A stretch of 64,000 nt of DNA from Salinirubellus salinus (GTDB taxonomy: Archaea > Halobacteriota > Halobacteria > Halobacteriales > Haloarculaceae): assembly GCF_025231485.1 (NCBI RefSeq), contig NZ_CP104003.1:1364001-1428000 (forward strand), in the 5' to 3' direction. The number at the start of each line of letters is the position of its first letter. The first letter of the stretch is position 1. The notes beneath the pieces were generated by a model. The model made no database searches and was not told the origin of the DNA. It saw nothing but the letters and a program-made list of their open reading frames with translations. A program made the position numbers and the translations under genes. Below, piece after piece: positions 1 to 64,000 of the stretch.

Positions 1-272
1 TCCTCGTGTCTGACGAACGAGAGGTAGAACGGTTCGCCACACCCCTCGCCGCGCGTCTCACTGGCGCCACAGACGAGTTCGACGCCGTCGCCGGCGGCGC
101 TGTAGGCGTCCTCCGCGTCGTCGCTCGTCGTCTCCGGGTCCACCTCGTAGGCCGGGACGTACGACCACCCCTCGACGGGGTGCGGGGTGACGCACTTGTC
201 CGCGAGGTACGCCCCGCGCTCGAGTTCGACGACGGCCCCACACCGCGGACAGGTGTACGTGACGGTGACCAT
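1..272 (-). CDS. Small zinc-binding protein, 3' end outside window
   Basis: The gene starts at the ATG at 272 and runs off the left edge, so only the first 90 residues are visible. CPRCG lies at residues 8-12, a further Cys at 27, and a second cluster with Cys at 68 and 78. Spaced cysteine pairs point to one or two structural zinc sites, as in the many small zinc-finger proteins of haloarchaea. The sequence between is acidic and low in hydrophobic residues, so a soluble cytoplasmic protein is likely. It is divergent from the eIF2B-like gene at 405. No specific function can be assigned. Confidence 0.75.
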   Translation of the reverse strand, partial: MVTVTYTCPRCGAVVELERGAYLADKCVTPHPVEGWSYVPAYEVDPETTSDDAEDAYSAAGDGVELVCGASETRGEGCGEPFYLSFVRHE

Positions 273-404
273 ACCGTGAGGAGGTACTCGGCGGGCTAAA
301 CGGGCACGGAAGCGGCGGGCTGCGCGGTCGAACGGCCACCCGACACCCCTGCCCGGACCGGCGATTGGGGAAGGACTTTGCCGACGCCGGGCGAGTGTGC
401 GGGC

Positions 405-1259
405 ATGATAGACGAGACCGTCGAGGAGATCGCCGAACTGCAGACCCACAGTTCCTCCATCGTCGCCGTGAAGGCCGCCGAGGCGCTGGTCGAACTCCGC
501 GGCCGGGAGTTCGCCACCGTCGAGGAGTTCGTCCGGTCGCTCGAACGCAACTCCAGCGCCTTGCGTCGCGCCCAGCCCTCCCACGCGTCGCTGTTCACGA
601 CCCAACAGGAGATCGTCCGGCGCGTGAGCGAGCCCGAACCCGAGAGCGTCGGGGAGGGCAAGGAGCGACTGGCCGAGGTGGTGACGGAGGTGACCGAGCG
701 CGTCGAGACGGCGAAGAGCGAGGCCGCCGCGAACGGCGCCGAGCTGTTCCGCGACGGCACCACCGTCCTCACGCACGACTACTCCTCGACCGTGCTGGAG
801 GCCATCGAGACGGCCGCACGCGCTGGCAAGCACCTCACCGTCTACGTCACCGAGGCCCGCCCGCGCTACCTCGGGCGCAAGACGGCCCGCACGCTCGCGG
901 GTATCGACCGCGTGGAGGCGACGTTGCTCACGGACGCCGCGTGCGGGCACGTCCTCGACGAGTGTGACCGGGTCGTCGTCGGGATGGACTGCATCGTCGG
1001 CGAGACGTTCTACAACCGGGTGGGCACGTTCCCCATCGCCGCGACGGCGGCCGAGCTCGCCGTCCCGATGCACGTCGTCGGCGCCTCCTCGAAGGTCATC
1101 GAGTCCGGCGGCTTCCAGTTCGAGAACGAGTTCCGCTCGACCAGCGAGGTCATGCGCGAACCGGCCGAGGGGTTCGACGTCGTCAACCCCGCCTACGACG
1201 CCACCCCGACCCACCTCCTCGAGTCGGTCGTCACGGACGAGGAGACGCTGAAGTTCTGA
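405..1259 (+). CDS. eIF2B alpha-like protein / ribose-1,5-bisphosphate isomerase family
   Basis: This 284-residue protein belongs to the eIF2B/methylthioribose-1-phosphate isomerase fold. Family motifs are visible: a His-Asp pair at 124-125, EARPRYLGR at 150-158, GMDCIVGE at 193-200 and the following FYNRVGT stretch. In archaea this family includes the ribose-1,5-bisphosphate isomerase of the AMP/pentose-bisphosphate pathway, and the Cys and Asp within GMDC fit an isomerase; some members are annotated only as translation initiation factor eIF2B. The ATG at 405 was preferred to an upstream TTG at 378 because homology starts there. It converges on the HAD gene with one base between stop codons. 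No other gene of the pathway is nearby. Confidence 0.88.
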   Translation: MIDETVEEIAELQTHSSSIVAVKAAEALVELRGREFATVEEFVRSLERNSSALRRAQPSHASLFTTQQEIVRRVSEPEPESVGEGKERLAEVVTEVTERVETAKSEAAANGAELFRDGTTVLTHDYSSTVLEAIETAARAGKHLTVYVTEARPRYLGRKTARTLAGIDRVEATLLTDAACGHVLDECDRVVVGMDCIVGETFYNRVGTFPIAATAAELAVPMHVVGASSKVIESGGFQFENEFRSTSEVMREPAEGFDVVNPAYDATPTHLLESVVTDEETLKF

Positions 1260-1260
1260 G

Positions 1261-1911
1261 TCAGGCGTCCAGCCACGCCTCGACGGCCCGCTCGAGGTCC
1301 ACCGGCCCCTCGGCAACCCGGTCGGCTGCCGACAGGGCCGCCACCTCGTTCGTCCCGTTCAGGTAGCCGACCGTCTCGTACCCGGCCGCCGCGGCGGCCC
1401 GCAGGCCGTTGGCCGAGTCCTCGACAGCGAGCGACGCCGCGGGGTCGGCGTCCAGCACGGACGCCGCGCGGGCGTAGACGTCCGGGTCGGGTTTCCCCCG
1501 CTCCACGTGTTCGGCGCTCACGACGGCGTCGAAGGCCCCCCGGAGGTCGAACCGGTCGAGGACCCGGTCGATCCAGCGCACCGGCGAGGAGGAGACCAGC
1601 GCCACCCGTACGTCCGGGGCCTCCTCGAGCCTCGCCAGCAGCCCGTCGAGTCCCTCGAGCAGGGTCACCTGCTCGTCGTACACCGTCACGGCCGCCCGGT
1701 CGTACCGCTCGACGAACGCCGCCTCGTCGACCGTGGTGCCGTACTCGGCGGACAGGTGGTGGTAGAGGTCGTTGACGTTCATCCCCGTGACCTCCTCCGG
1801 GTCGACGTCGGTCGCGACCGTCGACGGGAATATCGACTCTCGCTCCAGTTCCAGCCAGTAGCGCTCCGAGTCGACCAGCACACCGTCCATGTCGAACGCG
1901 AGGACCCGCAT
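1261..1911 (-). CDS. HAD-superfamily phosphatase (beta-phosphoglucomutase/phosphoglycolate phosphatase-like)
   Basis: A 216-residue HAD hydrolase. Motif I is FDMDGVLVD with the nucleophile Asp7 and acid/base Asp9, motif II is the Ser in VSSS near 107, motif III is Lys140 in GKPDPD, and motif IV is ED at 164-165 followed by SANGL. Residues 16-85 form a helical cap of the kind found in small sugar-phosphate phosphatases and beta-phosphoglucomutases. The substrate cannot be read from sequence. The start at 1911 places motif I at the N-terminus as usual; a longer upstream frame has no family features. It lies tail to tail with the eIF2B-like gene. Confidence 0.88.
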   Translation of the reverse strand: MRVLAFDMDGVLVDSERYWLELERESIFPSTVATDVDPEEVTGMNVNDLYHHLSAEYGTTVDEAAFVERYDRAAVTVYDEQVTLLEGLDGLLARLEEAPDVRVALVSSSPVRWIDRVLDRFDLRGAFDAVVSAEHVERGKPDPDVYARAASVLDADPAASLAVEDSANGLRAAAAAGYETVGYLNGTNEVAALSAADRVAEGPVDLERAVEAWLDA

Positions 1912-2073
1912 CGATACCGGGGTTGGGCACCCCCGCAGGTGAATCTGGTGGGTCGCCGTCTCGCCCGGCACGCGACCGCCCGGTGGCGCCGCTCGGTGTC
2001 CCGGTGCCGTGCGGTGGAGCGTGTGGTGGAGGGCGAGTGGGGGTGCGCTGGTGTGGGGCTCTCGGTGCCGACC

Positions 2074-2289
2074 TCAGGCCGGGACGGGGACGCCGTCCTC
2101 GAACACAGGCTGGACGACCAGCGTGTGCCAGCAATCGGGACACTGGTAGACCCGGTGGCGGTCGCCGCCGAGTTCGTACTCCGTGACGGCCCAGTCGCCG
2201 TCGACGTGGGCCTCGCGGTCGCAGTCCCGACAGACGAGGACGGCCTTGCCGACCGGTCCGTCGTGACCGCCGCGTTTCGTCGTGCTCAT
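2074..2289 (-). CDS. Small zinc-ribbon protein (DUF8106-like)
   Basis: A 71-residue protein with two CxxC knuckles, CRDC at 20-23 and CPDC at 50-53, separated by an acidic stretch predicted as beta strands. This is a classic single zinc ribbon of the kind common in haloarchaea. ATG at 2289 was chosen because the preceding in-frame 20 codons lack family character. A second protein of similar design, with knuckles at 20-23 and 46-49, is encoded at 18635. The role is unknown; protein-protein or nucleic-acid contacts are typical for the fold. Confidence 0.8.
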   Translation of the reverse strand: MSTTKRGGHDGPVGKAVLVCRDCDREAHVDGDWAVTEYELGGDRHRVYQCPDCWHTLVVQPVFEDGVPVPA

Positions 2290-2394
2290 CGTCTGTTCTA
2301 GGTGTTCGAGCCGAATAGCGTTGCTGGCCGTATTAGCCGGTGTGTTCAAGAGGCGGTTCGAGACCGGCGTGGGCGGGGGTCGACCCGCCCACGC

Positions 2395-3564
2395 TCACAT
2401 GTCGGGGAACGCCTTCGCGGCCGCGACGGGGCCGGCCACGCTGTTGATCCAGCGGGCGGCGACGGTCTTCTTCAGCATCTCGGCGGCCGGGCCGCCGAAC
2501 GTCTCGACGACGCTCTTCAGCCCGACGACGTTGTGCGCGACGGCGTCGTCGCCGACGGAGATGAGCGTCCCCTTGTCCTCGTGGGTCCACTCCTGCAGCG
2601 GCTGCCCGCGGATGCTGCGAGCGACGTTCTCGCCGACGACCTCGGCGGCCTGCCACGCGGCCTGCGCCGTGGGCGGGGCCATCGCGTCGTCGGGCTGTTC
2701 GACGAGCGCGGCGTCGCCGAGCGCGAAGATGCGGTCGTCGCTCGTCTGGAACGTCGACGCCGAGTTGATGCGGTGGCTCCGTTCGTCCTGCTCGACCTCG
2801 GTCTCGGCGGCGGCGTCCTGGCCGGTGATACCGCCGGTCCAGAGGAGGACGTCGTAGTCCAGTTCCGTGTCGTCGCCGATGTAGACCGTCTCCTCGTCCA
2901 CCTCACCGATGAACTCGCCGGTCATGATGTTGACGCCAGCGTCCTCCAGCAGTTTCGTCAACTTCGCCTGGACGACCGGGTCGTTGTTCGGGAAGACGTT
3001 GTCCAACCCCTCGACGAGGTGGATGTCGATGGGTGCGCGGTGCTTGTCGCGGAACCTGGCGATCTCGCCAGCGCTCTGGATGCCCGAGAGGCCAGCCCCA
3101 CCGACGACGACCTGCGCCGGCTCGGAGCGCGAGGCCTCGCGGGCGGCTTGCTTGACCGTGTCGTGGATCTCGAGCGCGTCCTCGAGGCTCTTGAGCGTCA
3201 GCGAGTACTCCTCGAGCCCCTCGATACCGAAGAAGGCCGTCTGCGAGCCGAAGCCGACCACCAGATAGTCGTAGGAGATCTCGCTCTCGTCCTCGAGTTC
3301 CACGACACGCTCGGCGGGGTCGACGTCGGCGACCCGACCCTGCACGAACCGGGTGTCCGGCGCCTTCACCTGTGTCGTGGGGAAGGTGATCTTCTCCTGG
3401 ATGGAGGGGTCGCGGATGCAGCGGTGGGCCTCGTGGAGCACGAGGTGGTGGTCCACGTCCGAGACCCACGTGATGTCCGCCTCCCCGTTCAACTCGTCTT
3501 GCAGACTGAGTATCGCCCCGGTCCCGGCGTAGCCGGAACCGAGTACGACGACGTCCTCGGTCAT
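2395..3564 (-). CDS. NADH dehydrogenase-like FAD oxidoreductase (type II NDH family)
   Basis: A 389-residue flavoprotein of the pyridine-nucleotide-disulfide oxidoreductase fold. The FAD-binding GSGYAGTG loop is at residues 9-16, and the second dinucleotide-binding region contains VVVGGAGLSGIQSA. The conserved late FAD segment is seen as IFALGDAALVE. No redox-active CxxC disulfide is present, which fits type II NADH:quinone dehydrogenase or the related sulfide:quinone reductases rather than disulfide reductases. The protein would sit on the inner membrane face and feed electrons to menaquinone. It is transcribed alone; the start at 3564 is fixed by the FAD loop. Confidence 0.85.
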   Translation of the reverse strand: MTEDVVVLGSGYAGTGAILSLQDELNGEADITWVSDVDHHLVLHEAHRCIRDPSIQEKITFPTTQVKAPDTRFVQGRVADVDPAERVVELEDESEISYDYLVVGFGSQTAFFGIEGLEEYSLTLKSLEDALEIHDTVKQAAREASRSEPAQVVVGGAGLSGIQSAGEIARFRDKHRAPIDIHLVEGLDNVFPNNDPVVQAKLTKLLEDAGVNIMTGEFIGEVDEETVYIGDDTELDYDVLLWTGGITGQDAAAETEVEQDERSHRINSASTFQTSDDRIFALGDAALVEQPDDAMAPPTAQAAWQAAEVVGENVARSIRGQPLQEWTHEDKGTLISVGDDAVAHNVVGLKSVVETFGGPAAEMLKKTVAARWINSVAGPVAAAKAFPDM

Positions 3565-3699
3565 TGCAGGGAGTGGGTGGGGCTCCGATACAAAGGTGTT
3601 GGAATCGCCGGCAGACGGCGGCAATGCTTGCTGATTCGGCCTGTCAAAAGCCGGCCGGCAATACAGGGCTTCGGGCCCGACCGGCGCTGGCTGCCGGCG

Positions 3700-4239
3700 C
3701 TACTTCGCGGGCTCGTGGCCCTCCTCGGGGGCCCGCATGTACTCGATGGTGATGATGAGCGTGTTGTTGGTGTCGTCCTTCCCCTCGAGGGTCCCCTCGA
3801 TGACGAGCTTCGACAGGGGGGTCGGCCCGACGCGGATGGTGTCACCCTCGTGGAAGTCCGAGATGGACCCCTGCAGGCGTATCTCCGCCCGGCAGAGTTC
3901 GGGGTGGTGGACGCTCGTGAGGTCGATCTCCTGGACGTTCGCCCCTTCGATGGTCTCGTCGTTGTGTGCGAACGGGACGTCCGCTGCCTGCTCCATGTCC
4001 TGTATCTCCAGTGCGTCGTAGGCCGCCGCGGTCGGCTTGTACCCACCCTTCGGCCCCGGTACGCCCTCGACCAGCTGCAGCGCCTTGAGCGACTGCATCT
4101 GGTTGCGGATGGTGCCGGGGTTCCGGTCGACCTCCTGTGCGATGTCCTCGCCCTTCACCGCCCGCTCGGATTCACGGTAGAGGTTGACCAACTCCTGCAG
4201 AATGGACTTCTGGCTCGGAGTGAGTTCGATGGATGACAT
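3700..4239 (-). CDS. Winged-helix transcriptional regulator (Rrf2/TrmB-like)
   Basis: A 179-residue protein. Residues 1-75 form a helix-turn-helix with GEDIAQEVDRNPGTIRNQM as the recognition region, followed by a GPKGGY wing. The C-terminal half, from about residue 95, is a beta-rich domain that may bind a ligand or form a dimer. Haloarchaeal homologues are annotated as Rrf2 or TrmB-family regulators; no Fe-S cysteine set typical of Rrf2 sensors is visible, and Cys is present only once, so metal sensing is not supported. The frame continues upstream to 5781 on this strand, but that part is antisense to the epimerase and is not coding. Confidence 0.8.
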   Translation of the reverse strand: MSSIELTPSQKSILQELVNLYRESERAVKGEDIAQEVDRNPGTIRNQMQSLKALQLVEGVPGPKGGYKPTAAAYDALEIQDMEQAADVPFAHNDETIEGANVQEIDLTSVHHPELCRAEIRLQGSISDFHEGDTIRVGPTPLSKLVIEGTLEGKDDTNNTLIITIEYMRAPEEGHEPAK

Positions 4240-4434
4240 GGCGGAGGGTTCGGTAACGTTTCGTATAAACCCGACGGTGGTCTGCGCCCTCGGGCAGCCC
4301 TCACTGGACTCGCTTCGCTTCGTCCAGCGGCGGTGAACAGCGCCGCAGGCGCTGCGAGCGAATGTCCGACCGCCAGCGAGGACGGGAGTGCCACACCGAC
4401 ACCGCTTTCCCCCCTCCCCGCGGCCCCGTGAGGT

Positions 4435-5349
4435 ATGCAGGGCAAGCGCGTACTCGTCACGGGTGGGGCGGGGTTCATCGGGTCGAACCTCGCGAACCAC
4501 CTCGCGAGGGCGAACGACGTGGTGGCACTCGACGACCTCTACCTCGGTACCCCCGAGAACCTCTCGGACGACGTGACGTTCGTCGATGGGAGCGTCCTCG
4601 ACGAGGACCTCCCGACCGACGTCGACGTGCTGTTTCACCTCGCGGCACTGTCCTCCCGGCCGATGCACGAGGACGACCCCGCCCACGGCGCCCGCGTCAA
4701 CGTCGAGGGGTTCGTCAACACCGTCGAACAGGCCCGCCGCGACGGGTGTGAGACCGTCGTCTACGCGTCGACCTCCTCCATCTACGGCGACCAGACCGAC
4801 CCCTCCCCGGAGTCGATGCCCGTCGAGGCGCGAACGGGCTACGAGGCCTCGAAACTCGCCCGCGAGCGCTACGGCGAGTACTACTCGAACTTCCACGGGC
4901 TGACGATGGCCGGGATGCGCTTCTTCTCGGTCTACCAGGGGTTCGCGGGCGCCGAGGCACACAAGGGCGAGTTCGCCAACCTCATCGCCCAGTTCGCCGA
5001 CGAGGTGGCCAACGGCGAGTCGCCCGTCCTCTGGGGCGACGGCACGCAGACCCGCGATTTCACGCACGTCGACGACATCGTCCGCGGGCTCGAACTCGCC
5101 GCCGACCACGAACTCGACGGCATCTACAACCTCGGGACCGGGGAGTCCTACTCGCTGAACGAACTGGTCGAGCGACTCAACGAGGTGCTCGGGACGGACG
5201 TCGACCCCGAGTACGAACCGCTGACGATGAAGAACTACGTCCACGACACCATGGCCGAGGTCTCGAAGATGCGCGAGGCGACGGGCTGGGAGCCCGAGAT
5301 ACCGTTCGACGAGGGGCTCGAACGTGTCTGTGCGCCCTACCTCGACTGA
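4435..5349 (+). CDS. NAD-dependent epimerase/dehydratase (GalE-like)
   Basis: A 304-residue short-chain dehydrogenase of the extended type. The NAD-binding TGGAGFIG motif is at 9-16, the catalytic Ser lies near 113-115, and the YxxxK pair is Tyr136 and Lys140. This architecture fits nucleotide-sugar 4-epimerases and dehydratases that supply S-layer and protein glycosylation. Which sugar is used cannot be read. The 3' end overlaps the 3' end of the convergent DUF389 gene by 13 bases. The gene stands alone rather than in a glycosylation cluster. Confidence 0.88.
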   Translation: MQGKRVLVTGGAGFIGSNLANHLARANDVVALDDLYLGTPENLSDDVTFVDGSVLDEDLPTDVDVLFHLAALSSRPMHEDDPAHGARVNVEGFVNTVEQARRDGCETVVYASTSSIYGDQTDPSPESMPVEARTGYEASKLARERYGEYYSNFHGLTMAGMRFFSVYQGFAGAEAHKGEFANLIAQFADEVANGESPVLWGDGTQTRDFTHVDDIVRGLELAADHELDGIYNLGTGESYSLNELVERLNEVLGTDVDPEYEPLTMKNYVHDTMAEVSKMREATGWEPEIPFDEGLERVCAPYLD

Positions 5350-6689
5350 GCGGGAACGACCGTGCGCCCGGCACGGAGCCGTGTCGCCGCGTCCCCGCGC
5401 TCGTAGCGCCGCTGGTCGACGAACTCCACCGTGACGCTGACCGGGCTGTTCGTCCGGGCGTCGATCCGTTCGCCCACTGTCGTCGCGAGGTCCGGATACG
5501 GCGTGTCCGCGGGGCGACTCACCACGAACGTCACGTCGGTGGGGCCGGTGGGGCGACCGAACGCCGTGAACTCCGCCCGGACCGAGATGAGCGAGAGGTC
5601 GCGGTACTCCGGCCGCTCGAGCGTGTCCTGGACGACCTCGTTGGCCGTGGTCTCGAGCGAGACGTGTTCTGCCATCGCCACACCGGGGAGTGCGAGGGCC
5701 CCGAGCAGTACGAGCAGGGTCACGAGCAGGCGGACCGTCTCGCCCTGCTTCAGCCGGGCGAGCGAGTCGCTCGTCTCCCACCCCTCCGGCCGGTAGCCGA
5801 GGTACCAGAGGGTCGCGCCCGCGGACAGCAGGATGGAGACGGTGTTGACGAACAGGAGCGTGGCGGCGCCGACGGTGACGACCGGGATGGCCCAGACCAG
5901 CCCGACGCCCACGGCGGCCGCTGCCGGGACGACGGCCGCGGCGATGGCGACGCCCACCAGCGAGAGCGGGAGGTCGGTCGCCACGCCGAAGCCGGCGGCC
6001 GACCCCGCACAGAGCCCCAGCAGCAACGAGAGCACGCCGGGCGAGATACGGGAGGACACCTGCTGGACGGTGGTCACATCCAGCGCGCTGGGGAACACCC
6101 CGCTCTGGACGAGCAGCCAGCTGACCGCCGTCGCACTCACCACCGCGAACAGGAGCCCGAGGACGAGTGTCCGCAGGCCGTCCAGTAGCATCTGTCGCTC
6201 GCCGATGACGGACCCGACGGCGGTGGTGAGCGCGGCCCCCACCTGCGGCGCGATGGCCATCGACCCGATGACGACGGCCGGTGCGTCGAGCAACAGCCCG
6301 GCGGTGGCCACGATGGCGCTCAACCCCGTCATCGCGTAGTAGGTGAACCGGTCGGGGAGGAGCGAGCGGGCGGTCGAGCGGATCTCCTCGTGCGCCACAC
6401 TGTCGTCCTGTTCGGTCCCCTCGACGAACCGGGCCTCCAGGTCCTCGTAGCGCTCCGTGTTCACCGCCTCGGCACTCGTCACGACCGAGTACTGTTCGAG
6501 GTCCACGCCCGCCTCGCGCAGCTCGTCGAGGAGTTCGTCCACGGCCTGCACCGGGAGCGGGAACTCCACGAGGACCCGGTCCTCGTCGCTGTACTCCGGG
6601 GTGACGACGTGGTCGATCCCCTCCGACTCGAGGACGTCGTCGACCGTCTCGAGCCGGTCGGTGGGCACGTCGAAGCGGACGAGGCGCAT
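5337..6689 (-). CDS. DUF389 (TIGR00341-type) membrane protein
   Basis: A 450-residue protein with a soluble N-terminal domain (about 1-115) that begins MRLVRFDVP, then a core with about seven hydrophobic segments between residues 125 and 335, and a C-terminal extracytoplasmic or cytosolic domain of about 100 residues. This matches the DUF389/TIGR00341 family of unknown transport or sensory role. The ATG at 6689 is at the family N-terminus; longer versions extend into the arginase promoter. It is divergent from arginase with 85 bases between starts and overlaps the epimerase 3' end. Confidence 0.82.
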   Translation of the reverse strand: MRLVRFDVPTDRLETVDDVLESEGIDHVVTPEYSDEDRVLVEFPLPVQAVDELLDELREAGVDLEQYSVVTSAEAVNTERYEDLEARFVEGTEQDDSVAHEEIRSTARSLLPDRFTYYAMTGLSAIVATAGLLLDAPAVVIGSMAIAPQVGAALTTAVGSVIGERQMLLDGLRTLVLGLLFAVVSATAVSWLLVQSGVFPSALDVTTVQQVSSRISPGVLSLLLGLCAGSAAGFGVATDLPLSLVGVAIAAAVVPAAAAVGVGLVWAIPVVTVGAATLLFVNTVSILLSAGATLWYLGYRPEGWETSDSLARLKQGETVRLLVTLLVLLGALALPGVAMAEHVSLETTANEVVQDTLERPEYRDLSLISVRAEFTAFGRPTGPTDVTFVVSRPADTPYPDLATTVGERIDARTNSPVSVTVEFVDQRRYERGDAATRLRAGRTVVPAQSR

Positions 6690-6774
6690 GGGCGGTCTAC
6701 CGGGCGCGCCCCCTTCCGCTCTGGGGTGGACGTGGTGCCGACACCTTCTAACCGGGCGACCCTGAAACGGAGCC

Positions 6775-7683
6775 ATGAGCCGGAACGTACGCGTCGTCGG
6801 CGTCCCGATGGACCTCGGGGCTGACCGGCGTGGCGTGGACATGGGACCCTCAGCCATCCGCTACGCGGGACTGGCGGCCGCCGTCGAGGAGACGGACCGC
6901 GAGTGTATCGACGCCGGTGACCTGAACGTCCCCCGGCCGGAGACCCGCGCCTCGAAACCACGCCCGGAGGACGGCCGTGCGAAGTACCTCTCGGAGACCC
7001 GTGAGGTCTGTGCCTCGCTCGCCGACGTGGTCGGTGACACGCTCGCGGCCGGGGAGTTCCCCCTCGTCCTCGGCGGCGACCACTCCATCGCCATCGGGAC
7101 GGTCAACGGGGCCGCTCGCGCCGCCGACGTGGGTGTCGTCTGGTTCGACGCCCACGGGGACTTCAACACGCCCAGTACCTCGCCCTCGGGGAACGTCCAC
7201 GGGATGAGCCTCGCCGCACTCCTCGGCGTGGGGGAGTTCGCAGACACGAGCTGGGCAGCGGCGGGCGTCGACCCCGAGAACGTCGCGCTCGTCGGCATCC
7301 GTGACCTCGACCCCGAGGAACGGGTCGCCGTCCGCGAGTCACCGGCGACGGTCTACACCATGAGCGACGTGGACGAGCGGGGCCTCCCGGCCGTCGTCGA
7401 GGACGCACTCGCGATCGCCGGCGACGGCACCGACGGTGTCCACGTCTCGCTCGACATGGACTTCCTCGACCCGAACGAGGCCCCCGGCGTCGGGACGCCG
7501 GTCCGTGGCGGGGCGACCTACCGCGAGGCCCACGCCGCGATGGAACGGGTCGCCGACCTCGGCGACGACCTCCGGACGATGGAGGTCGTCGAGGTCAACC
7601 CCATCCTCGACTCACTCAACGGGACCTCCGAACTCGCCGTCGAACTGGTGGCGAGCGCGCTCGGCAAGCGAATCCTCCGCTGA
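6775..7683 (+). CDS. rocF: Arginase (ureohydrolase family)
   Basis: A 302-residue ureohydrolase. All binuclear manganese ligands are present: His103 in GGDHS, Asp125, His127 and Asp129 in DAHGDFN, and Asp227 and Asp229 in SLDMDFLDP. The segment TSPSGNVHGM at 135-144 matches the arginase substrate loop, whereas agmatinases differ there, so hydrolysis of arginine to ornithine and urea is favoured. Agmatinase remains possible. The start at 6775 follows a short intergenic region shared with the DUF389 gene. No ornithine or urea genes flank it. Confidence 0.85.
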   Translation: MSRNVRVVGVPMDLGADRRGVDMGPSAIRYAGLAAAVEETDRECIDAGDLNVPRPETRASKPRPEDGRAKYLSETREVCASLADVVGDTLAAGEFPLVLGGDHSIAIGTVNGAARAADVGVVWFDAHGDFNTPSTSPSGNVHGMSLAALLGVGEFADTSWAAAGVDPENVALVGIRDLDPEERVAVRESPATVYTMSDVDERGLPAVVEDALAIAGDGTDGVHVSLDMDFLDPNEAPGVGTPVRGGATYREAHAAMERVADLGDDLRTMEVVEVNPILDSLNGTSELAVELVASALGKRILR

Positions 7684-7688
7684 GCGGC

Positions 7689-8327
7689 TCAGTCCGACGT
7701 CTCCGCCACGCTCACGAACGTCGTCCCGCCGAGGAACACCTCGGTGTCGACGGCGTCGAACGACGACTCCAGCGCCCCCAGTACGTCCGCGTCGGGGTGC
7801 CAGTCGGTCGCCCACGACGAGACGCGGTTCGTGACGGGGTTCAGCAGCGTCCCCGGCCCCGACTGGAACGGCCGCGTGTCGAACACGACGAACCGCCCGT
7901 CTGGTCCGAGGACGCGCTCGACCTCCGCGACGGCCGCCGCCGCGTCGGCCACGGCACTCAGCGCGAGCGTGCTGTACGCCCGGTCGAACGACCCGTCCGG
8001 GAACGGCAGGGTCGCGGCGTCGGCACGGACCGCCTCGCAATCCACGGTGAGGGTCCGGGCACGCGCACCCGCCCTTCGGACCATCCCGGCGCTGTGGTCG
8101 ACGCCGACGACCCGGCCGTCCGGGCCGACGTCGACCGCCAGCGGTTTGAACGACCGGCCCGGCCCACACCCGACCTCGAGGACCCGGTCGCCCGGTCCGG
8201 CGAGGAGTCGGGCGCGAGCGAGCGACCGGAGTTCGGCCTCACGCCCCCCGAAGACGAGCCACGAGAGCGCACGGAACAGCCGCTGGTGCCCGCTCCACCA
8301 GTCGTAGACGCTGCCGTCATCGTTCAC
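7689..8327 (-). CDS. Class I SAM-dependent methyltransferase (UbiE-like)
   Basis: A 212-residue Rossmann-fold methyltransferase. Motif I, VLEVGCGPG, is at residues 49-57; the acidic end of strand 2 is VVGVDHS, and motif II is in ATLPFPDGSFD. This arrangement is typical of UbiE/MenG-like and small-molecule methyltransferases; the substrate is unknown. The start is taken as GTG at 8327 because no ATG lies at the family N-terminus and the coding sequence begins VNDDGSVYDWW there. It is convergent with arginase, five bases separating the ends. Confidence 0.82.
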   Translation of the reverse strand: MNDDGSVYDWWSGHQRLFRALSWLVFGGREAELRSLARARLLAGPGDRVLEVGCGPGRSFKPLAVDVGPDGRVVGVDHSAGMVRRAGARARTLTVDCEAVRADAATLPFPDGSFDRAYSTLALSAVADAAAAVAEVERVLGPDGRFVVFDTRPFQSGPGTLLNPVTNRVSSWATDWHPDADVLGALESSFDAVDTEVFLGGTTFVSVAETSD

Positions 8328-8425
8328 ACCTCGGCTTCGACCGGTCCCCACCTCGGTGTTTCGACCGACGGCACCTCGCGGCCGCCCCCGACGGACCTTT
8401 CAGGGACTACCCCTAACCGCCGCTC

Positions 8426-8758
8426 GTGACGCGAGACGCGAGACTCCCGCTGGGCAAGCGCACGATCGCGGCGCTCTTCCTCGTCGCAGTAGCGGTCACG
8501 CTGGCGGGATTCTGGGCGCTCGCTGCGGGCTACGGCACCTCCACGCTGGTGCTGGTGGCGCTCGTCGTACCGCTGCTCGTCGTCCTCGGACCGCTGTTCT
8601 ACATCGGGACGAAGGTGGCCTCGCAGGCCGACGATCCCGACGAGGTAGAGGCACGGCTGGCGGAGTCGCTGGGCATGTCGAAGACGGAGTTCGACCGGCG
8701 ACGCGAAGGGGACGGTCGCTACGCACACCCTGCCGAGGAGCAGTTCGACGAGGAGTGA
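8426..8758 (+). CDS. Small two-helix membrane protein
   Basis: A 110-residue protein starting at GTG 8426. Two hydrophobic segments at about residues 12-34 and 40-62 form a membrane hairpin, followed by an acidic and Arg-rich cytoplasmic tail (about 65-110) containing EVEARLAESLGM. Codon third positions are almost all G or C, which supports translation. No family function is recognised. It converges with the next two-helix protein, leaving one base between stop codons. Confidence 0.7.
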   Translation: MTRDARLPLGKRTIAALFLVAVAVTLAGFWALAAGYGTSTLVLVALVVPLLVVLGPLFYIGTKVASQADDPDEVEARLAESLGMSKTEFDRRREGDGRYAHPAEEQFDEE

Positions 8759-8759
8759 C

Positions 8760-9002
8760 TCAGGCCGGCCGGGGGGCGGGCCGGGCGGTCCAGACGAGTT
8801 CGACGAGCAACCAGAGCGCCGCCCACGACGCGGCGAACAGGAACACCATCGCCGTCGTCGAGAGGAGACCCATCGGCCGCGTGGTCGCCACCACCGTCGC
8901 GTAGGTGAGGCCCATCGACAGCAGGACGAACGCGAACGTCGCGACGGCCACGGTCACGTGCCCCTGCGTGTCGGTGGTCCGGGTGAGTGCTGCGTGGTTC
9001 AT
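8760..9002 (-). CDS. Small two-helix membrane protein
   Basis: An 80-residue protein beginning MNHAALTR, with hydrophobic stretches at about residues 17-39 and 43-68 and a short polar tail. The ATG at 9002 was chosen because upstream in-frame codons are Arg-rich and unlike this protein. It is a likely membrane hairpin with no recognised family. It lies between a convergent small membrane protein gene and trpB; all three are short units without shared operon structure apart from same-strand placement after trpB (97 bases downstream). Confidence 0.6.
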   Translation of the reverse strand: MNHAALTRTTDTQGHVTVAVATFAFVLLSMGLTYATVVATTRPMGLLSTTAMVFLFAASWAALWLLVELVWTARPAPRPA

Positions 9003-9099
9003 ACCAGCGTTACGCCGTCGTCGAACGTATATCGTGGGACTGGTTCTCACTCGGAGAGAACGAGCGACTGGACCGCCTCGACCGGCCCCCGGAGCCGGC

Positions 9100-10287
9100 T
9101 CAGGCGAGGTCGAACAGCTCCGCCGCCTGCTCCATGTCCTTGTCGCCACGGCCGGAGAGGTTGACGAGGATGGAGTCGTGCTCGCCCTCCTCGGCCAGCT
9201 GCCGGGCCAGCGCCAGCCCGTGACTCGTCTCCAGCGCGGGGATGATGCCCTCGGCCTCCGAGAGGTCGCGGAACGCGGCCATCGCCTCCTCGTCGGTGAT
9301 GCCCCGGTACTCGGCCCGGCCGAGTTCGCGGAACATCGCGTGTTCCGGGCCGACGCCGGGGTAGTCGAGGCCCGCCGAGACGCTGTGGACCTCCACGTCG
9401 TCGTCGATGACGCGGGTCTTCATCCCGTGGATGACGCCCTCGTGGCCCTCGTCCAGCGGGGCGGCGTGGCGCGTCGAGTCCGCCCCCTCGCCGCCCCCCT
9501 CGCCGCCGTAGAACGCCACGTCGTCGTCGCGGAAGGCGTGGAACAGGCCGATGGCGTTCGACCCACCGCCGACGCAGGCGACGCAGGCGTCCGGCAGCTC
9601 GCCAGTGGCCTCGAGGAACTGCTCGCGGGCCTCGTGGCCGATGACCGACTGGAACTCGCGGACCATCCGCGGGAACGGGTCCGGGCCGACGACGCTCCCG
9701 ACGAGGTAGTGGGTGTCCTCCATGTTGGCGGCGAAGTCCTCCAGCGCCACGTCGACGGCGTCCGCGAGGCCGGCGCCGCCCTGCGTCACCTCGTTCACCT
9801 CGGCGCCCATCAGCCGCATCCTGAACACGTTCATCCGCTGGCGCTCGACGTCCTTCTTGCCCATGTAGATCTCCGTGGGGATGCCGAACAGCGCACCGAC
9901 CATCGCCGTCGCCGTCCCGTGCTGGCCCGCCCCCGTCTCGGCGATGAGGCGCTCCTTGCCCGCCTTCTCCGCGAGCAGCGCCTGTCCGACGCAGTTGTTT
10001 ATTTTGTGTGCCCCGCCGTGGAGCAGGTCCTCCCGCTTGAGGTAGATGTCCGCACCCCACGCCTCGCTCAGGTTCTCGGCGTGGTACAGCGGCGTCGGGC
10101 GGCCGGCGTAGGACTCGAGGATGCCGCGGAACTCCTCGTGGAAGGCCTCGGACTTCGCAATCTCGTCGAACGCGTCGGCGAGGTCGTCGAGCGGCTCCAG
10201 CAACGGCTCGGGAACGTGTCGGCCGCCGAATCCCCCGAACTCGCCGTCGTCACCCGACGGGAGTTCGGACTCCTGCGAATCTGACAT
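9100..10287 (-). CDS. trpB: Tryptophan synthase beta chain
   Basis: A 395-residue PLP enzyme joining indole and serine. The PLP Schiff-base lysine is Lys95 in GGAHKINN, the catalytic Glu117 is in AETGAG, and the phosphate loop GGGSNAIG is present. The N-terminus FGGFGGRHVPE is the usual TrpB1 start, and the length is normal, so an alpha-subunit partner is expected. No trpA or trpC is adjacent; the neighbours are gyrA upstream and a small membrane protein downstream. Archaea often carry more than one trpB, so this could be a second copy used for indole salvage. Confidence 0.95.
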   Translation of the reverse strand: MSDSQESELPSGDDGEFGGFGGRHVPEPLLEPLDDLADAFDEIAKSEAFHEEFRGILESYAGRPTPLYHAENLSEAWGADIYLKREDLLHGGAHKINNCVGQALLAEKAGKERLIAETGAGQHGTATAMVGALFGIPTEIYMGKKDVERQRMNVFRMRLMGAEVNEVTQGGAGLADAVDVALEDFAANMEDTHYLVGSVVGPDPFPRMVREFQSVIGHEAREQFLEATGELPDACVACVGGGSNAIGLFHAFRDDDVAFYGGEGGGEGADSTRHAAPLDEGHEGVIHGMKTRVIDDDVEVHSVSAGLDYPGVGPEHAMFRELGRAEYRGITDEEAMAAFRDLSEAEGIIPALETSHGLALARQLAEEGEHDSILVNLSGRGDKDMEQAAELFDLA

Positions 10288-10372
10288 AGCAATCCTTCGC
10301 TAGACAGACCCGTACAAGAGTGTACCGGCGTGGGTGAGGACGAAGGGTCGGGAGCGTGGACAGGACCGGCGG

Positions 10373-15019
<4,647 letters not shown>

Positions 15020-17425
15020 ATGCCATCGTACCAGTCGCAACTCGGCGAGGGCGAGGGAATCGCCGAGGAGTTGGCCGCCTCCCAGCGGTCCATCTCCATC
15101 GCCGAGTTCTTCGAGAAGAACAAGCACATGCTCGGCTTCGACTCGGGAGCCAGAGCGCTCGTCACGGCCGTCAAGGAGGCCGTCGACAACGCGCTCGACG
15201 CCACCGAGGAGGCCGGCATCCTCCCGGACATCTACGTCGAGATCCAGGAGGCCGGTGACTACTACCGCCTCGTCGTCGAGGACAACGGTCCCGGTATCAC
15301 GAAAGAACAGGTCCCGAAGGTGTTCGGGAAACTGCTCTACGGCTCGCGGTTCCACGCCCGCGAACAGAGTCGTGGTCAGCAGGGTATCGGTATCTCGGCC
15401 GCCGTCCTCTACTCGCAGCTCACGAGCGGCAAGCCCGCGAAGATCACGTCGAAGACCGAGGGCAAGCCCGCCCAGTACTTCGAACTCATCGTCGACACCG
15501 ACACGAACGAGCCGGAGATCGACGTCGACCGTGAGACCGAGTGGGAGCGCCCGCACGGCACGCGCATCGAACTCGAGATGGAGGCGAACATGCGGGCCCG
15601 GTCGCAGTTGCTCGACTACATCAAGTACACCGCCGTCGTCAACCCCCACGCCCGACTGGAGTTCCACGAGCCCGACTCCTCACAGAAGTTCGAGCGAGCG
15701 ACCGACCAGCTCCCCGCGGAGACGACGGAGATCCGCCCGCACCCGCACGGCGTCGAACTCGGCACCCTGCTGAAGATGCTGGAGGCCACCGACTCCTACT
15801 CGCTCTCGGGGTTCCTCCAGGAGGAGTTCACCCGCGTCGGACAGAAGACCGCACGGAGCGTCGTCGACGCCTTCCGTGACCGACAGTTCGGCCGCGAGAT
15901 CGGCTGGCGACCACCGCAGGCCCACCGCCGTGACGACGTCGTCGAGGCCATCGCGGCCGCCGTCTCGAACAAGGGCGCCGCGGCGACGGAGGCGTTCGCC
16001 GACTACGTGCTCGACGGGGTCGCCGACGAGGCCGGCCTCCTCGAACGCGACGCCGTCACGCACGGTGCCCTCGTCCGCCTCGTCGCCGCCGCGGCCGAGG
16101 CCATCGAGGAGGAACACGACCGGCGCTTCGGCGCCACCGTCCGCGAGAACGCCGTCGAGGCCGTCTGGAGCGAGGTCGTCGCCGACCGCGAGGCCGACCT
16201 CTACGCACTCGTCGACACCGCCACGACCGACCGGAAGGACGACGCGGCCGTCGAGGCGATAGCTCGCCGACTGGCCACCAAGTTCGCGGGCGAGGAGGAC
16301 CCCCGCTCCCGGGTCACCCAGGACACGCTCGTCGAGTGGCTCGAGTGGGCCGCAGCGCGCACGAAGGAACGGGAGGGCGAGTCCTTCGGCGAGACGTCCC
16401 GGCAGAAGATATTCGACGCGCTCTGGGCACGTGCCGAGACCGTCGCCGACGACCCGCCGAAGGTCAAGGACGTGTTCTCGGACCGCGACACCGCCGCCCG
16501 CTTCCTCGAGGCGATGCGCGAGACGGACATCCTCGCACCCCCGACGGACTGTCTGGCCCCCATCACCAGCGACCTCGTCCGGGCGGGCCTCGAGAAGGAG
16601 TACGACGCGGAGTTCTACGCCGCGGCCACCCGCGACGCGGAGGTCCACGGCGGTGACCCGTTCATCGTCGAGGCCGGCATCGCCTACGGCGGCGACATCC
16701 CCGCCGAGGGGCAGGCCGAGATCCTCCGGTTCGCCAACCGCGTCCCCCTCGTGTACCAGCGTGGCGCGTGTGCGACCGTCGACGTCATCAAGCGCATCAA
16801 CTGGCGCAACTACAACCTCGACCAGCCCGGTGGGAGCGGCATCCCGAACGGCCCGGCGGTGCTGATGGTCCACGTCGCCTCCACGAACGTCCCGTTCACG
16901 AGCGAGTCGAAGGACGCGCTGGCGAACATCCCGGCCATCGAGGACGAGGTGGAGTTGGCGCTGCGCGAGGCCGCCCGGGAGCTGAAGTCCTACACCAACA
17001 AGAAGCGCTCGCTGGCGAAGCGACAGGAGAAGCAGAACGTCATCGCCACCATCCTGCCCGAGATGGCCGAGAAGGTGGCCGAGGTGACCGGGCGCGAAGC
17101 GCTGAACGTGGAGGACTCGCTGGCCCGCATCATGAACAACGTCCTCGTCGAGCGCCAGCGCGAGAACGGCACCGTCTCGCTCGTGGTCTCGAACCACGAC
17201 GACCGCAACGCCTCGCTCGAGATCACGGACATCCTCTCGGCCGACCCCGGTGACGTGGAGGGCGCGAGCGTCGTCGAGATGGACGGCGAGTGGTTCGTGA
17301 AGTGGAAACCCACCGTGGGCAGCGGCGAAGAAGCGAGCCTGAACTACACGGTCCCCGACGACACCGAGTTCGACGTGAACGTCGACGGCGTCGAACGGGA
17401 GCGACTCACCATCGACGCAGAATGA
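15020..17425 (+). CDS. top6B: DNA topoisomerase VI subunit B
   Basis: An 801-residue type IIB topoisomerase ATPase. The GHKL motifs are EAVDNALDA with Asn57, EDNGPGI at 87-93 and GQQGIGISA at 119-127. The transducer region includes the [12 protein letters not shown] stretch and [14 protein letters not shown]. Residues around 300-510 form a long, acidic helical insertion not found in the shorter crenarchaeal subunits (about 530 residues) but, to my knowledge, usual in haloarchaea. The extreme C-terminus is beta-rich, fitting the Ig-like domain. Its stop overlaps the top6A start as ATGA. The enzyme relaxes and decatenates DNA as an A2B2 tetramer. Confidence 0.96.
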
Positions 17426-18531
17426 GCACAGACGACACCGCCGAGACCGTCCGCGACGACGCGGCGCGCGAACGGCTCATCGACCTCGCCGCACAGTTCT
17501 ACGACCAGTTCGCGCTGGGTGACATCCCCCACATGGAGGTCCCCACCCGCACGAAGTCCAACATCGAGTACGACCCCGAGAAGAAGGTCTGGGTCTACGG
17601 CGACCGCACCTCGACGCGTACCGCCAACACCGTCGGTGGCGCCCAGAAACTCCTGAAGGCGGTCTACACCATCGACTTCCTCGCCCAGCAACTGGAGGAG
17701 GACCGCTCGTCGACCCTGCGTGAACTCTACTACCTCAGCGAGTCCTGGGACAACGAGAACGCCCAGTTCAAGAGTCAGGACGAGTCGAACCAGCTCGTCG
17801 AGGACCTCGAGATCGTCTCGGAGGTCACCCGCGAGGACTTCCACATGCGTCCGGAGGAGTCCGGCGCGACCGTCATCGGGCCGCTGTTCCTCCGCGAGCA
17901 GACCCGCCGGGGCGAACGCGAGATCCACTGCCAGGAGGACGTCGGCGAGGGGGGCTACCAGATCCCCAACAACCCCGACACCATCGAGTTCCTCGACCAC
18001 GACGCCGACTTCGTCCTCTGCGTCGAGACCGGTGGCATGCGGGACCGGCTCGTCGAGAACGGCTTCGACACGGACTACAACTGCATCGTGGTCCACCTGA
18101 AGGGCCAGCCGGCGCGGGCGACCCGGCGCATCACCAAGCGACTCCACGACGAACTCGACCTGCCCGTCGTGGTGTTCACGGACGGCGACCCGTGGAGTTA
18201 CCGCATCTACGGCTCGGTGGCCTACGGCTCCATCAAGTCCGCACACCTCTCCGAGTACCTCGCCACGCCGGAGGCGAAGTTCGTCGGTATCCGCCCGCAG
18301 GACATCCAGGAGTACGACCTGCCCGCGGACCCACTCTCGGACTCCGACGTGAACGCGCTCGAGTCCGAACTCGAGGACCCGCGCTACCAGACGGCGTTCT
18401 GGGAGGAGCAGATCGGGCTGCAACTGGACATCGGCAAGAAGTCCGAACAGCAGGCGCTCGCGAGTCGGGGTCTCGACTTCGTGACCGAGACGTACCTCCC
18501 CGAGCGGCTGACCGAGATGGGCATCATCTGA
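17422..18531 (+). CDS. top6A: DNA topoisomerase VI subunit A (Spo11-like)
   Basis: A 369-residue catalytic subunit. The winged-helix CAP domain holds [10 protein letters not shown] at 100-109, where Tyr103 or Tyr104 is the DNA-linking residue. The TOPRIM domain follows with [10 protein letters not shown] supplying the Glu and [14 protein letters not shown] supplying the metal-binding aspartates. The ATG at 17422 overlaps the top6B stop by four bases, and N-terminal residues before it belong to an unrelated frame. Length is normal for haloarchaeal Top6A. It makes double-strand breaks with two-base overhangs that GyrA does not. Confidence 0.96.
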
Positions 18532-18634
18532 GTTTCCCGGCTACTTTCCCAACGTTCGAACGGTTCGGCTCGGTTCCATAACGAACGTTTCGCCGTTCCG
18601 AGCCCCTTTTGCGGACGGAGACCCAATAGTCACT

Positions 18635-18931
18635 GTGTCAGAGGAAACCCTCCAGTCCGGCGCGGACGTGGTCCCCAAGGGGACCCTGTTCTGTCCAGAG
18701 TGCGAGTACAGCGACCGGTACGACGGCGCGTGGCAGGTGGTGACGACGGGTCGGACGGCCCGCTATCGGTGTCCGGAGTGCGACGCGGTGGTGACCTCGC
18801 GGTCGAGCGAGCGGTCAGAGCGGCTCGGGCCGCTCGCACAGTGGCGCGCCGTCTGGGACGCGTGGCGGGCCGGCGTCCGGCGCTGGAGCCGTCTGCCGAA
18901 CCGGTCGGCGAGCGACTCAGTACGTCGGTGA
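18635..18931 (+). CDS. Small zinc-ribbon protein (DUF8106-like)
   Basis: A 98-residue protein starting at GTG 18635, about 25 bases after a TTTT-containing TATA-like stretch, so probably leaderless. Knuckles CPEC at 20-23 and CPEC at 46-49 form one zinc ribbon, followed by a Trp- and Arg-rich helical tail. The design matches the 71-residue protein at 2074. The 3' end overlaps the convergent cobalamin adenosyltransferase gene by 15 bases. The role is unknown. Confidence 0.75.
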   Translation: MSEETLQSGADVVPKGTLFCPECEYSDRYDGAWQVVTTGRTARYRCPECDAVVTSRSSERSERLGPLAQWRAVWDAWRAGVRRWSRLPNRSASDSVRR

Positions 18932-19453
18932 CTCCTCGGGGACGCCGTCGCGCTGGTTCACCACCCGCGCGAACACGAACAGCGCGTCCGAGAGCCGGTT
19001 CAGATAGGCGACGGCGAGTTCGTTGACCGGGTCGCCCGAAGCCAGTTCCACAGCTCGGCGCTCGGCCCGGCGGACCACGGCCCGCGCGTGGTGGAGGTGC
19101 GCGCCCGCCTCGCTCCCGCCGGGGAGGATGAAGTTCTGTAACGGCTCCAGTTCCTCGTCGTAGGCGTCCATCCACGCCTCCAGTTCGTCGACGTGAGCCT
19201 CGGTGACGTGCGGGGCGTCCGCGTCCTCGGCGTCGGGGTTGGCGAAGTCCGCCTGCACGATGTGGAGGACGTTCTGGATGGCCTCGAGTTTCTCGTCGAC
19301 GTCGTCGTGCCCCGAGGGACGGACCATCCCGACGACGGTGTTCGCCTCGTCGACGGTGCCGTAGGCCTCGATCCGTGGGCTGGTCTTGGAGACGCGGGAC
19401 ATGTCCCGGAGGTCCGTCATCCCCTCGTCGCCGCGGCCGGTGTATATTTTCAT
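18917..19453 (-). CDS. PduO-type cob(I)alamin adenosyltransferase
   Basis: A 178-residue enzyme that transfers the 5'-deoxyadenosyl group of ATP to cob(I)alamin. Family motifs are in order: KIYTGRGDEGMTDL at the N-terminus binding ATP, RIEAYGTVDEAN near 27-38, ILPGGSEAGAHLHHAR near 110-125, then RRAERRAVEL and YLNRLSDALFVFAR. Length and termini are complete. It would provide adenosylcobalamin for mutases or ribonucleotide reductase. It stands alone here, away from the cobalamin synthesis cluster. Confidence 0.93.
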   Translation of the reverse strand: MKIYTGRGDEGMTDLRDMSRVSKTSPRIEAYGTVDEANTVVGMVRPSGHDDVDEKLEAIQNVLHIVQADFANPDAEDADAPHVTEAHVDELEAWMDAYDEELEPLQNFILPGGSEAGAHLHHARAVVRRAERRAVELASGDPVNELAVAYLNRLSDALFVFARVVNQRDGVPEESPTY

Positions 19454-19559
19454 CGTCGGGTGGAGGGCGGCCGACGACTTATAGCCGCCCGCCGCGGCCA
19501 GCGTGGCCGCCGCTCGGGGGCGTGGCGACCGAAGAACGTCGGTGGTCGGTGGCGCGGGG

Positions 19560-20714
19560 TTACTCGACGCGCTCGATGATGGTGGCGATCCCCTGCCCGA
19601 ATCCGATGCACATCGTGCAGAGGCCGTACTGCTCGTCGTGCTCCTCGAGCTGCCACGCGAGCTTCGACATCAGGGCCGCACCGGTCGCGCCGAGCGGGTG
19701 GCCGTGGGCGATGGCGCCGCCCCAGGAGTTGACGCGGTCCCAGTCCGCGCCCGTCTCCTCCAGCCACGCCGTGATGACCGAGGCGAACGCCTCGTTGACC
19801 TCGAAGCGGTCGATGTCGTCGATGGACATGTCGTTCTGCTCGAGGATATCCTGCGTGGCGGGGATGGGGCCGGTGAGCATCGTGATGGGGTCGACACCGA
19901 CGACGTGGGTGTCGACGATGCGGGCCATCGGGTCCCAGCCGTGCGCTTCCACCGCCTCGCCGGACGCCACGAGGAGCGCCGAGGAGCCGTCGACGATGCC
20001 CGAGGAGTTACCGGCGTGGATGACGCCGTCACCCTCGCCGCGGAACGCGAGCGGCAGGCCCGCGAGCGTCTCCTCGTCCGTCCCCGGCCGGGGGTGTTCG
20101 TCCTGTTCGACGGTGACCGACTCGCCCTCGAGTTCGACCTCGACGGGTTCGACGTGCGTGTCGTAGTAGCCGGCTTCGCTCGCCTCGCCCCAGCGGGACT
20201 GGGAGTCGACGGCGATCTGGTCGACGTCGTCGCGGCTGAAGCCCCACTGCTCGGCGATGCGCTCGGCGCCCTCGCCCTGCGTGGTGAGCTCGTCGAACTC
20301 CTCGAAGTAGGTGTCCGTGATGGAACTGCCGGCGGAGCCCATCGGGACGCGGCTCATGTGTTCGACACCGCCCGCGACGAGGACGTCGTGGAAGCCTGCG
20401 CGGATCTGGCCGGCCGCGAAGTTGACGGCCTGCTGGCCCGAGCCACACATCCGGTCGAGCTGGACACCCGGCACGTCGTCACCCCAGCCGGCCACCATCG
20501 GCGCGAGGCGCGCGATGTTGTTCGCCTGCTCGTCGGTCGGCGTGACACAGCCGTAGATGACGTCCTCGACGTCCTCCTGGCCGACGAAACCGTTGCGCTC
20601 TTCGAGCGCCAGCAGCGGCTTGGCCGCCAGGTCCTGCGGGTGGGTGTCGCGGAACGAGCCGTCTCGCTTGCCGAACGGCGTGCGGACGCCGTCTACGATG
20701 TACGCTTCCTTCAT
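19560..20714 (-). CDS. Thiolase (acetyl-CoA C-acyltransferase)
   Basis: A 384-residue degradative-type thiolase. The acyl-accepting Cys90 is in DRMCGSGQQA, NEAFAS supplies the oxyanion-hole Asn, and the catalytic His is in GGAIAHGHPLGATG; the final active-site Cys is in MCIGFGQG near the C-terminus. The reaction is thiolytic cleavage of 3-ketoacyl-CoA or its reverse. It differs from the SCP2-type thiolase at 27432, which has a DUF35 partner. The ATG at 20714 is divergent from the DUF4166 gene. No beta-oxidation partner is adjacent. Confidence 0.92.
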   Translation of the reverse strand: MKEAYIVDGVRTPFGKRDGSFRDTHPQDLAAKPLLALEERNGFVGQEDVEDVIYGCVTPTDEQANNIARLAPMVAGWGDDVPGVQLDRMCGSGQQAVNFAAGQIRAGFHDVLVAGGVEHMSRVPMGSAGSSITDTYFEEFDELTTQGEGAERIAEQWGFSRDDVDQIAVDSQSRWGEASEAGYYDTHVEPVEVELEGESVTVEQDEHPRPGTDEETLAGLPLAFRGEGDGVIHAGNSSGIVDGSSALLVASGEAVEAHGWDPMARIVDTHVVGVDPITMLTGPIPATQDILEQNDMSIDDIDRFEVNEAFASVITAWLEETGADWDRVNSWGGAIAHGHPLGATGAALMSKLAWQLEEHDEQYGLCTMCIGFGQGIATIIERVE

Positions 20715-20887
20715 GTGTGGAGTTAACAATGGTAAGGCGGAACTTGTCCCTTGTGGTTCCCACAAACGAACAACGCACGGAGAGTTTGTTTCGGCACCCC
20801 GGGCGCTTCCCCCGTCTCACCCCCGAACTGATAGGCAGGGGCGTCGAACACGTCCGGCATGACCACGGACGACGGGGGCGAGCGGCC

Positions 20888-21559
20888 GTGACTGGACTGT
20901 TCGAGCGGGCGCTCGGCGAGACGTGGGCCGACCTCCACCCGAAGTTGCGCGAGCGGTACTCGCTGACGAGCGACGACGACGCCTCGTTGCTCGGGAGCGG
21001 GCGCATCGACCTCTCGCGGAACCTGCTCGCCTACCCCATCCTCTGGCTCGGGACGAGCGAGGACTTCCTCTTCCCGGAGGCGGGGTTCGACGTCCCGTTC
21101 ACCATCCGTGCCGACGCGTGGGTGGACGACGCGGGCTACGAGGCGCTGACGTTCCGCCGGGAGTTCGACACGGAGCCGCGCCGGACGTTCGTCGACACGT
21201 TCCGCTGGAACCCCGACCGCGAGTGCGTGTGCAACCTCTTCGGCCGCGAGGGCCGCGTGGTGGCCGACCTCTACCCGACCGTCGAGGACGGCGGGCTCAG
21301 GCTGGAGGTGGGCGACCAGTGGCTCCGGACCTGGGAGTACCTCTCGCTCCCCGAACCCCTGTGGGTCGACGCCGTCGCCCGTGACTGGTACGACGAGGCG
21401 GCCGAGCGTTACCGCATCGGGGCGACCATCACGAACCCACTGGTGGGCCACGTCTTCGGCTACACGGGGGTGTTCGACCTGGAACGGGAGCCACCCAGCG
21501 ACCGGCGGGTGAGTCACCCCTCCCTGCGCTCGGTCGACCTCCCGGCCGAGGACCGTTGA
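20888..21559 (+). CDS. DUF4166 domain protein
   Basis: A 223-residue protein matching the DUF4166 layout: an N-terminal GLFERALGETWADLHPKLRERY segment, then a beta-rich body. DUF4166 occurs alone or attached to saccharopine-dehydrogenase-like proteins; its function is unknown. The GTG at 20888 is chosen because the family motif begins one residue later. It overlaps the TGA of a ten-codon ATG mini-frame at 20859-20891, whose arrangement (GTGA) would allow translational coupling. The gene diverges from the thiolase. Confidence 0.78.
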   Translation: MTGLFERALGETWADLHPKLRERYSLTSDDDASLLGSGRIDLSRNLLAYPILWLGTSEDFLFPEAGFDVPFTIRADAWVDDAGYEALTFRREFDTEPRRTFVDTFRWNPDRECVCNLFGREGRVVADLYPTVEDGGLRLEVGDQWLRTWEYLSLPEPLWVDAVARDWYDEAAERYRIGATITNPLVGHVFGYTGVFDLEREPPSDRRVSHPSLRSVDLPAEDR

Positions 21560-21592
21560 GAGCCGGCGAGGACGGGGCGCGCTGTCGGTGTG

Positions 21593-21599
21593 TTTATAC
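21593..21599 (+). promoter_or_regulatory. TATA element of the LSm-L37e operon
   Basis: TTTATAC lies 24-30 bases before the LSm ATG, the spacing expected for a leaderless haloarchaeal transcript. Confidence 0.65.
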
Positions 21600-21622
21600 G
21601 CGCGGCGCGTGGGTCTCCCGGT

Positions 21623-21808
21623 ATGGCAGGGAGACCGCTCGACGTGCTGGAGGAGACGCTCGGTGACACCGTGACGGTACTGTTGAAAGGCGGCGAGCAG
21701 TACGAGGGCGTGCTTGCGGGCTACGACCAGCACATGAACCTCGTCGTCGAGGAAGGTGAGAACACAACGATTATCCGCGGAGATAACGTCGTCAGCATAC
21801 AACCATGA
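21623..21808 (+). CDS. LSm (archaeal Sm-like) RNA-binding protein
   Basis: A 61-residue Sm-fold protein. Sm1 covers residues about 14-42 with [19 protein letters not shown], and Sm2 is [10 protein letters not shown] near the end; the linker between them is very short, as in haloarchaeal LSm proteins, which are the smallest known. It would form a heptameric ring that binds U-rich RNA. The stop overlaps the L37e start (ATGA), a conserved archaeal pairing that ties LSm expression to the ribosome. Confidence 0.93.
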
Positions 21809-21981
21809 CCGGAGCAGGTACTCCATCGCAGGGGAAGAAGAACAAGACGACGCACGTCAAGTGCCGACGCTGCGGCGAGAAGTCCTACCACAGCCGGAAG
21901 AAGGTCTGTGCCTCGTGCGGGTTCGGCAAGACGGCCAAGCAGCGCAGCTACGCCTGGCAGTCGAAGACCGGCGACAACTGA
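21805..21981 (+). CDS. rpl37e: 50S ribosomal protein L37e
   Basis: A 58-residue basic zinc-binding ribosomal protein starting [13 protein letters not shown]. The four zinc ligands are Cys20, Cys23, Cys35 and Cys38 (CRRC and CASC), followed by the [13 protein letters not shown] segment. The length is normal. It is translated from an ATG overlapping the LSm stop by four bases. The sequence is strongly basic, unlike its acidic neighbours, as expected for an rRNA-contacting protein. Confidence 0.95.
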
Positions 21982-22112
21982 GACGCACGGCGGACGACGG
22001 GCGAGCGGTCCTCCACTCTCGCGTTCCAGCCCCCGAGCGACGGCGCCGGCCGGCGGGCCACGACGCGCCCCGGCCTACTCCGGTGAACGACCACCTCCGC
22101 CGGATAGCCGAG

Positions 22113-22120
22113 GTTTTTAC
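22113..22120 (+). promoter_or_regulatory. TATA element of purF
   Basis: GTTTTTAC lies 24-31 bases before the purF ATG, consistent with a leaderless transcript. The preceding 130 bases after L37e contain no gene. Confidence 0.6.
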
Positions 22121-22143
22121 CCCTGCACCGTAAGCCCCACTCG

Positions 22144-23631
22144 ATGACAGACGGGCGGGACCTCGCGGACGGGCCGACCGAGAAGTGTGGCGTGGTGGGC
22201 GTCTCACTCGACGGGCGGGCCGCCGCGCGACCCCTGTACTACGCACTGTACGCGCTCCAGCACCGCGGGCAGGAGTCGGCCGGCATCGTCACCCACGACG
22301 GGTTCCAACAGCACTCCCACGTCGAGATGGGGCTCGTCGGCGACGCGTTCGACGAGGGCGACCTCGACCAGCTCAACGGGCCGACCGGTATCGGCCACGT
22401 CCGATACCCGACCGCGGGGAGCGTGGACAACTCCTGTGCCCAGCCGTTCTCGGTCTCGTTCAAGTCGGGCTCGCTCGGGATGAGCCACAACGGGAACCTC
22501 GTCAACGCCGACGAGATCCGGGACGAACTCGCGGGCTTGGGCCACGCGTTCACCTCCGACGGGGACACCGAGGTCATCGCCCACGACCTCGCACGCAACC
22601 TGCTGGAGGAGGACCTCGTCCGCGCGGTGAAACACACGATGAAGCGCATCCACGGCTCCTACTCGCTGACGATCATGCACGACGACACCGTTCTCGGCGT
22701 GCGCGACCCCGAGGGAAACCGCCCGCTCTGTATCGGGAAGCTCGACGACGGTTACATCCTCGCCAGCGAGTCCGCCGCCATCGACGTGCTCGACGGCGAA
22801 CTCGTCCGCGACGTCCGCCCGGGCGAGCTCGTCATCCTCCAGCCCGACGGCGGCGGGTTCGACGCCTACCAGCTGTTCGAGCGCGAGAACACCGCCCACT
22901 GCTTCTTCGAGCACGTCTACTTCGCCCGCCCGGACTCGGAGATCGACGGCAACCTCGTCTACGAGGTCCGCCGCGAACTCGGCCGACGGATATGGGAGGA
23001 GAGCGGCGTCGAGAGCGACGTGGTGATGCCGGTCCCCGACTCGGGCCGCGCGTTCGCCTCGGGGTACGCCGAGGCCGCACAGGAGGAGGGCGCCGACGTC
23101 GAGTTCGCAGAGGGGCTCATGAAGAACCGCTACGTGGGCCGAACCTTCATCATGCCGACACAGGACGCCCGCGAGCGCGCGGTCCGCCTGAAGCTCAACC
23201 CCATCCGTGACGTGGTCGAGGGGCGCTCCGTGACCGTCATCGACGACTCCATCGTCCGCGGGACCACCTCGAACCAGCTCGTCCAGCTCCTGCGCGACGT
23301 GGGTGCCGAGGAGGTCCACGTCCGCATCGGGGCGCCCGCCATCGTCGCGCCCTGCTACATGGGCATCGACATGGCCACCCGTGAGGAACTCATCGCGGCC
23401 GACCGGAGCACCGAGGACATCCGCGAGGAGATCGGCGCCGACTCGCTCGCCTACCTCTCCATCGACGCCGTCGCCGGGGCGCTCGGTCAGTCCCGCGCCG
23501 ACCTCTGTCTCGGCTGTGTCACCGGGGAGTACCCCTACGACATCGACGGCGAGGCGACGGACCGCGACGTGGAGCGGCCGGTCATCGGGGGGGAGCCGGA
23601 GGACGAGCGGACGGCGCCTGCCGACGACTAA
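22144..23631 (+). CDS. purF: Amidophosphoribosyltransferase
   Basis: A 495-residue enzyme for the first step of purine synthesis, PRPP plus glutamine to phosphoribosylamine. The N-terminal nucleophile is Cys15 (CGVVGV) after a 14-residue propeptide, so self-processing is expected. The glutaminase domain includes QHRGQESAG and GHVRYPTAG; the PRPP loop is VIDDSIVRGTTS. Cysteines in TAHCFF, in APCYMG and in CLGC match the 4Fe-4S ligands of the B. subtilis-type enzyme. The protein is complete with an acidic tail, and is transcribed alone. Confidence 0.95.
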   Translation: MTDGRDLADGPTEKCGVVGVSLDGRAAARPLYYALYALQHRGQESAGIVTHDGFQQHSHVEMGLVGDAFDEGDLDQLNGPTGIGHVRYPTAGSVDNSCAQPFSVSFKSGSLGMSHNGNLVNADEIRDELAGLGHAFTSDGDTEVIAHDLARNLLEEDLVRAVKHTMKRIHGSYSLTIMHDDTVLGVRDPEGNRPLCIGKLDDGYILASESAAIDVLDGELVRDVRPGELVILQPDGGGFDAYQLFERENTAHCFFEHVYFARPDSEIDGNLVYEVRRELGRRIWEESGVESDVVMPVPDSGRAFASGYAEAAQEEGADVEFAEGLMKNRYVGRTFIMPTQDARERAVRLKLNPIRDVVEGRSVTVIDDSIVRGTTSNQLVQLLRDVGAEEVHVRIGAPAIVAPCYMGIDMATREELIAADRSTEDIREEIGADSLAYLSIDAVAGALGQSRADLCLGCVTGEYPYDIDGEATDRDVERPVIGGEPEDERTAPADD

Positions 23632-23651
23632 TCACGAAGCTTCTCCGCTCG

Positions 23652-23668
23652 GGTCGGCAGAGCCGACC
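23652..23668. repeat. Short hairpin after purF
   Basis: GGTCGGC and GCCGACC form a perfect seven-base stem around the three-base loop AGA, 20 bases after the purF stop. An A-rich then T-rich stretch (GGAAAAGTTTCG) follows at 23675-23686. It may aid 3'-end formation or processing of purF mRNA; archaeal termination mainly uses T runs, so the role is inferred. Confidence 0.45.
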
Positions 23669-23902
23669 GCTCGCGGAAAAGTTTCGATTCAAAAGCGCGG
23701 CTCGCTGGCGCTCGTCGCGGGTGGGGTGCTGGCCCGCCCGCGCCACTACCGCACAGCCCAGCCACCGCCGTGGTTTGTTTCACACCCTGATACCACGGGC
23801 CGGCACTCATTGCCATCTCGTGGCGTTTGCTGGCACGAATATATGAACCCACCGGCGATGAGCGGAGCCAAGGCTATCGTGTCGGAGAGCCTGTACACTA
23901 CT

Positions 23903-24502
23903 ATGAGCAACAGAACCGCTCCCGTCGACGCGATGTTCGCCATCCAGCGCAGCGCCATCGAGAACACCCGCGACGCCGTGCTCTCGGGCATCCAGTTCCA
24001 GCGTGACGTCAACGAACAGCTCGGTATCGACCTCGACCTCGCCCGCGACCTGAACGAACTCGAGGCCGACGCCGTCCGCAACGGTGCCGACGCGTTCTTC
24101 GGCACCCTCGCGGCCGCCCTGCCCGCGCAGGCCGGGGGCGTGAAGGACCTCCTCGAGGAGATCGCCGACCAGGTCAAGGAGCTCGAGGACCAGGAGACCG
24201 AGTTCCTCGCCGACGCCATCGACTCCACCGAGGAGGCACTCGGCGACGGCTCGGCGTCCGTCGACGAGCTGCTGGCCGATCTCGTCGAGAACGTCGAGGA
24301 GGCCGCCGACCAGCTCCTCGAGACCAGCGAGGACCTGAACGAGTCCACCTCGGAGCAGGTCGAGCAGCTCCGTGACCAGCTCGACGAACTGAACGAGCGC
24401 CTCGAAGAGCGCAGCGACGACCTGCAGGAGCAGGTCGGCTCCGTCTCCGAGGACATCGAGTCCGCCGTCGACGGCGCCGCGACGGACGAGAACGCGGCGT
24501 AA
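23903..24502 (+). CDS. Acidic coiled-coil protein, phasin-like appearance
   Basis: A 199-residue highly acidic protein beginning MSNRTAPVDAMF. Residues 10-85 form a helical region with FAIQRSAIENTRDAV, and residues 85-190 form a long heptad-rich coiled coil (DQLLETSEDLNES, QLRDQLDELNERLEERSDD). No membrane segment or enzyme motif is visible. The N-terminus resembles small helical proteins, including phasins that coat polyhydroxyalkanoate granules, but this is only a resemblance. It has its own 271-bp upstream region and no operon partner. Confidence 0.7.
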   Translation: MSNRTAPVDAMFAIQRSAIENTRDAVLSGIQFQRDVNEQLGIDLDLARDLNELEADAVRNGADAFFGTLAAALPAQAGGVKDLLEEIADQVKELEDQETEFLADAIDSTEEALGDGSASVDELLADLVENVEEAADQLLETSEDLNESTSEQVEQLRDQLDELNERLEERSDDLQEQVGSVSEDIESAVDGAATDENAA

Positions 24503-24637
24503 GCCCGGTCCCGCGGTCCCGACACGGTCCTCACACCTCACTCCCTCAGTCTTCGCAGGCTTCGAGCGGCGGCTCCGCGCCGACCGACGCCGAGCCACGG
24601 GCGACGGTCGGGACGGGCGCGAGGACCGAGAGGGCGT

Positions 24638-25201
24638 TCAGTAGACGACGTACAGCAGCAGGTACACCACGTTCCCAAGGAGGAACGAGACGAGCCACAG
24701 CGAGGCGGCGACGCGGGCGACGCGTTTGTGCTGCGTGTCGAACACCTCCGCGAGCGGCCGGGTCAGGGCGAGGAGCAGCACGTAGTAGAGTAGCGGCACG
24801 CAGATCACCGCGAGCAGGATGTGTATCGCCAGCACCGGGAAGTAGACGAACCGCTCGACGACCGCGGGCCCCTCGGCCGGGAACCCGGCGGGTCCCTGTA
24901 TCGACACCTTGTAGAGGTAGAGCACCAGGAAGACGGCGAACAGGACGAGTGAGACCAGCATCAGCGCCCGGTGACGGTCGTACTCACCGCGACGGGCGAA
25001 CGCCACGCCGGCGGCGATGGTCCCGATGGCGAGCGTGCTGACGACAGCGTTGACGTGCGGGATCACGGCGAGCAGGCCCTCCGGGGCGGGGAGCGACCCC
25101 GTCGGCAGGACCTGAAGCGCCGCACCGAACACCAGCGCGAGTGACACCGCAGAGAGCACCCCGGTCAACGCCGGGACGTGCTCGCGTGTCCACGACTCCA
25201 T
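24638..25201 (-). CDS. DUF420 family membrane protein
   Basis: A 187-residue integral membrane protein with about six hydrophobic helices. His residues in IPHVNAVVST, YDRHRALMLV and ILAIHILLAV-like helices fit the DUF420 family, often found near heme-copper oxidase assembly genes. The ATG at 25201 precedes MESWTREHVP. Here no oxidase gene is adjacent. A role in respiratory oxidase biogenesis is known only by association elsewhere and is not shown in this window. Confidence 0.82.
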   Translation of the reverse strand: MESWTREHVPALTGVLSAVSLALVFGAALQVLPTGSLPAPEGLLAVIPHVNAVVSTLAIGTIAAGVAFARRGEYDRHRALMLVSLVLFAVFLVLYLYKVSIQGPAGFPAEGPAVVERFVYFPVLAIHILLAVICVPLLYYVLLLALTRPLAEVFDTQHKRVARVAASLWLVSFLLGNVVYLLLYVVY

Positions 25202-25298
25202 ACCCAGACGTACGTCGGGAGGGGGTATGAAACGACCACGAGCCACCGTCACGCGAGGCGCGATAACATTTAACACACTTCGAGAGTCTACCACCGGT

Positions 25299-25445
25299 AT
25301 GCCACATATCGACCCATACGCGGGCGGCCAGCAGTCCCTGTACGAGTGTCTCGACTGCGGCCGGCGGGTGGAGGACGTGAGCGACGGTAGGCTCTGTCGC
25401 TGTGGGGGCTATCTCCAGAACATCGGACAGGCGCGCGGCGAGTAG
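25299..25445 (+). CDS. Rubrerythrin-like zinc/iron knuckle micro-protein (DUF7129-like)
   Basis: A 48-residue protein, MPHIDPYAGG onward, with CLDC at 17-20 (YECLDCGRRV) and CRCG near 34-37. It resembles the rubredoxin-like knuckle annotated in haloarchaea as rubrerythrin-like domain. The ATG at 25299 lies about 27-34 bases after the TATA-like ATTTAACA at 25267-25274. It is divergent from the DUF420 gene. The bound metal and role are unknown. Confidence 0.75.
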   Translation: MPHIDPYAGGQQSLYECLDCGRRVEDVSDGRLCRCGGYLQNIGQARGE

Positions 25446-25579
25446 TCGGGGCGCGACGCCCGCCACCCGGGTTCGGTGTAGCCGTCGCTCTCGGGTGTGT
25501 AGTGATGCGTGGGTGCTGTCTGCGAGCACCCGCACTGGGGGCCGATGAACGACCCCGGGACCCCGTCAGGGGTGAGCAG

Positions 25580-25664
25580 TGCGTGGGACCGGATTTGAAC
25601 CGGCGGACCTCTACAGGACAGCGCCCTCAACGCTGCGCCGTTGGCCTGGCTTGGCTACCCACGC
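25580..25664 (-). tRNA. tRNA-Leu(GAG)
   Basis: An 85-base class II tRNA. The acceptor stem pairs GCGTGGG with CCCACGC, the discriminator is A at 25580, and CCA is not encoded. The anticodon stem is CAGCG/CGCTG around loop TTGAGGG, giving anticodon GAG, and a long variable arm (TCCTGTAGAGGTCC region) marks tRNA-Leu. The T arm is GCCGG-TTCAAAT-CCGGT. No intron is visible. Confidence 0.96.
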
Positions 25665-25700
25665 ACGCTTCGTCGTGCATCATCGTGTACTTGGGTACTT

Positions 25701-25708
25701 CATATAAG
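25701..25708 (-). promoter_or_regulatory. TATA element of tRNA-Leu
   Basis: On the minus strand the sequence reads CTTATATG, centred about 40 bases before the mature 5' end, leaving a short leader for RNase P. Confidence 0.6.
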
Positions 25709-25838
25709 CCCGACGGTTCGGCCTCGCTCTCGGGTGCTTTCGTGACAGTCGGACACGCGGGAAGTCGGCGCACGGGGAGACCACGGCGTGCGAGCCCACG
25801 AGCATAAGACTCCTGTCACGTCCGCCCGCCTGTCGCGT

Positions 25839-27002
25839 ATGCGCAGTGCCCTCCCCGTCGCCGTGCTCCTCCTCTGTGCGGTGCTCGCGGGGTGTTCGTT
25901 CGCCGACACGGGCGGGCCGCCAACTCCGGCCGAGACCCTGACTCCGGTCCCCATCGACGAGTCCACGCCGACGGCGGCTCCCGACCGCCCGACCAGACAG
26001 CCACGGACGGCGACCCGGACGCCCGCCGCGCGGCCGTTCGACCTGCCGAACGGCTACGGCGTGTCGGGCGTGACCGACGTCCGGGTGGCGGCTCAGGGCC
26101 ACCGACTCTCCCTCGACAACCGGTCGAACTACCGACTCGACGCCGAGGCCGTCGTGATCGAGGCCGACGGTCCGCGCCGGACCACCTCGACGCGACGGCT
26201 GGTCTCGCAGGACGCGACGCTGGTTCAGATCCGGGAGAACGGGTCGCTCACGCTCGCGGTGTACGAGACGGACGAGGCGATCTACGCCCTGCGGCTCGAC
26301 CCCAGCGACGCCCGGTTCCGACTGCAGTCCCAGTACGTCACGATCGCGGGTCCGACGGTGGACCGGCAGTTCTCGGACGTGGTCACGGCGTTGCGGTACC
26401 GGCGGGGGGCCGCCACCAGCATCGTCTCGAACGCCGACTGGGGCGCGATGGGGGTCGTGGAGACGGAGAACGAGACCGTCCTCGAGTACCGCGCGACCCG
26501 ACCCGCCCGGCCGCTGTCGGGGGACGCCGGGATGACACAGTACGAGGCGCGCCTGCTGGTCGACGAGTCGGGGCTCGTCCGGTTCGCTGGCGTCCGAGGA
26601 GTCGCCGAGTCCGAGGACGGCTGGGGCCAGCGCCGCTACACCACCCGAGTCTCGGATATCGGGACGACCACCGTGGAACCCCCGGCGTGGCTCGGGGGCG
26701 TGGCCGAGGCGAACGCGACGATCGAGGACGGCTACGTCGTCGTCGAGAACACCGGGGACCGTGCCATCCCACTCTCGACGGTCGAAGTGGACCGCGTTGA
26801 CTCCGGCTAAGGCACCACGCTGAACGGAACTCTGGCGCCGGGCGAGCGGCTCTACGTCGGTGCGGAGCGGAGCCTGAGCAGCTACCGGGTCGCCCGCTCG
26901 CCGCCCGAGGCGGGTACCTACGACCCCATGGACGGCACGGTCACGGTCACGCTGGGCGACGAGTCCGTGGCCGTGGTACTCGGCGTGAAGGCCGAGTCGT
27001 GA
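25839..27002 (+). pseudogene. Lipoprotein gene interrupted by an in-frame TAA
   Basis: The first part (25839-26810) encodes 323 residues with a signal peptide and lipobox LAGC at 16-19, a Thr/Pro-rich linker to about residue 65 and a beta-rich domain resembling haloarchaeal DUF7537-type lipoproteins. The frame stops at TAA 26808-26810, yet the same frame stays open for 63 more codons to TGA at 27000-27002, reading GTTLNGTLAPGERLYVG onward with the same G/C-rich third positions. The tail looks like the missing last strands of the terminal beta domain (DGYVVVENTGDRAIPL). A single-base change would restore the frame. It could be a true mutation, an assembly error, or a natural end with a remnant. 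Confidence 0.7.
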
Positions 27003-27039
27003 GGACGGAAGCGGGGGAGAGAGTGAAGCGAGCGGCCGC

Positions 27040-27435
27040 TCAGTCCGCGGGCCGGAACAGCGGGGCCGGGTCGTCGCCCTCGCCCTTGATGTAGCCGGTC
27101 AGTTCGACGCTGTCGCCGATGTCGACGTGGACCTCGCCGCCGTTGCCGTCGACGCGACCCATCACGCGTGCCTCGCCGACCTGCACGACAGCGACCTGGT
27201 AGCCACGCTCCTCGACGCCCTCCGGCGGGACCATCACCGTCGTCTCGGTGTAGACCTCGCCGCTCGTCGGGAGTTCGACCGTCTCGAGGTCGCGGGTGCC
27301 GCAGTGGGGGCAGGCCCCCTTCGGCGTCCCGAGGACGTTGGCACACGCGCCGCAGGCCTGCCCGAGCAATCGGCCCTCCTTCAGCGCACGAGTCCACTCG
27401 CCGTAGGTCAGCCGCTCGGGGAGGTCGGAGCTCAT
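27040..27435 (-). CDS. DUF35 zinc-ribbon/OB-fold protein, thiolase partner
   Basis: A 131-residue protein. The N-terminal helix SDLPERLTYGEWTRALKEG is followed by a zinc ribbon with CGAC (28-31 region) and CPHC, then an OB fold with RGYQVAVVQVGEARVMG. In archaea such proteins bridge acetoacetyl-CoA thiolase to HMG-CoA synthase or stabilise SCP2-type thiolases. Its start overlaps the thiolase stop by four bases (ATGA), so the two are co-translated. It is expected to form a complex with the product of the 27432 gene. Confidence 0.9.
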   Translation of the reverse strand: MSSDLPERLTYGEWTRALKEGRLLGQACGACANVLGTPKGACPHCGTRDLETVELPTSGEVYTETTVMVPPEGVEERGYQVAVVQVGEARVMGRVDGNGGEVHVDIGDSVELTGYIKGEGDDPAPLFRPAD

Positions 27436-28598
27436 CGGCGGCCCTCCATGACCGTCACCAGCGTGGTCGCGGCGTCGCCACCCAGGTTGTGCGCGACGCC
27501 GTACTCGGCCTCGTCCAGTTGCCGGGCGCCCGCCTCACCGCGAATCTGCTCGGTCAACTCGACGATCTGTGCGGCACCCGTCGCGCCGATGGGGTGCCCC
27601 TTCGCCTTCAGACCGCCCGAGGCGTTGATGGGGATGTCGCCGTCGTACGAGGTCCGGCCCTCGGCCGCGGCGGGGCCGCCCTGCCCGTCCTCGATCAGAC
27701 CGATGGCCTCGCTCGCCATCACCTCGGCACCGGTGAAGCAGTCGTGGACCTCCGCGAAGTCCACGTCGGCGGCGGTGATGCCGGCCTGTTCGTACGCCTG
27801 CGCGCTCGCGTCGCGGGCCGCCTGTGTGACGTGCGGCGTGAGCTTGTCGCCGATGGGGACGACGTCGGTGGCGTGGCCGATGCCCGTCACGTCGACGGGA
27901 GCGTCGTAGGAGTCGGCCACCTCGTCGCTGACGAGGACGACCGCCGCCGCACCGTCCGAGAACGGACAGCAGTCCATCAGCCGGAACGGGTCGGCGACGA
28001 TAGGTCCCTCCAGCACCGCCTCGACGGTGGTCTCCTTGCCGAAGTGGGCCCGCGGGTTCCGCGTCCCGTGTTCGTGGTTCTTCACCGCGACGTGCGCGAG
28101 GTGTTCCGGGGTCGTCCCGTGCTCGTGCATGTGGCGCTTCGTGAGCAGGGCGAACACGCCGGGGAACGTGAGTCCGGTCGGCTGTTCGTACTGCCGGTGG
28201 GAGGCCGAGGCGAAGATCCGGGTCATCTCGGCCGTGTCGAGGCCCGTCTGTGGCGTACAGCGCTCGACACCGCCGACGAGGACCACGTCGTGGATACCTG
28301 CTTCGACGGCCTGCACGGCGTTCTTGAACGCGTTGGCGGAGGTGGCACACGCGTCCTCGTAGCGCTGGGCCGGGACGCCCGCGATGCCGACGTGCGAGGC
28401 GAGTTTCGGCGCGAGGTGAGTGTCGTTCTCCGTCTGGCCACCCATCGCGTTCCCGAAGTAGAACGACTCGACGTCGGCGGGTTCGACGCCCGCGTCGTCG
28501 AAGGCCTCGAACGCGGCCTCGCCGAACAGTTCCTGCAGTGGTCTGTCGTGGACGCCGAACTTCGTCATGCCGGCACCCACCACGCTGGCCCGTGTCAT
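27432..28598 (-). CDS. SCP2-type thiolase (acetyl-CoA acetyltransferase family)
   Basis: A 388-residue thiolase beginning MTRASVVGAGMTKFG. The active Cys is in DACATSANAF, the HDCF motif (EVHDCFTGAE) replaces the NEAF of classical thiolases, and the His is in GLKAKGHPIGATG. These are hallmarks of SCP2/archaeal thiolases that need a DUF35 partner, encoded immediately downstream with an ATGA overlap. Likely reaction: condensation of acetyl-CoA for mevalonate synthesis or cleavage of ketoacyl-CoA. HMG-CoA synthase is not adjacent here. The 42 upstream in-frame codons are Arg-rich and not counted. Confidence 0.9.
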   Translation of the reverse strand: MTRASVVGAGMTKFGVHDRPLQELFGEAAFEAFDDAGVEPADVESFYFGNAMGGQTENDTHLAPKLASHVGIAGVPAQRYEDACATSANAFKNAVQAVEAGIHDVVLVGGVERCTPQTGLDTAEMTRIFASASHRQYEQPTGLTFPGVFALLTKRHMHEHGTTPEHLAHVAVKNHEHGTRNPRAHFGKETTVEAVLEGPIVADPFRLMDCCPFSDGAAAVVLVSDEVADSYDAPVDVTGIGHATDVVPIGDKLTPHVTQAARDASAQAYEQAGITAADVDFAEVHDCFTGAEVMASEAIGLIEDGQGGPAAAEGRTSYDGDIPINASGGLKAKGHPIGATGAAQIVELTEQIRGEAGARQLDEAEYGVAHNLGGDAATTLVTVMEGRR

Positions 28599-28740
28599 AC
28601 CGGAGAGGTAGGGTCGGGTGTGGTTAAGAGTGACCCGTTTCCGGCCGGACCTGCGCGGGCGTGCCGTCGAGTCGTCCAGTACCGGCACGAACCGGCGGAC
28701 TCCACGGGGTGGTACATCCTGCACCGAGACTCTCGAGCGA

Positions 28741-28763
28741 GGGACGGCCCCGGGGACCGTCCC
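28741..28763. repeat. Inverted repeat in the thiolase/CPBP intergenic region
   Basis: GGGACGG and CCGTCCC form a perfect seven-base stem around a nine-base loop (CCCCGGGGA) that is itself largely self-complementary. It lies between divergent genes, about 140 bases from the thiolase start and 70 from the protease start, and could be an operator. Confidence 0.45.
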
Positions 28764-28834
28764 TGCGGCCGAACCGTTCTCACCGGACGGGAACCGACGG
28801 CCGAATGATACGTAGCCTGACGGTAGTCAGCCCC

Positions 28835-29587
28835 ATGAGCGAAACCTCCCGGGAGCCCAGTTGGCTCGGTGGACACCACTCGCCGTGGCCACTCGTTGGC
28901 GCCCTCTCGCTGGCCACACTCGTGGTCACAGCAGGGAACGCAATCACGGCTCCGTGGGGCCTCGGGCTCACGCCAGGGCCGGTCGGCTACCTCGCTGTCG
29001 GCGTCACCACCTACCTCCTGCTGGCGCTCGTCGTCTTCGTGACCCTCCGGGCGAGGGACGTGGGGCGAGCGTCTCTCGACGCGCGCTGGCCGACCCGCCG
29101 CGACTGGGGCTACATTGTGGGCGGGTTCGTCGGGCTGTTCGCCGTGTCGATCGCAGCCGAGACGGCTGTCAGGACCCTCGGCCTCCCCGTCGCCCAGCTC
29201 CAGATGACCGAGTACGTCGTCACGGGACCACTCGCCGGCCAGGCGTGGGTCGTTCTGGCGCTGATTCCGGTCACGCTGCTCTTGATCGGCCCAGTCGAAG
29301 AGCTCCTCTTCCGGAACCTCCTCCAGAAGACGCTTTACGAGTGGCTCTCGCCGACGGGAGCCATCGTCCTCGCCAGTGTCGTCTTCGCCCTCTGGCACCT
29401 GCCGGCGCTATACGGCGCCTCGGCGACCGCGGTCGGAGTCACGCTCGGGCTCGTCACCCTGAACGGGCTCGTCCTGGGCTGGCTCTACCTCCGGACGCGA
29501 TCTGTCGTGGTGCCAGCCGCCGTCCACGGGCTCTCGAACGCGGTCGGTGTGGCGTTCCTGTACCTGTCGCTGTCGGCGGCCGTCTGA
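28835..29587 (+). CDS. CPBP-family intramembrane metalloprotease
   Basis: A 250-residue membrane protein with about seven to eight hydrophobic helices. The family motifs are EELLFRNLLQ (EExxxR motif 1), FALWHLPALY (motif 2 with His) and the later VHGLSNAVG. CPBP/ABI proteases cleave or process membrane substrates such as prenylated CAAX proteins and bacteriocins. The ATG at 28835 (MSETSREPS) is preferred over ATG 28805. Base and codon use is slightly less G+C biased than in neighbours (for example CTTGATCGG and ACGCTTTAC), which could hint at later acquisition. Confidence 0.88.
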   Translation: MSETSREPSWLGGHHSPWPLVGALSLATLVVTAGNAITAPWGLGLTPGPVGYLAVGVTTYLLLALVVFVTLRARDVGRASLDARWPTRRDWGYIVGGFVGLFAVSIAAETAVRTLGLPVAQLQMTEYVVTGPLAGQAWVVLALIPVTLLLIGPVEELLFRNLLQKTLYEWLSPTGAIVLASVVFALWHLPALYGASATAVGVTLGLVTLNGLVLGWLYLRTRSVVVPAAVHGLSNAVGVAFLYLSLSAAV

Positions 29588-29606
29588 CGCCCAGGGGCAC
29601 CCCGGC

Positions 29607-29825
29607 CTACCGGCGCCGCCCCGCCCTCGACTGCACCTCGCCCGTCCCCGGAAAGACGAACCAGACCAGCGCCGCGCCCACCACCAGCCCCGCCAGCACC
29701 GCCACGCCGGTCACCCAGAGCGGGACGTCCCCCTGCAGGGTGATGAGACCCATCGAGGCCCCGACGATGAGGGTGCCGGCGAGTTTTATCTTCAGGGCAC
29801 CCTCCGAGCGCTCCTCGCTCGACAT
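29607..29825 (-). CDS. Small two-helix membrane protein
   Basis: A 72-residue protein, MSSEERSEGALKIK onward, with hydrophobic segments at about 15-33 and 38-62 and a short basic tail ending AGRRR. ATG at 29825 is preferred to 29837 because a TATA-like GATATGA lies about 30 bases upstream, giving a leaderless start. No family is recognised. It follows the SnoaL-like gene on the same strand, 28 bases downstream. Confidence 0.65.
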   Translation of the reverse strand: MSSEERSEGALKIKLAGTLIVGASMGLITLQGDVPLWVTGVAVLAGLVVGAALVWFVFPGTGEVQSRAGRRR

Positions 29826-29853
29826 CGGGCCGACCATCAGCGGCGTCCCCCGT

Positions 29854-30273
29854 TCATATCCGTCCCTGCACGCTCGTGGAGACGTGCATCCCGGCGAATC
29901 GCCACGGCGTCTCGGCGAGCGGGTCGATCTCGCGCTCGCGTTCCTCCTCGTCCAGTTCCACCAAGGTCCCCGACCACCGGGTGTCGAACTCGTAGCGGAC
30001 GTTCGCGTCGGTGTCGGTCCAGCCCATGAACACGAGATCCGAGAACCACGCGTGGTCCCCGCGGTGCTCACAGAGGAGGTTCGACGAGCGCACCTCCCAG
30101 CCCTCGGTCGTCCGGGTCTGGTCGCGCAGCCCCTCGGCGACGGCGTCGTACCCCTCCAGTCGCTCGCCGACGCCGAACTTCACGGTCCGGGCGGACTCCA
30201 GGAAGTACGGGTGGAGGGGGTCGCCCGTCCGGAGCGAATCGTAGTAGGACTCGACGGTCCCGACTGCGTCCAT
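29854..30273 (-). CDS. SnoaL/NTF2-like domain protein
   Basis: A 139-residue single-domain protein with the cone-shaped NTF2 fold pattern: N-terminal helix VESYYDSLRTGDP, then helices and a curved sheet with HAWFSDLVFMGW and RYEFDTRWSGTLV. Such DUF4440/SnoaL-like proteins can be polyketide cyclases, isomerases or non-enzymatic binding domains. No catalytic residues can be assigned. It is divergent from the DUF1810 gene by about 100 bases. Confidence 0.75.
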   Translation of the reverse strand: MDAVGTVESYYDSLRTGDPLHPYFLESARTVKFGVGERLEGYDAVAEGLRDQTRTTEGWEVRSSNLLCEHRGDHAWFSDLVFMGWTDTDANVRYEFDTRWSGTLVELDEEEREREIDPLAETPWRFAGMHVSTSVQGRI

Positions 30274-30371
30274 ACCGCGAGGAGGGCACGGGGCGACTTA
30301 CCGGTACTGGATGGCAGACGGGCCGACCCAGCCCACTACATGGTGAGCCGCCGTAGACACGCTCGAGGACG

Positions 30372-30806
30372 ATGACCGACGCCGAGGACCCACACGACCT
30401 GCGGCGGTTCGTCGAGGCACAGGACGAAGCGGCCGAGCCGGTCGCTGCCGAGCTGCGTGATGGCCGGAAGCGAACCCACTGGATGTGGTTCGTCTTCCCC
30501 CAGATGGAGGGGCTGGGCAGCAGCCGGATGGCCCAGCGGTACGCCATCTCCTCGCGTGCGGAGGCCGAGGCGTACCTCGAGCACCCGACGCTGGGGCCGC
30601 GGCTCCGCGAGTGGACGGCGCTCGTGAACGACGTCGAGGGGCGCACGGCGAACGAGATATTCGGGTCGCCGGACGACCTGAAGTTCCGGTCGTCGATGAC
30701 GCTGTTCGCCGCCGTCGCGGACGACCCCGAGCCGTTCGAGACGGCGCTCGAGCGGTACTACGACGGCGACCGGGACGAGCGGACCCTGCGACTGCTGGAC
30801 GGGTGA
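30372..30806 (+). CDS. DUF1810 family protein
   Basis: A 144-residue soluble protein. The signature DPHDLRRFVEAQ at the N-terminus and RKRTHWMWFVFPQ with GLGSSRMAQRYAI define the DUF1810 family, whose function is unknown; it is widespread in bacteria and patchy in haloarchaea. The length is normal. It is 55 bases upstream of the lhr gene on the same strand, so co-transcription is possible. Confidence 0.88.
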   Translation: MTDAEDPHDLRRFVEAQDEAAEPVAAELRDGRKRTHWMWFVFPQMEGLGSSRMAQRYAISSRAEAEAYLEHPTLGPRLREWTALVNDVEGRTANEIFGSPDDLKFRSSMTLFAAVADDPEPFETALERYYDGDRDERTLRLLDG

Positions 30807-30861
30807 GTGGGCCACCTCGAAGCGAGGACTCTTGCCGTCGGCGACCCAACGGAATCGCAGG

Positions 30862-33627
30862 ATGGGAGGATTCGACGAGGCCGCCGCCCGCGAGCTGCTC
30901 GCGGGACACGACGACCTCGAGTTCGACCCCGAGACGGTACCCATCGACGACGCCGAGGTCCTCGCGCGGCTGGAGCCCGCGGTTCGGGAGTGGTGGGTCG
31001 AGGAGTTCGGCCAGTTCGTCGGGGGCAACGAGGGGTTCTTCACGCCCCCACAGAAGGGGGCCATCCCCCTCATCGACGACCGGGAGAACGCCCTCGTCTG
31101 CGCCCCGACGGGGTCCGGCAAGACCCTCGCCTCGTTCACCGCCATCGTGAACGACCTGTTCCGCCGTGAGACCGAGGCGGGCCTCGAGAACTCGGTGTAC
31201 TGTCTCTACGTCTCGCCGCTGAAGTCGCTAGCCAACGACATCCACCGGAACCTCGAACGCCCGCTGGAGGGAGTGACAGAGCGCCTCGCCGAGGACGGCG
31301 AGGAGCCCGCGGTGCGCCACGCCATCCGGCACGGCGACACCTCCAGCCACGAGCGCCAGCAGATGCTGGAGACGACGCCGCACATCCTCAACACGACACC
31401 GGAGACTCTCGCGATACTGCTCAACTCCCCGAAGTTCCAGCAGAAACTGGAGACGGTGGAGTACGTCGTGGTCGACGAGGTGCACGCGCTCGCGGAGAAC
31501 AAGCGCGGGACCCACCTCTCGGTCTCGCTCGAACGGCTGGAGGCGATGTGCGACACCTCGCCCACGCGTATCGGCTGTTCGGCCACCGTCGAACCCCTCG
31601 AGGCCGTCGGGGAGTTCCTCGTCGGGCGAGAGGAGCCGGGCGGCGACTCGCGGCCGTTCGAGGTCGTCGACGCGCGGTTCGTCCGGGAGTTCGACGTGGA
31701 ACTGCACTGCCCGACGGACGACCTCATCGGCACGCGCTACGACGTGGTGTCGGACCGGTTCTACCGGCAGTTGGACGAGTGGGTGCAGGACGCGACGAAC
31801 ACCATCGTGTTCACGAACACGCGCTCGGGGGCCGAGCGGGTACTGGCGAACCTCCGCGAGCGCAACCCCGACTACACCGAGGAGAACTCCGGGTGTCACC
31901 ACGGCTCGCTCTCGAAGGAGAAGCGCCAGTCCGTCGAGGAACGCCTGAAATCGGGCGAGATGGACGTGGTGACCACCTCCACGTCGCTGGAACTGGGTAT
32001 CGACATGCCACACGTCGACCTCGTGGTGCAGGTCGGCTCGCCCAAGAGCGTGGCCTCGCTCCTCCAGCGGGTCGGCCGTGCGGGCCACCAGGTCGGCGAG
32101 ACCGTGACCGGCCGGGTGGTGGCACTCGACCGCGACGAACTCGTGGAGTGTGCCACGATGCTGAAGAAGGCCGAGGAGGGGTTCGTCGACCGAGTGTTCG
32201 TCCCCGAGCGGGCACAGGACGTCGCGGCCCAGCAGGTGTACGGGATGTGCATCAACGGGGTCCGACCCGAAGCCGAGGTGAAGGACATCCTCCGGCGGGC
32301 CTACCCGTACCGCGACTACGGCGAGGGCGAGTGGGAACAGCTCTGCCGGTACCTGACCGCCGACTACGGCGGGATGGAGGACCGGAACGTCTACGCGAAG
32401 GTGTGGCGCGACGCGAACGACCCGCCCGCGGGCGAGCACCACTACGAGGAGTACGAGGTCGGCGAGCATCTGATGGGCAAGCGGGGCCGGCTGGCGCGGG
32501 TCATCTACATGACCAACGTCGGCACCATCCCCGACTCGTTCACCATCGACGTGTTCGTCCGCGGGGGCGACGAGTGGGTCGGCCAACTGGACGAGTCCTA
32601 CCTCGACACCATCGAGTCCGGCGACGTGTTCGTCCTCGGCGGGTCCAACTACGAGTACCGCTACCGGAGAGGGTCGAAGGCGTACGTCGACCCGACCAGC
32701 GCCCGCGCGACCGTTCCCTCGTGGTTCTCCGAGCGCCTGCCGCTCTCGTACGACCTCGGGCGCGAGATACTCGCGTTCCAGTCGACGCTGTGCGAGAAGT
32801 TGGAGTCGGGTGGGCCACCCGCCGTCCGCCGGTGGCTCCGCGAGTTCCCGCTGGACGAGAACTCCGTGCGGGCTGTCACCCGGATGTTCGACGAGCAGGT
32901 TCGGTACGCCGGCATCGAGTCGGTCTCGACGAGCGAGCGCCTCTTCGTCGAGGAGGAGCGCGACCACGACGAGTACCGGCGGAACTACTACGTCCACTCG
33001 AACTACGGCCGGCAGTTCAACGACGGGCTCTCGCGGCTGCTGGCCTACCGGTGTGCGCAGGCCGCGAACACGAACGTGCAGGTGGCCGTCGCCGACCACG
33101 GGTTCACGCTCTCGATGCCGCTGAACCGCAAGGTGGACCTCACCGGTATCCTCGCGGACCTCGACCCCACGACGGTGCGCTCGGACCTCCGGGCGGCGCT
33201 CGACGGGACGGACCTCCTGCAGCGGTACTTCCGTATCGACGCCACCCGGTCGCTGATGATACTCAAGCGGTACAAGGGCTACGAGAAGAGCGCGGCCCAG
33301 CAGCAGGTGTCCAGCGAGATGCTGCTCTCGTGGGCACAGGAGCTGGAGGAGTTCGCGGTGATGGAGGAGACCTACCGCGAGATACTGGAGGACAAGCTCG
33401 ACGTGGACGCTGTCGAGCGGTTCGTGGCCGCGCTCGGTGAAGACGTCGAGGTGGTCCACCGCCAGACGGACTCGCCGACACCCCGGGCGTTCGGCCTCGC
33501 CACGCTGATGGCCAGCGACGTGGTGCTCGCCGAGGACGAGTCGGCCGTGTTACAGGAGTTCCACCGTCGCGTGATGGAGGAGATCGGCGACGAGGAGCGC
33601 GCGGCGTACGCGACGACGGACGACTGA
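30862..33627 (+). CDS. lhr: Lhr-type superfamily 2 ATP-dependent helicase
   Basis: A 921-residue helicase. The Q-like motif FFTPPQKGAI precedes Walker A APTGSGKT at 81-88, motif II is DEVH at 205-208, motif III is SAT at 240-242, and motif VI is QRVGRAGH near 405. The remaining half holds the winged-helix and Lhr-specific domains of the Lhr core. Archaeal Lhr proteins unwind branched DNA and RNA-DNA hybrids in repair. ATG at 30862 (MGGFDEAAAR) was chosen over an upstream in-frame start at 30832. It is convergent with larA. Confidence 0.93.
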   Translation: MGGFDEAAARELLAGHDDLEFDPETVPIDDAEVLARLEPAVREWWVEEFGQFVGGNEGFFTPPQKGAIPLIDDRENALVCAPTGSGKTLASFTAIVNDLFRRETEAGLENSVYCLYVSPLKSLANDIHRNLERPLEGVTERLAEDGEEPAVRHAIRHGDTSSHERQQMLETTPHILNTTPETLAILLNSPKFQQKLETVEYVVVDEVHALAENKRGTHLSVSLERLEAMCDTSPTRIGCSATVEPLEAVGEFLVGREEPGGDSRPFEVVDARFVREFDVELHCPTDDLIGTRYDVVSDRFYRQLDEWVQDATNTIVFTNTRSGAERVLANLRERNPDYTEENSGCHHGSLSKEKRQSVEERLKSGEMDVVTTSTSLELGIDMPHVDLVVQVGSPKSVASLLQRVGRAGHQVGETVTGRVVALDRDELVECATMLKKAEEGFVDRVFVPERAQDVAAQQVYGMCINGVRPEAEVKDILRRAYPYRDYGEGEWEQLCRYLTADYGGMEDRNVYAKVWRDANDPPAGEHHYEEYEVGEHLMGKRGRLARVIYMTNVGTIPDSFTIDVFVRGGDEWVGQLDESYLDTIESGDVFVLGGSNYEYRYRRGSKAYVDPTSARATVPSWFSERLPLSYDLGREILAFQSTLCEKLESGGPPAVRRWLREFPLDENSVRAVTRMFDEQVRYAGIESVSTSERLFVEEERDHDEYRRNYYVHSNYGRQFNDGLSRLLAYRCAQAANTNVQVAVADHGFTLSMPLNRKVDLTGILADLDPTTVRSDLRAALDGTDLLQRYFRIDATRSLMILKRYKGYEKSAAQQQVSSEMLLSWAQELEEFAVMEETYREILEDKLDVDAVERFVAALGEDVEVVHRQTDSPTPRAFGLATLMASDVVLAEDESAVLQEFHRRVMEEIGDEERAAYATTDD

Positions 33628-33640
33628 ACGAGCGAGCGGC

Positions 33641-34858
33641 TCACACCAGCAGCGTGTGCAACGCCTCCGGGACGACGAGCACCCGACTCCCCGGCTCGAC
33701 AGCGTCCTCGACCCGGTCCCGGTGGTGCATCAGGCAGTCCTCGACCACTTCCGCCGCGTGGGAACTAGTTATATACAACGACCGTTCGCGGAGCGCCCGC
33801 GCGACGACGAACGCCCGCTGGGCCCCCGGTTCGTACCCCTCGCGCATCTCCTCGTAGAGCGCCTCGGCGGAGTCGGCCTCCGAGAGGTAGCGGTAGAACC
33901 GCCGTTCGCCGGTCCCCTCGCCCGGACCCTCGGGGAGTGCGGCAGGGACGACCACCCGGCCTCCCTCCCCGAGCGGGTCGTGTGCCCCGAGGACGACGTA
34001 GGTGAACGCCCGGGTCGTCTGGTAGAGGTTCGCGTCCTTGGGGGCGCCGACGCCCGCGACGACGGCGTCGTAGTCGTCCTCGACGGGGACCGAGAGCGCC
34101 TCGCGTGCCGTCTCGGCGAGGTCGGCGACGACCGCTCGGGGCTCGCCAGCCGCCGCGCCGAGACAGCCCTGCGGCCCGTAGGTGACGTTCAGACAGAACT
34201 CGAGGCCGACCACGTCGCCCGCCCGGTCGACGGCGTCGCGGAAGGGGTTGGCGTCGACCCGGCCCAGCCGGACCCCCTCGCGGGCGAGCATCTCGGGGCC
34301 GTGCGTGTACCGGATGAGCGGCTCGCCACCGGCGCCGATGGCGACGGTCTTGGCCCCGCCCGAGAACCCGGCGTACTGGTGGGGTTCGACCATCCCCGTC
34401 GAGAGGACGCGGTCGGCCTCGTGCACGCGGCGGTTCAGTTCGACGGGCGTCCCGTCGACGTAGCCCGCGACGACGGTGTCCTCGGGGTCGTGGTTCACCG
34501 CGAGGTCGGCGTGTTCGCCGAGCATCCCGCGGAGTTCCGCGTCGGTCATCGGGCGGTGGAGTCCGAGCCCGACCACGACGGTCACCTCCTCGCGCGAGAC
34601 GCCGGCGGCCGTGAGGTCGGAGAGCAGACAGTCCACGAGGACGCCGTCGGGGGTCGCCCGGGTCACGTCGGTCACGACGATGGCGACGCTGTCGCCGGCG
34701 TCGACGAGCGAATCGAGGGCTGGGCCGTGCGGGGCCGCGATCGCAGCGGTGGCGGCCGAACGGGGGTCGACCGCCTCGGCGCCGGGCGCGCGAGCCACGT
34801 CCACCTCGCAGTCCGGGAGTTCGAACCGGACGGTCCCGTCGCCGAGTGGGAGTTCCAT
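33641..34858 (-). CDS. larA: Nickel-dependent lactate racemase family protein (LarA)
   Basis: A 405-residue LarA/DUF2088 protein. The residues that in Lactobacillus LarA hold the nickel-pincer cofactor and perform catalysis are all here with matching spacing: His101, His160, Lys170 (GGAK) and His186 (YTHGPEM). It should racemise lactate or another 2-hydroxyacid. Cofactor synthesis needs LarB, LarC and LarE; none is encoded in this window, so the cofactor must come from elsewhere or the substrate and cofactor state differ. It converges on lhr. Confidence 0.87.
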   Translation of the reverse strand: MELPLGDGTVRFELPDCEVDVARAPGAEAVDPRSAATAAIAAPHGPALDSLVDAGDSVAIVVTDVTRATPDGVLVDCLLSDLTAAGVSREEVTVVVGLGLHRPMTDAELRGMLGEHADLAVNHDPEDTVVAGYVDGTPVELNRRVHEADRVLSTGMVEPHQYAGFSGGAKTVAIGAGGEPLIRYTHGPEMLAREGVRLGRVDANPFRDAVDRAGDVVGLEFCLNVTYGPQGCLGAAAGEPRAVVADLAETAREALSVPVEDDYDAVVAGVGAPKDANLYQTTRAFTYVVLGAHDPLGEGGRVVVPAALPEGPGEGTGERRFYRYLSEADSAEALYEEMREGYEPGAQRAFVVARALRERSLYITSSHAAEVVEDCLMHHRDRVEDAVEPGSRVLVVPEALHTLLV

Positions 34859-34901
34859 ACCCGTGACTCGCGGGGCGCCGCCGTGGCCGTTACGGTCGTG
34901 G

Positions 34902-35108
34902 TTACTGCCCCATCCGGACCACGTACCGGTGGTCGGCGTCGCAAGAGGGACACCGGTGACTGAACGTCACCCGTCGCCCGTCGGTGGTGGCGTTCCACGA
35001 CCCCGTCGTGTCCTCGTACCCGCACTCGCGGCAGGTCAGGTCGGTGGCGTCGAAGCGCGCTCGCAGGCGGTCCAGCGCCGTCGTGCCGAGGGGGCTTCCG
35101 AGTGCCAT
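34902..35108 (-). CDS. Small zinc-finger protein (HVO_0649-like)
   Basis: A 68-residue protein, MALGSPLGTTALDRLRARF, followed by CREC near 26-29 and CPSC near 53-56, forming one zinc ribbon. The layout resembles the haloarchaeal HVO_0649-type small zinc-finger family as I remember it. ATG at 35108 is preferred to 35120. It lies upstream of larA on the same strand with 43 bases between. Small one-domain zinc proteins of this kind affect swarming and biofilm traits in Haloferax, but nothing specific is known for this one. Confidence 0.72.
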   Translation of the reverse strand: MALGSPLGTTALDRLRARFDATDLTCRECGYEDTTGSWNATTDGRRVTFSHRCPSCDADHRYVVRMGQ

Positions 35109-35185
35109 GCTAGCACTCAACAGCTGCCGTGGCTAAATCGTTGTCGCCGAGCGGTCGGAATTCGGGACGCTCCGGCCTCGCGGAG

Positions 35186-35716
35186 TCAGACCAGCGTCTC
35201 CTCGCGGCCACCGAGGTAGTCGAAGATGGCCCCGAGCGCGAAGCCGTAGCCGACGTGGGCGAGGAGCGTGGCGACGACGTAGACGGCCAGCGCGGTGCCG
35301 GTGTAGCCGTCGTAGAACGCCAGTACGAACCCCGTCCAGAGGACGAATCCGTAGAACAGGCCCTTGTGGGCGTACTTCCGCCCCGGCAGGTACTCGCCCA
35401 TCGAGGCGAACAGGAGCGGCCACGTCGTCATCCCGCCGCCGAGGAAGATGACGTAGCCGACGGGGACGAGCAGGTCGGTCCCGAACACCGCCTCGGCCCC
35501 GATCAGTTCGGCCGTGGTGGCGAACGACGACAGTTCGAACCCGCCGAGCGAGGACGCGACGAGCAGCACCACCGTCATCAGTGCCGTCCCGACGAACCCA
35601 CCGACAGCGCCGATGACGCCGTCCGTGACGATGCCGGCGAGCGTCCCCAGTTCCGGCTCCGTCTCGGTGGTCGCGATACCGCTGTCGACAGCGTCACCAG
35701 TGTCGGCATCAGCCAT
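35186..35716 (-). CDS. Haloarchaeal membrane protein (DUF6789-like)
   Basis: A 176-residue protein with an acidic N-terminal tail (about 1-25) and four to five hydrophobic helices, including VIGAVGGFVGTALMTVVLL and VGYVIFLGGGMTTWPLLF. The region YAHKGLFYGFVLWTGFVLAFYDGYTG is typical of haloarchaeal proteins annotated DUF6789 or linked loosely to cytochrome oxidase subunits. No heme ligands can be assigned with certainty. It stands alone upstream of the dna2-like gene. Confidence 0.72.
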   Translation of the reverse strand: MADADTGDAVDSGIATTETEPELGTLAGIVTDGVIGAVGGFVGTALMTVVLLVASSLGGFELSSFATTAELIGAEAVFGTDLLVPVGYVIFLGGGMTTWPLLFASMGEYLPGRKYAHKGLFYGFVLWTGFVLAFYDGYTGTALAVYVVATLLAHVGYGFALGAIFDYLGGREETLV

Positions 35717-35797
35717 GATAGTGCGTTACACACTGACACGACAAAAGCGTTTGCGCGGCCCACGAGTGAGACCGCTCGTCTCGGGCCGAGACCTCGT

Positions 35798-38461
35798 TCA
35801 GCCCCGTGCCCACCGCAGGAGCCGCTCGTAGAACGGCTCCGAGGAGAGCGCCGCCTCGTCACCGACCACCACGAGCGCCCGCTTGGCTCGCGTCAGCGCC
35901 ACGTTCATCCGCCGGTGGTCCTCGAAGATGGGGCTCTCCACGTCGCCCGTCGTCGTCACCGAGAGGACGACGACCTCCTTCGCGGAGCCCTGGAACCGGT
36001 CGACGGTGTCGACGGCCACCTCGGGGAGCCGGCGCGAGATCTCGGAGACCTGTGCCCGGAACGGGGCGATGACCCCCACGTCGTCGGGGGCGACCCCCGC
36101 GTCGAGGAACGACTGGACCGTCTCGGCGACCGCCTCGGCCTCTGTCGGGTTCGTGTTCCCCACCTGCCGCCCGTCGGGGTCGAGGTACGTGACGCGGTCC
36201 CGCAGGTGTGCCGGGAGGGCCGAGGGGTCGACGCCGCGCAGGTCCGCGAGCGACCGCCCCGCGACCTCGGGAGTCGCCGGCCGGAGTTTCCCGTCGTAGA
36301 ACTCCTGCGAGGAGAACCACTGGATGCGCTGGGCCATCCGGTACTGGCGGTCCAGCAGGACGCTCGCGTCCGGGTAGCGCTCGATGAGCCGCTGGAACAG
36401 CGAACCGTGCAGTTCGCTCTCGTCGGCCTGCACCACGGGCGGCAACTGCTCGTGGTCGCCGACGAGCACGAACCGCTCGGCGAGGTTGGTGGCGAGGAAC
36501 GTGCCCGGTTCCGTCAACTGGCCCGCCTCGTCGACGACGGCCACGTCGAACTCCTGCTCGCGCAGCATCCGCGACCCGCAGGAGGCGGTGGTCGCCGCGA
36601 CGACCGGTGCCTCGCGGAGTTCGTTCGCCCGCTCGACCGGGTCGCCCCGCTTCTCGAACAGGTACTCGTGCATGTCGTCTCGCACCCCCGACTCGCTCCC
36701 CACGCGGACGACGTCGTCGAACCCCTGGTCGATCAGCGCCTCCATCGCGTTGTCCACCGCGCGGTTCGTGAACGCCGAGAGGAGGACGCGGTCGCCGCGC
36801 TCGACGAACTCACGGAGGATGGTCGCCAGCGTGTAGGTCTTCCCGGTTCCAGGCGGCCCGTGGACGAGCGCGACGTCCTCGGCGTTCAGCGCGAGGTTCA
36901 CCGCCTCGTTCTGGGCCTCGTTGTTGCCGATGTACGTCTCGTGGGAGCCGGCGAACTCCGGGGCGCGCCGGCCGAACAGGAGGTCCTTGCGCTCGGGCGA
37001 GCCCTTGAGGATGGCGTCGTGGAGCGCCGTCAGGAGTCGGTCGACGGTGAGTTCGGAGGGGTAGACGTCGACCCGCCGGAGGGCCAGCGGTTCGTCGGTG
37101 GTGACGACGATCTCCTCGCCGTCCAGTCGCTCCACACGCCCCAGTTCGGCCCGTTCGCGCGTCGGGTGGCCCTCGCTCGCGAGGACGAGGTTCCCCTCGC
37201 GTATCTTCGAGACCGCCTCGGGCTGCTTGCGGGCGGTGAGTCGCCAGCGGCCGGCCGATATCTCCTCGCGTCCGGTGGGTTCGAGGCCGATGAGTGCCCG
37301 GTCGTCGTCGGCCCGCTCCTCGGCGGTCTGCTCCCAGAGCTTCCGGTACTCGCGGTGGACCGCCCGGCGCTCGGCCTCGACGGCGGTGTAGTAGGTGTCG
37401 AAGTACGCGCGCTCCTCGTCGGGCACGGGGGTGCCGACCGTGCCCGCTTTCGACTCCTGGCCGAGTCGACCGGAGACGACCATGCAGGTGTCCTGTTCGA
37501 AGCAGTACTCGCACTTCGCGTCGGCCTCGTAACCGGTCGGGACGTCGCCGCGGAACTCCGTCGCGGCGATCTGGTTGCGCTGACGGACGACGTACTTCAG
37601 GAACCCCCCGCTCACCGAGAAGTCCTTGGCCGGCGAGAGGTCGCCGCTCTCCTCGATGCGTTCGAGCGTCGTGTTCTTCGTGTAGATGAGGGTGCCCGTG
37701 TCGGGGTACTCGGCCTCGCGCTCGCCGAGGACGAGCGCGTAGCAGGCCGCCTGCACCTTGTCCTGGAATCGCGGCTCCGAGCGCGTGTTCTTCCCCGTCT
37801 TGAGTTCGACCGGGATACCACGCCGGACTGCGTCGGCCCGCCCCTTGATGCCGAACGTCTCCGAGACGAGCGTCTGCTCGGAGCGCCACTCGTCCTCCTC
37901 GGTCAGGAGTCCCTGATTCAGCCAGCCCTCGATGGCCGCCGCGTTCTTGCGCACCTCGTCGGCCACCTCCGTCGGGTCGCGTCCGAGGAGGCCGAGGTCG
38001 ACGGCTCGCTCCTCGACGCGGTCCTCGATGCTCTCCTCGATGTCGCGGCCACGAAGCAGGTCACCGAACACCTCGTGGACGAGCGTCCCCTTCACGACGG
38101 GGTAGTTCAGCGGGATGCCGCCGAGCTTGTTCAGGTAGTACATCCGGGGACACTGGACCCACGAGCGGACGTCGGTCACGTCGACGAGGAAGTCGGGTTC
38201 GACGACAACGAACGAGTCGCCCGTCGTGGATAACTGCACCTCGCCCCGATACTCGTCGGCCTCGGCGTCGGTGACGAGCAGTTCCATCCCCTCGTCGATC
38301 CAGTCTGCGAGTTCGGCCCACTTGCCCCACAGCGTGACGCGGGTCGGTTCCATCGCGCCGCGTTCGGGCCGCACGGTCACCTCGAACAGGTCTGACTGGC
38401 CGTAACTGGTGTTGACCGACCGCACCTCTCCGGCGTCGACGACGGGACCGCGGACGTTCAC
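35798..38461 (-). CDS. dna2: Dna2-like fusion of Fe-S nuclease and superfamily 1 helicase
   Basis: An 887-residue protein starting at GTG 38461. Residues 1-95 resemble an OB-like N-terminal domain. A RecB/Cas4-type nuclease follows: Cys104 (CPRMYYL), His129, Asp210 in GRAD, ExK as Glu219 and Lys221, and Cys317, Cys320 and Cys326 complete a 4Fe-4S cluster. The helicase part has Walker A GPPGTGKT at 535-542, DEAG at 644-647, GDHEQLPPV, DRQYRM, VDRFQGS and ALTRAKRAL. This matches Dna2, which trims flaps and resects ends. The divergent gene at 38629 is uncharacterised. Confidence 0.9.
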   Translation of the reverse strand: MNVRGPVVDAGEVRSVNTSYGQSDLFEVTVRPERGAMEPTRVTLWGKWAELADWIDEGMELLVTDAEADEYRGEVQLSTTGDSFVVVEPDFLVDVTDVRSWVQCPRMYYLNKLGGIPLNYPVVKGTLVHEVFGDLLRGRDIEESIEDRVEERAVDLGLLGRDPTEVADEVRKNAAAIEGWLNQGLLTEEDEWRSEQTLVSETFGIKGRADAVRRGIPVELKTGKNTRSEPRFQDKVQAACYALVLGEREAEYPDTGTLIYTKNTTLERIEESGDLSPAKDFSVSGGFLKYVVRQRNQIAATEFRGDVPTGYEADAKCEYCFEQDTCMVVSGRLGQESKAGTVGTPVPDEERAYFDTYYTAVEAERRAVHREYRKLWEQTAEERADDDRALIGLEPTGREEISAGRWRLTARKQPEAVSKIREGNLVLASEGHPTRERAELGRVERLDGEEIVVTTDEPLALRRVDVYPSELTVDRLLTALHDAILKGSPERKDLLFGRRAPEFAGSHETYIGNNEAQNEAVNLALNAEDVALVHGPPGTGKTYTLATILREFVERGDRVLLSAFTNRAVDNAMEALIDQGFDDVVRVGSESGVRDDMHEYLFEKRGDPVERANELREAPVVAATTASCGSRMLREQEFDVAVVDEAGQLTEPGTFLATNLAERFVLVGDHEQLPPVVQADESELHGSLFQRLIERYPDASVLLDRQYRMAQRIQWFSSQEFYDGKLRPATPEVAGRSLADLRGVDPSALPAHLRDRVTYLDPDGRQVGNTNPTEAEAVAETVQSFLDAGVAPDDVGVIAPFRAQVSEISRRLPEVAVDTVDRFQGSAKEVVVLSVTTTGDVESPIFEDHRRMNVALTRAKRALVVVGDEAALSSEPFYERLLRWARG

Positions 38462-38501
38462 ACCCGAGACAGCGGCGAGGGGAGAAAGAGGTTGTCGGTA
38501 G

Positions 38502-38530
38502 CGAGGAACCGACCGCAGGGAGGTTCCTCG
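38502..38530. repeat. Nine-base perfect inverted repeat between dna2-like and the divergent gene
   Basis: CGAGGAACC at 38502-38510 and GGTTCCTCG at 38522-38530 are perfect complements around an 11-base spacer. The palindrome lies 41 bases before the dna2-like GTG and about 100 bases before the ATG of the divergent gene, so it may bind a regulator. Confidence 0.5.
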
Positions 38531-38628
38531 ATGATGCGAGCGGGAGGGAGCGCCAGCGACCGACACGCGAGCCGCGTGGGCGACTCCCACGTCGACACCC
38601 TCTTGCTCCGGGCGCCCGGAGTTCCGCT

Positions 38629-39183
38629 ATGCGCGTCCGTGACTGGCAGGACATCCTCGAGGACGTGGTCGAGTCGAACGCAGACCCGCGGGGGTGGCGG
38701 GCCGTCTCCGGCACCCGGAGCCGTGGCGTCGGCGAGGACATGTACCTCGGCCACCCGCGCGCTGGCGTCTTCCAGATAAAGACCTACGCGAAGAACCCGT
38801 TCGAGGTGAAGGGCGTCGGCGCCGAGGTAGCCCGGCGTATCGACGACGACCTGGACCCGCTGTTCCCGGAGCAGGGGAGCGGCCGGTTCGGCGTCCAGCC
38901 GGCCATCACGGACGAGGACCAGGCGAAGGACACGGCCCGGCGCGTGACCGAAGTCCTCCGGACCCACGCCGATACGGAGGGTGCCAGTTCCGGCGACGCT
39001 CTGTTCGACGACGTGATGGAGGCGATGGACTCGCCCGCGTTCGGGCCGATGGACCACGACCAGTACGGCCGGCCCGACGGGATGGACGAACTGGGAGACA
39101 CCTTCGAGGAGGCCGAGGAACTGCTGGAGGCGGAGTTCGACGACCTCGTGCGCGACGACGGCGTCGACCGCGGATTCCAGTAG
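38629..39183 (+). CDS. Uncharacterised haloarchaeal protein divergent from dna2-like gene
   Basis: A 184-residue acidic protein starting MRVRDWQDILEDV. A compact N-terminal half contains GVFQIKTYAKNPFEVKG and VARRIDDDLDPLF, a pattern reminiscent of, but not proof of, a PD-(D/E)xK nuclease strand (QIK). The C-terminal half is low complexity and acidic with an FEEAEELLEAEFDDL helix. No family function is known to me. Divergence from a DNA-end-processing enzyme and a shared palindrome suggest a link to DNA repair. It sits 37 bases before an MBL gene. Confidence 0.7.
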   Translation: MRVRDWQDILEDVVESNADPRGWRAVSGTRSRGVGEDMYLGHPRAGVFQIKTYAKNPFEVKGVGAEVARRIDDDLDPLFPEQGSGRFGVQPAITDEDQAKDTARRVTEVLRTHADTEGASSGDALFDDVMEAMDSPAFGPMDHDQYGRPDGMDELGDTFEEAEELLEAEFDDLVRDDGVDRGFQ

Positions 39184-39220
39184 GGACACGCTCTTTTGCG
39201 CGGCCGCCCGTCTCTCGGCC

Positions 39221-39976
39221 ATGCGACTCACGTTCCTCGGCACCGGGAGCGCGATGCCGACTGGCGAGCGGATGCAGACGGGCTTACTGGTCGAGAGCGA
39301 GGCGGCCGACCCACTCCTCGTCGACTGCGGGAGCGGGAGCCTGCACCGACTGGCCGCCACCGAGACGGGCTACGAGGGGGTCGAACACGTCCTCCTGACC
39401 CACCACCACCTCGACCACGTCGCGGACCTCTTGCCGCTGATGAAGGCGAAGTGGCTGGCGGGGAGCGAGACCCTCACCGTCGCCGGGCCGCCCGGCACAG
39501 AGGCACTGGTCGACGGCCTGCTGGACGTCCACGAGTACATGCAGGGCCGACTCGACCTCACCGTCCGCGAGGTCGACGTCGGTGAGTTCTCGTTCGCCGG
39601 GTACGACGTCGCAGCCCACGAGACGGTCCACTCGATGTACTGTCTCGCGTACCGGTTCGAGGCGGACGGCGCGACGCTCACCGTCTCGGGCGACAGCGAG
39701 GCCACCGAGGACCTAGCGGCGTTCGCCGACGGCTCTGACCTGCTGGTCCACGACTGTTCGTTCCCCGATAGCGTGGACGTCTCGAACCACCCGACGCCGT
39801 CGCAACTGGGCGCGGCACTCGCGGACCAGGAGTACGGGACGGTCTACCTCTCGCACCTCTACCCGCACACGGACGGGAACCACGAGGGGATGCTGGCGTC
39901 GCTCGGCGAGTACTACGACGGCGCGGTGGCGTTCGCCCCCGAAGGTGAGACGGTCGACGTCGGGCGCGGAGACTGA
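39221..39976 (+). CDS. RNase Z-like metallo-beta-lactamase fold hydrolase
   Basis: A 251-residue MBL hydrolase beginning MRLTFLGTGSAMPTG, the typical RNase Z/ElaC-like N-terminus. The zinc-binding HHHLDH is at 61-66, a later AHETVHSMYCLAYR segment gives the next His, GDSEATEDL supplies the Asp, and SHLYPHTD near the end the last His. RNase Z itself carries longer exosite features, so this is more likely a phosphodiesterase or arylsulfatase-like member. It may be co-transcribed with the gene upstream. Confidence 0.83.
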   Translation: MRLTFLGTGSAMPTGERMQTGLLVESEAADPLLVDCGSGSLHRLAATETGYEGVEHVLLTHHHLDHVADLLPLMKAKWLAGSETLTVAGPPGTEALVDGLLDVHEYMQGRLDLTVREVDVGEFSFAGYDVAAHETVHSMYCLAYRFEADGATLTVSGDSEATEDLAAFADGSDLLVHDCSFPDSVDVSNHPTPSQLGAALADQEYGTVYLSHLYPHTDGNHEGMLASLGEYYDGAVAFAPEGETVDVGRGD

Positions 39977-40110
39977 GGTTCAAGTAGCAGGCCGGGACCA
40001 CCCCGCCGCGTGACCTGAGCACCGTCGCGGGTCGGTCTCGCGGGAGTGCAGCACCCGTCCCGCGTTCCGAGGGCCAGCGCCGGTGGCCCTCGCTCGCTGC
40101 CTGACAGCCC

Positions 40111-41178
40111 TCAATCGAGTCGATAGCGGAGGATGGCGGCGACGCCGCCGAGGTTCCGCAACTGCTGGCCGGGGTCGAACTCGCCGGAGAACACCGTCAC
40201 CTCGCCCCCCTGCCGCTCGACGGTCTTCACGAGTTCGTTGGCGTCCACGTCCCAGTCGCCTTCGCCGGCCCGCTCCTTCCGGAGCCGCTCGTCGAGCACC
40301 AGCAGGGTCTCGACGGCGCCGAAGTCGGCGGCCTGCTGTACCTCCTCGATGCCGTAGGCCGCCTTGGCGCCCGTGGCGATCTGCTCCATCAACTCGTCGA
40401 CGAGCTCGGCCTCGCGAGCGATGCGTGTCTCGGCCTGCACCCGGTCGACGGCACCACGCTTGAGCACCTCGTGGACCCCACGGTCACCGACGCTCGCGGT
40501 GTCGACGGTCTGGATCTTGCCGGCGAGGTCGGGGTACTCCTCGGTGATGTAGTCCAGCGCGTCCTGCTTGGTGAACCCCGGTCCGGCGAGCAGGATGGCC
40601 TCCACGCCCATCCGGTTCAGGACGGCGCCGAGCTCCGCGAACAGCTCCGAGCGCGGCCGGGCGAACTCCCCCTTCCCGGTCGGGCCGGTGATGGCGGCGC
40701 GTTCCTCGACGCCGTACTGCGCGACGGTGTGGACGTACGCCTCGCCCTCCTCGACGGTGGCGATGGCGACGTCGGGGTTCTCACTCGCCTCGACGGCCTC
40801 CTGCAGCCGTTCGAGCTGGTCGGTCTGCCAGACCTTCGTGATGGAGATCTCGGTGCGCTCCTCCACGTTGAGCGTGTGGTGAAAGCCGAGCTGGTCCTCG
40901 CGAGAGCAGTCGACGATCTCCCCGCCGACCCGGAGTCGGTTGGCGAACTTCGCGAACTCCACGTCCTCGACGGCGATCTCGACCCACATGTGCTCGCGCT
41001 CGCCGCCGGTATCGCGCATCTGGTCGTCGTTGCGCTGGATACGGCGGGTGGTGTCGCCCGAGACCCGGTCACCCGGTTCGAGGACGTACTGGAGGTGCCA
41101 GAGGTCGTCGAGGCTCTCGGGGACCACGTCGATGCGCTCTCCCTCGCCCTCGACGCGCGTCCGGTCGGCGATTCGCAT
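40111..41178 (-). CDS. pelA: Pelota, mRNA surveillance/ribosome rescue factor
   Basis: A 355-residue protein with the three domains of archaeal Pelota: N-terminal Sm-like domain with [18 protein letters not shown] and RRIQR, central eRF1 domain 2-like (about 135-260), and C-terminal L7Ae-like domain (about 262-355) with a final VAAILRY. The GGQ loop of release factor eRF1 is absent, as expected. Pelota binds stalled ribosomes with the GTPase ABCE1/aEF1A partner. It shares the strand and neighbourhood with rqcH. Confidence 0.95.
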
Positions 41179-41217
41179 GGGCGTGACGAGGAGACGACCA
41201 GTAAAGGAGCCTGCTAT

Positions 41218-41976
41218 CTAGGTGAGCGGGTCCGGGTCGGGGATGCGGTCGTCACCCGTCTCCTCGTCCCCCTCGCCGGTGTCGTCCCCGGTCCCGCCGA
41301 AGCCGTCGTCACCCGTGGGTTCGACACCGAGCCCCTCGCCGAAGCCACGCCCGAACAGGTAGTAGGTCACCACCTGGACGTAGAACAGGACGAAGATACC
41401 GACGAGGAGCACGGTCAGCAGGGCGCCGACGAATCCCAGCACCAGCGAGACGACGATGGCGAGGACGACGGCCACGAAGTAGTCGCCGGTGAACGCACCC
41501 TTCCGGACCGTCGAGAGGTCGAACGCCGCGCCGAGATCACCCTCGTGGGCGAAGTTCGCCGTGGCGGCGGGGATGAGGTAACTCGCCACCAGCACGAGGA
41601 GGATACCCACGAGGAAGACGAGGCCACCGACGATGCCGAGGCCCGTTCCCGCGCCGCCCGCGCCGCTCTCCGCGGCGAAGGCACCCGTCCCGACGACGAA
41701 CACCCCGAAGAGGATGACGAGGATGGGGACGATGGCGTACGCGAGCTGGACGACGAACAGGAGGATGCCGTCCACGAACAGTTCACCCCAGTCCTCGAAC
41801 ACCGGCGCTCTGTCCTCCCCGCGGACGCCAGCACGGAGCACCCGGACGAGGTACCCCTGGACCGGCAGGATGGGCACGAACAGGACCGACCCGAGTATCG
41901 TCAGGACACCACCGATGAGCACCGTCTTCAACCAGTCGTCGTGCTGCTGCGGGAACGAGAGGGCTTCGCTCAACAT
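41218..41976 (-). CDS. DUF4013 membrane protein
   Basis: A 252-residue protein beginning MLSEALSFPQQHDDWLKT, with about six hydrophobic segments, a conserved GDLGAAFDLSTVRK-like cytoplasmic loop and an acidic Gly/Asp-rich tail (210-252). This is the DUF4013 layout: an interface helix, then paired helices. It is a paralogue of the gene at 42051. Function is unknown; DUF4013 proteins are frequent in haloarchaea and methanogens. Confidence 0.85.
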   Translation of the reverse strand: MLSEALSFPQQHDDWLKTVLIGGVLTILGSVLFVPILPVQGYLVRVLRAGVRGEDRAPVFEDWGELFVDGILLFVVQLAYAIVPILVILFGVFVVGTGAFAAESGAGGAGTGLGIVGGLVFLVGILLVLVASYLIPAATANFAHEGDLGAAFDLSTVRKGAFTGDYFVAVVLAIVVSLVLGFVGALLTVLLVGIFVLFYVQVVTYYLFGRGFGEGLGVEPTGDDGFGGTGDDTGEGDEETGDDRIPDPDPLT

Positions 41977-42050
41977 ACGGACGACCGTTCAGAACTCCGA
42001 TACAAATAGGTTCTGCAGGTGTGGGGTGGTTACCGGGTGTGAGTGCCTGT

Positions 42051-42749
42051 TCAGGCGACGGCCGTGCCGACGTCCTCGCGGGACTCCATCTCCATCTGGG
42101 TCGCGTCCTCGAAGCCACGGCCGTAGAGGTTGAACGCGACGACGGCGGCGTAGAAGTTCACCGGGATGGCCAGGATGAACCCCAGGACGGGGACGGCGTT
42201 CAGGACGCCGACGACGATGCCGGCGACGATGCCGACACCCAGGGCCATCAGCCACGGGGTCGCGTACTTGCCGCTGACGAGCGCGGGGCGGAGTTCGCCG
42301 AAGGCGAACCCCGATCCGATGTTGCCAGTCCGGGCGTAGTTGGCCAGCGCCGCGGGCGTGACGTACCACACGGCGAGGAACAGGATACTCGAGACGGTGA
42401 ACCCGAGCAGGGAGCCGAAGATCGCGCCGGCACCCACGTCACCGCCGGTCAGCGCGCCGAGGACGACGCCACCGACGCTGATGCCGAACACGATACCCGG
42501 TATCAGGAGGTAGACGAAGGCCACGACGAACGCCTTCAGTCCGTCGACCAGCATCTCGCCGTACTCGTCGAACACCGGGGGCTGGTCGTCGCCGTCCATG
42601 CTCCCGCGGAGCACGCGCATGTAGTAGCCGAGCACGACGAGCACGGGCAGGAACAGGAAGCCCAGCAACAGCATGACCGAGCCGATGGCGATGGTCTTGA
42701 TCCAGTTCTCCTCGTCGTTCCGCGGGTAGTTGATGGCTTCTTCGAACAT
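42051..42749 (-). CDS. DUF4013 membrane protein (paralogue)
   Basis: A 232-residue protein starting MFEEAINYPRNDEENWIKT, matching the neighbouring DUF4013 protein in order of features: FLPVLVVLGYYMRVLRGSM, PPVFDEYGEMLVDGLKA, and FEELRP-like FAFGELRPALVSGKY. About six hydrophobic helices are predicted. The tail is short. Tandem position and shared strand suggest duplication; no operon overlap exists (75 bases between the stop and the next start). Confidence 0.85.
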   Translation of the reverse strand: MFEEAINYPRNDEENWIKTIAIGSVMLLLGFLFLPVLVVLGYYMRVLRGSMDGDDQPPVFDEYGEMLVDGLKAFVVAFVYLLIPGIVFGISVGGVVLGALTGGDVGAGAIFGSLLGFTVSSILFLAVWYVTPAALANYARTGNIGSGFAFGELRPALVSGKYATPWLMALGVGIVAGIVVGVLNAVPVLGFILAIPVNFYAAVVAFNLYGRGFEDATQMEMESREDVGTAVA

Positions 42750-42869
42750 GGTGAGCGCCGACGGGTGCCCCGTCGAACGATAGAACCACTCCCTCCGCGA
42801 AATTAAGGCTGGAGTCGGCGCAGGGCAACTCCCGTTTCCCGGACTGTACCCGCAGACGACACGACCGCG

Positions 42870-44972
42870 TCAGTCGACGATACGGCTCCCGCCCGCCGGG
42901 CAGAACTCCTGGATGAGGTCCGGGGAGGCAACCTTCCGAACGAACGACCCGTCGGCGAACCGGTCGCGGAACTGGCGATAGACCATCTTCGCGATGTCGT
43001 TCTGGGCGTACTGTCCGGGCTCGAGGCGGACGAGCGTCTCGGCCTGCCCCTCGATCGCCGACGGCGGCCCCCCGACGACGCGCGAGTAGGGCTCGACCTG
43101 GATACCGACGGCCACGCCGACCGGCGTGTCCTCGTAGTACGTCCGGTCGCCGCGGACGACGAACGACCCCTTCTCGACGTACTCGCCGGACTCGGGGGTC
43201 TTCGAGACCTGGTCCGGAGCCACCTCGTAGACGTCGCCGGTGAACTGACCGTCCTTCCAGATGGAGGAGTAGGAGACGGCGAACTGGGCGGCCTCCTCGC
43301 GTGACTGCTGGGGGATGTCCACGTCGCGGGCGGCCTCGCTCGGCCCGGTCGCCTTCAGGATCGTGGCGGGGGCCCCGTGGGCCTGCGTGTGGAAGAACCG
43401 GTCGCCCTTGTCCATGTACTTCTTGACGAGTTCCTCGTTCTGGTCGGCGTTTCGCCCACCGATGACGAGGAAGCCGTCGCTCGTGTGGAACCACCGGAAC
43501 CGCTCGTACCACTGCTCGTCGCGGCGGATCGGGACCGACGAGCGGGTGAGCCAGTCGACGTCCTCGGACTCCTCCTCGTCGTCCTCCTCCGCCTGCTCGT
43601 CGGCCGACCAGTTCGCCTTGCGTTCCTCGAGTTCCGCCAGTTCCTCGCGGGTGTCCTCGATGGCCGCGAGCGCGCCCTCTTTCTTCTCGGCGACGCGCTT
43701 GGCCTCGGTGTAGAGGCGGTCGGCGTTCTTCTCGACGCCCTCGCGGACCCGGACGGTGACACGGGTCTGGTCGTCACCGAGTTCGAGCGTGACGGTGCCC
43801 TCGCTCCCGTCGACGTCGACGACGGCCTCGGCCGCGGGGATACCGCGTTCGGCTGCCTCCCGAAGCGTCTCGGCGATGTCGTCCCACGGCACGTCCTCCT
43901 CGCGGGCCGACCGCACCGTCCGGACGACCTCGTCCACCGTGTCGTAGTGTGCGTACAGCAGTTCGGCCTTCTCCCGTTCGGCCTCGGCCTGCTCCTCGAA
44001 GTTCTGGATGGCCCCCTCCTGCTGCTCGATGATGCGTTGCTTGCGGGCGATCTCCTCCTCGAAGTCCGGCCGGTCGCTCGTCGGGTCGGCCGGCTGTTCG
44101 GTCTCGCGCTCGAGTTCGTGGAAGTAGACGTCGAGCGCCTCGTTGAACGTCTCGAACGCCTCGCTCTGGAGGTGTTCGTGCTCCTCGAGCGGGACGGGCG
44201 TGGCGTCGACGACCTCGCCGTCGTCGTCCCGGTAGAGTCGCGGGTCGAGGTCCCCCTCCTTCAGGGTGGTCCGGAGGGTCTCGATGACGCGCCAGAGGTC
44301 GTCGTACGCGTCGTCGGTGGCGTCAGCGATGTCGAGCGTCTTCTCGACCCCGGCCCGGGTGCAGAGCTCCTCGCCCCAGAGGCCACCGAAGTTGAGCTGG
44401 GTGGCGATGGTCCGGACCACGTCGGTGTCGGAGTCGTCCATCACGGCGCCGAACTGCTCGCGCGTGGCAGTGAGCGGGTCGAACCGCGAGGCCGGGTAGC
44501 CGTACTGACTGCCGGGCGCGACGGTCCTCGATTTGAGGCGGACCGTGTCGAGACAGGAGACGACCTCGCGATCCTCGTTCAGGACGGCGACGTTCCCGTC
44601 GCCGAACAGTTCGACGACGACGAGCGTGGCCGCGTCACCGCGCTCGAAGCGGAAGGTGAGGATGCGGTCGAACTCGTACTGTTCCACGTCCGCGAAGTCC
44701 GCGCCAGAGACGCGGTTCCGGAGCATCATCGCGAAGTTCGGCGGGCGGCCGGGGGCGTCGGGCACACGCTCCTGTGCGGCGAGGTGGACGCGTTTCGGGT
44801 CGCGGACCTCCGCCAGCAGGTCGAGTCGGCCCGCGTCGAAGTCGCGCATCTTCAGCCGCAGGAGGTCGTCCGGATAGAGGTAGGCCTTGTCGACCTTCGC
44901 GCCCGCGTGCCGCCGGAGTTCCGTGACGAGCGCCGCGAGGTCCACGCTCGTCAGGGCACGCTTCTGATCCAT
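42870..44972 (-). CDS. rqcH: RqcH/NEMF-family ribosome quality-control protein
   Basis: A 700-residue NFACT protein. NFACT-N spans about 1-225 with LTSVDLAALVTELRRHAGA and NFAMMLRNR; two helix-hairpin-helix and long coiled-coil regions follow at about 285-350 and 395-445; NFACT-R lies near 500-600 with WYERFRWFHTSDGFLVIGGR and DRFFHTQAHGAP. RqcH/Rqc2 binds peptidyl-tRNA stuck on the large subunit and can add alanine tails. A break of acidic linker (EEDDEEESEDVD) precedes NFACT-R. It is close to pelA, which acts earlier in rescue. Confidence 0.94.
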   Translation of the reverse strand: MDQKRALTSVDLAALVTELRRHAGAKVDKAYLYPDDLLRLKMRDFDAGRLDLLAEVRDPKRVHLAAQERVPDAPGRPPNFAMMLRNRVSGADFADVEQYEFDRILTFRFERGDAATLVVVELFGDGNVAVLNEDREVVSCLDTVRLKSRTVAPGSQYGYPASRFDPLTATREQFGAVMDDSDTDVVRTIATQLNFGGLWGEELCTRAGVEKTLDIADATDDAYDDLWRVIETLRTTLKEGDLDPRLYRDDDGEVVDATPVPLEEHEHLQSEAFETFNEALDVYFHELERETEQPADPTSDRPDFEEEIARKQRIIEQQEGAIQNFEEQAEAEREKAELLYAHYDTVDEVVRTVRSAREEDVPWDDIAETLREAAERGIPAAEAVVDVDGSEGTVTLELGDDQTRVTVRVREGVEKNADRLYTEAKRVAEKKEGALAAIEDTREELAELEERKANWSADEQAEEDDEEESEDVDWLTRSSVPIRRDEQWYERFRWFHTSDGFLVIGGRNADQNEELVKKYMDKGDRFFHTQAHGAPATILKATGPSEAARDVDIPQQSREEAAQFAVSYSSIWKDGQFTGDVYEVAPDQVSKTPESGEYVEKGSFVVRGDRTYYEDTPVGVAVGIQVEPYSRVVGGPPSAIEGQAETLVRLEPGQYAQNDIAKMVYRQFRDRFADGSFVRKVASPDLIQEFCPAGGSRIVD

Positions 44973-45023
44973 GGCGGTGCGACTCGGGGCGCGAGGAAAG
45001 GCCCGTCGGTTCCCGACGCCACC

Positions 45024-46310
45024 TCAGGCCACGGCCGCGAACTCCTCGCCGAACGCGAGGAACAGCCCCACCCCCACGAGGCCGACGGCGCTCGCCACGC
45101 CGAACGAGAGCACCGGGTCGATACCGTACAGGTAGCCACCGAGGACGCCCGCCGGCACGACGAGCGTGTTCCGGACGAGGTAGTAGGTGCCCGTGACGCG
45201 GCCCCCCGCGTTCGCCTCGGCCGGACCGACGATGAGCGCCTTGTGGGAGGGGAGGCCCGCGAACCGGAGCCCCGAGAACGCGAACAGTGCGACGAGCACC
45301 CACTGGTCGGGCGGCGCGAGTATCAGGAGAATCGGGAACGTGGCGTAGACGAGGAAGCCCGTGGCGACGACGGGCTTGAGGCCGACTCGCTCTGCCACCT
45401 TCGAGACGGGCACCATCGTCAGCAGCGCGACAGTCATCTCGACGCCGAGCAGGACGCCGAAGAACGCGGCCGGCGAGATGGCGACGCCGAACCCCTCGAA
45501 GCCGACACCGAGGCGCTTCGCGACGACGATGGAGAAGAACACGTAGACCATCCCGTTGGCGAACCGGACGAGCGTGTCGCCCAGGAGGAGCGGCCGGAGC
45601 GGGTCCGGCATCCCGAGCAGGTCGTCCCGTATCGTCCGCAGGCCCGCGAACGACTTCCCGAAGGAGTCCCCGGCCGGGTCGTAGAGGCGGTGCTGCGCGA
45701 ACGTAGCGAGCAGGCCGAACGCGACGGCGAGCAGCAGGACCGCCTGGAACCCCTCGACGAACGGGGTGACCCGTTCGACGACGAACGCGGCCAGCAGGGG
45801 CCCGAGCAGGAACCCCACCCGCCGGAACACCTCCGTCGAGGCGAAGCCGCTGGCGAGGCGCTCGGGCGGCACCGACTGCTTGACGATGGCGAACGTCGCA
45901 CCCAGCCCGAAGGACTTCCACGCCTGCGCGAGCAGGAGGCCGAGGAAGAGGAACGCCCACGCCGGCAGGCCGAACACGGCGAGGTCGGGCGCGAGTGCCC
46001 AGACGAGGAAGCCGGCCGAGGAGGCGAGCCCGAACGCCGTGAGCGCGGTCCGCGAGCCGATGCGGTCGGAGACCAGCCCACCGGCGTAGGGGTAGACGGC
46101 CCCTACGAGGTCGGAGAACGATCGGTAGAGTCCCACGACCAGCGCGCTCGCTCCGAGCGCGTCGAGGTAGAGCCCGAAGTACTGGTTCGTCATCTGGAAA
46201 CCGAGCGAGAACGCCAGCATCGCCACCGAGAGGACGAGGACGTCGCGTTCGAGCGAGAGGAACTGGCGGAACGGGCCGAGCGTGTCCGCGGCCTCCTCGT
46301 CCCTTGCCAT
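45024..46310 (-). CDS. Major facilitator superfamily transporter
   Basis: A 428-residue transporter with twelve predicted helices. The cytoplasmic loop between helices 2 and 3 carries GGLVSDRIGSRTALT, the MFS motif GGxxSDRxGRR, and the equivalent loop in the second half reads KVAERVGLK. The substrate is not recognisable. ATG at 46310 is supported by a TATA-like element at about 46335-46343 (GTTTTATGC on the minus strand), giving a leaderless transcript. It follows rqcH on the same strand by 51 bases but reads as a separate unit. Confidence 0.85.
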   Translation of the reverse strand: MARDEEAADTLGPFRQFLSLERDVLVLSVAMLAFSLGFQMTNQYFGLYLDALGASALVVGLYRSFSDLVGAVYPYAGGLVSDRIGSRTALTAFGLASSAGFLVWALAPDLAVFGLPAWAFLFLGLLLAQAWKSFGLGATFAIVKQSVPPERLASGFASTEVFRRVGFLLGPLLAAFVVERVTPFVEGFQAVLLLAVAFGLLATFAQHRLYDPAGDSFGKSFAGLRTIRDDLLGMPDPLRPLLLGDTLVRFANGMVYVFFSIVVAKRLGVGFEGFGVAISPAAFFGVLLGVEMTVALLTMVPVSKVAERVGLKPVVATGFLVYATFPILLILAPPDQWVLVALFAFSGLRFAGLPSHKALIVGPAEANAGGRVTGTYYLVRNTLVVPAGVLGGYLYGIDPVLSFGVASAVGLVGVGLFLAFGEEFAAVA

Positions 46311-46443
46311 CGGACTGGAGGTAGGGAGCACCGAGCATAAAACCGACCGACGGAGGCCCGACAGTCGGCGTATCTACCCCTACATATAGTGGCGTCTCAC
46401 ACTGGCCAAGACCTCACCCTCTTTTTCACGGTAGGGGTGGCGC
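46311..46443. promoter_or_regulatory. MFS promoter and an AT-rich element
   Basis: The region holds the MFS TATA-like sequence near 46335-46343 on the minus strand and a second strong TATA-like run, ACATATAG, at 46382-46389, which could serve the small ORF at 46444. A GGGGTGG stretch just before that ATG resembles a ribosome-binding site. Confidence 0.45.
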
Positions 46444-46680
46444 ATGAGCAGCGGAGTCCTCGTCCGACAGGCGCTCGCGCGTGGCGAGAGCCACCGCACC
46501 GCGAGCGTCCTGACGAGGATGGAGCAGGTCGCCGACGTGGTGACCGCGTTCGACCACCTCACGGTCGGGGCTCCCGAGTCGGCCGAGTTCGGACCCCGGG
46601 GGACCGAGTGGAGGGATCCGACCGGGGACTCGTCCACCGGGCGGGGCTCCTCGGAGCACTCCCGGCCGACGGAGGACTAG
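46444..46680 (+). CDS. Possible small protein
   Basis: A 78-codon frame, MSSGVLVRQALARGESHR onward. Third positions are almost all G or C, a helical N-terminal half (ALARGESHRTASVLTRMEQVADVV) precedes a Ser/Gly-rich polar tail, and a TATA-like sequence and a purine-rich ribosome-binding-like stretch sit upstream. No family is recognised. The same DNA also has open frames on the other strand, so this remains a moderate call. Confidence 0.4.
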   Translation: MSSGVLVRQALARGESHRTASVLTRMEQVADVVTAFDHLTVGAPESAEFGPRGTEWRDPTGDSSTGRGSSEHSRPTED

Positions 46681-46701
46681 CCGAGACGTTCGGAGGGCCA
46701 C

Positions 46702-47400
46702 TCAGAGCCGGGCAGCCAGCCCCGTCAGGGCCTCGCGGCCACCCTCGGTCAGCGGGCGGCCGTGGCCAGGGCAGGCCACCTCGAACGGCGGTGCGCGCTC
46801 GGCGAACGAGCGGATGGACTCGCGGAGCTGGTACATGTCGTAGGAGTCGAGCCAGAACGGCGGGGTCAGCGTCCCGCCCTCGACCCAGACGAGGTCACCG
46901 AGGAACGCCACGCCGAGGCCGTCGTGGACGTAGACCGTGTGGCCGGGGTTGTGGCCGGGGGTGTGGTAGGCGGTGAAGCCGCCGACGCGGTCGCCGTCGC
47001 GGACCCGCTCGGCGTCCGCCGGGAGCGAGAAGAACGGTCGGACGACGCGGTGGAACAGCCCCTTCGGGTGGGCCGTGGGCGGGTGGTCCTCGCCTCGCGC
47101 GAGACGGGCGTCGGCCTCGCCGACGTGGACAGTCCCCTCGAACCCCGACCCGCGGAGGCCCGGGAGCCCCCCGGTGTGGTCGAGGTCGTAGTGCGTGACC
47201 AGGACGCGGTCGAGGTCGGCGGGGGCGTAGCCGTCACCCGCCGCCCGGAGTTCCGCCCTGAGCGACGGGCGGTTGTAGGGGAGGCCGGTGTCGAGCAGCG
47301 TCACCTCGTCGCCCTCGTCGACGAGGTAGGCGTTCGAGGCCAGCGGCGGGAACAGGCCGACGCCGAGTTCCCAGACGCCGTCTGCGAGCCGAGTAGGCAT
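46702..47400 (-). CDS. MBL-fold hydrolase with HxDxDH motif
   Basis: A 232-residue metallo-beta-lactamase fold enzyme. The usual HxHxDH reads THYDLDH at 69-75, so the second ligand position is Asp72. Later ligands look normal: GHNPGHTVYVHDG (His) and LGDLVWVEGG (Asp), and a C-terminal GHGRP. HxDxDH variants are known in glyoxalase-like hydrolases. Function is unassigned. The ATG at 47400 diverges from the lipoprotein gene at 47535. Confidence 0.85.
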   Translation of the reverse strand: MPTRLADGVWELGVGLFPPLASNAYLVDEGDEVTLLDTGLPYNRPSLRAELRAAGDGYAPADLDRVLVTHYDLDHTGGLPGLRGSGFEGTVHVGEADARLARGEDHPPTAHPKGLFHRVVRPFFSLPADAERVRDGDRVGGFTAYHTPGHNPGHTVYVHDGLGVAFLGDLVWVEGGTLTPPFWLDSYDMYQLRESIRSFAERAPPFEVACPGHGRPLTEGGREALTGLAARL

Positions 47401-47534
47401 ACCCTCGTTAGGGCCTCACGGATTATGAACCCGCGCCCCGAGTCGGCGCCAGCGTGCTTCCCGCGCCCGTGTGGCACGGATTGGCCCCGGACAACCACGG
47501 GACTTTGCCCCCGCGGACCGTTCAGTGGCCCGAA

Positions 47535-48365
47535 ATGTCCTCCCCACCCCGCTCCGGACGCGGCGCGCGCATCGGCCGCCGGAGCCTCCTCGCGCTGGCC
47601 CTCGCGGTGCTCACCGTCACCGCCGGGTGTACGCTCCCGTTCTTCGGCCCCGAACCCGACAGTTTCGACGCCACCTACGACTACCGCTTCGGCATCGACG
47701 TCTACGGCAACCTCACGGACGTGACCGTCCGGGCGCCGCTCCCGGTCGGACCGAACGGGACGCCGCTCGATGCCGAGGTGCTCCTCCCCGACGGCGCGGT
47801 CCGTGACCGTGACGACCAGCAGGTGTTCGACGCGCGCATCGTCGACACGGAGTTCGGACCGATGCTCGAACTGACCGCCGACCGCGTCGAGGTGGTCCCG
47901 CGTTACTTCGCCACCGTCGAGGAGGACGGCGTCGGCCGGCAGGTGGAGATCTCCGCCGACGAGTACGACCCGGAGAACCCCGACCACCGGACGGTCGACT
48001 TCCGGTCCGCCAGCGTCTCGGTCACCATCAGGGGTGAGTACCCCATCGACACCCGGACGCCCGTCGGCTCCGAACCGGTGTTCCACAACCTGAGCGACCG
48101 GACGGTCGTCGAGTGCCCCACCCCGACGACCGACGGGGCGACCTGCTACGCGTACACCGGCCCGTACTACGTCTCGTACGACGCCGACCCCGAGACGCGC
48201 GTCCAGACGTTCGCCGCCTTCGAGGGGTACAACGAGTGGTTCGCCGGCGGCTGGACCGGCAACAGCTACCGTGACTCCGTGAGCGTGAACGTCACTGGCC
48301 CGCAGGACAGCTGGGTCGACGCCGAGGGCGAGCTGCTGACCGGGAACGGCAACTACCGTGACTGA
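47535..48365 (+). CDS. Tat-type lipoprotein, unknown function
   Basis: A 276-residue secreted protein. The N-terminus has a twin-Arg at 15-16 (GRRSLLALALAVLTV) and lipobox TAGC with Cys32, so export by the Tat route with lipid anchoring is likely, as for most haloarchaeal lipoproteins. The mature part is beta-rich with DATYDYRFGIDVYGNLTDVTVRAPLP and several Asn-X-Thr/Ser sites. No known domain is recognised. It stands alone before the aspartoacylase-like gene. Confidence 0.8.
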   Translation: MSSPPRSGRGARIGRRSLLALALAVLTVTAGCTLPFFGPEPDSFDATYDYRFGIDVYGNLTDVTVRAPLPVGPNGTPLDAEVLLPDGAVRDRDDQQVFDARIVDTEFGPMLELTADRVEVVPRYFATVEEDGVGRQVEISADEYDPENPDHRTVDFRSASVSVTIRGEYPIDTRTPVGSEPVFHNLSDRTVVECPTPTTDGATCYAYTGPYYVSYDADPETRVQTFAAFEGYNEWFAGGWTGNSYRDSVSVNVTGPQDSWVDAEGELLTGNGNYRD

Positions 48366-48435
48366 CCCCGTTCCGGTGAGAACCGGTGGCGTCGCGTGAC
48401 GCTGGACTCATATTTACCCCCCGGGTACGCGACGT

Positions 48436-49299
48436 ATGGAACCCGTCCCCGACGTGACGACACACGGGCCCGGCGAGCCCGAGGTGGCCGTGGTCGGGGG
48501 CGTCCACGGCGACGAACCCTCCGGGGTCCGCGCCGTCGAACGCCTCCGCCGGGCCATCGAGCGCGACGAACTCGACCTGCAGCGCGGACTGGGGCTGGTC
48601 GTGGCGAACCCGCCGGCCGTCGAGGCCGGCACCCGGTACCTCGACTCGGACCTGAACCGCTCGTTCCCGGGCGACCCGGACGGTGACCGCGAGCAGCGAC
48701 TCGCCGCCCGACTGGTCGACGAGACCCGCGACCTGCTGACGCTCTCGTTGCACGCGACCCACTCCGAGGCGGACCCCATCGCCCTGTTCGACTCGTCGCA
48801 GGCCGGGATGCTGGAGTACGCCAGCGACCTGCCCGTCCCGTACGTGGTGGACCACCGGCAGGCCACCTCGGGGTCCTACGCCGAGGTGAACGACGTGCTC
48901 ACCGTCGAGGCGGGCAGTCAGGGGACCGAGGCGGCCGCGGTCACCGCGGAGAAACTCGCGGTCGACTTCCTCCGGTCGACGGACGTGCTGGAGGGGTCGC
49001 CGGACGCGAGGGACTCGTCGTACTTCGCGATGAACGAGCAGGTGGCGAAACCGCCCTCCGAGGAGTACGAACTGCTGGTCGAGAACTTCCACCTCGTCGA
49101 GCGCGGGCAGGCGTTCGCGCGAGCGGACGGGGAGCCGCTGCACGCCGACGACCCGTTCTACCCCATCCTGATGAGCGCGTGGGGGTACAGCGAGGTGTTC
49201 GGCTTCAAGGGGCACAAGATCGGCGAGAGCGCCGAGGAGGCGCGGGCGGCACTGGCGGCCGACCCCACGGCGGCCGGCGGGGCGGCGGGCGACGACTGA
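48436..49299 (+). CDS. Succinylglutamate desuccinylase/aspartoacylase family protein
   Basis: A 287-residue zinc amidohydrolase-like protein of the M14 AstE/AspA group. The zinc set is His24 and Glu27 (GGVHGDEP at 21-28) with a later His at 105 or 108 (LSLHATHSE). DLNRSFPG at 72-79 is the substrate Arg motif typical of the family. The C-terminal half carries the beta-barrel extension. The natural substrate is unknown. The ATG at 48436 follows a TATA-like TATTTACC at 48411-48418, about 25 bases before it, so the transcript is likely leaderless. Confidence 0.87.
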   Translation: MEPVPDVTTHGPGEPEVAVVGGVHGDEPSGVRAVERLRRAIERDELDLQRGLGLVVANPPAVEAGTRYLDSDLNRSFPGDPDGDREQRLAARLVDETRDLLTLSLHATHSEADPIALFDSSQAGMLEYASDLPVPYVVDHRQATSGSYAEVNDVLTVEAGSQGTEAAAVTAEKLAVDFLRSTDVLEGSPDARDSSYFAMNEQVAKPPSEEYELLVENFHLVERGQAFARADGEPLHADDPFYPILMSAWGYSEVFGFKGHKIGESAEEARAALAADPTAAGGAAGDD

Positions 49300-49386
49300 C
49301 CGGCCGTTCACCGCCGACCGTGAGTCGGTCGGACCGACACGCGGATTCCGACAACCGTTTAGGGGCCGGTCCGTCACGTCACGGTA

Positions 49387-51501
49387 ATGGGTGAATGTAT
49401 CATCTGCGGCACCTCCACGGAGGGCCACGTCTGTGAGACCCACCAGGAGGACGTCGCGTTCGAGTTCCGAGGCAACCGACCCGGCCAGCTGAAACCCGGC
49501 CGATTCTACCGAGGCACCGTCGACGGCTACGCCGAGTTCGGCGTCTTCGTCGACCTGAGCGACCGCGTGACGGGGTTGCTCCACCGCTCCAAACTGGACA
49601 AGCGCCTCGAGTCCCTCGACTGGGAGGTCGGCGACTCGGTGTACGTACAGGTCACGAACATCCGCGACAACGGCGACGTGGACCTCGGCTGGTCCATCCG
49701 CCAGTCCGAGCGCGACTTCCGCGGGTTCCTCATCCAGGACCCGGAGGGAGACGTGCTCGCCGAGGAGGAGGACGAGTCGGGAAACGGGACTGAGGCCGAG
49801 ACCGACTCGGCGCCGGAACCGGAGCCCGAACCGGAACCCGAACCGGAACCCGAGGTCGAGGCCGAACCCGACCGCGGTGCGAAGACGCCCAGCGAGGACG
49901 AAGCCGAGGCGGAGGAGGCCTCCGAGGCGGAACCCGAACCCGAACCCGAACCCGAACCCGAACCCGAGACGCAGGCCGACGCGGAGGTCGAGGACGCCGC
50001 CGAGGTCGCCCGCGTGGTCGTCGACGACCTGCGCGAGCGGGTCGGCGAGGACGTCCGCATCGAGGGCGAGATCGTCAGCGTGCGACAGACCTCCGGTCCG
50101 ACCGTGTTCGAACTCCGCGACGAGACCGGCGTGGTCGACTGCGCGGCGTTCGTCGAGGCCGGCGTGCGTGCCTACCCCGAGGTGGAGGTGGGCGACGTCG
50201 TCCGACTCGTGGGCGAGATCCGCGTCCGCCGCGACGAACTGCAGGTCGAGACCGAGGCGCTCGCCGTCCTCGAGGGCGAGGAGCGCGAGACGGTCGCGAA
50301 CCGGATGGAGGAGGCGCTGGACGCCGCGGCCGACCCCGGCGAGGTCGAACCCCTCGCCGAGGACGAGGCCGTCGCCGCCGTCACCGACGCCTCCCGCGAG
50401 GCAGGCCGGACCATCCGCCGCGCCGTGAAGGAGTCCCGACCCATCGTGGTCCGTCACTCCGCCGACACGGACGGCTACGTCGCCGGTGCCGCCATCGAGC
50501 GTGCCGTCCTCCCGCTCGTCCGTGAGGAGCACGCCGGTTCCGACGCCGTCTACCACTACTTCGACCGCCGCCCGCTCGAGGGGACGGTGTACGACCTCGA
50601 CGACGCGACGAACGACGTGACCCGGATGCTCGGGGACCGCGAGCGCCACGACGAGAAGATCCCACTGTTCGTGTTCGCCGGCGCCGGCGGCACGCGCGAC
50701 TCGCTCGACGGCCTCGAACTGCTCGGGGTCTACGGTGCGGACCGCGTCGTCGTCGACGGCACCCCGGTCGAGAGCGAGGTCTCCGACCTCGTCGAGACCA
50801 CGGTCGCCACCGAGGAGACCCGCACCGCGGGTACCGTCGCCGCGACGCTCGCGGCCGGCGTGAACCCCGACGTGCGTGACGACCTCGGGCACCTCCCCGC
50901 CGTCACCTACTGGGACGACCTCCCCGAGGCGTACGCCGAGGCCGCCGAGGCCGCTGGCGTCGACGAGGAGGCCGCGACCCGACTCCGCGAGGCCATCGCA
51001 CTGGAGGCCTACTACCAGTCCTACGAGGACAAGCGCGAACTCATCATCGACCTGCTGTTCGAACAGCAACACGGGCTGGCCGAGCAGGTGTCGACGCAGT
51101 TCCGCACGAAGCTCGAGGCGGAGATGGACACCGCGCTCGCCAACCTCGAGACCCGCGAGGCCGGTGGCGTCGAGTTCACCGTCCTCGACACGGACTCGTA
51201 CACCCACCGCTTCGACTTCCCGCCGACGGGGCTCCTGCTGGACGAGCTCCACCGACGCGACGGGCAGGGCACCGCCGTGACCGTCGGCGTCGGCCGGGAC
51301 GAACTGCAGGTCCGCACCTCCGAGAACGTGGACCTCCGCGCCGTCGTGGACCGCGTGGCCGAGGCCGTCCCGCAGGGCGGCGTCTCCGCCCGCGGCACGC
51401 GCGAGGGCGTCGTCGAGTTCCTCGCCGGCGAGCGCGACGCCGTCGTGGACGCCGTGCTGGAGGAAGTCGCGGCCGAACTGTCGGCCGCGCCCGCGGCGTA
51501 G
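49387..51501 (+). CDS. RecJ-like DHH-family protein with S1 and OB domains
   Basis: A 704-residue protein. An N-terminal zinc knuckle (Cys4, Cys7, Cys16, His19) precedes an S1 domain (about 35-105), two Glu-Pro repeat tracts at about 143-156 and 182-194, an OB fold (about 215-295) and a DHH-like region from about 325. Motif I reads HSADTDG at 357-363, while the place of the DHH triad reads VVVDGTPVE with Asp457, Gly458 and Thr459. So the name-giving triad is not seen. Archaeal RecJ-like proteins join GINS/CMG complexes or act as nucleases; a structural role is possible here. Confidence 0.85.
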   Translation: MGECIICGTSTEGHVCETHQEDVAFEFRGNRPGQLKPGRFYRGTVDGYAEFGVFVDLSDRVTGLLHRSKLDKRLESLDWEVGDSVYVQVTNIRDNGDVDLGWSIRQSERDFRGFLIQDPEGDVLAEEEDESGNGTEAETDSAPEPEPEPEPEPEPEVEAEPDRGAKTPSEDEAEAEEASEAEPEPEPEPEPEPETQADAEVEDAAEVARVVVDDLRERVGEDVRIEGEIVSVRQTSGPTVFELRDETGVVDCAAFVEAGVRAYPEVEVGDVVRLVGEIRVRRDELQVETEALAVLEGEERETVANRMEEALDAAADPGEVEPLAEDEAVAAVTDASREAGRTIRRAVKESRPIVVRHSADTDGYVAGAAIERAVLPLVREEHAGSDAVYHYFDRRPLEGTVYDLDDATNDVTRMLGDRERHDEKIPLFVFAGAGGTRDSLDGLELLGVYGADRVVVDGTPVESEVSDLVETTVATEETRTAGTVAATLAAGVNPDVRDDLGHLPAVTYWDDLPEAYAEAAEAAGVDEEAATRLREAIALEAYYQSYEDKRELIIDLLFEQQHGLAEQVSTQFRTKLEAEMDTALANLETREAGGVEFTVLDTDSYTHRFDFPPTGLLLDELHRRDGQGTAVTVGVGRDELQVRTSENVDLRAVVDRVAEAVPQGGVSARGTREGVVEFLAGERDAVVDAVLEEVAAELSAAPAA
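49817..49974. repeat. Two GAACCC-type hexamer tracts
   Basis: Within the RecJ-like gene two blocks of the hexamer GAACCC/GAGCCC (Glu-Pro codons) occur at about 49817-49852 and 49930-49972, separated by an acidic linker. Copy number could change by slippage and alter linker length. Confidence 0.7.
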
Positions 51502-52035
51502 CCCCGGAGTAACGCGTTTTCCGGTTCGATCTGTCTCGGTTTCGTGTTCCAGACCAGTCTCCCGACTGGGTCGCTCCTGTGGGGGGCTGTTCCTCCTCGT
51601 GTCCGCGTTGGTCCAGTACGACGGCTGTGACCGGCTCGGTCGGCGCGAGGCCCGACTGTGGGCTGTCACGGTGGCTGTCCCGCCCACCGTCACGCAGTTC
51701 ACGTCGTTCGCGGTCCTGTTCCCGCACCTCTCGGCCGAACTCACGACGTTCGCGCCGCCGGGGTTCGGCCCCGTGCTCGGAGGGATAGCGCTCGCGGGGG
51801 ACGTCGGTCGTCGGGTGACGAGCGACGGCCGGCTAACAGAGCCCACGGCCTGATCGGTCCGCGCCGCACAGCGGCCCGAGACCGCTCGGCGGTTCGGAGC
51901 GGGGCTGGCTCAGTGGTCCCGTGAGTCCCACGCCGCCCCGCGACACACCACGGCGCACCGCACCCAACCGACACCGGACCACCGACCCACGACCGCAAGG
52001 CACGTATCCCGTGGCCCCGGACACGTCGTAAGCGG
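51502..52035. other. 534-bp gap between RecJ-like gene and elp3
   Basis: No confident gene lies here. A GTG-started frame at 51599-51853 (84 codons) has G/C-biased third positions and a hydrophobic middle (LWAVTVAVPPTVTQFTSFAVLF), and the same frame is open upstream to the recJ-like stop with another hydrophobic run (CGGLFLLVSALVQ). It could be a small membrane protein or the remnant of one. A T run, CGTTTTCC at 51514-51521, follows the RecJ-like stop and may act as a terminator. The rest is G+C-rich and without recognisable signal. Confidence 0.4.
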
Positions 52036-53709
52036 ATGAGTTCCGAAGCCGAGACCGAGAGCGCGTTCGACCGGGTCTGCCGAACCCTCGCCGAGCGACT
52101 GCTCGACGGCGAACTGGACCCCGACGACGTCGAGAACGCCAAGACCGACGCCTGCTCGGAGTTCGGCGCGGCCACGGTCCCCAAGCACTCGGACATCGTG
52201 GACCACGCCCCGGACGGTGAGCGCGAGGAACTCCAGAAGCTCCTCCAGCGCAAGCCGGTGCGGACGGCCTCTGGCGTCTCGCCCGTCGCCATCATGACCT
52301 CGCCCCACACCTGCCCGCACGGGAAGTGTCTCTACTGTCCCGGCGGGCCGGCGAGCGAGTTCTCCTCCTCGCAGTCCTACACGGGCGAGGAGCCAGCGGC
52401 GGCGAGGGGGGTGCAGAACGACTACGACCCGTACGGGCAGGTGACGCTGCGGCTCGAGCAGTTGCGGCGCATCGGCCACCCGGTCGACAAGATAGAGCTC
52501 ATCCTGATGGGCGGGACGATGACCGCCCGGAGCCACGACTACCAGGAGTGGTTCGTCAAGCGGGCCTACGAGGCGATGAACGACTACGACCCGTCCGGCG
52601 AACCGAACCCGAGCGAGACCGAGTCGTTCAAGCCGGACCCCGACTCGGTCGAGTTCCGGTATCTGGAGGACGTCGTCGCCGAGAACGAGGTCTCGGACGT
52701 CCGGGCAATCGGCACGACGTTCGAGACCAAGCCGGACTGGTGTGACCCCGAGCAGATCGACCGGATGTTGCGCCTCGGCGGGACGAAGGTGGAGGTGGGG
52801 GTCCAGACCACCTACGAGCGCGTGAACCGCGAGATGCACCGCGGCCACGGCGTCCAGGCGAGCATCGACGCGAACCGCCGCCTGCGCGACGCCGCGTTCA
52901 AGGTGGGGTTCCACATGATGCCCGGGCAGCCGGGGATGAGCAAGGCGATGTGTCTGGAGGACTTCCACGAACTGTTCGAGAACCCCGACTGGCGACCGGA
53001 CTACCTCAAGATATACCCGACGCTCGTGGTCCGGGACACGCTCACCTACGACATGTGGCGCCGGGGGGAGTACGAACCCCTGACGAACGAGGAGGCCGCC
53101 GAACTGGTCGCGGAGATCAAGAAGGATATCCCGCGGTACGTCCGCCTCCAGCGGGTACAGCGTGACATCCCGGCCGACCACATCGACGCCGGCGTCTGGA
53201 AGTCGAACCTCCGGCAGCTGGCGCGAAAGCGGATGGCCGAGCACGGCTGGACGTGCGACTGCATCCGCTGTCGCGAGGTCGGGATGAACGACGAGGACCC
53301 CGAATACGTCGAACTGGACACGCTCACCTACGAGGCCGGCGGCGGCACGGAGCACTACATCTCGTTCGAGGACTTCGAGAAGGACCTCCTCGTGGGGTTC
53401 TGTCGGCTCCGCTTCCCGAGCGAGGACCGCGCGGCGAGCGACGACGACCCGGTCCGCCGCGAACTCGAGGACGCCGCACTCGTCCGCGAGCTCCACGTCT
53501 ACGGCAACGAGGTGGGCGTGGGGCAGGACTCGGACGGCGACTACCAGCACGAGGGGTACGGCCGCCGACTGCTGGCCGAGGCCGAGCGTCGCGCCCGCGA
53601 GGCCGGTTACTCGAAGCTCGCGGTCATCTCGGGCATCGGCGTGCGCGAGTACTACCGCGAGAAACTCGGCTACGTGCAGGACGGCCCGTACGTGAGCAAG
53701 CGGTTGTAG
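52036..53709 (+). CDS. elp3: Elp3 tRNA U34 carboxymethyl-modifying radical SAM/acetyltransferase
   Basis: A 557-residue enzyme. The radical SAM cluster cysteines are Cys93, Cys98 and Cys101 (CPHGKCLYC), followed by a TIM-barrel-like domain with LILMGGTMTAR and the KVEVGVQT segment. A zinc-binding region (CDCIRCREV) and then a GNAT domain with HEGYGRRLLAEAERRAREAG and REYYREKLGY close the protein. It makes the cm5U-type wobble modification in tRNA. Archaeal Elp3 works without the other Elongator subunits. It is a single-gene unit. Confidence 0.95.
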   Translation: MSSEAETESAFDRVCRTLAERLLDGELDPDDVENAKTDACSEFGAATVPKHSDIVDHAPDGEREELQKLLQRKPVRTASGVSPVAIMTSPHTCPHGKCLYCPGGPASEFSSSQSYTGEEPAAARGVQNDYDPYGQVTLRLEQLRRIGHPVDKIELILMGGTMTARSHDYQEWFVKRAYEAMNDYDPSGEPNPSETESFKPDPDSVEFRYLEDVVAENEVSDVRAIGTTFETKPDWCDPEQIDRMLRLGGTKVEVGVQTTYERVNREMHRGHGVQASIDANRRLRDAAFKVGFHMMPGQPGMSKAMCLEDFHELFENPDWRPDYLKIYPTLVVRDTLTYDMWRRGEYEPLTNEEAAELVAEIKKDIPRYVRLQRVQRDIPADHIDAGVWKSNLRQLARKRMAEHGWTCDCIRCREVGMNDEDPEYVELDTLTYEAGGGTEHYISFEDFEKDLLVGFCRLRFPSEDRAASDDDPVRRELEDAALVRELHVYGNEVGVGQDSDGDYQHEGYGRRLLAEAERRAREAGYSKLAVISGIGVREYYREKLGYVQDGPYVSKRL

Positions 53710-54231
53710 GGTGGGAGTCCGGGTGTGTGATGAGTCACTGTCGGCGAGAGCGAGAGGCGAACAGCGAAGGTACAGCCAGCAACAGCGCGAATCACGGTGC
53801 AAAGTAACCCGCACAGCACCGCCCAGCACAGCCCTCGTGCCTCCCCTACTGACTCGCTCCGCTCGTCCCTCGCGCGGAATCGTTCGCGGACCTCGCTATC
53901 GCTCGGCACCGCTCACCGCACGCGCCGGGGTTTTCGCTCGACCGAGCAAACGACACGGCCTGCGCGGGTGCGCGAACGAACGTGAGCGGGCCCGTACCCG
54001 GGGCGTGTGGGTGGGGCAGCCGTGTCACTGCGACAGCAGCGACCGGCCGCTTCGCTGGGCTGTCGCCGTGCGGTTGCTGTTTAGTACGTACCGCGCTAGT
54101 CGGTCCGATCACCGAGGAAACACGCACCGACGAACTGTACCACAGAGACGAACGCTACCTCGCGAGGACGTCACGTCCAGCGAACCCGCTCCAATCGAAG
54201 ACGCGAACCCAGACACCAGACCGAACGAGTC
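53710..54231. other. 522-bp non-coding gap between elp3 and GNAT gene
   Basis: No convincing protein gene is seen on either strand; the frames present are Arg/Ser-rich and change composition abruptly. The 3' part (54070-54230) has visibly lower G+C than neighbours. A TATA-like GTTTAGTAC at about 54079-54087 could start a plus-strand transcript running antisense toward the GNAT 3' end. GC-rich short inverted repeats (for example CGCGCGGAATCGTTCGCGG region near 53871-53889) occur. An uncharacterised RNA is possible but nothing proves it. Confidence 0.4.
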
Positions 54232-54720
54232 CTACCGACCGAGGAAGCGCGAGAGCCTGTCCCGGATGCCCCCCTCACCGAGTTTCAGGTAGTAGGCGTC
54301 GCCGTGGTCCTCGTAGTAGTTGTCGACGCGGCGCTTGATCTCGAAGCCGACGTGCTGGTAGAACTCGACCGCAGCGCGGTTCGTGGTCCGGGCGTGGCAG
54401 GTGACCGTGTTGTACTCCTCGGCGACGCGGGCGACGAGTCGTTTGCCGAACCCCTCGCCACGGTAGTCGGGGTGGACGGCGAGAAAGAGGATGTACCCGT
54501 CGCGGCGGGTGGCGGCGAAACCGACGAGGTGGTCCTCGACGCCGCGCTCGACGAGGGCGTAGACCGTCGAACGGCGGTAGGCATCGAGGAAGAACCCCCG
54601 TCGCTGCTTGAGGACGCCCTCCCGTTCGCGGATGGCCTCCTTGAGCTCCCAGGCGTCCTCGGCCAGCGTGTCGTCGCCGGGGCCGAAGACGCGCGTCTCG
54701 ATGTTGACACTCACTACCAT
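54232..54720 (-). CDS. GNAT-family N-acetyltransferase
   Basis: A 162-residue acetyltransferase. The acetyl-CoA pyrophosphate loop reads YRGEGFGKRLVARV near 93-106, preceded by the strand ILFLAVHPD, and the C-terminal FYQHVGFEIK is the usual GNAT end. The substrate is unknown; RimI-like protein N-acetylation or small-molecule acetylation are possible. A TATA element at about 54738-54745 would start RNA near 54715, so GTG 54714 (two codons in) is an alternative start. Confidence 0.83.
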   Translation of the reverse strand: MVVSVNIETRVFGPGDDTLAEDAWELKEAIREREGVLKQRRGFFLDAYRRSTVYALVERGVEDHLVGFAATRRDGYILFLAVHPDYRGEGFGKRLVARVAEEYNTVTCHARTTNRAAVEFYQHVGFEIKRRVDNYYEDHGDAYYLKLGEGGIRDRLSRFLGR

Positions 54721-54750
54721 GTCGTACTACGTGGGCGGATATAGTTCCAC

Positions 54751-54810
54751 CGCCAGCGGCCACGAGGAACCGCCAGCGGCCGCGAGGAACCGCCTGCGGC
54801 CCCGAGGGGC
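54751..54810. repeat. Three tandem copies of a 20-bp repeat
   Basis: Units start at 54751, 54771 and 54791 with consensus CGCCAGCGGCCNCGAGGAAC. Units 1 and 2 differ at one base (A or G at position 12); unit 3 differs at four positions. A partial fourth begins at 54811. The repeats sit between the divergent GNAT and DUF502 genes. Confidence 0.75.
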
Positions 54811-54848
54811 CGCAAGGCTTTCGGACGCGCCACGAGACTCGCGAGTAT

Positions 54849-56015
54849 ATGGCACCACGGACCTCCGGAGAGGAGGCCGACCAGCCCACCCGCCGACGCC
54901 CGTCCTCCAGGGAACTGTTGCGCCGCTCGTTCGTCTCCGGCGTCGGTCTCGCCCTCCCGTTGCTGGTCACGCTCGCCATCCTCTCGTTCGCGCTCAACTT
55001 CATCTCGGGCCAACTGGACCCCGTCGTCGACGTCGTCCAGCAGGCCACCCCGAACCAGCAGTTACAGGCGTTCCTCATCGAGGTGACGACGCTCGTGGTG
55101 CTGCTCGTCCTCGTGTTCGTCGTCGGGTTCCTCGCCGAGTTCGGGCCCGGCGACGGACAGATCGGCGACGGGTTCGACTACGTGATGGAGTCCATCCCGG
55201 GCGTCGGTTCCGTCTACACCTCGTTCAACGAGATGAGCGAACTCCTGCTCGACTCCGACACCGAGAGTTTCCAGGAGGTGAAACTGGTCGAGTATCCCCG
55301 CGACGGCTCGTACACGGTGGCGTTCAAGACGGCCACGACCCCGGACGTCATCGGCGACGCGACCGGCCACGAGGAGATGGTCACCCTGTTCATGCCGATG
55401 GCGCCGAACCCCGTGATGGGCGGGTTCGTCATCCACGTCTCGTCCGACCGGGTCGTGGACGTGGACATGACCGTCGAGCAGGGGATCCGGAGCATCGTCA
55501 CCTCGGGCGTCGCCATCGGCGAGGACGACCCGCAGATGCGGGGACTGACCGAGGCCCAGTTGCGCGAACTGAGTCAGGTCCAGCGCATCGACAACCAGGT
55601 CGGTGGGGCGGACCCGGAGGATGTCGGTCGGGACACCGGGATGGCCGAGCGGCGTGAACAGTACGACGAGAACGTCTCGCCCGAGCACTCCGACACCCCC
55701 ACGGGAATCGAGAGTCGCACCGACGACGGCACGGTCGGGGAGTCGATGGACGACCACGACCGGCCGGGCGACGTGACGAGCGAGGCCGTCATCGGCGAGA
55801 CGAGTGAGAGGACCCCCGCCGAGCGTGCCGGGCGGATGCCGGACCGGGCCGAGCAGACGAGCGAGAAGCCCCCCGCGGAGATGGCCGACCGCGACCCCGC
55901 ACGACGCGACGGGACGGACGGCCCGCCCGCCGACGCCACGGATGCCGACGCCGAGGCGGACGCGGACGTGGACCCGAGCGGTGAAGCCGACGGGTCACGA
56001 GACACAGAGTCGTGA
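54849..56015 (+). CDS. DUF502 membrane protein
   Basis: A 388-residue protein. Residues 25-130 hold two hydrophobic helices (SFVSGVGLALPLLVTLAILS and TTLVVLLVLVFVVGFLAEF). The DUF502 soluble domain follows with PGVGSVYTSFNEMSELL and VTLFMPMAPNPVMGGFVIHV near 140-205. From about residue 240 the protein is a disordered, very acidic tail rich in Asp, Glu, Arg and Pro. DUF502 function is unknown. The stop overlaps the archease GTG as GTGA. Confidence 0.86.
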   Translation: MAPRTSGEEADQPTRRRPSSRELLRRSFVSGVGLALPLLVTLAILSFALNFISGQLDPVVDVVQQATPNQQLQAFLIEVTTLVVLLVLVFVVGFLAEFGPGDGQIGDGFDYVMESIPGVGSVYTSFNEMSELLLDSDTESFQEVKLVEYPRDGSYTVAFKTATTPDVIGDATGHEEMVTLFMPMAPNPVMGGFVIHVSSDRVVDVDMTVEQGIRSIVTSGVAIGEDDPQMRGLTEAQLRELSQVQRIDNQVGGADPEDVGRDTGMAERREQYDENVSPEHSDTPTGIESRTDDGTVGESMDDHDRPGDVTSEAVIGETSERTPAERAGRMPDRAEQTSEKPPAEMADRDPARRDGTDGPPADATDADAEADADVDPSGEADGSRDTES

Positions 56016-56422
56016 GCTTCGAACTGCGCGAGCACACGGCGGACGTGGCCGTGGCCGCCCGTGGCGAGACGCTGGGGGAACTGTACGCGGCCGTGGCCGA
56101 CGGGCTGGCGGCCGCGATGTGCGACGAGGTGCCCGAACACGGTGGCGAGACGTTCGAGGTGACCGTCCACGCCGAGAGCCGCGAGGCACTCCTGTTCGAC
56201 TACCTCGACGAGCTCGTCTACCGGCGGGACGTGGAGGCGGTGCTCCCCGTCGACAACGAGGCGAGCGTCGAACCCGACACCGAGTGGGACCTCTCGGGGT
56301 CGTTCCGTGGCGTGCCGCTGGCCGACGTGACCGCCCGCGAAGTGAAGGCCGTCACGTACTCTGACATGGCGGTCGAACGCGACGGCGAGGAGTGGACGGC
56401 CTACGTCGTCTTCGACGTCTGA
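56012..56422 (+). CDS. Archease, activator of RtcB RNA ligase
   Basis: A 136-residue protein beginning MSFELREHTADVAVAA at GTG 56012, which overlaps the DUF502 stop. The conserved metal-site residues near the N-terminus (His8 and Asp11) and the C-terminal EVKAVTYSDMAVE match archease. It speeds and widens the activity of the tRNA-splicing ligase RtcB. No rtcB is in this window. Linkage to DUF502 is by translational overlap. Confidence 0.93.
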   Translation: MSFELREHTADVAVAARGETLGELYAAVADGLAAAMCDEVPEHGGETFEVTVHAESREALLFDYLDELVYRRDVEAVLPVDNEASVEPDTEWDLSGSFRGVPLADVTAREVKAVTYSDMAVERDGEEWTAYVVFDV

Positions 56423-56503
56423 GTCGTCGTCACGGCAGCCCGTCGGGCGGCTGTCGCTGGCCGGTTACGTGCGGGTTATGCGGCGTCGGCGCCTCGGTAG
56501 CGT

Positions 56504-57535
56504 ATGGACTGGTCCCCCCTCCCCTTCCACGTCGACTACGTGACCGACGGGCCCGGCGACGCGCGCGAGGCGTTCGCGTTCGTGCTGGAGACGCTCGCGG
56601 ACCCCCCGACCGCCGCCCTGTTCCTCGTGGGCGGACTGGGCGCGGCCCTGTTCGTCGGGGGCTGGCTCCGCGCGCGGCCGACGGTCCCCGACCTCGTGGT
56701 GTTGCGCGAGACGCTCGTCGGCTACCGCGACCTGGTGCCGTGGATGCTGCGGCTCGCGATGGGTCTCCCGCTGGTGGGCGCGGGCTTCGCGGGCTACTTC
56801 TTCAGCCCCATCGTCGCGGCGCCGGGGGTGCGACTCCTCCAGATCGCACTCGGTTTCCTGTTGCTGTTCGGGCTGGCGACGCGCGCGAGCGCCGCGTCCG
56901 CGCTCGGGCTCTACCTCGCGGGGCTGGCGAGCGACCCGACGCTCCTGCTGGCGTTCGAGTACGTCGGGGGCCTCGCGGCGCTCGTCCTCCTCGGTGGTGG
57001 GCGCCCGAGCGCCGACGACATGCTGGGACGCGTGGCCGCGACGGAGGGGACACTCTACAACCGGGTCGACCCGGTCCACCGCGTCGCCGAGCGGTTCCGG
57101 GCCGCCATGGCGCCGTACGAGCGGTACGCGCCGACCGTCCTGCGGGTGGGGACGGGGCTGACCTTCGCGTACCTCGGTGTCGTCGAGAAGTTGCTCGACC
57201 CCGGCCGGGCGGCGCTCGTCGTGGCGAAGTACGACCTCACGAGCGTCGTCCCGGTGAGCGAGGGGGCGTGGATACTCGGCGCGGGTCTGGTGGAACTGGC
57301 CGTCGGGGTGGCACTGGTCGCGGGACTGTTGACGCGGGGGACGGCCGCGCTCGCGTTCGTCGTCCTGACGACGACGCTGTTCGGTCTCCCCGACGACCCG
57401 GTGCTGGCGCACGTCACGTTGTTCGGGCTCGTCTCGGCCATCTTCACGCTCGGGGGGGGACCGCTCTCGGTCGACCGTCTCCTCGAGGCCACCCCGGCCA
57501 GCCGGGGTCGGGAGCGCGCGGACCCGGCGGACTGA
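56504..57535 (+). CDS. DoxX-like membrane protein
   Basis: A 343-residue protein with nine or ten hydrophobic segments and two similar halves. The second half carries TVLRVGTGLTFAYLGVVEKLLDPGRAALVV, the DoxX signature pattern, and the first half has WMLRLAMGLPLVGAGFAGYFF. DoxX proteins associate with quinone-linked redox processes and sulfur stress in some organisms. The ATG at 56504 begins MDWSPLPF. It is a single unit, 81 bases after archease. Confidence 0.78.
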   Translation: MDWSPLPFHVDYVTDGPGDAREAFAFVLETLADPPTAALFLVGGLGAALFVGGWLRARPTVPDLVVLRETLVGYRDLVPWMLRLAMGLPLVGAGFAGYFFSPIVAAPGVRLLQIALGFLLLFGLATRASAASALGLYLAGLASDPTLLLAFEYVGGLAALVLLGGGRPSADDMLGRVAATEGTLYNRVDPVHRVAERFRAAMAPYERYAPTVLRVGTGLTFAYLGVVEKLLDPGRAALVVAKYDLTSVVPVSEGAWILGAGLVELAVGVALVAGLLTRGTAALAFVVLTTTLFGLPDDPVLAHVTLFGLVSAIFTLGGGPLSVDRLLEATPASRGRERADPAD

Positions 57536-57593
57536 GTACGCACGACCCGCCGGTGTGAGAGGTTTCTTGACTCGGGCGGTGCTACCTCGGAGT

Positions 57594-57740
57594 ATGCGTG
57601 ACGAGGAGGAGATACGCGAACAGTACGAGTTCCTGAAGGCTGAACTGGACGACGAGGACATGAGACACGAGGGCGTTCGACAGATGTTCACCTACTACAA
57701 GCGGGCGCTCGGGTGGGTGCTCGAGGAGGAGTACATCTGA
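57594..57740 (+). CDS. Short conserved haloarchaeal-type protein
   Basis: A 48-residue acidic protein beginning MRDEEEIREQYEFLKAELD, almost wholly helical, with FTYYKRALGWVLEEEYI at the end. The ATG at 57594 is chosen because the upstream codons are unrelated in character. Such short helical proteins are common in haloarchaeal genomes and unassigned. It lies just upstream of the candidate RNA at 57.8 kb. Confidence 0.65.
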   Translation: MRDEEEIREQYEFLKAELDDEDMRHEGVRQMFTYYKRALGWVLEEEYI

Positions 57741-57775
57741 GGAACGCCGGGAGCGTCGTGCGGTTCAGCCGGTAG

Positions 57776-57900
57776 GTTTATGTCCCCGTGACCGCTTGTT
57801 GCAGGTGACGCTTCGCTTTGGAGGGCCGAAGCGTCAGCGGGGACCAACTAGGGCGGCAAGCCTCAAGCCGGCTCTTTTCACCCGGCTCGGGGCTTTCCAC
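57776..57900 (+). ncRNA. Candidate structured non-coding RNA with its own TATA element
   Basis: Between the convergent genes at 57594 (+) and 57935 (-) two strong stems occur in a row. Stem 1: TGACGCTTCG (57806-57815) with CGAAGCGTCA (57827-57836), ten perfect pairs. Stem 2: arms at 57858-57871 and 57882-57895 give 13 of 14 pairs (one A-C mismatch) around loop CTCTTTTCAC. GTCCCCG (57782-57788) can pair with CGGGGAC (57838-57844) and enclose stem 1. A TATA-like GTTTATGT at 57776-57783 fits initiation near 57805. It matches no RNA I can name; a 3' untranslated element of the short gene is the alternative. Confidence 0.5.
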
Positions 57901-57934
57901 TCTTCGAGAACTACACCGCGAGCGACGTGGCCGT

Positions 57935-58204
57935 CTACTCGATACTCAGCGACGCGTCACCGTCGCCCGCGTTCACGTCCCACTCCAGCTCGAACTCGAT
58001 GGAGAGCTCCTCGCGGCCGTTCGTCTCGCGCTCGACCTTCACCTCGAAGGTGGGACGAGCGGGCACGTCGAGCGACACCGACGAGCCACCGGCGCTGACC
58101 GTGACCGCCTCGCCGGCCTCGAGTTTGTTCGCGACGTCCCGCAGGAGCGCGGCGACGTCGGCACGGGACTGGACCTGTTCGTGTTCGAAGAGGACTTCCT
58201 CCAT
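57935..58204 (-). CDS. Amphi-Trp domain protein
   Basis: An 89-residue protein, MEEVLFEHEQVQSRADVAALLR onward, then a beta-strand body with VTVSAGGSSVSLDVP and IEFELEWDV. This is the amphi-Trp domain layout of a small, often stand-alone haloarchaeal domain of unknown function. The ATG at 58204 is used because the upstream 21 codons do not fit. The stop is 35 bases from the candidate RNA. Confidence 0.82.
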   Translation of the reverse strand: MEEVLFEHEQVQSRADVAALLRDVANKLEAGEAVTVSAGGSSVSLDVPARPTFEVKVERETNGREELSIEFELEWDVNAGDGDASLSIE

Positions 58205-58427
58205 GGTACCCAGTAGGTGTGCTGGGGATTTGACTCGTCCGGCGGTCGGGGTCGGTCGTCGCGCCACTGGCCGAGCGCGTGGTGGGACCGCCGCCGAACG
58301 TGACGCCTCGGTGAACGGAGGGTCGGACCAGACACATCAGCGATATTTTGCGTGGTCGACGCCGCTGCACCCTGGTTGCAGGCCCCCTGGCCGGTCTCTC
58401 CGGCGCGTACGGGTCGACTCTGCCGGT

Positions 58428-58435
58428 AAATTTAT
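58428..58435 (+). promoter_or_regulatory. TATA element of the PadR gene
   Basis: AAATTTAT lies 37-44 bases before the PadR ATG within a locally AT-rich stretch (58425-58470), leaving a leader of about ten bases. Confidence 0.6.
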
Positions 58436-58471
58436 CGTATTCCGACACTGATTGCGATGCAGACATAACCG

Positions 58472-58756
58472 ATGTACGACCTGACAGGGTTCCAGCGTGA
58501 CCTCCTCTACGTCATCGCGGGGCGGGACGAACCGCACGGGCTCGCCATCAAGGAAGAGCTCGAGGACTACTACGAGAAGGAGATCCACCACGGGCGGCTC
58601 TATCCCAACCTCGACACGCTCGTCGACAAGGGGCTCATCGAGAAGGGGCAGCGCGACCGCCGGACCAACTTCTACACGCTCACGAGTCGTGGCAAGCGGG
58701 AGATACAGGCTCGGCACGACTGGGAGGCCCAGTACACCGAGGGGATGTTCGACTGA
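58472..58756 (+). CDS. PadR-family transcriptional regulator
   Basis: A 94-residue winged-helix protein. The N-terminus FQRDLLYVIAGRDEPHGLAI and the helix ELEDYYEKEIHHGRLYPNLDTL form the PadR recognition region, followed by the wing RRTNFYTLTSRG. It is short, without the usual C-terminal dimerisation helix pair, as in other small haloarchaeal PadR proteins. The target is unknown; such regulators are often autoregulated. It converges on the Fe-S carrier gene. Confidence 0.9.
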   Translation: MYDLTGFQRDLLYVIAGRDEPHGLAIKEELEDYYEKEIHHGRLYPNLDTLVDKGLIEKGQRDRRTNFYTLTSRGKREIQARHDWEAQYTEGMFD

Positions 58757-58765
58757 CGGCGCGGT

Positions 58766-59119
58766 TCAGGTCCTGAACGACTCGCCGCAACCGCACTCAC
58801 TGACGACGTTCGGATTCTCGACGGTGAAGCCGGCCCCCTGGAGGCCCCCCTCGAACTCCAGCCGTGACCCCGCGATGTACTTCATGCTCGCGGGGTCGAC
58901 GAACACGCGGAGCCCGTGCTCCGTGATGACGGTGTCGTCGTCCTCCGGTTCCAGGTCGAAGCGCATCCCGTAGGAGAGCCCCGCACATCCGCCCTGCTGG
59001 ACGAACAGGCGGAGTCCGGCCTCGTCGGTGTCGTGCCCCTCGCCCGCCAGTAGCGAGGTGGCCTGTTCCGCGGCGGCCTCGCTCACGTCCACGGGTCGTT
59101 CGGCGGCCTCTGTGCTCAT
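58766..59119 (-). CDS. A-type Fe-S carrier protein (HesB/IscA/ErpA family)
   Basis: A 117-residue protein with the three family cysteines: Cys45 in GGCAGLSY and Cys109 and Cys111 in ECGCGESF. It receives and delivers iron-sulfur clusters. An acidic N-terminal extension of about 15 residues is typical for haloarchaea. Its upstream region (59120-59380) contains two palindromes that resemble DtxR/IdeR iron boxes, so iron control is plausible; see the findings. Confidence 0.92.
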   Translation of the reverse strand: MSTEAAERPVDVSEAAAEQATSLLAGEGHDTDEAGLRLFVQQGGCAGLSYGMRFDLEPEDDDTVITEHGLRVFVDPASMKYIAGSRLEFEGGLQGAGFTVENPNVVSECGCGESFRT

Positions 59120-59142
59120 ACCCGTAGGTACGCCTGCGTGGT

Positions 59143-59154
59143 GTTAACGCTAAC
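59143..59154. promoter_or_regulatory. Palindromic GTTAACGCTAAC near the Fe-S carrier promoter
   Basis: GTTA and TAAC arms flank ACGC about 24-35 bases before the start of the Fe-S carrier gene, where its TATA element is expected. It may be promoter, operator, or both. Confidence 0.4.
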
Positions 59155-59273
59155 GCCGGCGACACCGCTCGGCGAGCGGGGACAGACTGGCCGGTGGGTG
59201 CCGGCCTTCAGGAGCCCACGGTTCGACGGGCGAGCGCCCGCGTGACGGTACGCGGCGCGAGTGCGCCGTGATT

Positions 59274-59324
59274 TTAGGCTAGCCTAACAACCACTTGTAG
59301 CTTGCGATTTTTCGGCCGGCCTAA
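59274..59324. promoter_or_regulatory. Two DtxR-type (iron-box-like) palindromes
   Basis: TTAGGCTAGCCTAA at 59274-59287 is a perfect 14-base palindrome. TTCGGCCGGCCTAA at 59311-59324 is the same except for one base in the left arm. Centres are 37 bases apart. Arms TTAGG and CCTAA match the bacterial DtxR/IdeR operator; haloarchaea use DtxR-family metal regulators (Idr1, Idr2, SirR). Between the sites lies an AT-rich GATTTTT. Confidence 0.6.
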
Positions 59325-59346
59325 ATCCATCACGGGAATCGACAAG

Positions 59347-59355
59347 GGTTAAGTT
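59347..59355 (+). promoter_or_regulatory. TATA element of tRNA-Val
   Basis: GGTTAAGTT is 26-34 bases before the tRNA-Val 5' end, normal spacing for a direct start. Confidence 0.55.
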
Positions 59356-59380
59356 CGGGCGGGCAGTCCTTCGATACGCC

Positions 59381-59455
59381 GGGTCGGTGATCTAGTCCGG
59401 TTATGATACCTCCTTCACACGGAGGACGTCGGCGGTTCAAATCCGCCCCGACCCA
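59381..59455 (+). tRNA. tRNA-Val(CAC)
   Basis: A 75-base tRNA. The acceptor stem pairs GGGTCGG with CCGACCC, discriminator A at 59455, and no encoded CCA. The anticodon arm is CCTCC-TTCACAC-GGAGG with anticodon CAC for valine, and the T arm is GGCGG-TTCAAAT-CCGCC. No intron is seen. Confidence 0.97.
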
Positions 59456-59537
59456 CTTCTGCAGCAGACGTTCGGGGAGCGTGTCGCGTCTGACCCGCCA
59501 AGCGACCCTTCATGCCGGTCGGCCACGTTGGCTCTCC

Positions 59538-59948
59538 ATGACCGATCCCTCCGCTGCGGGGGCCGAACGGCTCCTCGAGGTACTGCGAGAGGAGTACGGG
59601 GACACACTGCGGAGTGTCGTCGAGTACGGTCCCAGTCGGAAACGCATCGTCTACCTCAGGGACGACATCGACCGCCAGGCCGCCAGTGGGCGGCTGGTCC
59701 GTCTCGACCAGCTCTACCAGGCCGAGCGCCTCAACAACGACCCGGTCATGAACGATCCGGAACTCGACCGTCTCCACGCCTCGATCTACGTCTTCGACGG
59801 CGCGACCGTCGTCCACGTCGTGGACCGGGGTGGCGCCGTCCTCGGCTTCTCGGTGGACACGGCGGCCCCCGTGGCGGTCGGGTCGGTGACGCGGTACCTG
59901 CGCGAGGCGTTCGGCGAGGTGCCCGACTCGCTCGCGGACCTGCCCTGA
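59538..59948 (+). CDS. Haloarchaeal conserved protein (DUF7522-like)
   Basis: A 136-residue protein starting MTDPSAAGAERLLEVL, then a beta-alpha body with LRSVVEYGPSRKRIVYLRDDI and ATVVHVVDRGGAVLGFSVD. It resembles small haloarchaeal proteins in the DUF7522 group as I recall. No catalytic residue is visible. The ATG at 59538 is 82 bases after tRNA-Val. Confidence 0.7.
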   Translation: MTDPSAAGAERLLEVLREEYGDTLRSVVEYGPSRKRIVYLRDDIDRQAASGRLVRLDQLYQAERLNNDPVMNDPELDRLHASIYVFDGATVVHVVDRGGAVLGFSVDTAAPVAVGSVTRYLREAFGEVPDSLADLP

Positions 59949-60179
59949 CGCGTCAGTCAGGCGGCGGTGTCCCGCCGTCGCTGTCGCTCCGCGTCCGTCT
60001 CGCCTCCCGTCTCCCCCGTCCGACGAGCCGGACGGCTGCACTCCACCGGGACTGTCGAGTCGTGGCCGACGGTGACGTGTGCGTCCGCGGGACGTGGCCG
60101 TCGTCGTGGATTCGAACCCCACGCAGGGGTGAGGACGGGGCACCCCCCGAGCCCGCGGACACGACCCGAGCCGCGAACG

Positions 60180-60398
60180 CTACGGCTGCTGTCGGTGTCC
60201 GTGGACGGGGAACGCGATCTCGACGGTCGCCTTGTACTCCGTTATCCGCCCGTCTTCCACCTTCGCCGTCCAGTCCTCGACCTCGATGCCGCTGATGTCC
60301 TCCACCGACTCGCTCGCCTGCGCGATAGCCTCGCGCGCGGCGTCCTCCCACGAGTCGGTCGACGTGCCCAGTACCTTGATGATCTTCACTGCTGTCAT
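60180..60398 (-). CDS. Dodecin-family flavin-binding protein
   Basis: A 72-residue protein matching dodecin: MTAVKIIKVLGTSTDSWEDA with the SxESWEDAA-type N-terminal segment, then VEDWTAKVEDGRI with the Trp that stacks on flavin, and a terminal beta strand ending near VHGHRQQP. Dodecin forms a hollow dodecamer that stores riboflavin or lumichrome in haloarchaea. It is a single unit, transcribed toward tRNA-Val. Confidence 0.92.
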   Translation of the reverse strand: MTAVKIIKVLGTSTDSWEDAAREAIAQASESVEDISGIEVEDWTAKVEDGRITEYKATVEIAFPVHGHRQQP

Positions 60399-60499
60399 GG
60401 CCCGTGCTCCCGTGGTCGCGAGAGCGTATCAACGATTCTTCAGTTCTGTCTGAAGGGATTCCGGTCTGGGCGAAAGAACGTCCCGCCCGGGTGGGCGGT

Positions 60500-61102
60500 T
60501 CAGACCAGCAGTTGTACGTCCGCCTCGGCCATCCGGTTGATGGCCGTTGCGGCACCGACGCCGACGGTGACGCCCTCGTAGAAGTCTGCCTCGTCGTAGT
60601 CCATCAGGTCGATGGTCATCTGGCAGGCCTGCATCTCGACGTCCATGTCGAAGCAGGTCTCGAGCAGTTCCTCGATGGTCGCGGTGTCGTTGTCGGCGAT
60701 GCGCCGCTGCATCATCGTCGTCGTCACGCGGTCCATGCCGGGGAGCGCCGCGAGCGCGTTCGGGACGGGCATGTTCGGGTTGCCGACGGAACTCAACTTC
60801 AGGTCCTTCGAGCGCTCCTCGTGGAGGATGTCGAGCCCCCAGAACGTGTGGAAGACGGTGACGTCCCACCCGAACGCGGCCGCAGTCGAGGCGAGGATGA
60901 GCGGCGGGTAGGCCATGTCGAGCGTCCCCTTCGTCGCCACGATGACCATCGAGCGCCCGTCGTCGCCGGTGTCGGCCTCGACCTGCGCCTCCAGTTCCTC
61001 GATACGATCTTCGAGGGCGGCGATACGTGCCTCGGCCTCCGTCTCGGCGTCTGGTGAGGGCGTGTCGGCCTCGGTCTCGGCACCGTCCGTGTCCGCACTC
61101 AT
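60500..61102 (-). CDS. DsrE/DsrF-like sulfur-relay protein
   Basis: A 200-residue protein. An acidic N-terminal part (1-50) ends in a coiled coil, ARIAALEDRIEELEAQV. The DsrE/F-like domain from about residue 50 contains ATKGTLDMAYPPLILASTAA and ends with VGVGAATAINRM. Cys150 and Cys160 (FDMDVEMQAC) are candidates for carrying persulfide sulfur. The start abuts the tusA stop (TAG then ATG, no gap), so the two are co-translated. It likely passes sulfur with TusA. Confidence 0.85.
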   Translation of the reverse strand: MSADTDGAETEADTPSPDAETEAEARIAALEDRIEELEAQVEADTGDDGRSMVIVATKGTLDMAYPPLILASTAAAFGWDVTVFHTFWGLDILHEERSKDLKLSSVGNPNMPVPNALAALPGMDRVTTTMMQRRIADNDTATIEELLETCFDMDVEMQACQMTIDLMDYDEADFYEGVTVGVGAATAINRMAEADVQLLV

Positions 61103-61357
61103 CTACGCCACCCGGACGTGGTGGACGTACACCGTCTCACCGCCGTCCTCACGTTCGGACTGCTCTTCGAGGGTCACGCCCTCGGTACCCTCGGCCCACC
61201 CGGAGATGTCGCTCACACTGCCGCTGTCTGTCGCCAGCACCTCCAGCAACGCCCCTGACTCGAGACCGTCGACGGCCTGCTTGGTCTTGACCACCGGCAT
61301 CGGACACGACTCGCCCTTCACGTCCAGCACCTCCGTAGGTTCGGATTCACTCGTCAT
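61103..61357 (-). CDS. TusA-family sulfur carrier protein
   Basis: An 84-residue protein with the TusA motif GESCPMPVVKTKQ and the sulfur-carrying Cys18 near the N-terminus. The fold alternates helix and strand with no second conserved Cys. TusA moves persulfide sulfur to tRNA thiolation, molybdenum cofactor or sulfur oxidation proteins. It is the first gene of a two-gene unit with dsrE. The ATG at 61357 (MTSESEPTEV) lies 214 bases from the divergent operon start at 61571. Confidence 0.9.
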   Translation of the reverse strand: MTSESEPTEVLDVKGESCPMPVVKTKQAVDGLESGALLEVLATDSGSVSDISGWAEGTEGVTLEEQSEREDGGETVYVHHVRVA

Positions 61358-61570
61358 CGTTGTGTTCTGTCCGCATGCTCGCGGAGCCGACACTAAAGTC
61401 TTGCGAGTATACCACAACACACGATTTCTCGCTACCCGTACCACCGACCCGAAGCAGGCTGCAACAGGCGAGAATGACGACTGTTAAGCCCGTCATCGAG
61501 GCCAGTCCAGACAGGGATAGATTGTGGCCTCATCGCAACTCTTTTGGCTCGAACTCCCGAATCCCGCACC
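61358..61570. promoter_or_regulatory. Divergent control region of the sulfur locus
   Basis: A minus-strand GTATAC element at 61407-61412 and a TTTAGT-like one near 61393 are candidates for tusA. On the plus strand ACTCTTTT at 61538-61545 is 26-33 bases before the rhodanese-MBL ATG, giving a leaderless transcript. The region is locally AT-rich and contains CACAACACAC near 61413-61422, which may be part of a regulator site. Confidence 0.55.
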
Positions 61571-62746
61571 ATGTCAGAGACGAAGTTCCCCGAGGTCGAC
61601 GCCGAGGTCGAGGCGACGGACGCCGAGGACCTCAAGCGGCGGGTCGACGCGGGGGAGTCGGTCGCCATCGTCGACACTCGAGAGCCCGAGGACTTCGAGA
61701 CGTGGCACATCGAGGCGCCGACCGTCACGAACGTCAACCTCCCGTACCACGAGTTCTTCGACGGACTGGACGCAGACCTCGAGGCCCGCATCCCGGACGC
61801 CGAGACCATCTACGTCGTCTGTGCCATCGGCCGGTCCAGCGAGTACGTCGCGAAGGTACTCACGAAGGCGGGCTACCACGCGACGAACCTCGCCGACGGG
61901 ATGGAGGGGTGGGCACGCCTCTACGAACACACCGACGTGACGCTGCCCACCGGGACGCTGGTCCGGCAGTACCGGCGGCCCTCCTCGGGCTGTCTGGCCT
62001 ACATGGTCGTCTCCGAGGACGAGGCGGCCGTCGTCGACCCGCTCCGGGCGTTCACGGACCAGTACCTCGTCGACGCCGACGAACTCGGCGTCCGCATCGA
62101 GTACGTGCTCGACACCCACGTCCACGCGGACCACGTCTCCGGCCTGCGCGAACTGGCCGACGCGGCGGGCGCGACGATGGTGCTCCCGCGTGCGGCCGCC
62201 GAACGCGGCGCGACCTACGCCGACGAGGCGCGCCTCGTCGAGGGCGGCGAGCGACTCCCGCTCGGGAACACCGCCATCGCGGTCCGGCACACCCCCGGCC
62301 ACACCTCCGGGATGACGACCTACCGCGTGGACGACGCCATCGCCATGACCGGCGACACGCTGTTCGTCGACAGCGTCGCACGTCCCGACCTCGAGGAGGG
62401 TGACGAGGGCGCCACGGCGGCCGCGGAACAGCTCTACGAGACCCTCCAGGAGCGCGTGCTCACCCTGCCGGACGACACGCTTGTCGCGCCGGCCCACTAC
62501 GGTGGCGACACCGAACCGCGCGAGGACGGCGCCTACCTCACCACGGTCGGCGAGGTGACCGCCTCGCTCGCCCTGCTCGGTGTCGACCGTGAGACGTTCG
62601 TCGAGCGCGTCCTCGCGGACATGCCGCCGCGCCCGGCGAACTACGAGGAGATCATCGAGACGAACCTCGGCCGGGCCACCGCGAGCGACGAGGACGCGTT
62701 CACGATGGAACTCGGCCCGAACAACTGCTCGGCCGGTGGCGACTGA
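61571..62746 (+). CDS. Rhodanese-MBL fusion, persulfide dioxygenase-like
   Basis: A 391-residue protein. Residues 15-115 form a rhodanese domain with DTREPEDFE and active-site Cys84 in VVCAIGRSS. The MBL domain follows with THVHADH at 182-188, GHTSGM and GDTLFVDS, then AHYGGD, giving the single-iron set of ETHE1/persulfide dioxygenases or glyoxalase II-like hydrolases. In most bacterial fusions rhodanese is at the C-terminus; here it comes first. It should oxidise or move glutathione-independent persulfide, perhaps with TusA. Stop overlaps the next ATG (TGATG). Confidence 0.9.
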   Translation: MSETKFPEVDAEVEATDAEDLKRRVDAGESVAIVDTREPEDFETWHIEAPTVTNVNLPYHEFFDGLDADLEARIPDAETIYVVCAIGRSSEYVAKVLTKAGYHATNLADGMEGWARLYEHTDVTLPTGTLVRQYRRPSSGCLAYMVVSEDEAAVVDPLRAFTDQYLVDADELGVRIEYVLDTHVHADHVSGLRELADAAGATMVLPRAAAERGATYADEARLVEGGERLPLGNTAIAVRHTPGHTSGMTTYRVDDAIAMTGDTLFVDSVARPDLEEGDEGATAAAEQLYETLQERVLTLPDDTLVAPAHYGGDTEPREDGAYLTTVGEVTASLALLGVDRETFVERVLADMPPRPANYEEIIETNLGRATASDEDAFTMELGPNNCSAGGD

Positions 62747-63222
62747 TGCTCGGGGAGCTCTACGCGACGCTGCTACCCAACGGCTGGGTCACCTACGCGG
62801 CGGGCGGCGCGCTCATCGGTCTCGGGACGGTGTTCATCTACTCGCTGACCGGCATCTCGGCCGGCGCGAGCACGTTCCTCGAGTCGACGCTCTCGTACGT
62901 CTCGGACCGCCCGCAGTTCGCCCAGTACCGCGCCTCGCGTGACTGGCGGGTCGTGTTCAGCCTCGGTATCGTCCTCGGGGCCGCGGCGTGGGCGTTCACG
63001 TTCGGCGACGGGCCGTGGCTCACCGACGTCCAGCCGTGGCGCCTCGCACTCGGTGGCGTCCTCGTCGGCGTCGGCACACGCCTCGGCAAGGGCTGTACCT
63101 CGGGCCACGGCGTCTGTGGCGTCGGCAGCGGCTCGAAGACCTCCATCGTCAACGTCGCCACGTTCCTCGCCGTCGCCATCGGGGTCGCCCAGCTCGTCGC
63201 GGCTATGGGGGTGAGCCCCTGA
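62746..63222 (+). CDS. YeeE/YedE half-transporter, N-terminal type
   Basis: A 158-residue membrane protein with about four hydrophobic helices. The YeeE/YedE signature GTRLGKGCTSGHGVCGVG with three Cys positions (two of them in the conserved GCTSGHGVCG) matches the first half of bacterial thiosulfate transporters (TsuA). Bacterial proteins are single chains of about 330 residues; here the halves are separate genes. Start and stop overlap neighbours by one base (TGATG). Confidence 0.9.
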   Translation: MLGELYATLLPNGWVTYAAGGALIGLGTVFIYSLTGISAGASTFLESTLSYVSDRPQFAQYRASRDWRVVFSLGIVLGAAAWAFTFGDGPWLTDVQPWRLALGGVLVGVGTRLGKGCTSGHGVCGVGSGSKTSIVNVATFLAVAIGVAQLVAAMGVSP

Positions 63223-63701
63223 TGGTCGCGAAGGACCACGAGTCCCACCCGCTGTTCCTGCCGGCGGTGTTCGTCGGCGGGCTCGTCTTCGGCGTCGGCC
63301 TCGCCGTCAGCGAGATGGCACGGCCGGAGGTCGTCCTCGACTTCCTCCAGTTCGAGGACTTCGGCCTCCTGCTGGTGATGGGTGGGGCCGCGACGGTCAC
63401 CGCGACCGCCTACGCGGTCGTCGGCCGCTTGCGCGACAGCGCGCCGCTCACGGGCTGGGACTACGAGCGCCGGCTGAAGTCGTTCGACCGGAACGTCCTC
63501 CTCGGTGGCACCGTCTTCGGCGTGGGCTGGGGGCTCTCGGGCATCTGTCCGGGCGCGGCCTACGCCAGCCTCGGCATCGGGAACGTCACCATCCTCTGGG
63601 CCATCGGCGGGATGTTCGCCGGGGCGTACCTGCAAGGGTGGCTCCGAGCGGTGGTGGCCGGGGACGAGTCGCCCGCCGCGACCGCGGAGGTGTCGGACTG
63701 A
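63222..63701 (+). CDS. YeeE/YedE half-transporter, C-terminal type
   Basis: A 159-residue membrane protein beginning MVAKDHESHPLFLPAV, with about four helices and the second-half signature GWGLSGICPGAAYASLGIG. The Cys in GICPG is the one expected for the second half of a YeeE/YedE fold. With the preceding gene it would make a complete pore for thiosulfate or another sulfur compound. Stop overlaps the regulator ATG (TGATG). Confidence 0.9.
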   Translation: MVAKDHESHPLFLPAVFVGGLVFGVGLAVSEMARPEVVLDFLQFEDFGLLLVMGGAATVTATAYAVVGRLRDSAPLTGWDYERRLKSFDRNVLLGGTVFGVGWGLSGICPGAAYASLGIGNVTILWAIGGMFAGAYLQGWLRAVVAGDESPAATAEVSD

Positions 63702-64000
63702 TGGTCGAGTCGATGGGCGAGATGCTCGAACGCGACCTGCAGTGCGAGAACCTGCTCGAGTGTTTCCACGGGCTGAGCGACCTGGACCGCGAGACGTTCC
63801 GGGTCCTCGTCGACGCCGACCGGCCGCTGACGGTCGACGAGCTGGCCGAGGCGGTCGACCGGGAGCGTACCACGGCCTACCGCTCGCTCCGGCGACTCGA
63901 CGAAGCGGGCGTCGTCGACCGGGAACAGCGCAGCGGCGACGGCGGCAGTTACTACCACGTCTTCAGTCCCGCCGACCCCGACGAGGTGGCCGACGCGATG
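63701..64000 (+). CDS. Helix-turn-helix regulator of the sulfur operon, truncated by window edge
   Basis: One hundred codons are visible, starting MVESMGEMLERDLQCENLLEC. Residues 26-85 form a winged helix-turn-helix of the TrmB/IclR-like type: VDELAEAVDRERTTAYRSL is the recognition region. Cys15 and Cys21 in QCENLLEC lie near the N-terminus and could sense persulfide or metal, an inference from context. It is the fourth gene of the TGATG-linked operon and probably regulates the divergent region at 61358-61570. The C-terminus is outside the window. Confidence 0.82.
   Translation, partial: MVESMGEMLERDLQCENLLECFHGLSDLDRETFRVLVDADRPLTVDELAEAVDRERTTAYRSLRRLDEAGVVDREQRSGDGGSYYHVFSPADPDEVADAM

Follow-up and report, generated by a model that had tools for sequence, protein, structure and literature searches.

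Probable recent nonsense mutation in the C-terminal Ig-like domain of a haloarchaeal DUF7537 lipoprotein gene

Among the routes by which haloarchaeal genes are inactivated, section 3.6 of a published account lists the appearance of an in-frame stop by point mutation (PMC4500146), and a passage of another gives over 300 pseudogenes for Haloquadratum walsbyi (PMC3119063). Stop-codon read-through is described as relatively rare in an extract of PMC6728339. The gene analysed here corresponds exactly to one of the routes given in that section of PMC4500146 and differs from it in nothing essential. It encodes a lipoprotein with the domain DUF7537 (PF24381), on which our literature search found no publication; its product shares with the haloarchaeal lipoproteins of this family a Pfam match above the cut-off, a lipobox and the PxW motif.

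The gene lies in a window of 64,000 nucleotides of Salinirubellus salinus (by window we mean the whole stretch of DNA that was analysed), on a contig of 4.13 Mb in a genome of 4.38 Mb that comprises two contigs, has 100% completeness and has haloarchaea as its relatives. The frame opens at ATG 25839 and continues for 323 codons to 26807, where it is followed by TAA (Table 1). Judged by eye, the N terminus is a signal peptide with a lipobox cysteine (MRSALPVAVLLLCAVLAGC), the motif LAGC being one that we take, from general knowledge, to be a lipobox. In addition to the Pfam match of the protein given in Table 1, a six-frame search of the genome scored PF24381 at this locus at 28.5 bits, under the cut-off of 31.7. 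A preliminary description of this DNA had placed the in-frame TAA at 26808-26810, with 63 open codons from there to a TGA at 27000-27002, and all of these coordinates are right. It also noted, correctly, that a single base change could abolish the stop, but the same holds for any stop codon and it is no evidence. Past the TAA, no in-frame ATG, GTG or TTG occurs before ATG 26928 (codon 40), and a restart close to the stop is therefore not expected to yield the lost half as a separate product. The TGA lies 37 bases from the end of the convergent gene and the TAA 229 bases from it; when extended to the TGA, the frame fills the space before this gene.

Table 1. Coordinates of the interrupted gene, its parts and its neighbours in the window
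Feature	Position	Strand	Content or basis
Truncated DUF7537 lipoprotein gene	25839..26810	+	signal peptide, lipobox, Thr/Pro-rich linker, DUF7537 core, C-terminal domain remnant, TAA
Lipobox LAGC, residues 16-19, with predicted lipidated cysteine	25884..25895	+	read by eye
DUF7537 (PF24381), best Pfam match, residues 219-285	26493..26693	+	34.6 bits against a cut-off of 31.7
First, pre-stop part of the putative C-terminal Ig-like domain (profile match starts at 26715)	26715..26807	+	profile search and model
In-frame TAA; sense codon in relatives at this column	26808..26810	+	alignment and profile search
63 codons that keep the coding signature, second part of the C-terminal domain, presumably untranslated	26811..26999	+	
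TGA ending the frame beyond the TAA	27000..27002	+	
tRNA-Leu (GAG), conserved upstream neighbour	25579..25664	-	
ChsH2-like zinc-ribbon/OB-fold gene, convergent neighbour	27040-27435	-	
Thiolase, convergent neighbour	27432-28724	-	

The length of the open stretch is unremarkable. At 69% G+C, the expected probability of finding at least 63 open codons is 0.27, and stretches of this length follow the stop in 18 of the 47 genes of the window that were predicted by a codon-score script written for this analysis, the lipoprotein gene included. The composition of the stretch is another matter, and here the preliminary description had rightly pointed to a matching codon bias: G+C contents at codon positions 1, 2 and 3 are 0.698, 0.556 and 0.921 past the stop and 0.706, 0.545 and 0.910 before it, and codon log-odds average 0.329 and 0.313, respectively. 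The other five frames of the post-stop DNA yield values from -0.10 down to -0.96. Only 3 of the 17 other open stretches of at least 63 codons exceed 0.3 (MFS into NFACT, NFACT into the ORF at 42051-42749, and DUF4013 into the eRF1-family gene), and they do so because the next gene follows in the same frame. The coding signal past the stop is beyond chance, though the open length is not.

The genes named in these three cases stand in a row on the minus strand (40111-46331: eRF1-family gene, DUF4013 gene, ORF 42051-42749, NFACT gene and MFS gene), in which several neighbours share one reading frame. The eRF1-family gene is presumably Pelota-like and the NFACT gene, we assume, RqcH/NEMF-like; it is likely that these are two ribosome-rescue factors encoded close together.

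When the piece spanning the stop was compared with the 146 genomes of the family, 31 genomes besides its own gave weak matches at E <= 0.01, the best at 2.4e-5. Judged by eye, many of these loci were set aside, being lamin-tail-like proteins (with WNNxGDTV tails) or lying in other frames. Ten loci from the search and a paralog from the genome itself (L002) were aligned with the window gene using MAFFT. These 11 relatives are lipoprotein-like, with a PxW motif and, past it, a C-terminal domain of roughly 100 residues; six pass the Pfam cut-off for DUF7537 (L002, L034, L040, L041, L050 and L058) and five miss it (L032, L033, L035, L036 and L039), L035 and L040 being 73% identical. At the column of the TAA all 11 have an amino acid (A, D, G, R, S, T or Y), in L002 adjoining a gap. 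Two features of this set call for caution with the alignment and with the profile built from it: 10 of the relatives were retrieved by a query containing the post-stop stretch itself, and 7 belong to one subfamily.

Against a profile of the 11 relatives built without the window row, the 63 residues past the stop reach 36.3 bits on their own (E 5.5e-10), where the best of 2000 shuffled versions reaches 10.4 bits. The pre-stop piece alone scores 12.3 bits, near its best shuffle (11.9), and both pieces together 52.8 bits. By these scores the post-stop stretch is homologous to the second half of the relatives' C-terminal domain; the preliminary description had called it a plausible continuation of the beta domain. 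A second profile, A1, was made from nine of the relatives, again without the window row; L039 and L058 were left out because their subfamily was already in the profile. With at most 31 candidates scored per genome, A1 gave at least 72 matches in at least 46 of the 146 genomes, counts that cover the domain, whatever protein carries it. Only the match of the window (47.2 bits over 26715-26987) has a stop, one TAA, inside, and all 71 others among the matches listed are uninterrupted. Every listed match covers model positions 44-74 and hence includes the stop column, which is at about position 54. In the genome itself, where all 117 candidates were scored, there are two further A1 matches at E <= 0.001, both uninterrupted (C2:154756-155094, a member of A1, and C1:4020483-4020818, a non-member). 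A sense codon at the TAA position, expected earlier in related strains, is thereby found in distant relatives, among the 11 aligned as among the profile matches listed, but not in related strains.

Named relatives with an uninterrupted domain include Salinibaculum sp. KK48, Halorientalis sp. LUM.68 (a metagenome-assembled genome) and Halorientalis regularis TNN28. The proteins of Salinibaculum (L212) and H. regularis (L214) align through the stop column without a gap, at 23-25% identity over the aligned proteins; both are uninterrupted and have Ser-rich tails, whereas the window gene is interrupted. Only the C-terminal domain of the modelled Salinibaculum protein is confident (pLDDT 60-87 in blocks over residues 211-300, against a mean of 41.3). 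It is modelled as a beta sandwich, with the stop column (residue 242) in the fourth of eight strands. By way of this relative's model, the domain matches the lamin-B1 tail (3jt0_A, Z 9.3, 94 residues, 3.4 A) and a type IV pilus of Haloferax volcanii (8fj5_A, Z 8.6, 83 residues, 3.0 A), followed by many Ig-like folds. The Z values are middling and would name a common arrangement rather than a family. The best Foldseek match of the relative's model had an E of 0.01, a Pfam LTD match (E 0.089) stayed under the cut-off, no Pfam family passed the cut-off for the C-terminal domain in the nine members scanned, and a search of the sequences of solved structures with A1 returned nothing significant (best E 0.41). 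When the window protein was modelled read through, mean pLDDT was 39.0, with blocks of 50-72 in the C-terminal domain; this model places three short strands before the stop and five after it, positions that are tentative. As only three of eight strands come before the stop, the remnant of the domain, about 30 residues, probably does not fold.

The ends of other family members were also compared. From a search that scored at most 16 candidates per genome, thirty DUF7537 loci were taken, each the best match to the Pfam model in one of 30 genomes and hence not a random sample. A profile search in all six frames found the C-terminal domain in none of these high-scoring loci, which end 6-23 residues past PxW, whereas the window product ends 39 residues past it, in the middle of the domain. 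The preliminary description would have been contradicted by relatives that end at the TAA, and none of the 30 does so. L003-L007, the five loci of other genomes that match the core best, the top one at 35% identity, end at most 10 residues past PxW. The genome itself has 13 DUF7537 matches. Eight were examined and comprise, besides the window gene, one with an intact C-terminal domain and six that stop 7-31 residues past PxW. As an end at 39 residues is unlike that of the loci examined, the TAA is not an end typical of the family. Across these loci the C-terminal domain appears to be an optional part of DUF7537 proteins. Elsewhere in the family, another genome has a DUF7537 match with an in-frame TGA inside (G101:C1:1112911-1113690).

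The search for an ortholog centred on the gene neighbourhood. Among the 146 genomes only that of the window bears its genus label, and a pattern scan of genome contigs for the core protein found no relative; the paralog locus, used in a near-identity search of plasmids, returned nothing. The neighbourhood is conserved, with DUF420, a DUF7129 zinc-ribbon gene and tRNA-Leu (GAG) on one side and the ChsH2-like gene and the thiolase on the other. DUF420 was found in 16 of 20 regions examined, and all 16 have the tRNA, but tblastn detected the lipoprotein gene in none of them. Flanks beyond the tRNA were added for L129-L132 to cover the place where the lipoprotein would be expected, again with no match, and about 2.1 kb beyond the tRNA were covered for L146. 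No orthologous locus came to light, and the uniform absence from these 16 regions argues that at its place next to the tRNA the lipoprotein gene is peculiar to this lineage. Among the remaining four regions, L141 and L145, chosen as known carriers, have DUF7537 genes, with no match past query residue 285. Two genomes classed as different species (G023 and G092) gave matches at the same coordinates, and apparently share their main contig or are near-identical.

Our results are best explained by a recent in-frame nonsense mutation that removed an accessory Ig-like domain from a DUF7537 lipoprotein, a reading to which we give a probability of roughly three in four. The ancestral protein would have consisted of a signal peptide, lipobox, linker, DUF7537 and C-terminal Ig-like domain. 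A single nonsense codon would have arisen in frame inside the last of these, and translation would now end at the TAA. The product would retain the lipid anchor and the DUF7537 core, and would end in a remnant of some 30 residues with three short strands, the last five strands being absent. What is seen at the locus is what a gene disrupted by a nonsense codon should present, namely a sense codon in relatives (the 71 others among the matches listed) and a downstream coding signal (GC3 0.921). The change appears to be recent, since the codon signature is unchanged and neither a frameshift nor a second stop has accumulated past the TAA. The earlier proposal of a recent nonsense mutation or a sequence error gains support from the sense codons in relatives and from the lack of relatives ending there.

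The second half of that proposal has to be weighed separately. If the TAA were a base-calling or assembly error, the strain would make the full-length lipoprotein; the frame, which is otherwise undamaged on either side of the TAA, and the uninterrupted state of all other listed matches speak for this reading. Isolated substitution errors are, however, rare in finished-type assemblies. The two contigs and complete gene content of this genome suggest such an assembly, and the site is no homopolymer run. We infer a true mutation and regard an error as unlikely, if deserving of some weight. The odds that we place on a real mutation over an error, about four to one, are a judgement and not a result; they draw on general experience of finished assemblies and on the richness of haloarchaeal genomes in disrupted genes.

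Programmed read-through, in which some ribosomes would pass the TAA and yield a short and a long lipoprotein, fares far worse. As in known systems of this type, the downstream frame is intact and retains its coding signature, as expected if it were still translated. Contrary to them, the stop is not conserved, being absent from each of the other 71 domain matches listed, and a tRNA reading UAA is not found among the 44 identified, a list that is incomplete, tRNA-Trp being absent; near-cognate tRNAs might also decode UAA. These tRNAs were found with the Rfam tRNA model and can all be named; 40 came from the default run and four (L244, L247, L253 and L256, for Asn, Met, Gln and Pro) when introns were allowed. 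Furthermore, TAA terminates 4 of the 47 predicted genes of the window, including the lipoprotein gene and purF (22144-23631), whose protein aligns to its last residue with its relative L142. The absence of the stop from the other listed matches and of a UAA-reading tRNA from those found agrees with the low rank given to read-through at the outset. A low, regulated read-through that would anchor two forms of the lipoprotein, with and without the Ig-like domain, is accordingly very improbable; if true, it would amount to UAA recoding in a haloarchaeon. It is scarcely credible that the gene truly ends at the TAA and that the downstream frame is open by chance, for open stretches of this length are indeed common at this G+C content but this one has the codon signature of a gene, shows homology across the stop with a post-stop piece that matches the profile on its own, and begins where none of the 30 DUF7537 loci ends.

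Under a recent nonsense mutation, the feature is most likely an ordinary interrupted gene that calls for no new decoding mechanism. The main use of the finding is in annotation, where the gene should be flagged as interrupted in its C-terminal domain. A by-product of the analysis is the description of an unnamed, apparently Ig-like C-terminal domain of haloarchaeal lipoproteins, carried by some DUF7537 proteins and not by others. As many members of the family do without this domain, the truncated lipoprotein may plausibly remain functional, and the change is best described as the loss of an accessory domain, not necessarily of the gene.

Follow-up and report, generated by a model that had tools for sequence, protein, structure and literature searches.

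A predicted small RNA gene with a near-invariant 26-nt core, conserved across the Halobacteria

Background

In decoy RNAs of the CsrB/RsmZ type, GGA-containing loops bind a protein and titrate it. The small RNAs of haloarchaea have been described as fast-evolving, and most of them as confined to one species (PMC3956466). Among them is hts10 of Haloferax volcanii, an intergenic small RNA that was found by sequencing together with prediction, is present in 18 other haloarchaeal genomes, and gives a mild phenotype when deleted: the lag on acetate is lengthened and growth is altered slightly (PMC3956466). The predicted RNA reported here was found in a 64,000-nucleotide stretch of the Salinirubellus salinus genome (the window), and it is the opposite of the fast-evolving kind: nearly all genomes of the class Halobacteria have it, and it carries a 26-nt core that is almost unchanged, and has no entry in an RNA library. 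No description of this RNA family was found in the literature searched, nor was one found with strings of its sequence.

Results and discussion

Gene and promoter

A first-pass annotation had described the space between two convergent genes of the window as holding either an independent small RNA or a stable 3' untranslated element. Comparison of genome sequences leaves little doubt that a real, conserved RNA gene lies on the plus strand (Table 1); thus the first of the two readings stands, and that of a mere 3' untranslated element does not, given that second copies are located away from the usual neighbours. An independent plus-strand transcript with a start near 57805 is supported by the promoter, by conservation throughout the class, by covariation in hairpin 2 and by an excess of G-U pairs.

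The TATA-like sequence that had been noted in front of the element belongs to a conserved BRE/TATA promoter. Alignment of 149 upstream regions gave the consensus CCGGTAC-N-TTTAAGT at -37 to -23 relative to T57806, with up to 2.0 bits per position. The centre of the TATA box is located about 26 nt upstream of this T, the first base of hairpin 1, and the spacing from TATA box to start that is general to archaeal promoters therefore predicts a start at about 57805-57807.

The interval was searched with cmscan against the 4227 models of Rfam 15, and no family was found above its gathering threshold, which confirms the earlier impression that this is not a tRNA, 5S rRNA, SRP RNA or RNase P RNA; the two matches returned at a permissive threshold were at chance level. 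Two classes of guide RNA were also considered and rejected. For box H/ACA, the consensus has neither a conserved ACA box nor a pocket in hairpin 1, and complementarity to rRNA is not above that of shuffles; for box C/D, neither box C (RUGAUGA) nor box D (CUGA) is present in the conserved consensus.

Table 1. Coordinates of the predicted RNA gene, its parts and its neighbours in the window
Feature	Position	Strand	Description
Small RNA gene	57805..57904	+	predicted start 57805-57807, predicted end about 57904; length about 97 nt
Promoter	57769..57783	+	BRE CCGGTA 57769-57774, TATA box TTTATGT 57777-57783
Hairpin 1	57806..57836	+	stem 57806-57815 with 57827-57836, loop 57816-57826 (CUUUGGAGGGC)
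Core GGAGGGCCGAAGCGUCAGCGGGGACC	57820..57845	+	near-invariant, 26 nt
Linker AGCGGGGACCAACUA	57836..57850	+	single-stranded; unpaired in RNAalifold consensus
Hairpin 2	57851..57902	+	long covarying stem, U-rich loop (CUCUUUUCAC), pyrimidine-rich 3' end
48-aa protein gene	57594..57740	+	upstream; no Pfam or NCBIfam family; ancestral neighbour
Amphi-Trp domain protein gene	57935..58204	-	convergent; Pfam PF20068, E 1e-30
PadR-like regulator gene	58472..58756	+	downstream; Pfam PF03551, E 2e-17

Secondary structure

The two hairpins that had been seen in the window are both real. As read directly from the sequence, TGACGCTTCG (57806-57815) pairs with CGAAGCGTCA (57827-57836) in a stem of ten pairs, and AAGCCTC-A-AGCCGG (57858-57871) pairs with CCGGCT-C-GGGGCTT (57882-57895) at 13 of 14 positions, around a loop of ten bases. 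The pairing is also beyond chance, as had been supposed, when the G+C content is allowed for: 57776-57900 folds at -59.6 kcal/mol, compared with a mean of -47.3 for shuffled sequences (z = -3.3; none of 200 dinucleotide shuffles was as good), and hairpin 2 folded alone has a z of -5.1. The minus strand of the interval folds equally well, so the strand is not given by folding alone, but the excess of G-U over A-C pairs (226 versus 25) indicates that the plus strand is the RNA.

A third stem, in which GTCCCCG (57782-57788) would pair with CGGGGAC (57838-57844) and enclose hairpin 1, exists as sequence but is not part of the RNA: its 5' strand is upstream of the probable transcription start and overlaps the TATA box. 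This stem was rejected, all seven of its pairs being kept in only 3 of 149 relatives; two of the seven follow from the conserved GT that ends the TATA box.

The arms of hairpin 1, GACGCUUCG and CGAAGCGUC, flank the loop CUU(U)GGAGGGC. Hairpin 1 is paired in 100% of 98 distinct sequences, and its nine modelled pairs have undergone three substitutions in all, every one of them to a G-U pair. The sequence hardly varies, and hence does not covary; the support for hairpin 1 is thus conservation rather than covariation. Compensatory changes, for which a comparison of relatives had been recommended, are present in hairpin 2, where 16 of the 17 pairs have two-sided changes. For the whole structure, 336 cells are two-sided, compared with 97.5 in shuffles, and the paired fraction is 95.0% of cells, compared with 33.8-50.4% when the partners are slid; alignment A2, being fitted to the covariance model, favours the structure, and a plain MAFFT alignment (A1) gives a weaker covariation signal that is mostly in the same direction. 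The same two hairpins were obtained with RNAalifold on A2. Within the linker, the stretch AGCGGGGACC is nearly invariant. A pseudoknot between UUGG of the hairpin 1 loop and CCAA of the linker is possible in 120 of 149 copies, but it was rejected, as variants lose a pair and there is no covariation.

Distribution and genomic context

A BLASTN search with positions 57760-57910, at a cut-off of E <= 1, matched 56 of 58 relatives, in nearly all cases strongly. Scanning named genomes with a pattern yielded at least 119 stretches, with Haloferax, Halorubrum, Natrinema, Haloarcula, Halococcus, Haloquadratum, Actinarchaeum and others among the genera of the matches listed. Covariance model R1, which covers 57805-57902 of the window at 92.9 bits, detects the RNA in 290 of 292 Halobacteria genomes that are near-complete (completeness at least 90%), representing 75 of 77 genera. 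The first-pass annotation had named a lack of conservation or covariation in relatives as grounds for abandoning the proposal; this presence in the class and the covariation of hairpin 2 are the reverse of that. Among 158 genomes sampled across the phylum, 25 carry the RNA, all of them from the window's own order, and no copy was found outside the class in any genome of the sample, in a search with stricter filters by which weak matches could be lost. The exact core is absent from IMG/VR contigs, and phage records likewise gave no match. The RNA is inherited vertically since the ancestor of Halobacteria. The two genomes of the class that have no detectable copy belong to different families (G041 of f9 and G043 of f11).

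Of 150 distinct RNA loci, 77 have the gene for the 48-aa protein upstream, at a distance of 47-252 nt (searched within 600 nt), 91 have a PadR gene up to 1.5 kb downstream, and 64 have both, these counts being lower bounds since some loci are short. The amphi-Trp gene, near only some copies, has a match in 39 of the 150. The order of 48-aa gene, RNA and PadR gene occurs from Haloferax to Actinarchaeum, indicating that the place of the RNA between these two genes is ancestral. The 48-aa protein is acidic (MRDEEEIREQYEFLK...), and the place of its gene next to the RNA is conserved in the class.

Some genomes have additional copies. Family f4 usually has two, and a second copy was found in all 15 Haloferax genomes tested (H. 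volcanii not among them), where it is located elsewhere in the genome, with Lrp-like genes upstream of it and a large transducer-like gene after it, these genes having been named from a reading of their sequence. Two copies are on plasmids, namely pHLAC01 (L290) and a plasmid of Haloarcula sp. GH36 (L289). Given the second copies, which are away from the usual neighbours, and the plasmid copies, the RNA does not need those neighbours. Both plasmid copies have kept the 26-nt core, and their second hairpin is different.

The 26-nt core and its recurrences

The core is composed of GGAGGGC, the 3' arm CGAAGCGUC and the linker stretch AGCGGGGACC, and only three substitutions were found in 173 distinct instances, a count that is biased towards invariance inasmuch as the patterns or models by which most instances were gathered tend to select for the core. 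The picture is the same in the BLASTN and covariance-model searches, for which the core is no requirement. Variation is slightly greater in the 5' arm and in the bases that precede GGAGGGC.

Part of the core recurs after a gene for a YfcE-like phosphodiesterase (TIGR00040). The sequence GGAGGGCCGAAGCG is found exactly, in sense orientation and no more than 65 nt after the stop codon of this gene, at four loci (L261, L265, L271 and L278), while several others have it with one or two mismatches; in the window's own genome, the 3' untranslated region of the phosphodiesterase gene contains GGAGGGCCGGCGTCAGCGGGGAACCAACCT (L264, G000:C1 after 2495279). In many genomes the motif is absent from this position or degraded, so its link to the RNA may be local. 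A stretch nearly identical to the 3' half of the core was noted in the phosphodiesterase 3' untranslated region of several genera (L264, L259, L261, L265, L271, L275, L278, L281 and L282). Opposite the phosphodiesterase gene, in convergent orientation, is a gene whose protein bears a C-terminal membrane anchor. In G041, listed above as having no detectable RNA, the phosphodiesterase 3' untranslated region (L288) is likewise without the motif.

Elsewhere, a 23-nt scan that allowed three mismatches found about 10 extra half-copies in 56 genomes, versus 1 match for the control, and these half-copies do not have the 5' arm. The shorter word GGAGGGCCGAAG had 67 matches in 32 genomes, versus about 8 for the reversed control, almost half of them being the RNA itself, and no extra copies were found in 0.99 Mb of flanking sequence, where shuffled words had a mean of 0.73. 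As a dispersed genomic motif GGAGGGCCGAAG was therefore rejected, being near chance level except at the phosphodiesterase 3' untranslated region. One genome has two tandem arrays of four copies of GGAGGGCCGAAG at a spacing of 32-33 bp (G035:C8:137890-137997 and G035:C37:22353-22463; L218 and L219). In two genomes that belong to one genus, the half-core GGAGGGCCGAAGCGTCAGCGGGTGGGGACCTGACAGGG and a variant of it are located in intergenic sequence beyond an oxidoreductase-like gene (L291 of G031 and L294 of G013).

Proposed mechanism and alternatives

The RNA most likely acts in trans through the core GGAGGGCCGAAGCGUCAGCGGGGACC; action in trans is supported by the relocated second copies and by the copies on plasmids. 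From what can be read in the sequences, we tentatively prefer a mechanism of protein binding, stopping short of calling it probable, in which the RNA would be either part of a ribonucleoprotein or a decoy. The core would be its working part, with GGAGGG presented in the loop of hairpin 1 and AGCGGGGACC held single-stranded in the linker, and it would be recognised by a putative RNA-binding protein conserved in haloarchaea. Hairpin 2, which has a U-rich loop and a tail of pyrimidines, would end the transcript and protect it, and could be a site for Lsm. A decoy RNA would compete with mRNAs that carry core sequence, of which the phosphodiesterase mRNA, with GGAGGGCCGAAGCG in its 3' untranslated region in several genera, is one candidate. 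A more far-reaching scheme, rather unlikely in our estimation, would make the RNA the hub of a post-transcriptional system common to haloarchaea, in which GGAGGGCCGAAGCGUCAGCGGGGACC is the site read by the putative protein, the RNA serves to titrate or deliver that protein, and mRNAs such as that of the phosphodiesterase share the site in their 3' untranslated regions.

The main rival to protein binding, and a serious one, is that the RNA is a regulatory RNA that acts by base pairing, with GGAGGGC of the loop and AGCGGGGACC of the linker serving as short seeds for several mRNAs, and with the many targets accounting for the invariance. This is possible, although doubtful. The loop and linker are largely unpaired as well as nearly invariant, and sRNA132, another haloarchaeal RNA, has been proposed to pair with open reading frames and 3' untranslated regions (PMC6560208). 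However, the loops are no more invariant than the stem of hairpin 1; the same linear stretch of the core recurs in another mRNA in sense orientation rather than as its complement, and in a different structural setting; and no complementary partner of 12 nt is conserved. These three observations count against base pairing, and are the reasons for proposing a protein as the reader of the core. As to the third, exact matches to the 12-mers GGAGGGCCGAAG and AGCGGGGACCAA were found in many genomes only in the RNA itself, and other matches were scattered, indicating that no long complementary target is conserved.

An association with the ribosome, by pairing of the GGAGG in the hairpin 1 loop, which resembles a Shine-Dalgarno sequence, with the CCUCC anti-Shine-Dalgarno of 16S rRNA, or by some other contact, is improbable. 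The GGAGG is invariant, the 16S rRNA of the window's genome ends in ATCACCTCCT, and ribosome-associated small RNAs have been reported in H. volcanii (PMC12482152, PMC6104027), but the pairing would extend over only 5 bp with mismatched flanks, the duplex energies with 16S and 23S rRNA are no better than those of shuffled segments, and the invariant stem and linker would be left unexplained. It is very improbable that the element is no independent RNA but a 3' untranslated region or bidirectional terminator of the flanking genes: these genes are convergent in the window and hairpin 2 looks like a terminator hairpin, but the element has a conserved BRE/TATA box of its own, its second copies have different flanking genes, and hairpin 1 and the linker are conserved far beyond what a terminator needs. 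Least credible is a leaderless small mRNA that begins with the first codon of the RNA (GUG/AUG/UUG ACG CUU CGC ...), since, although NTG is present at the predicted start in 133 of 149 copies and leaderless transcripts make up 72% of those of H. volcanii (PMC6560208), no conserved reading frame with synonymous changes was found, codons 6-13 are almost without change of either kind, a stop occurs at codon 16 in 5 of 32 long forms, and the three or four loop bases before GGAGGGC (in 68 and 32 of 100 sequences, respectively) put the same bases in different frames, which excludes such a frame as the reason for the invariance of the core.

Relation to known small RNAs

The preferred mechanism of protein binding has a parallel in the CsrB/RsmZ decoys, a likeness of mechanism only: a GGA loop would bind and titrate a protein, but those RNAs have many such hairpins versus one here, and no CsrA-like partner has been identified for the present RNA. 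Haloferax sRNA132 is similar in being intergenic, in having a promoter of its own and in consisting of two stems and a linker (PMC6560208), but it is found in Haloferax only and its linker is pyrimidine-rich, whereas the present RNA occurs throughout the class and its linker is G-rich. H225.2R (HVO_1727s2) is similar in size at 96 nt, was predicted by conservation, and is present in 19 other haloarchaeal genomes (PMC3956466). However, to judge by its numbering, H225.2R would be located elsewhere on the chromosome. No TBP gene, which is what we take HVO_1727 to be, was seen near either Haloferax copy.

The second Haloferax copy is likely to correspond to hts10 (HVO_2213s) of H. volcanii, an assignment made from gene order, with HVO_2214 presumed to be a transducer gene. 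In other Haloferax species this copy is located downstream of a gene for an Lrp-like protein of 78 aa, equal in length to HVO_2212 (78 aa; PMC12850539). The reported size of hts10, which occupies 2078656-2078816 on the forward strand of the H. volcanii chromosome, is 161 nt, versus about 97 nt for the present RNA. If hts10 is one of the two Haloferax copies, the existence of the RNA has experimental support, in a genetically tractable species, and the mild phenotype of the deletion would be explained by the other copy; what is new would then be the class-wide family, its structure, its invariant core and the second copy that is linked to PadR. In our judgement, not from a computed ranking, this RNA is probably among the most constrained of haloarchaeal RNAs after the standard RNAs of translation and export.
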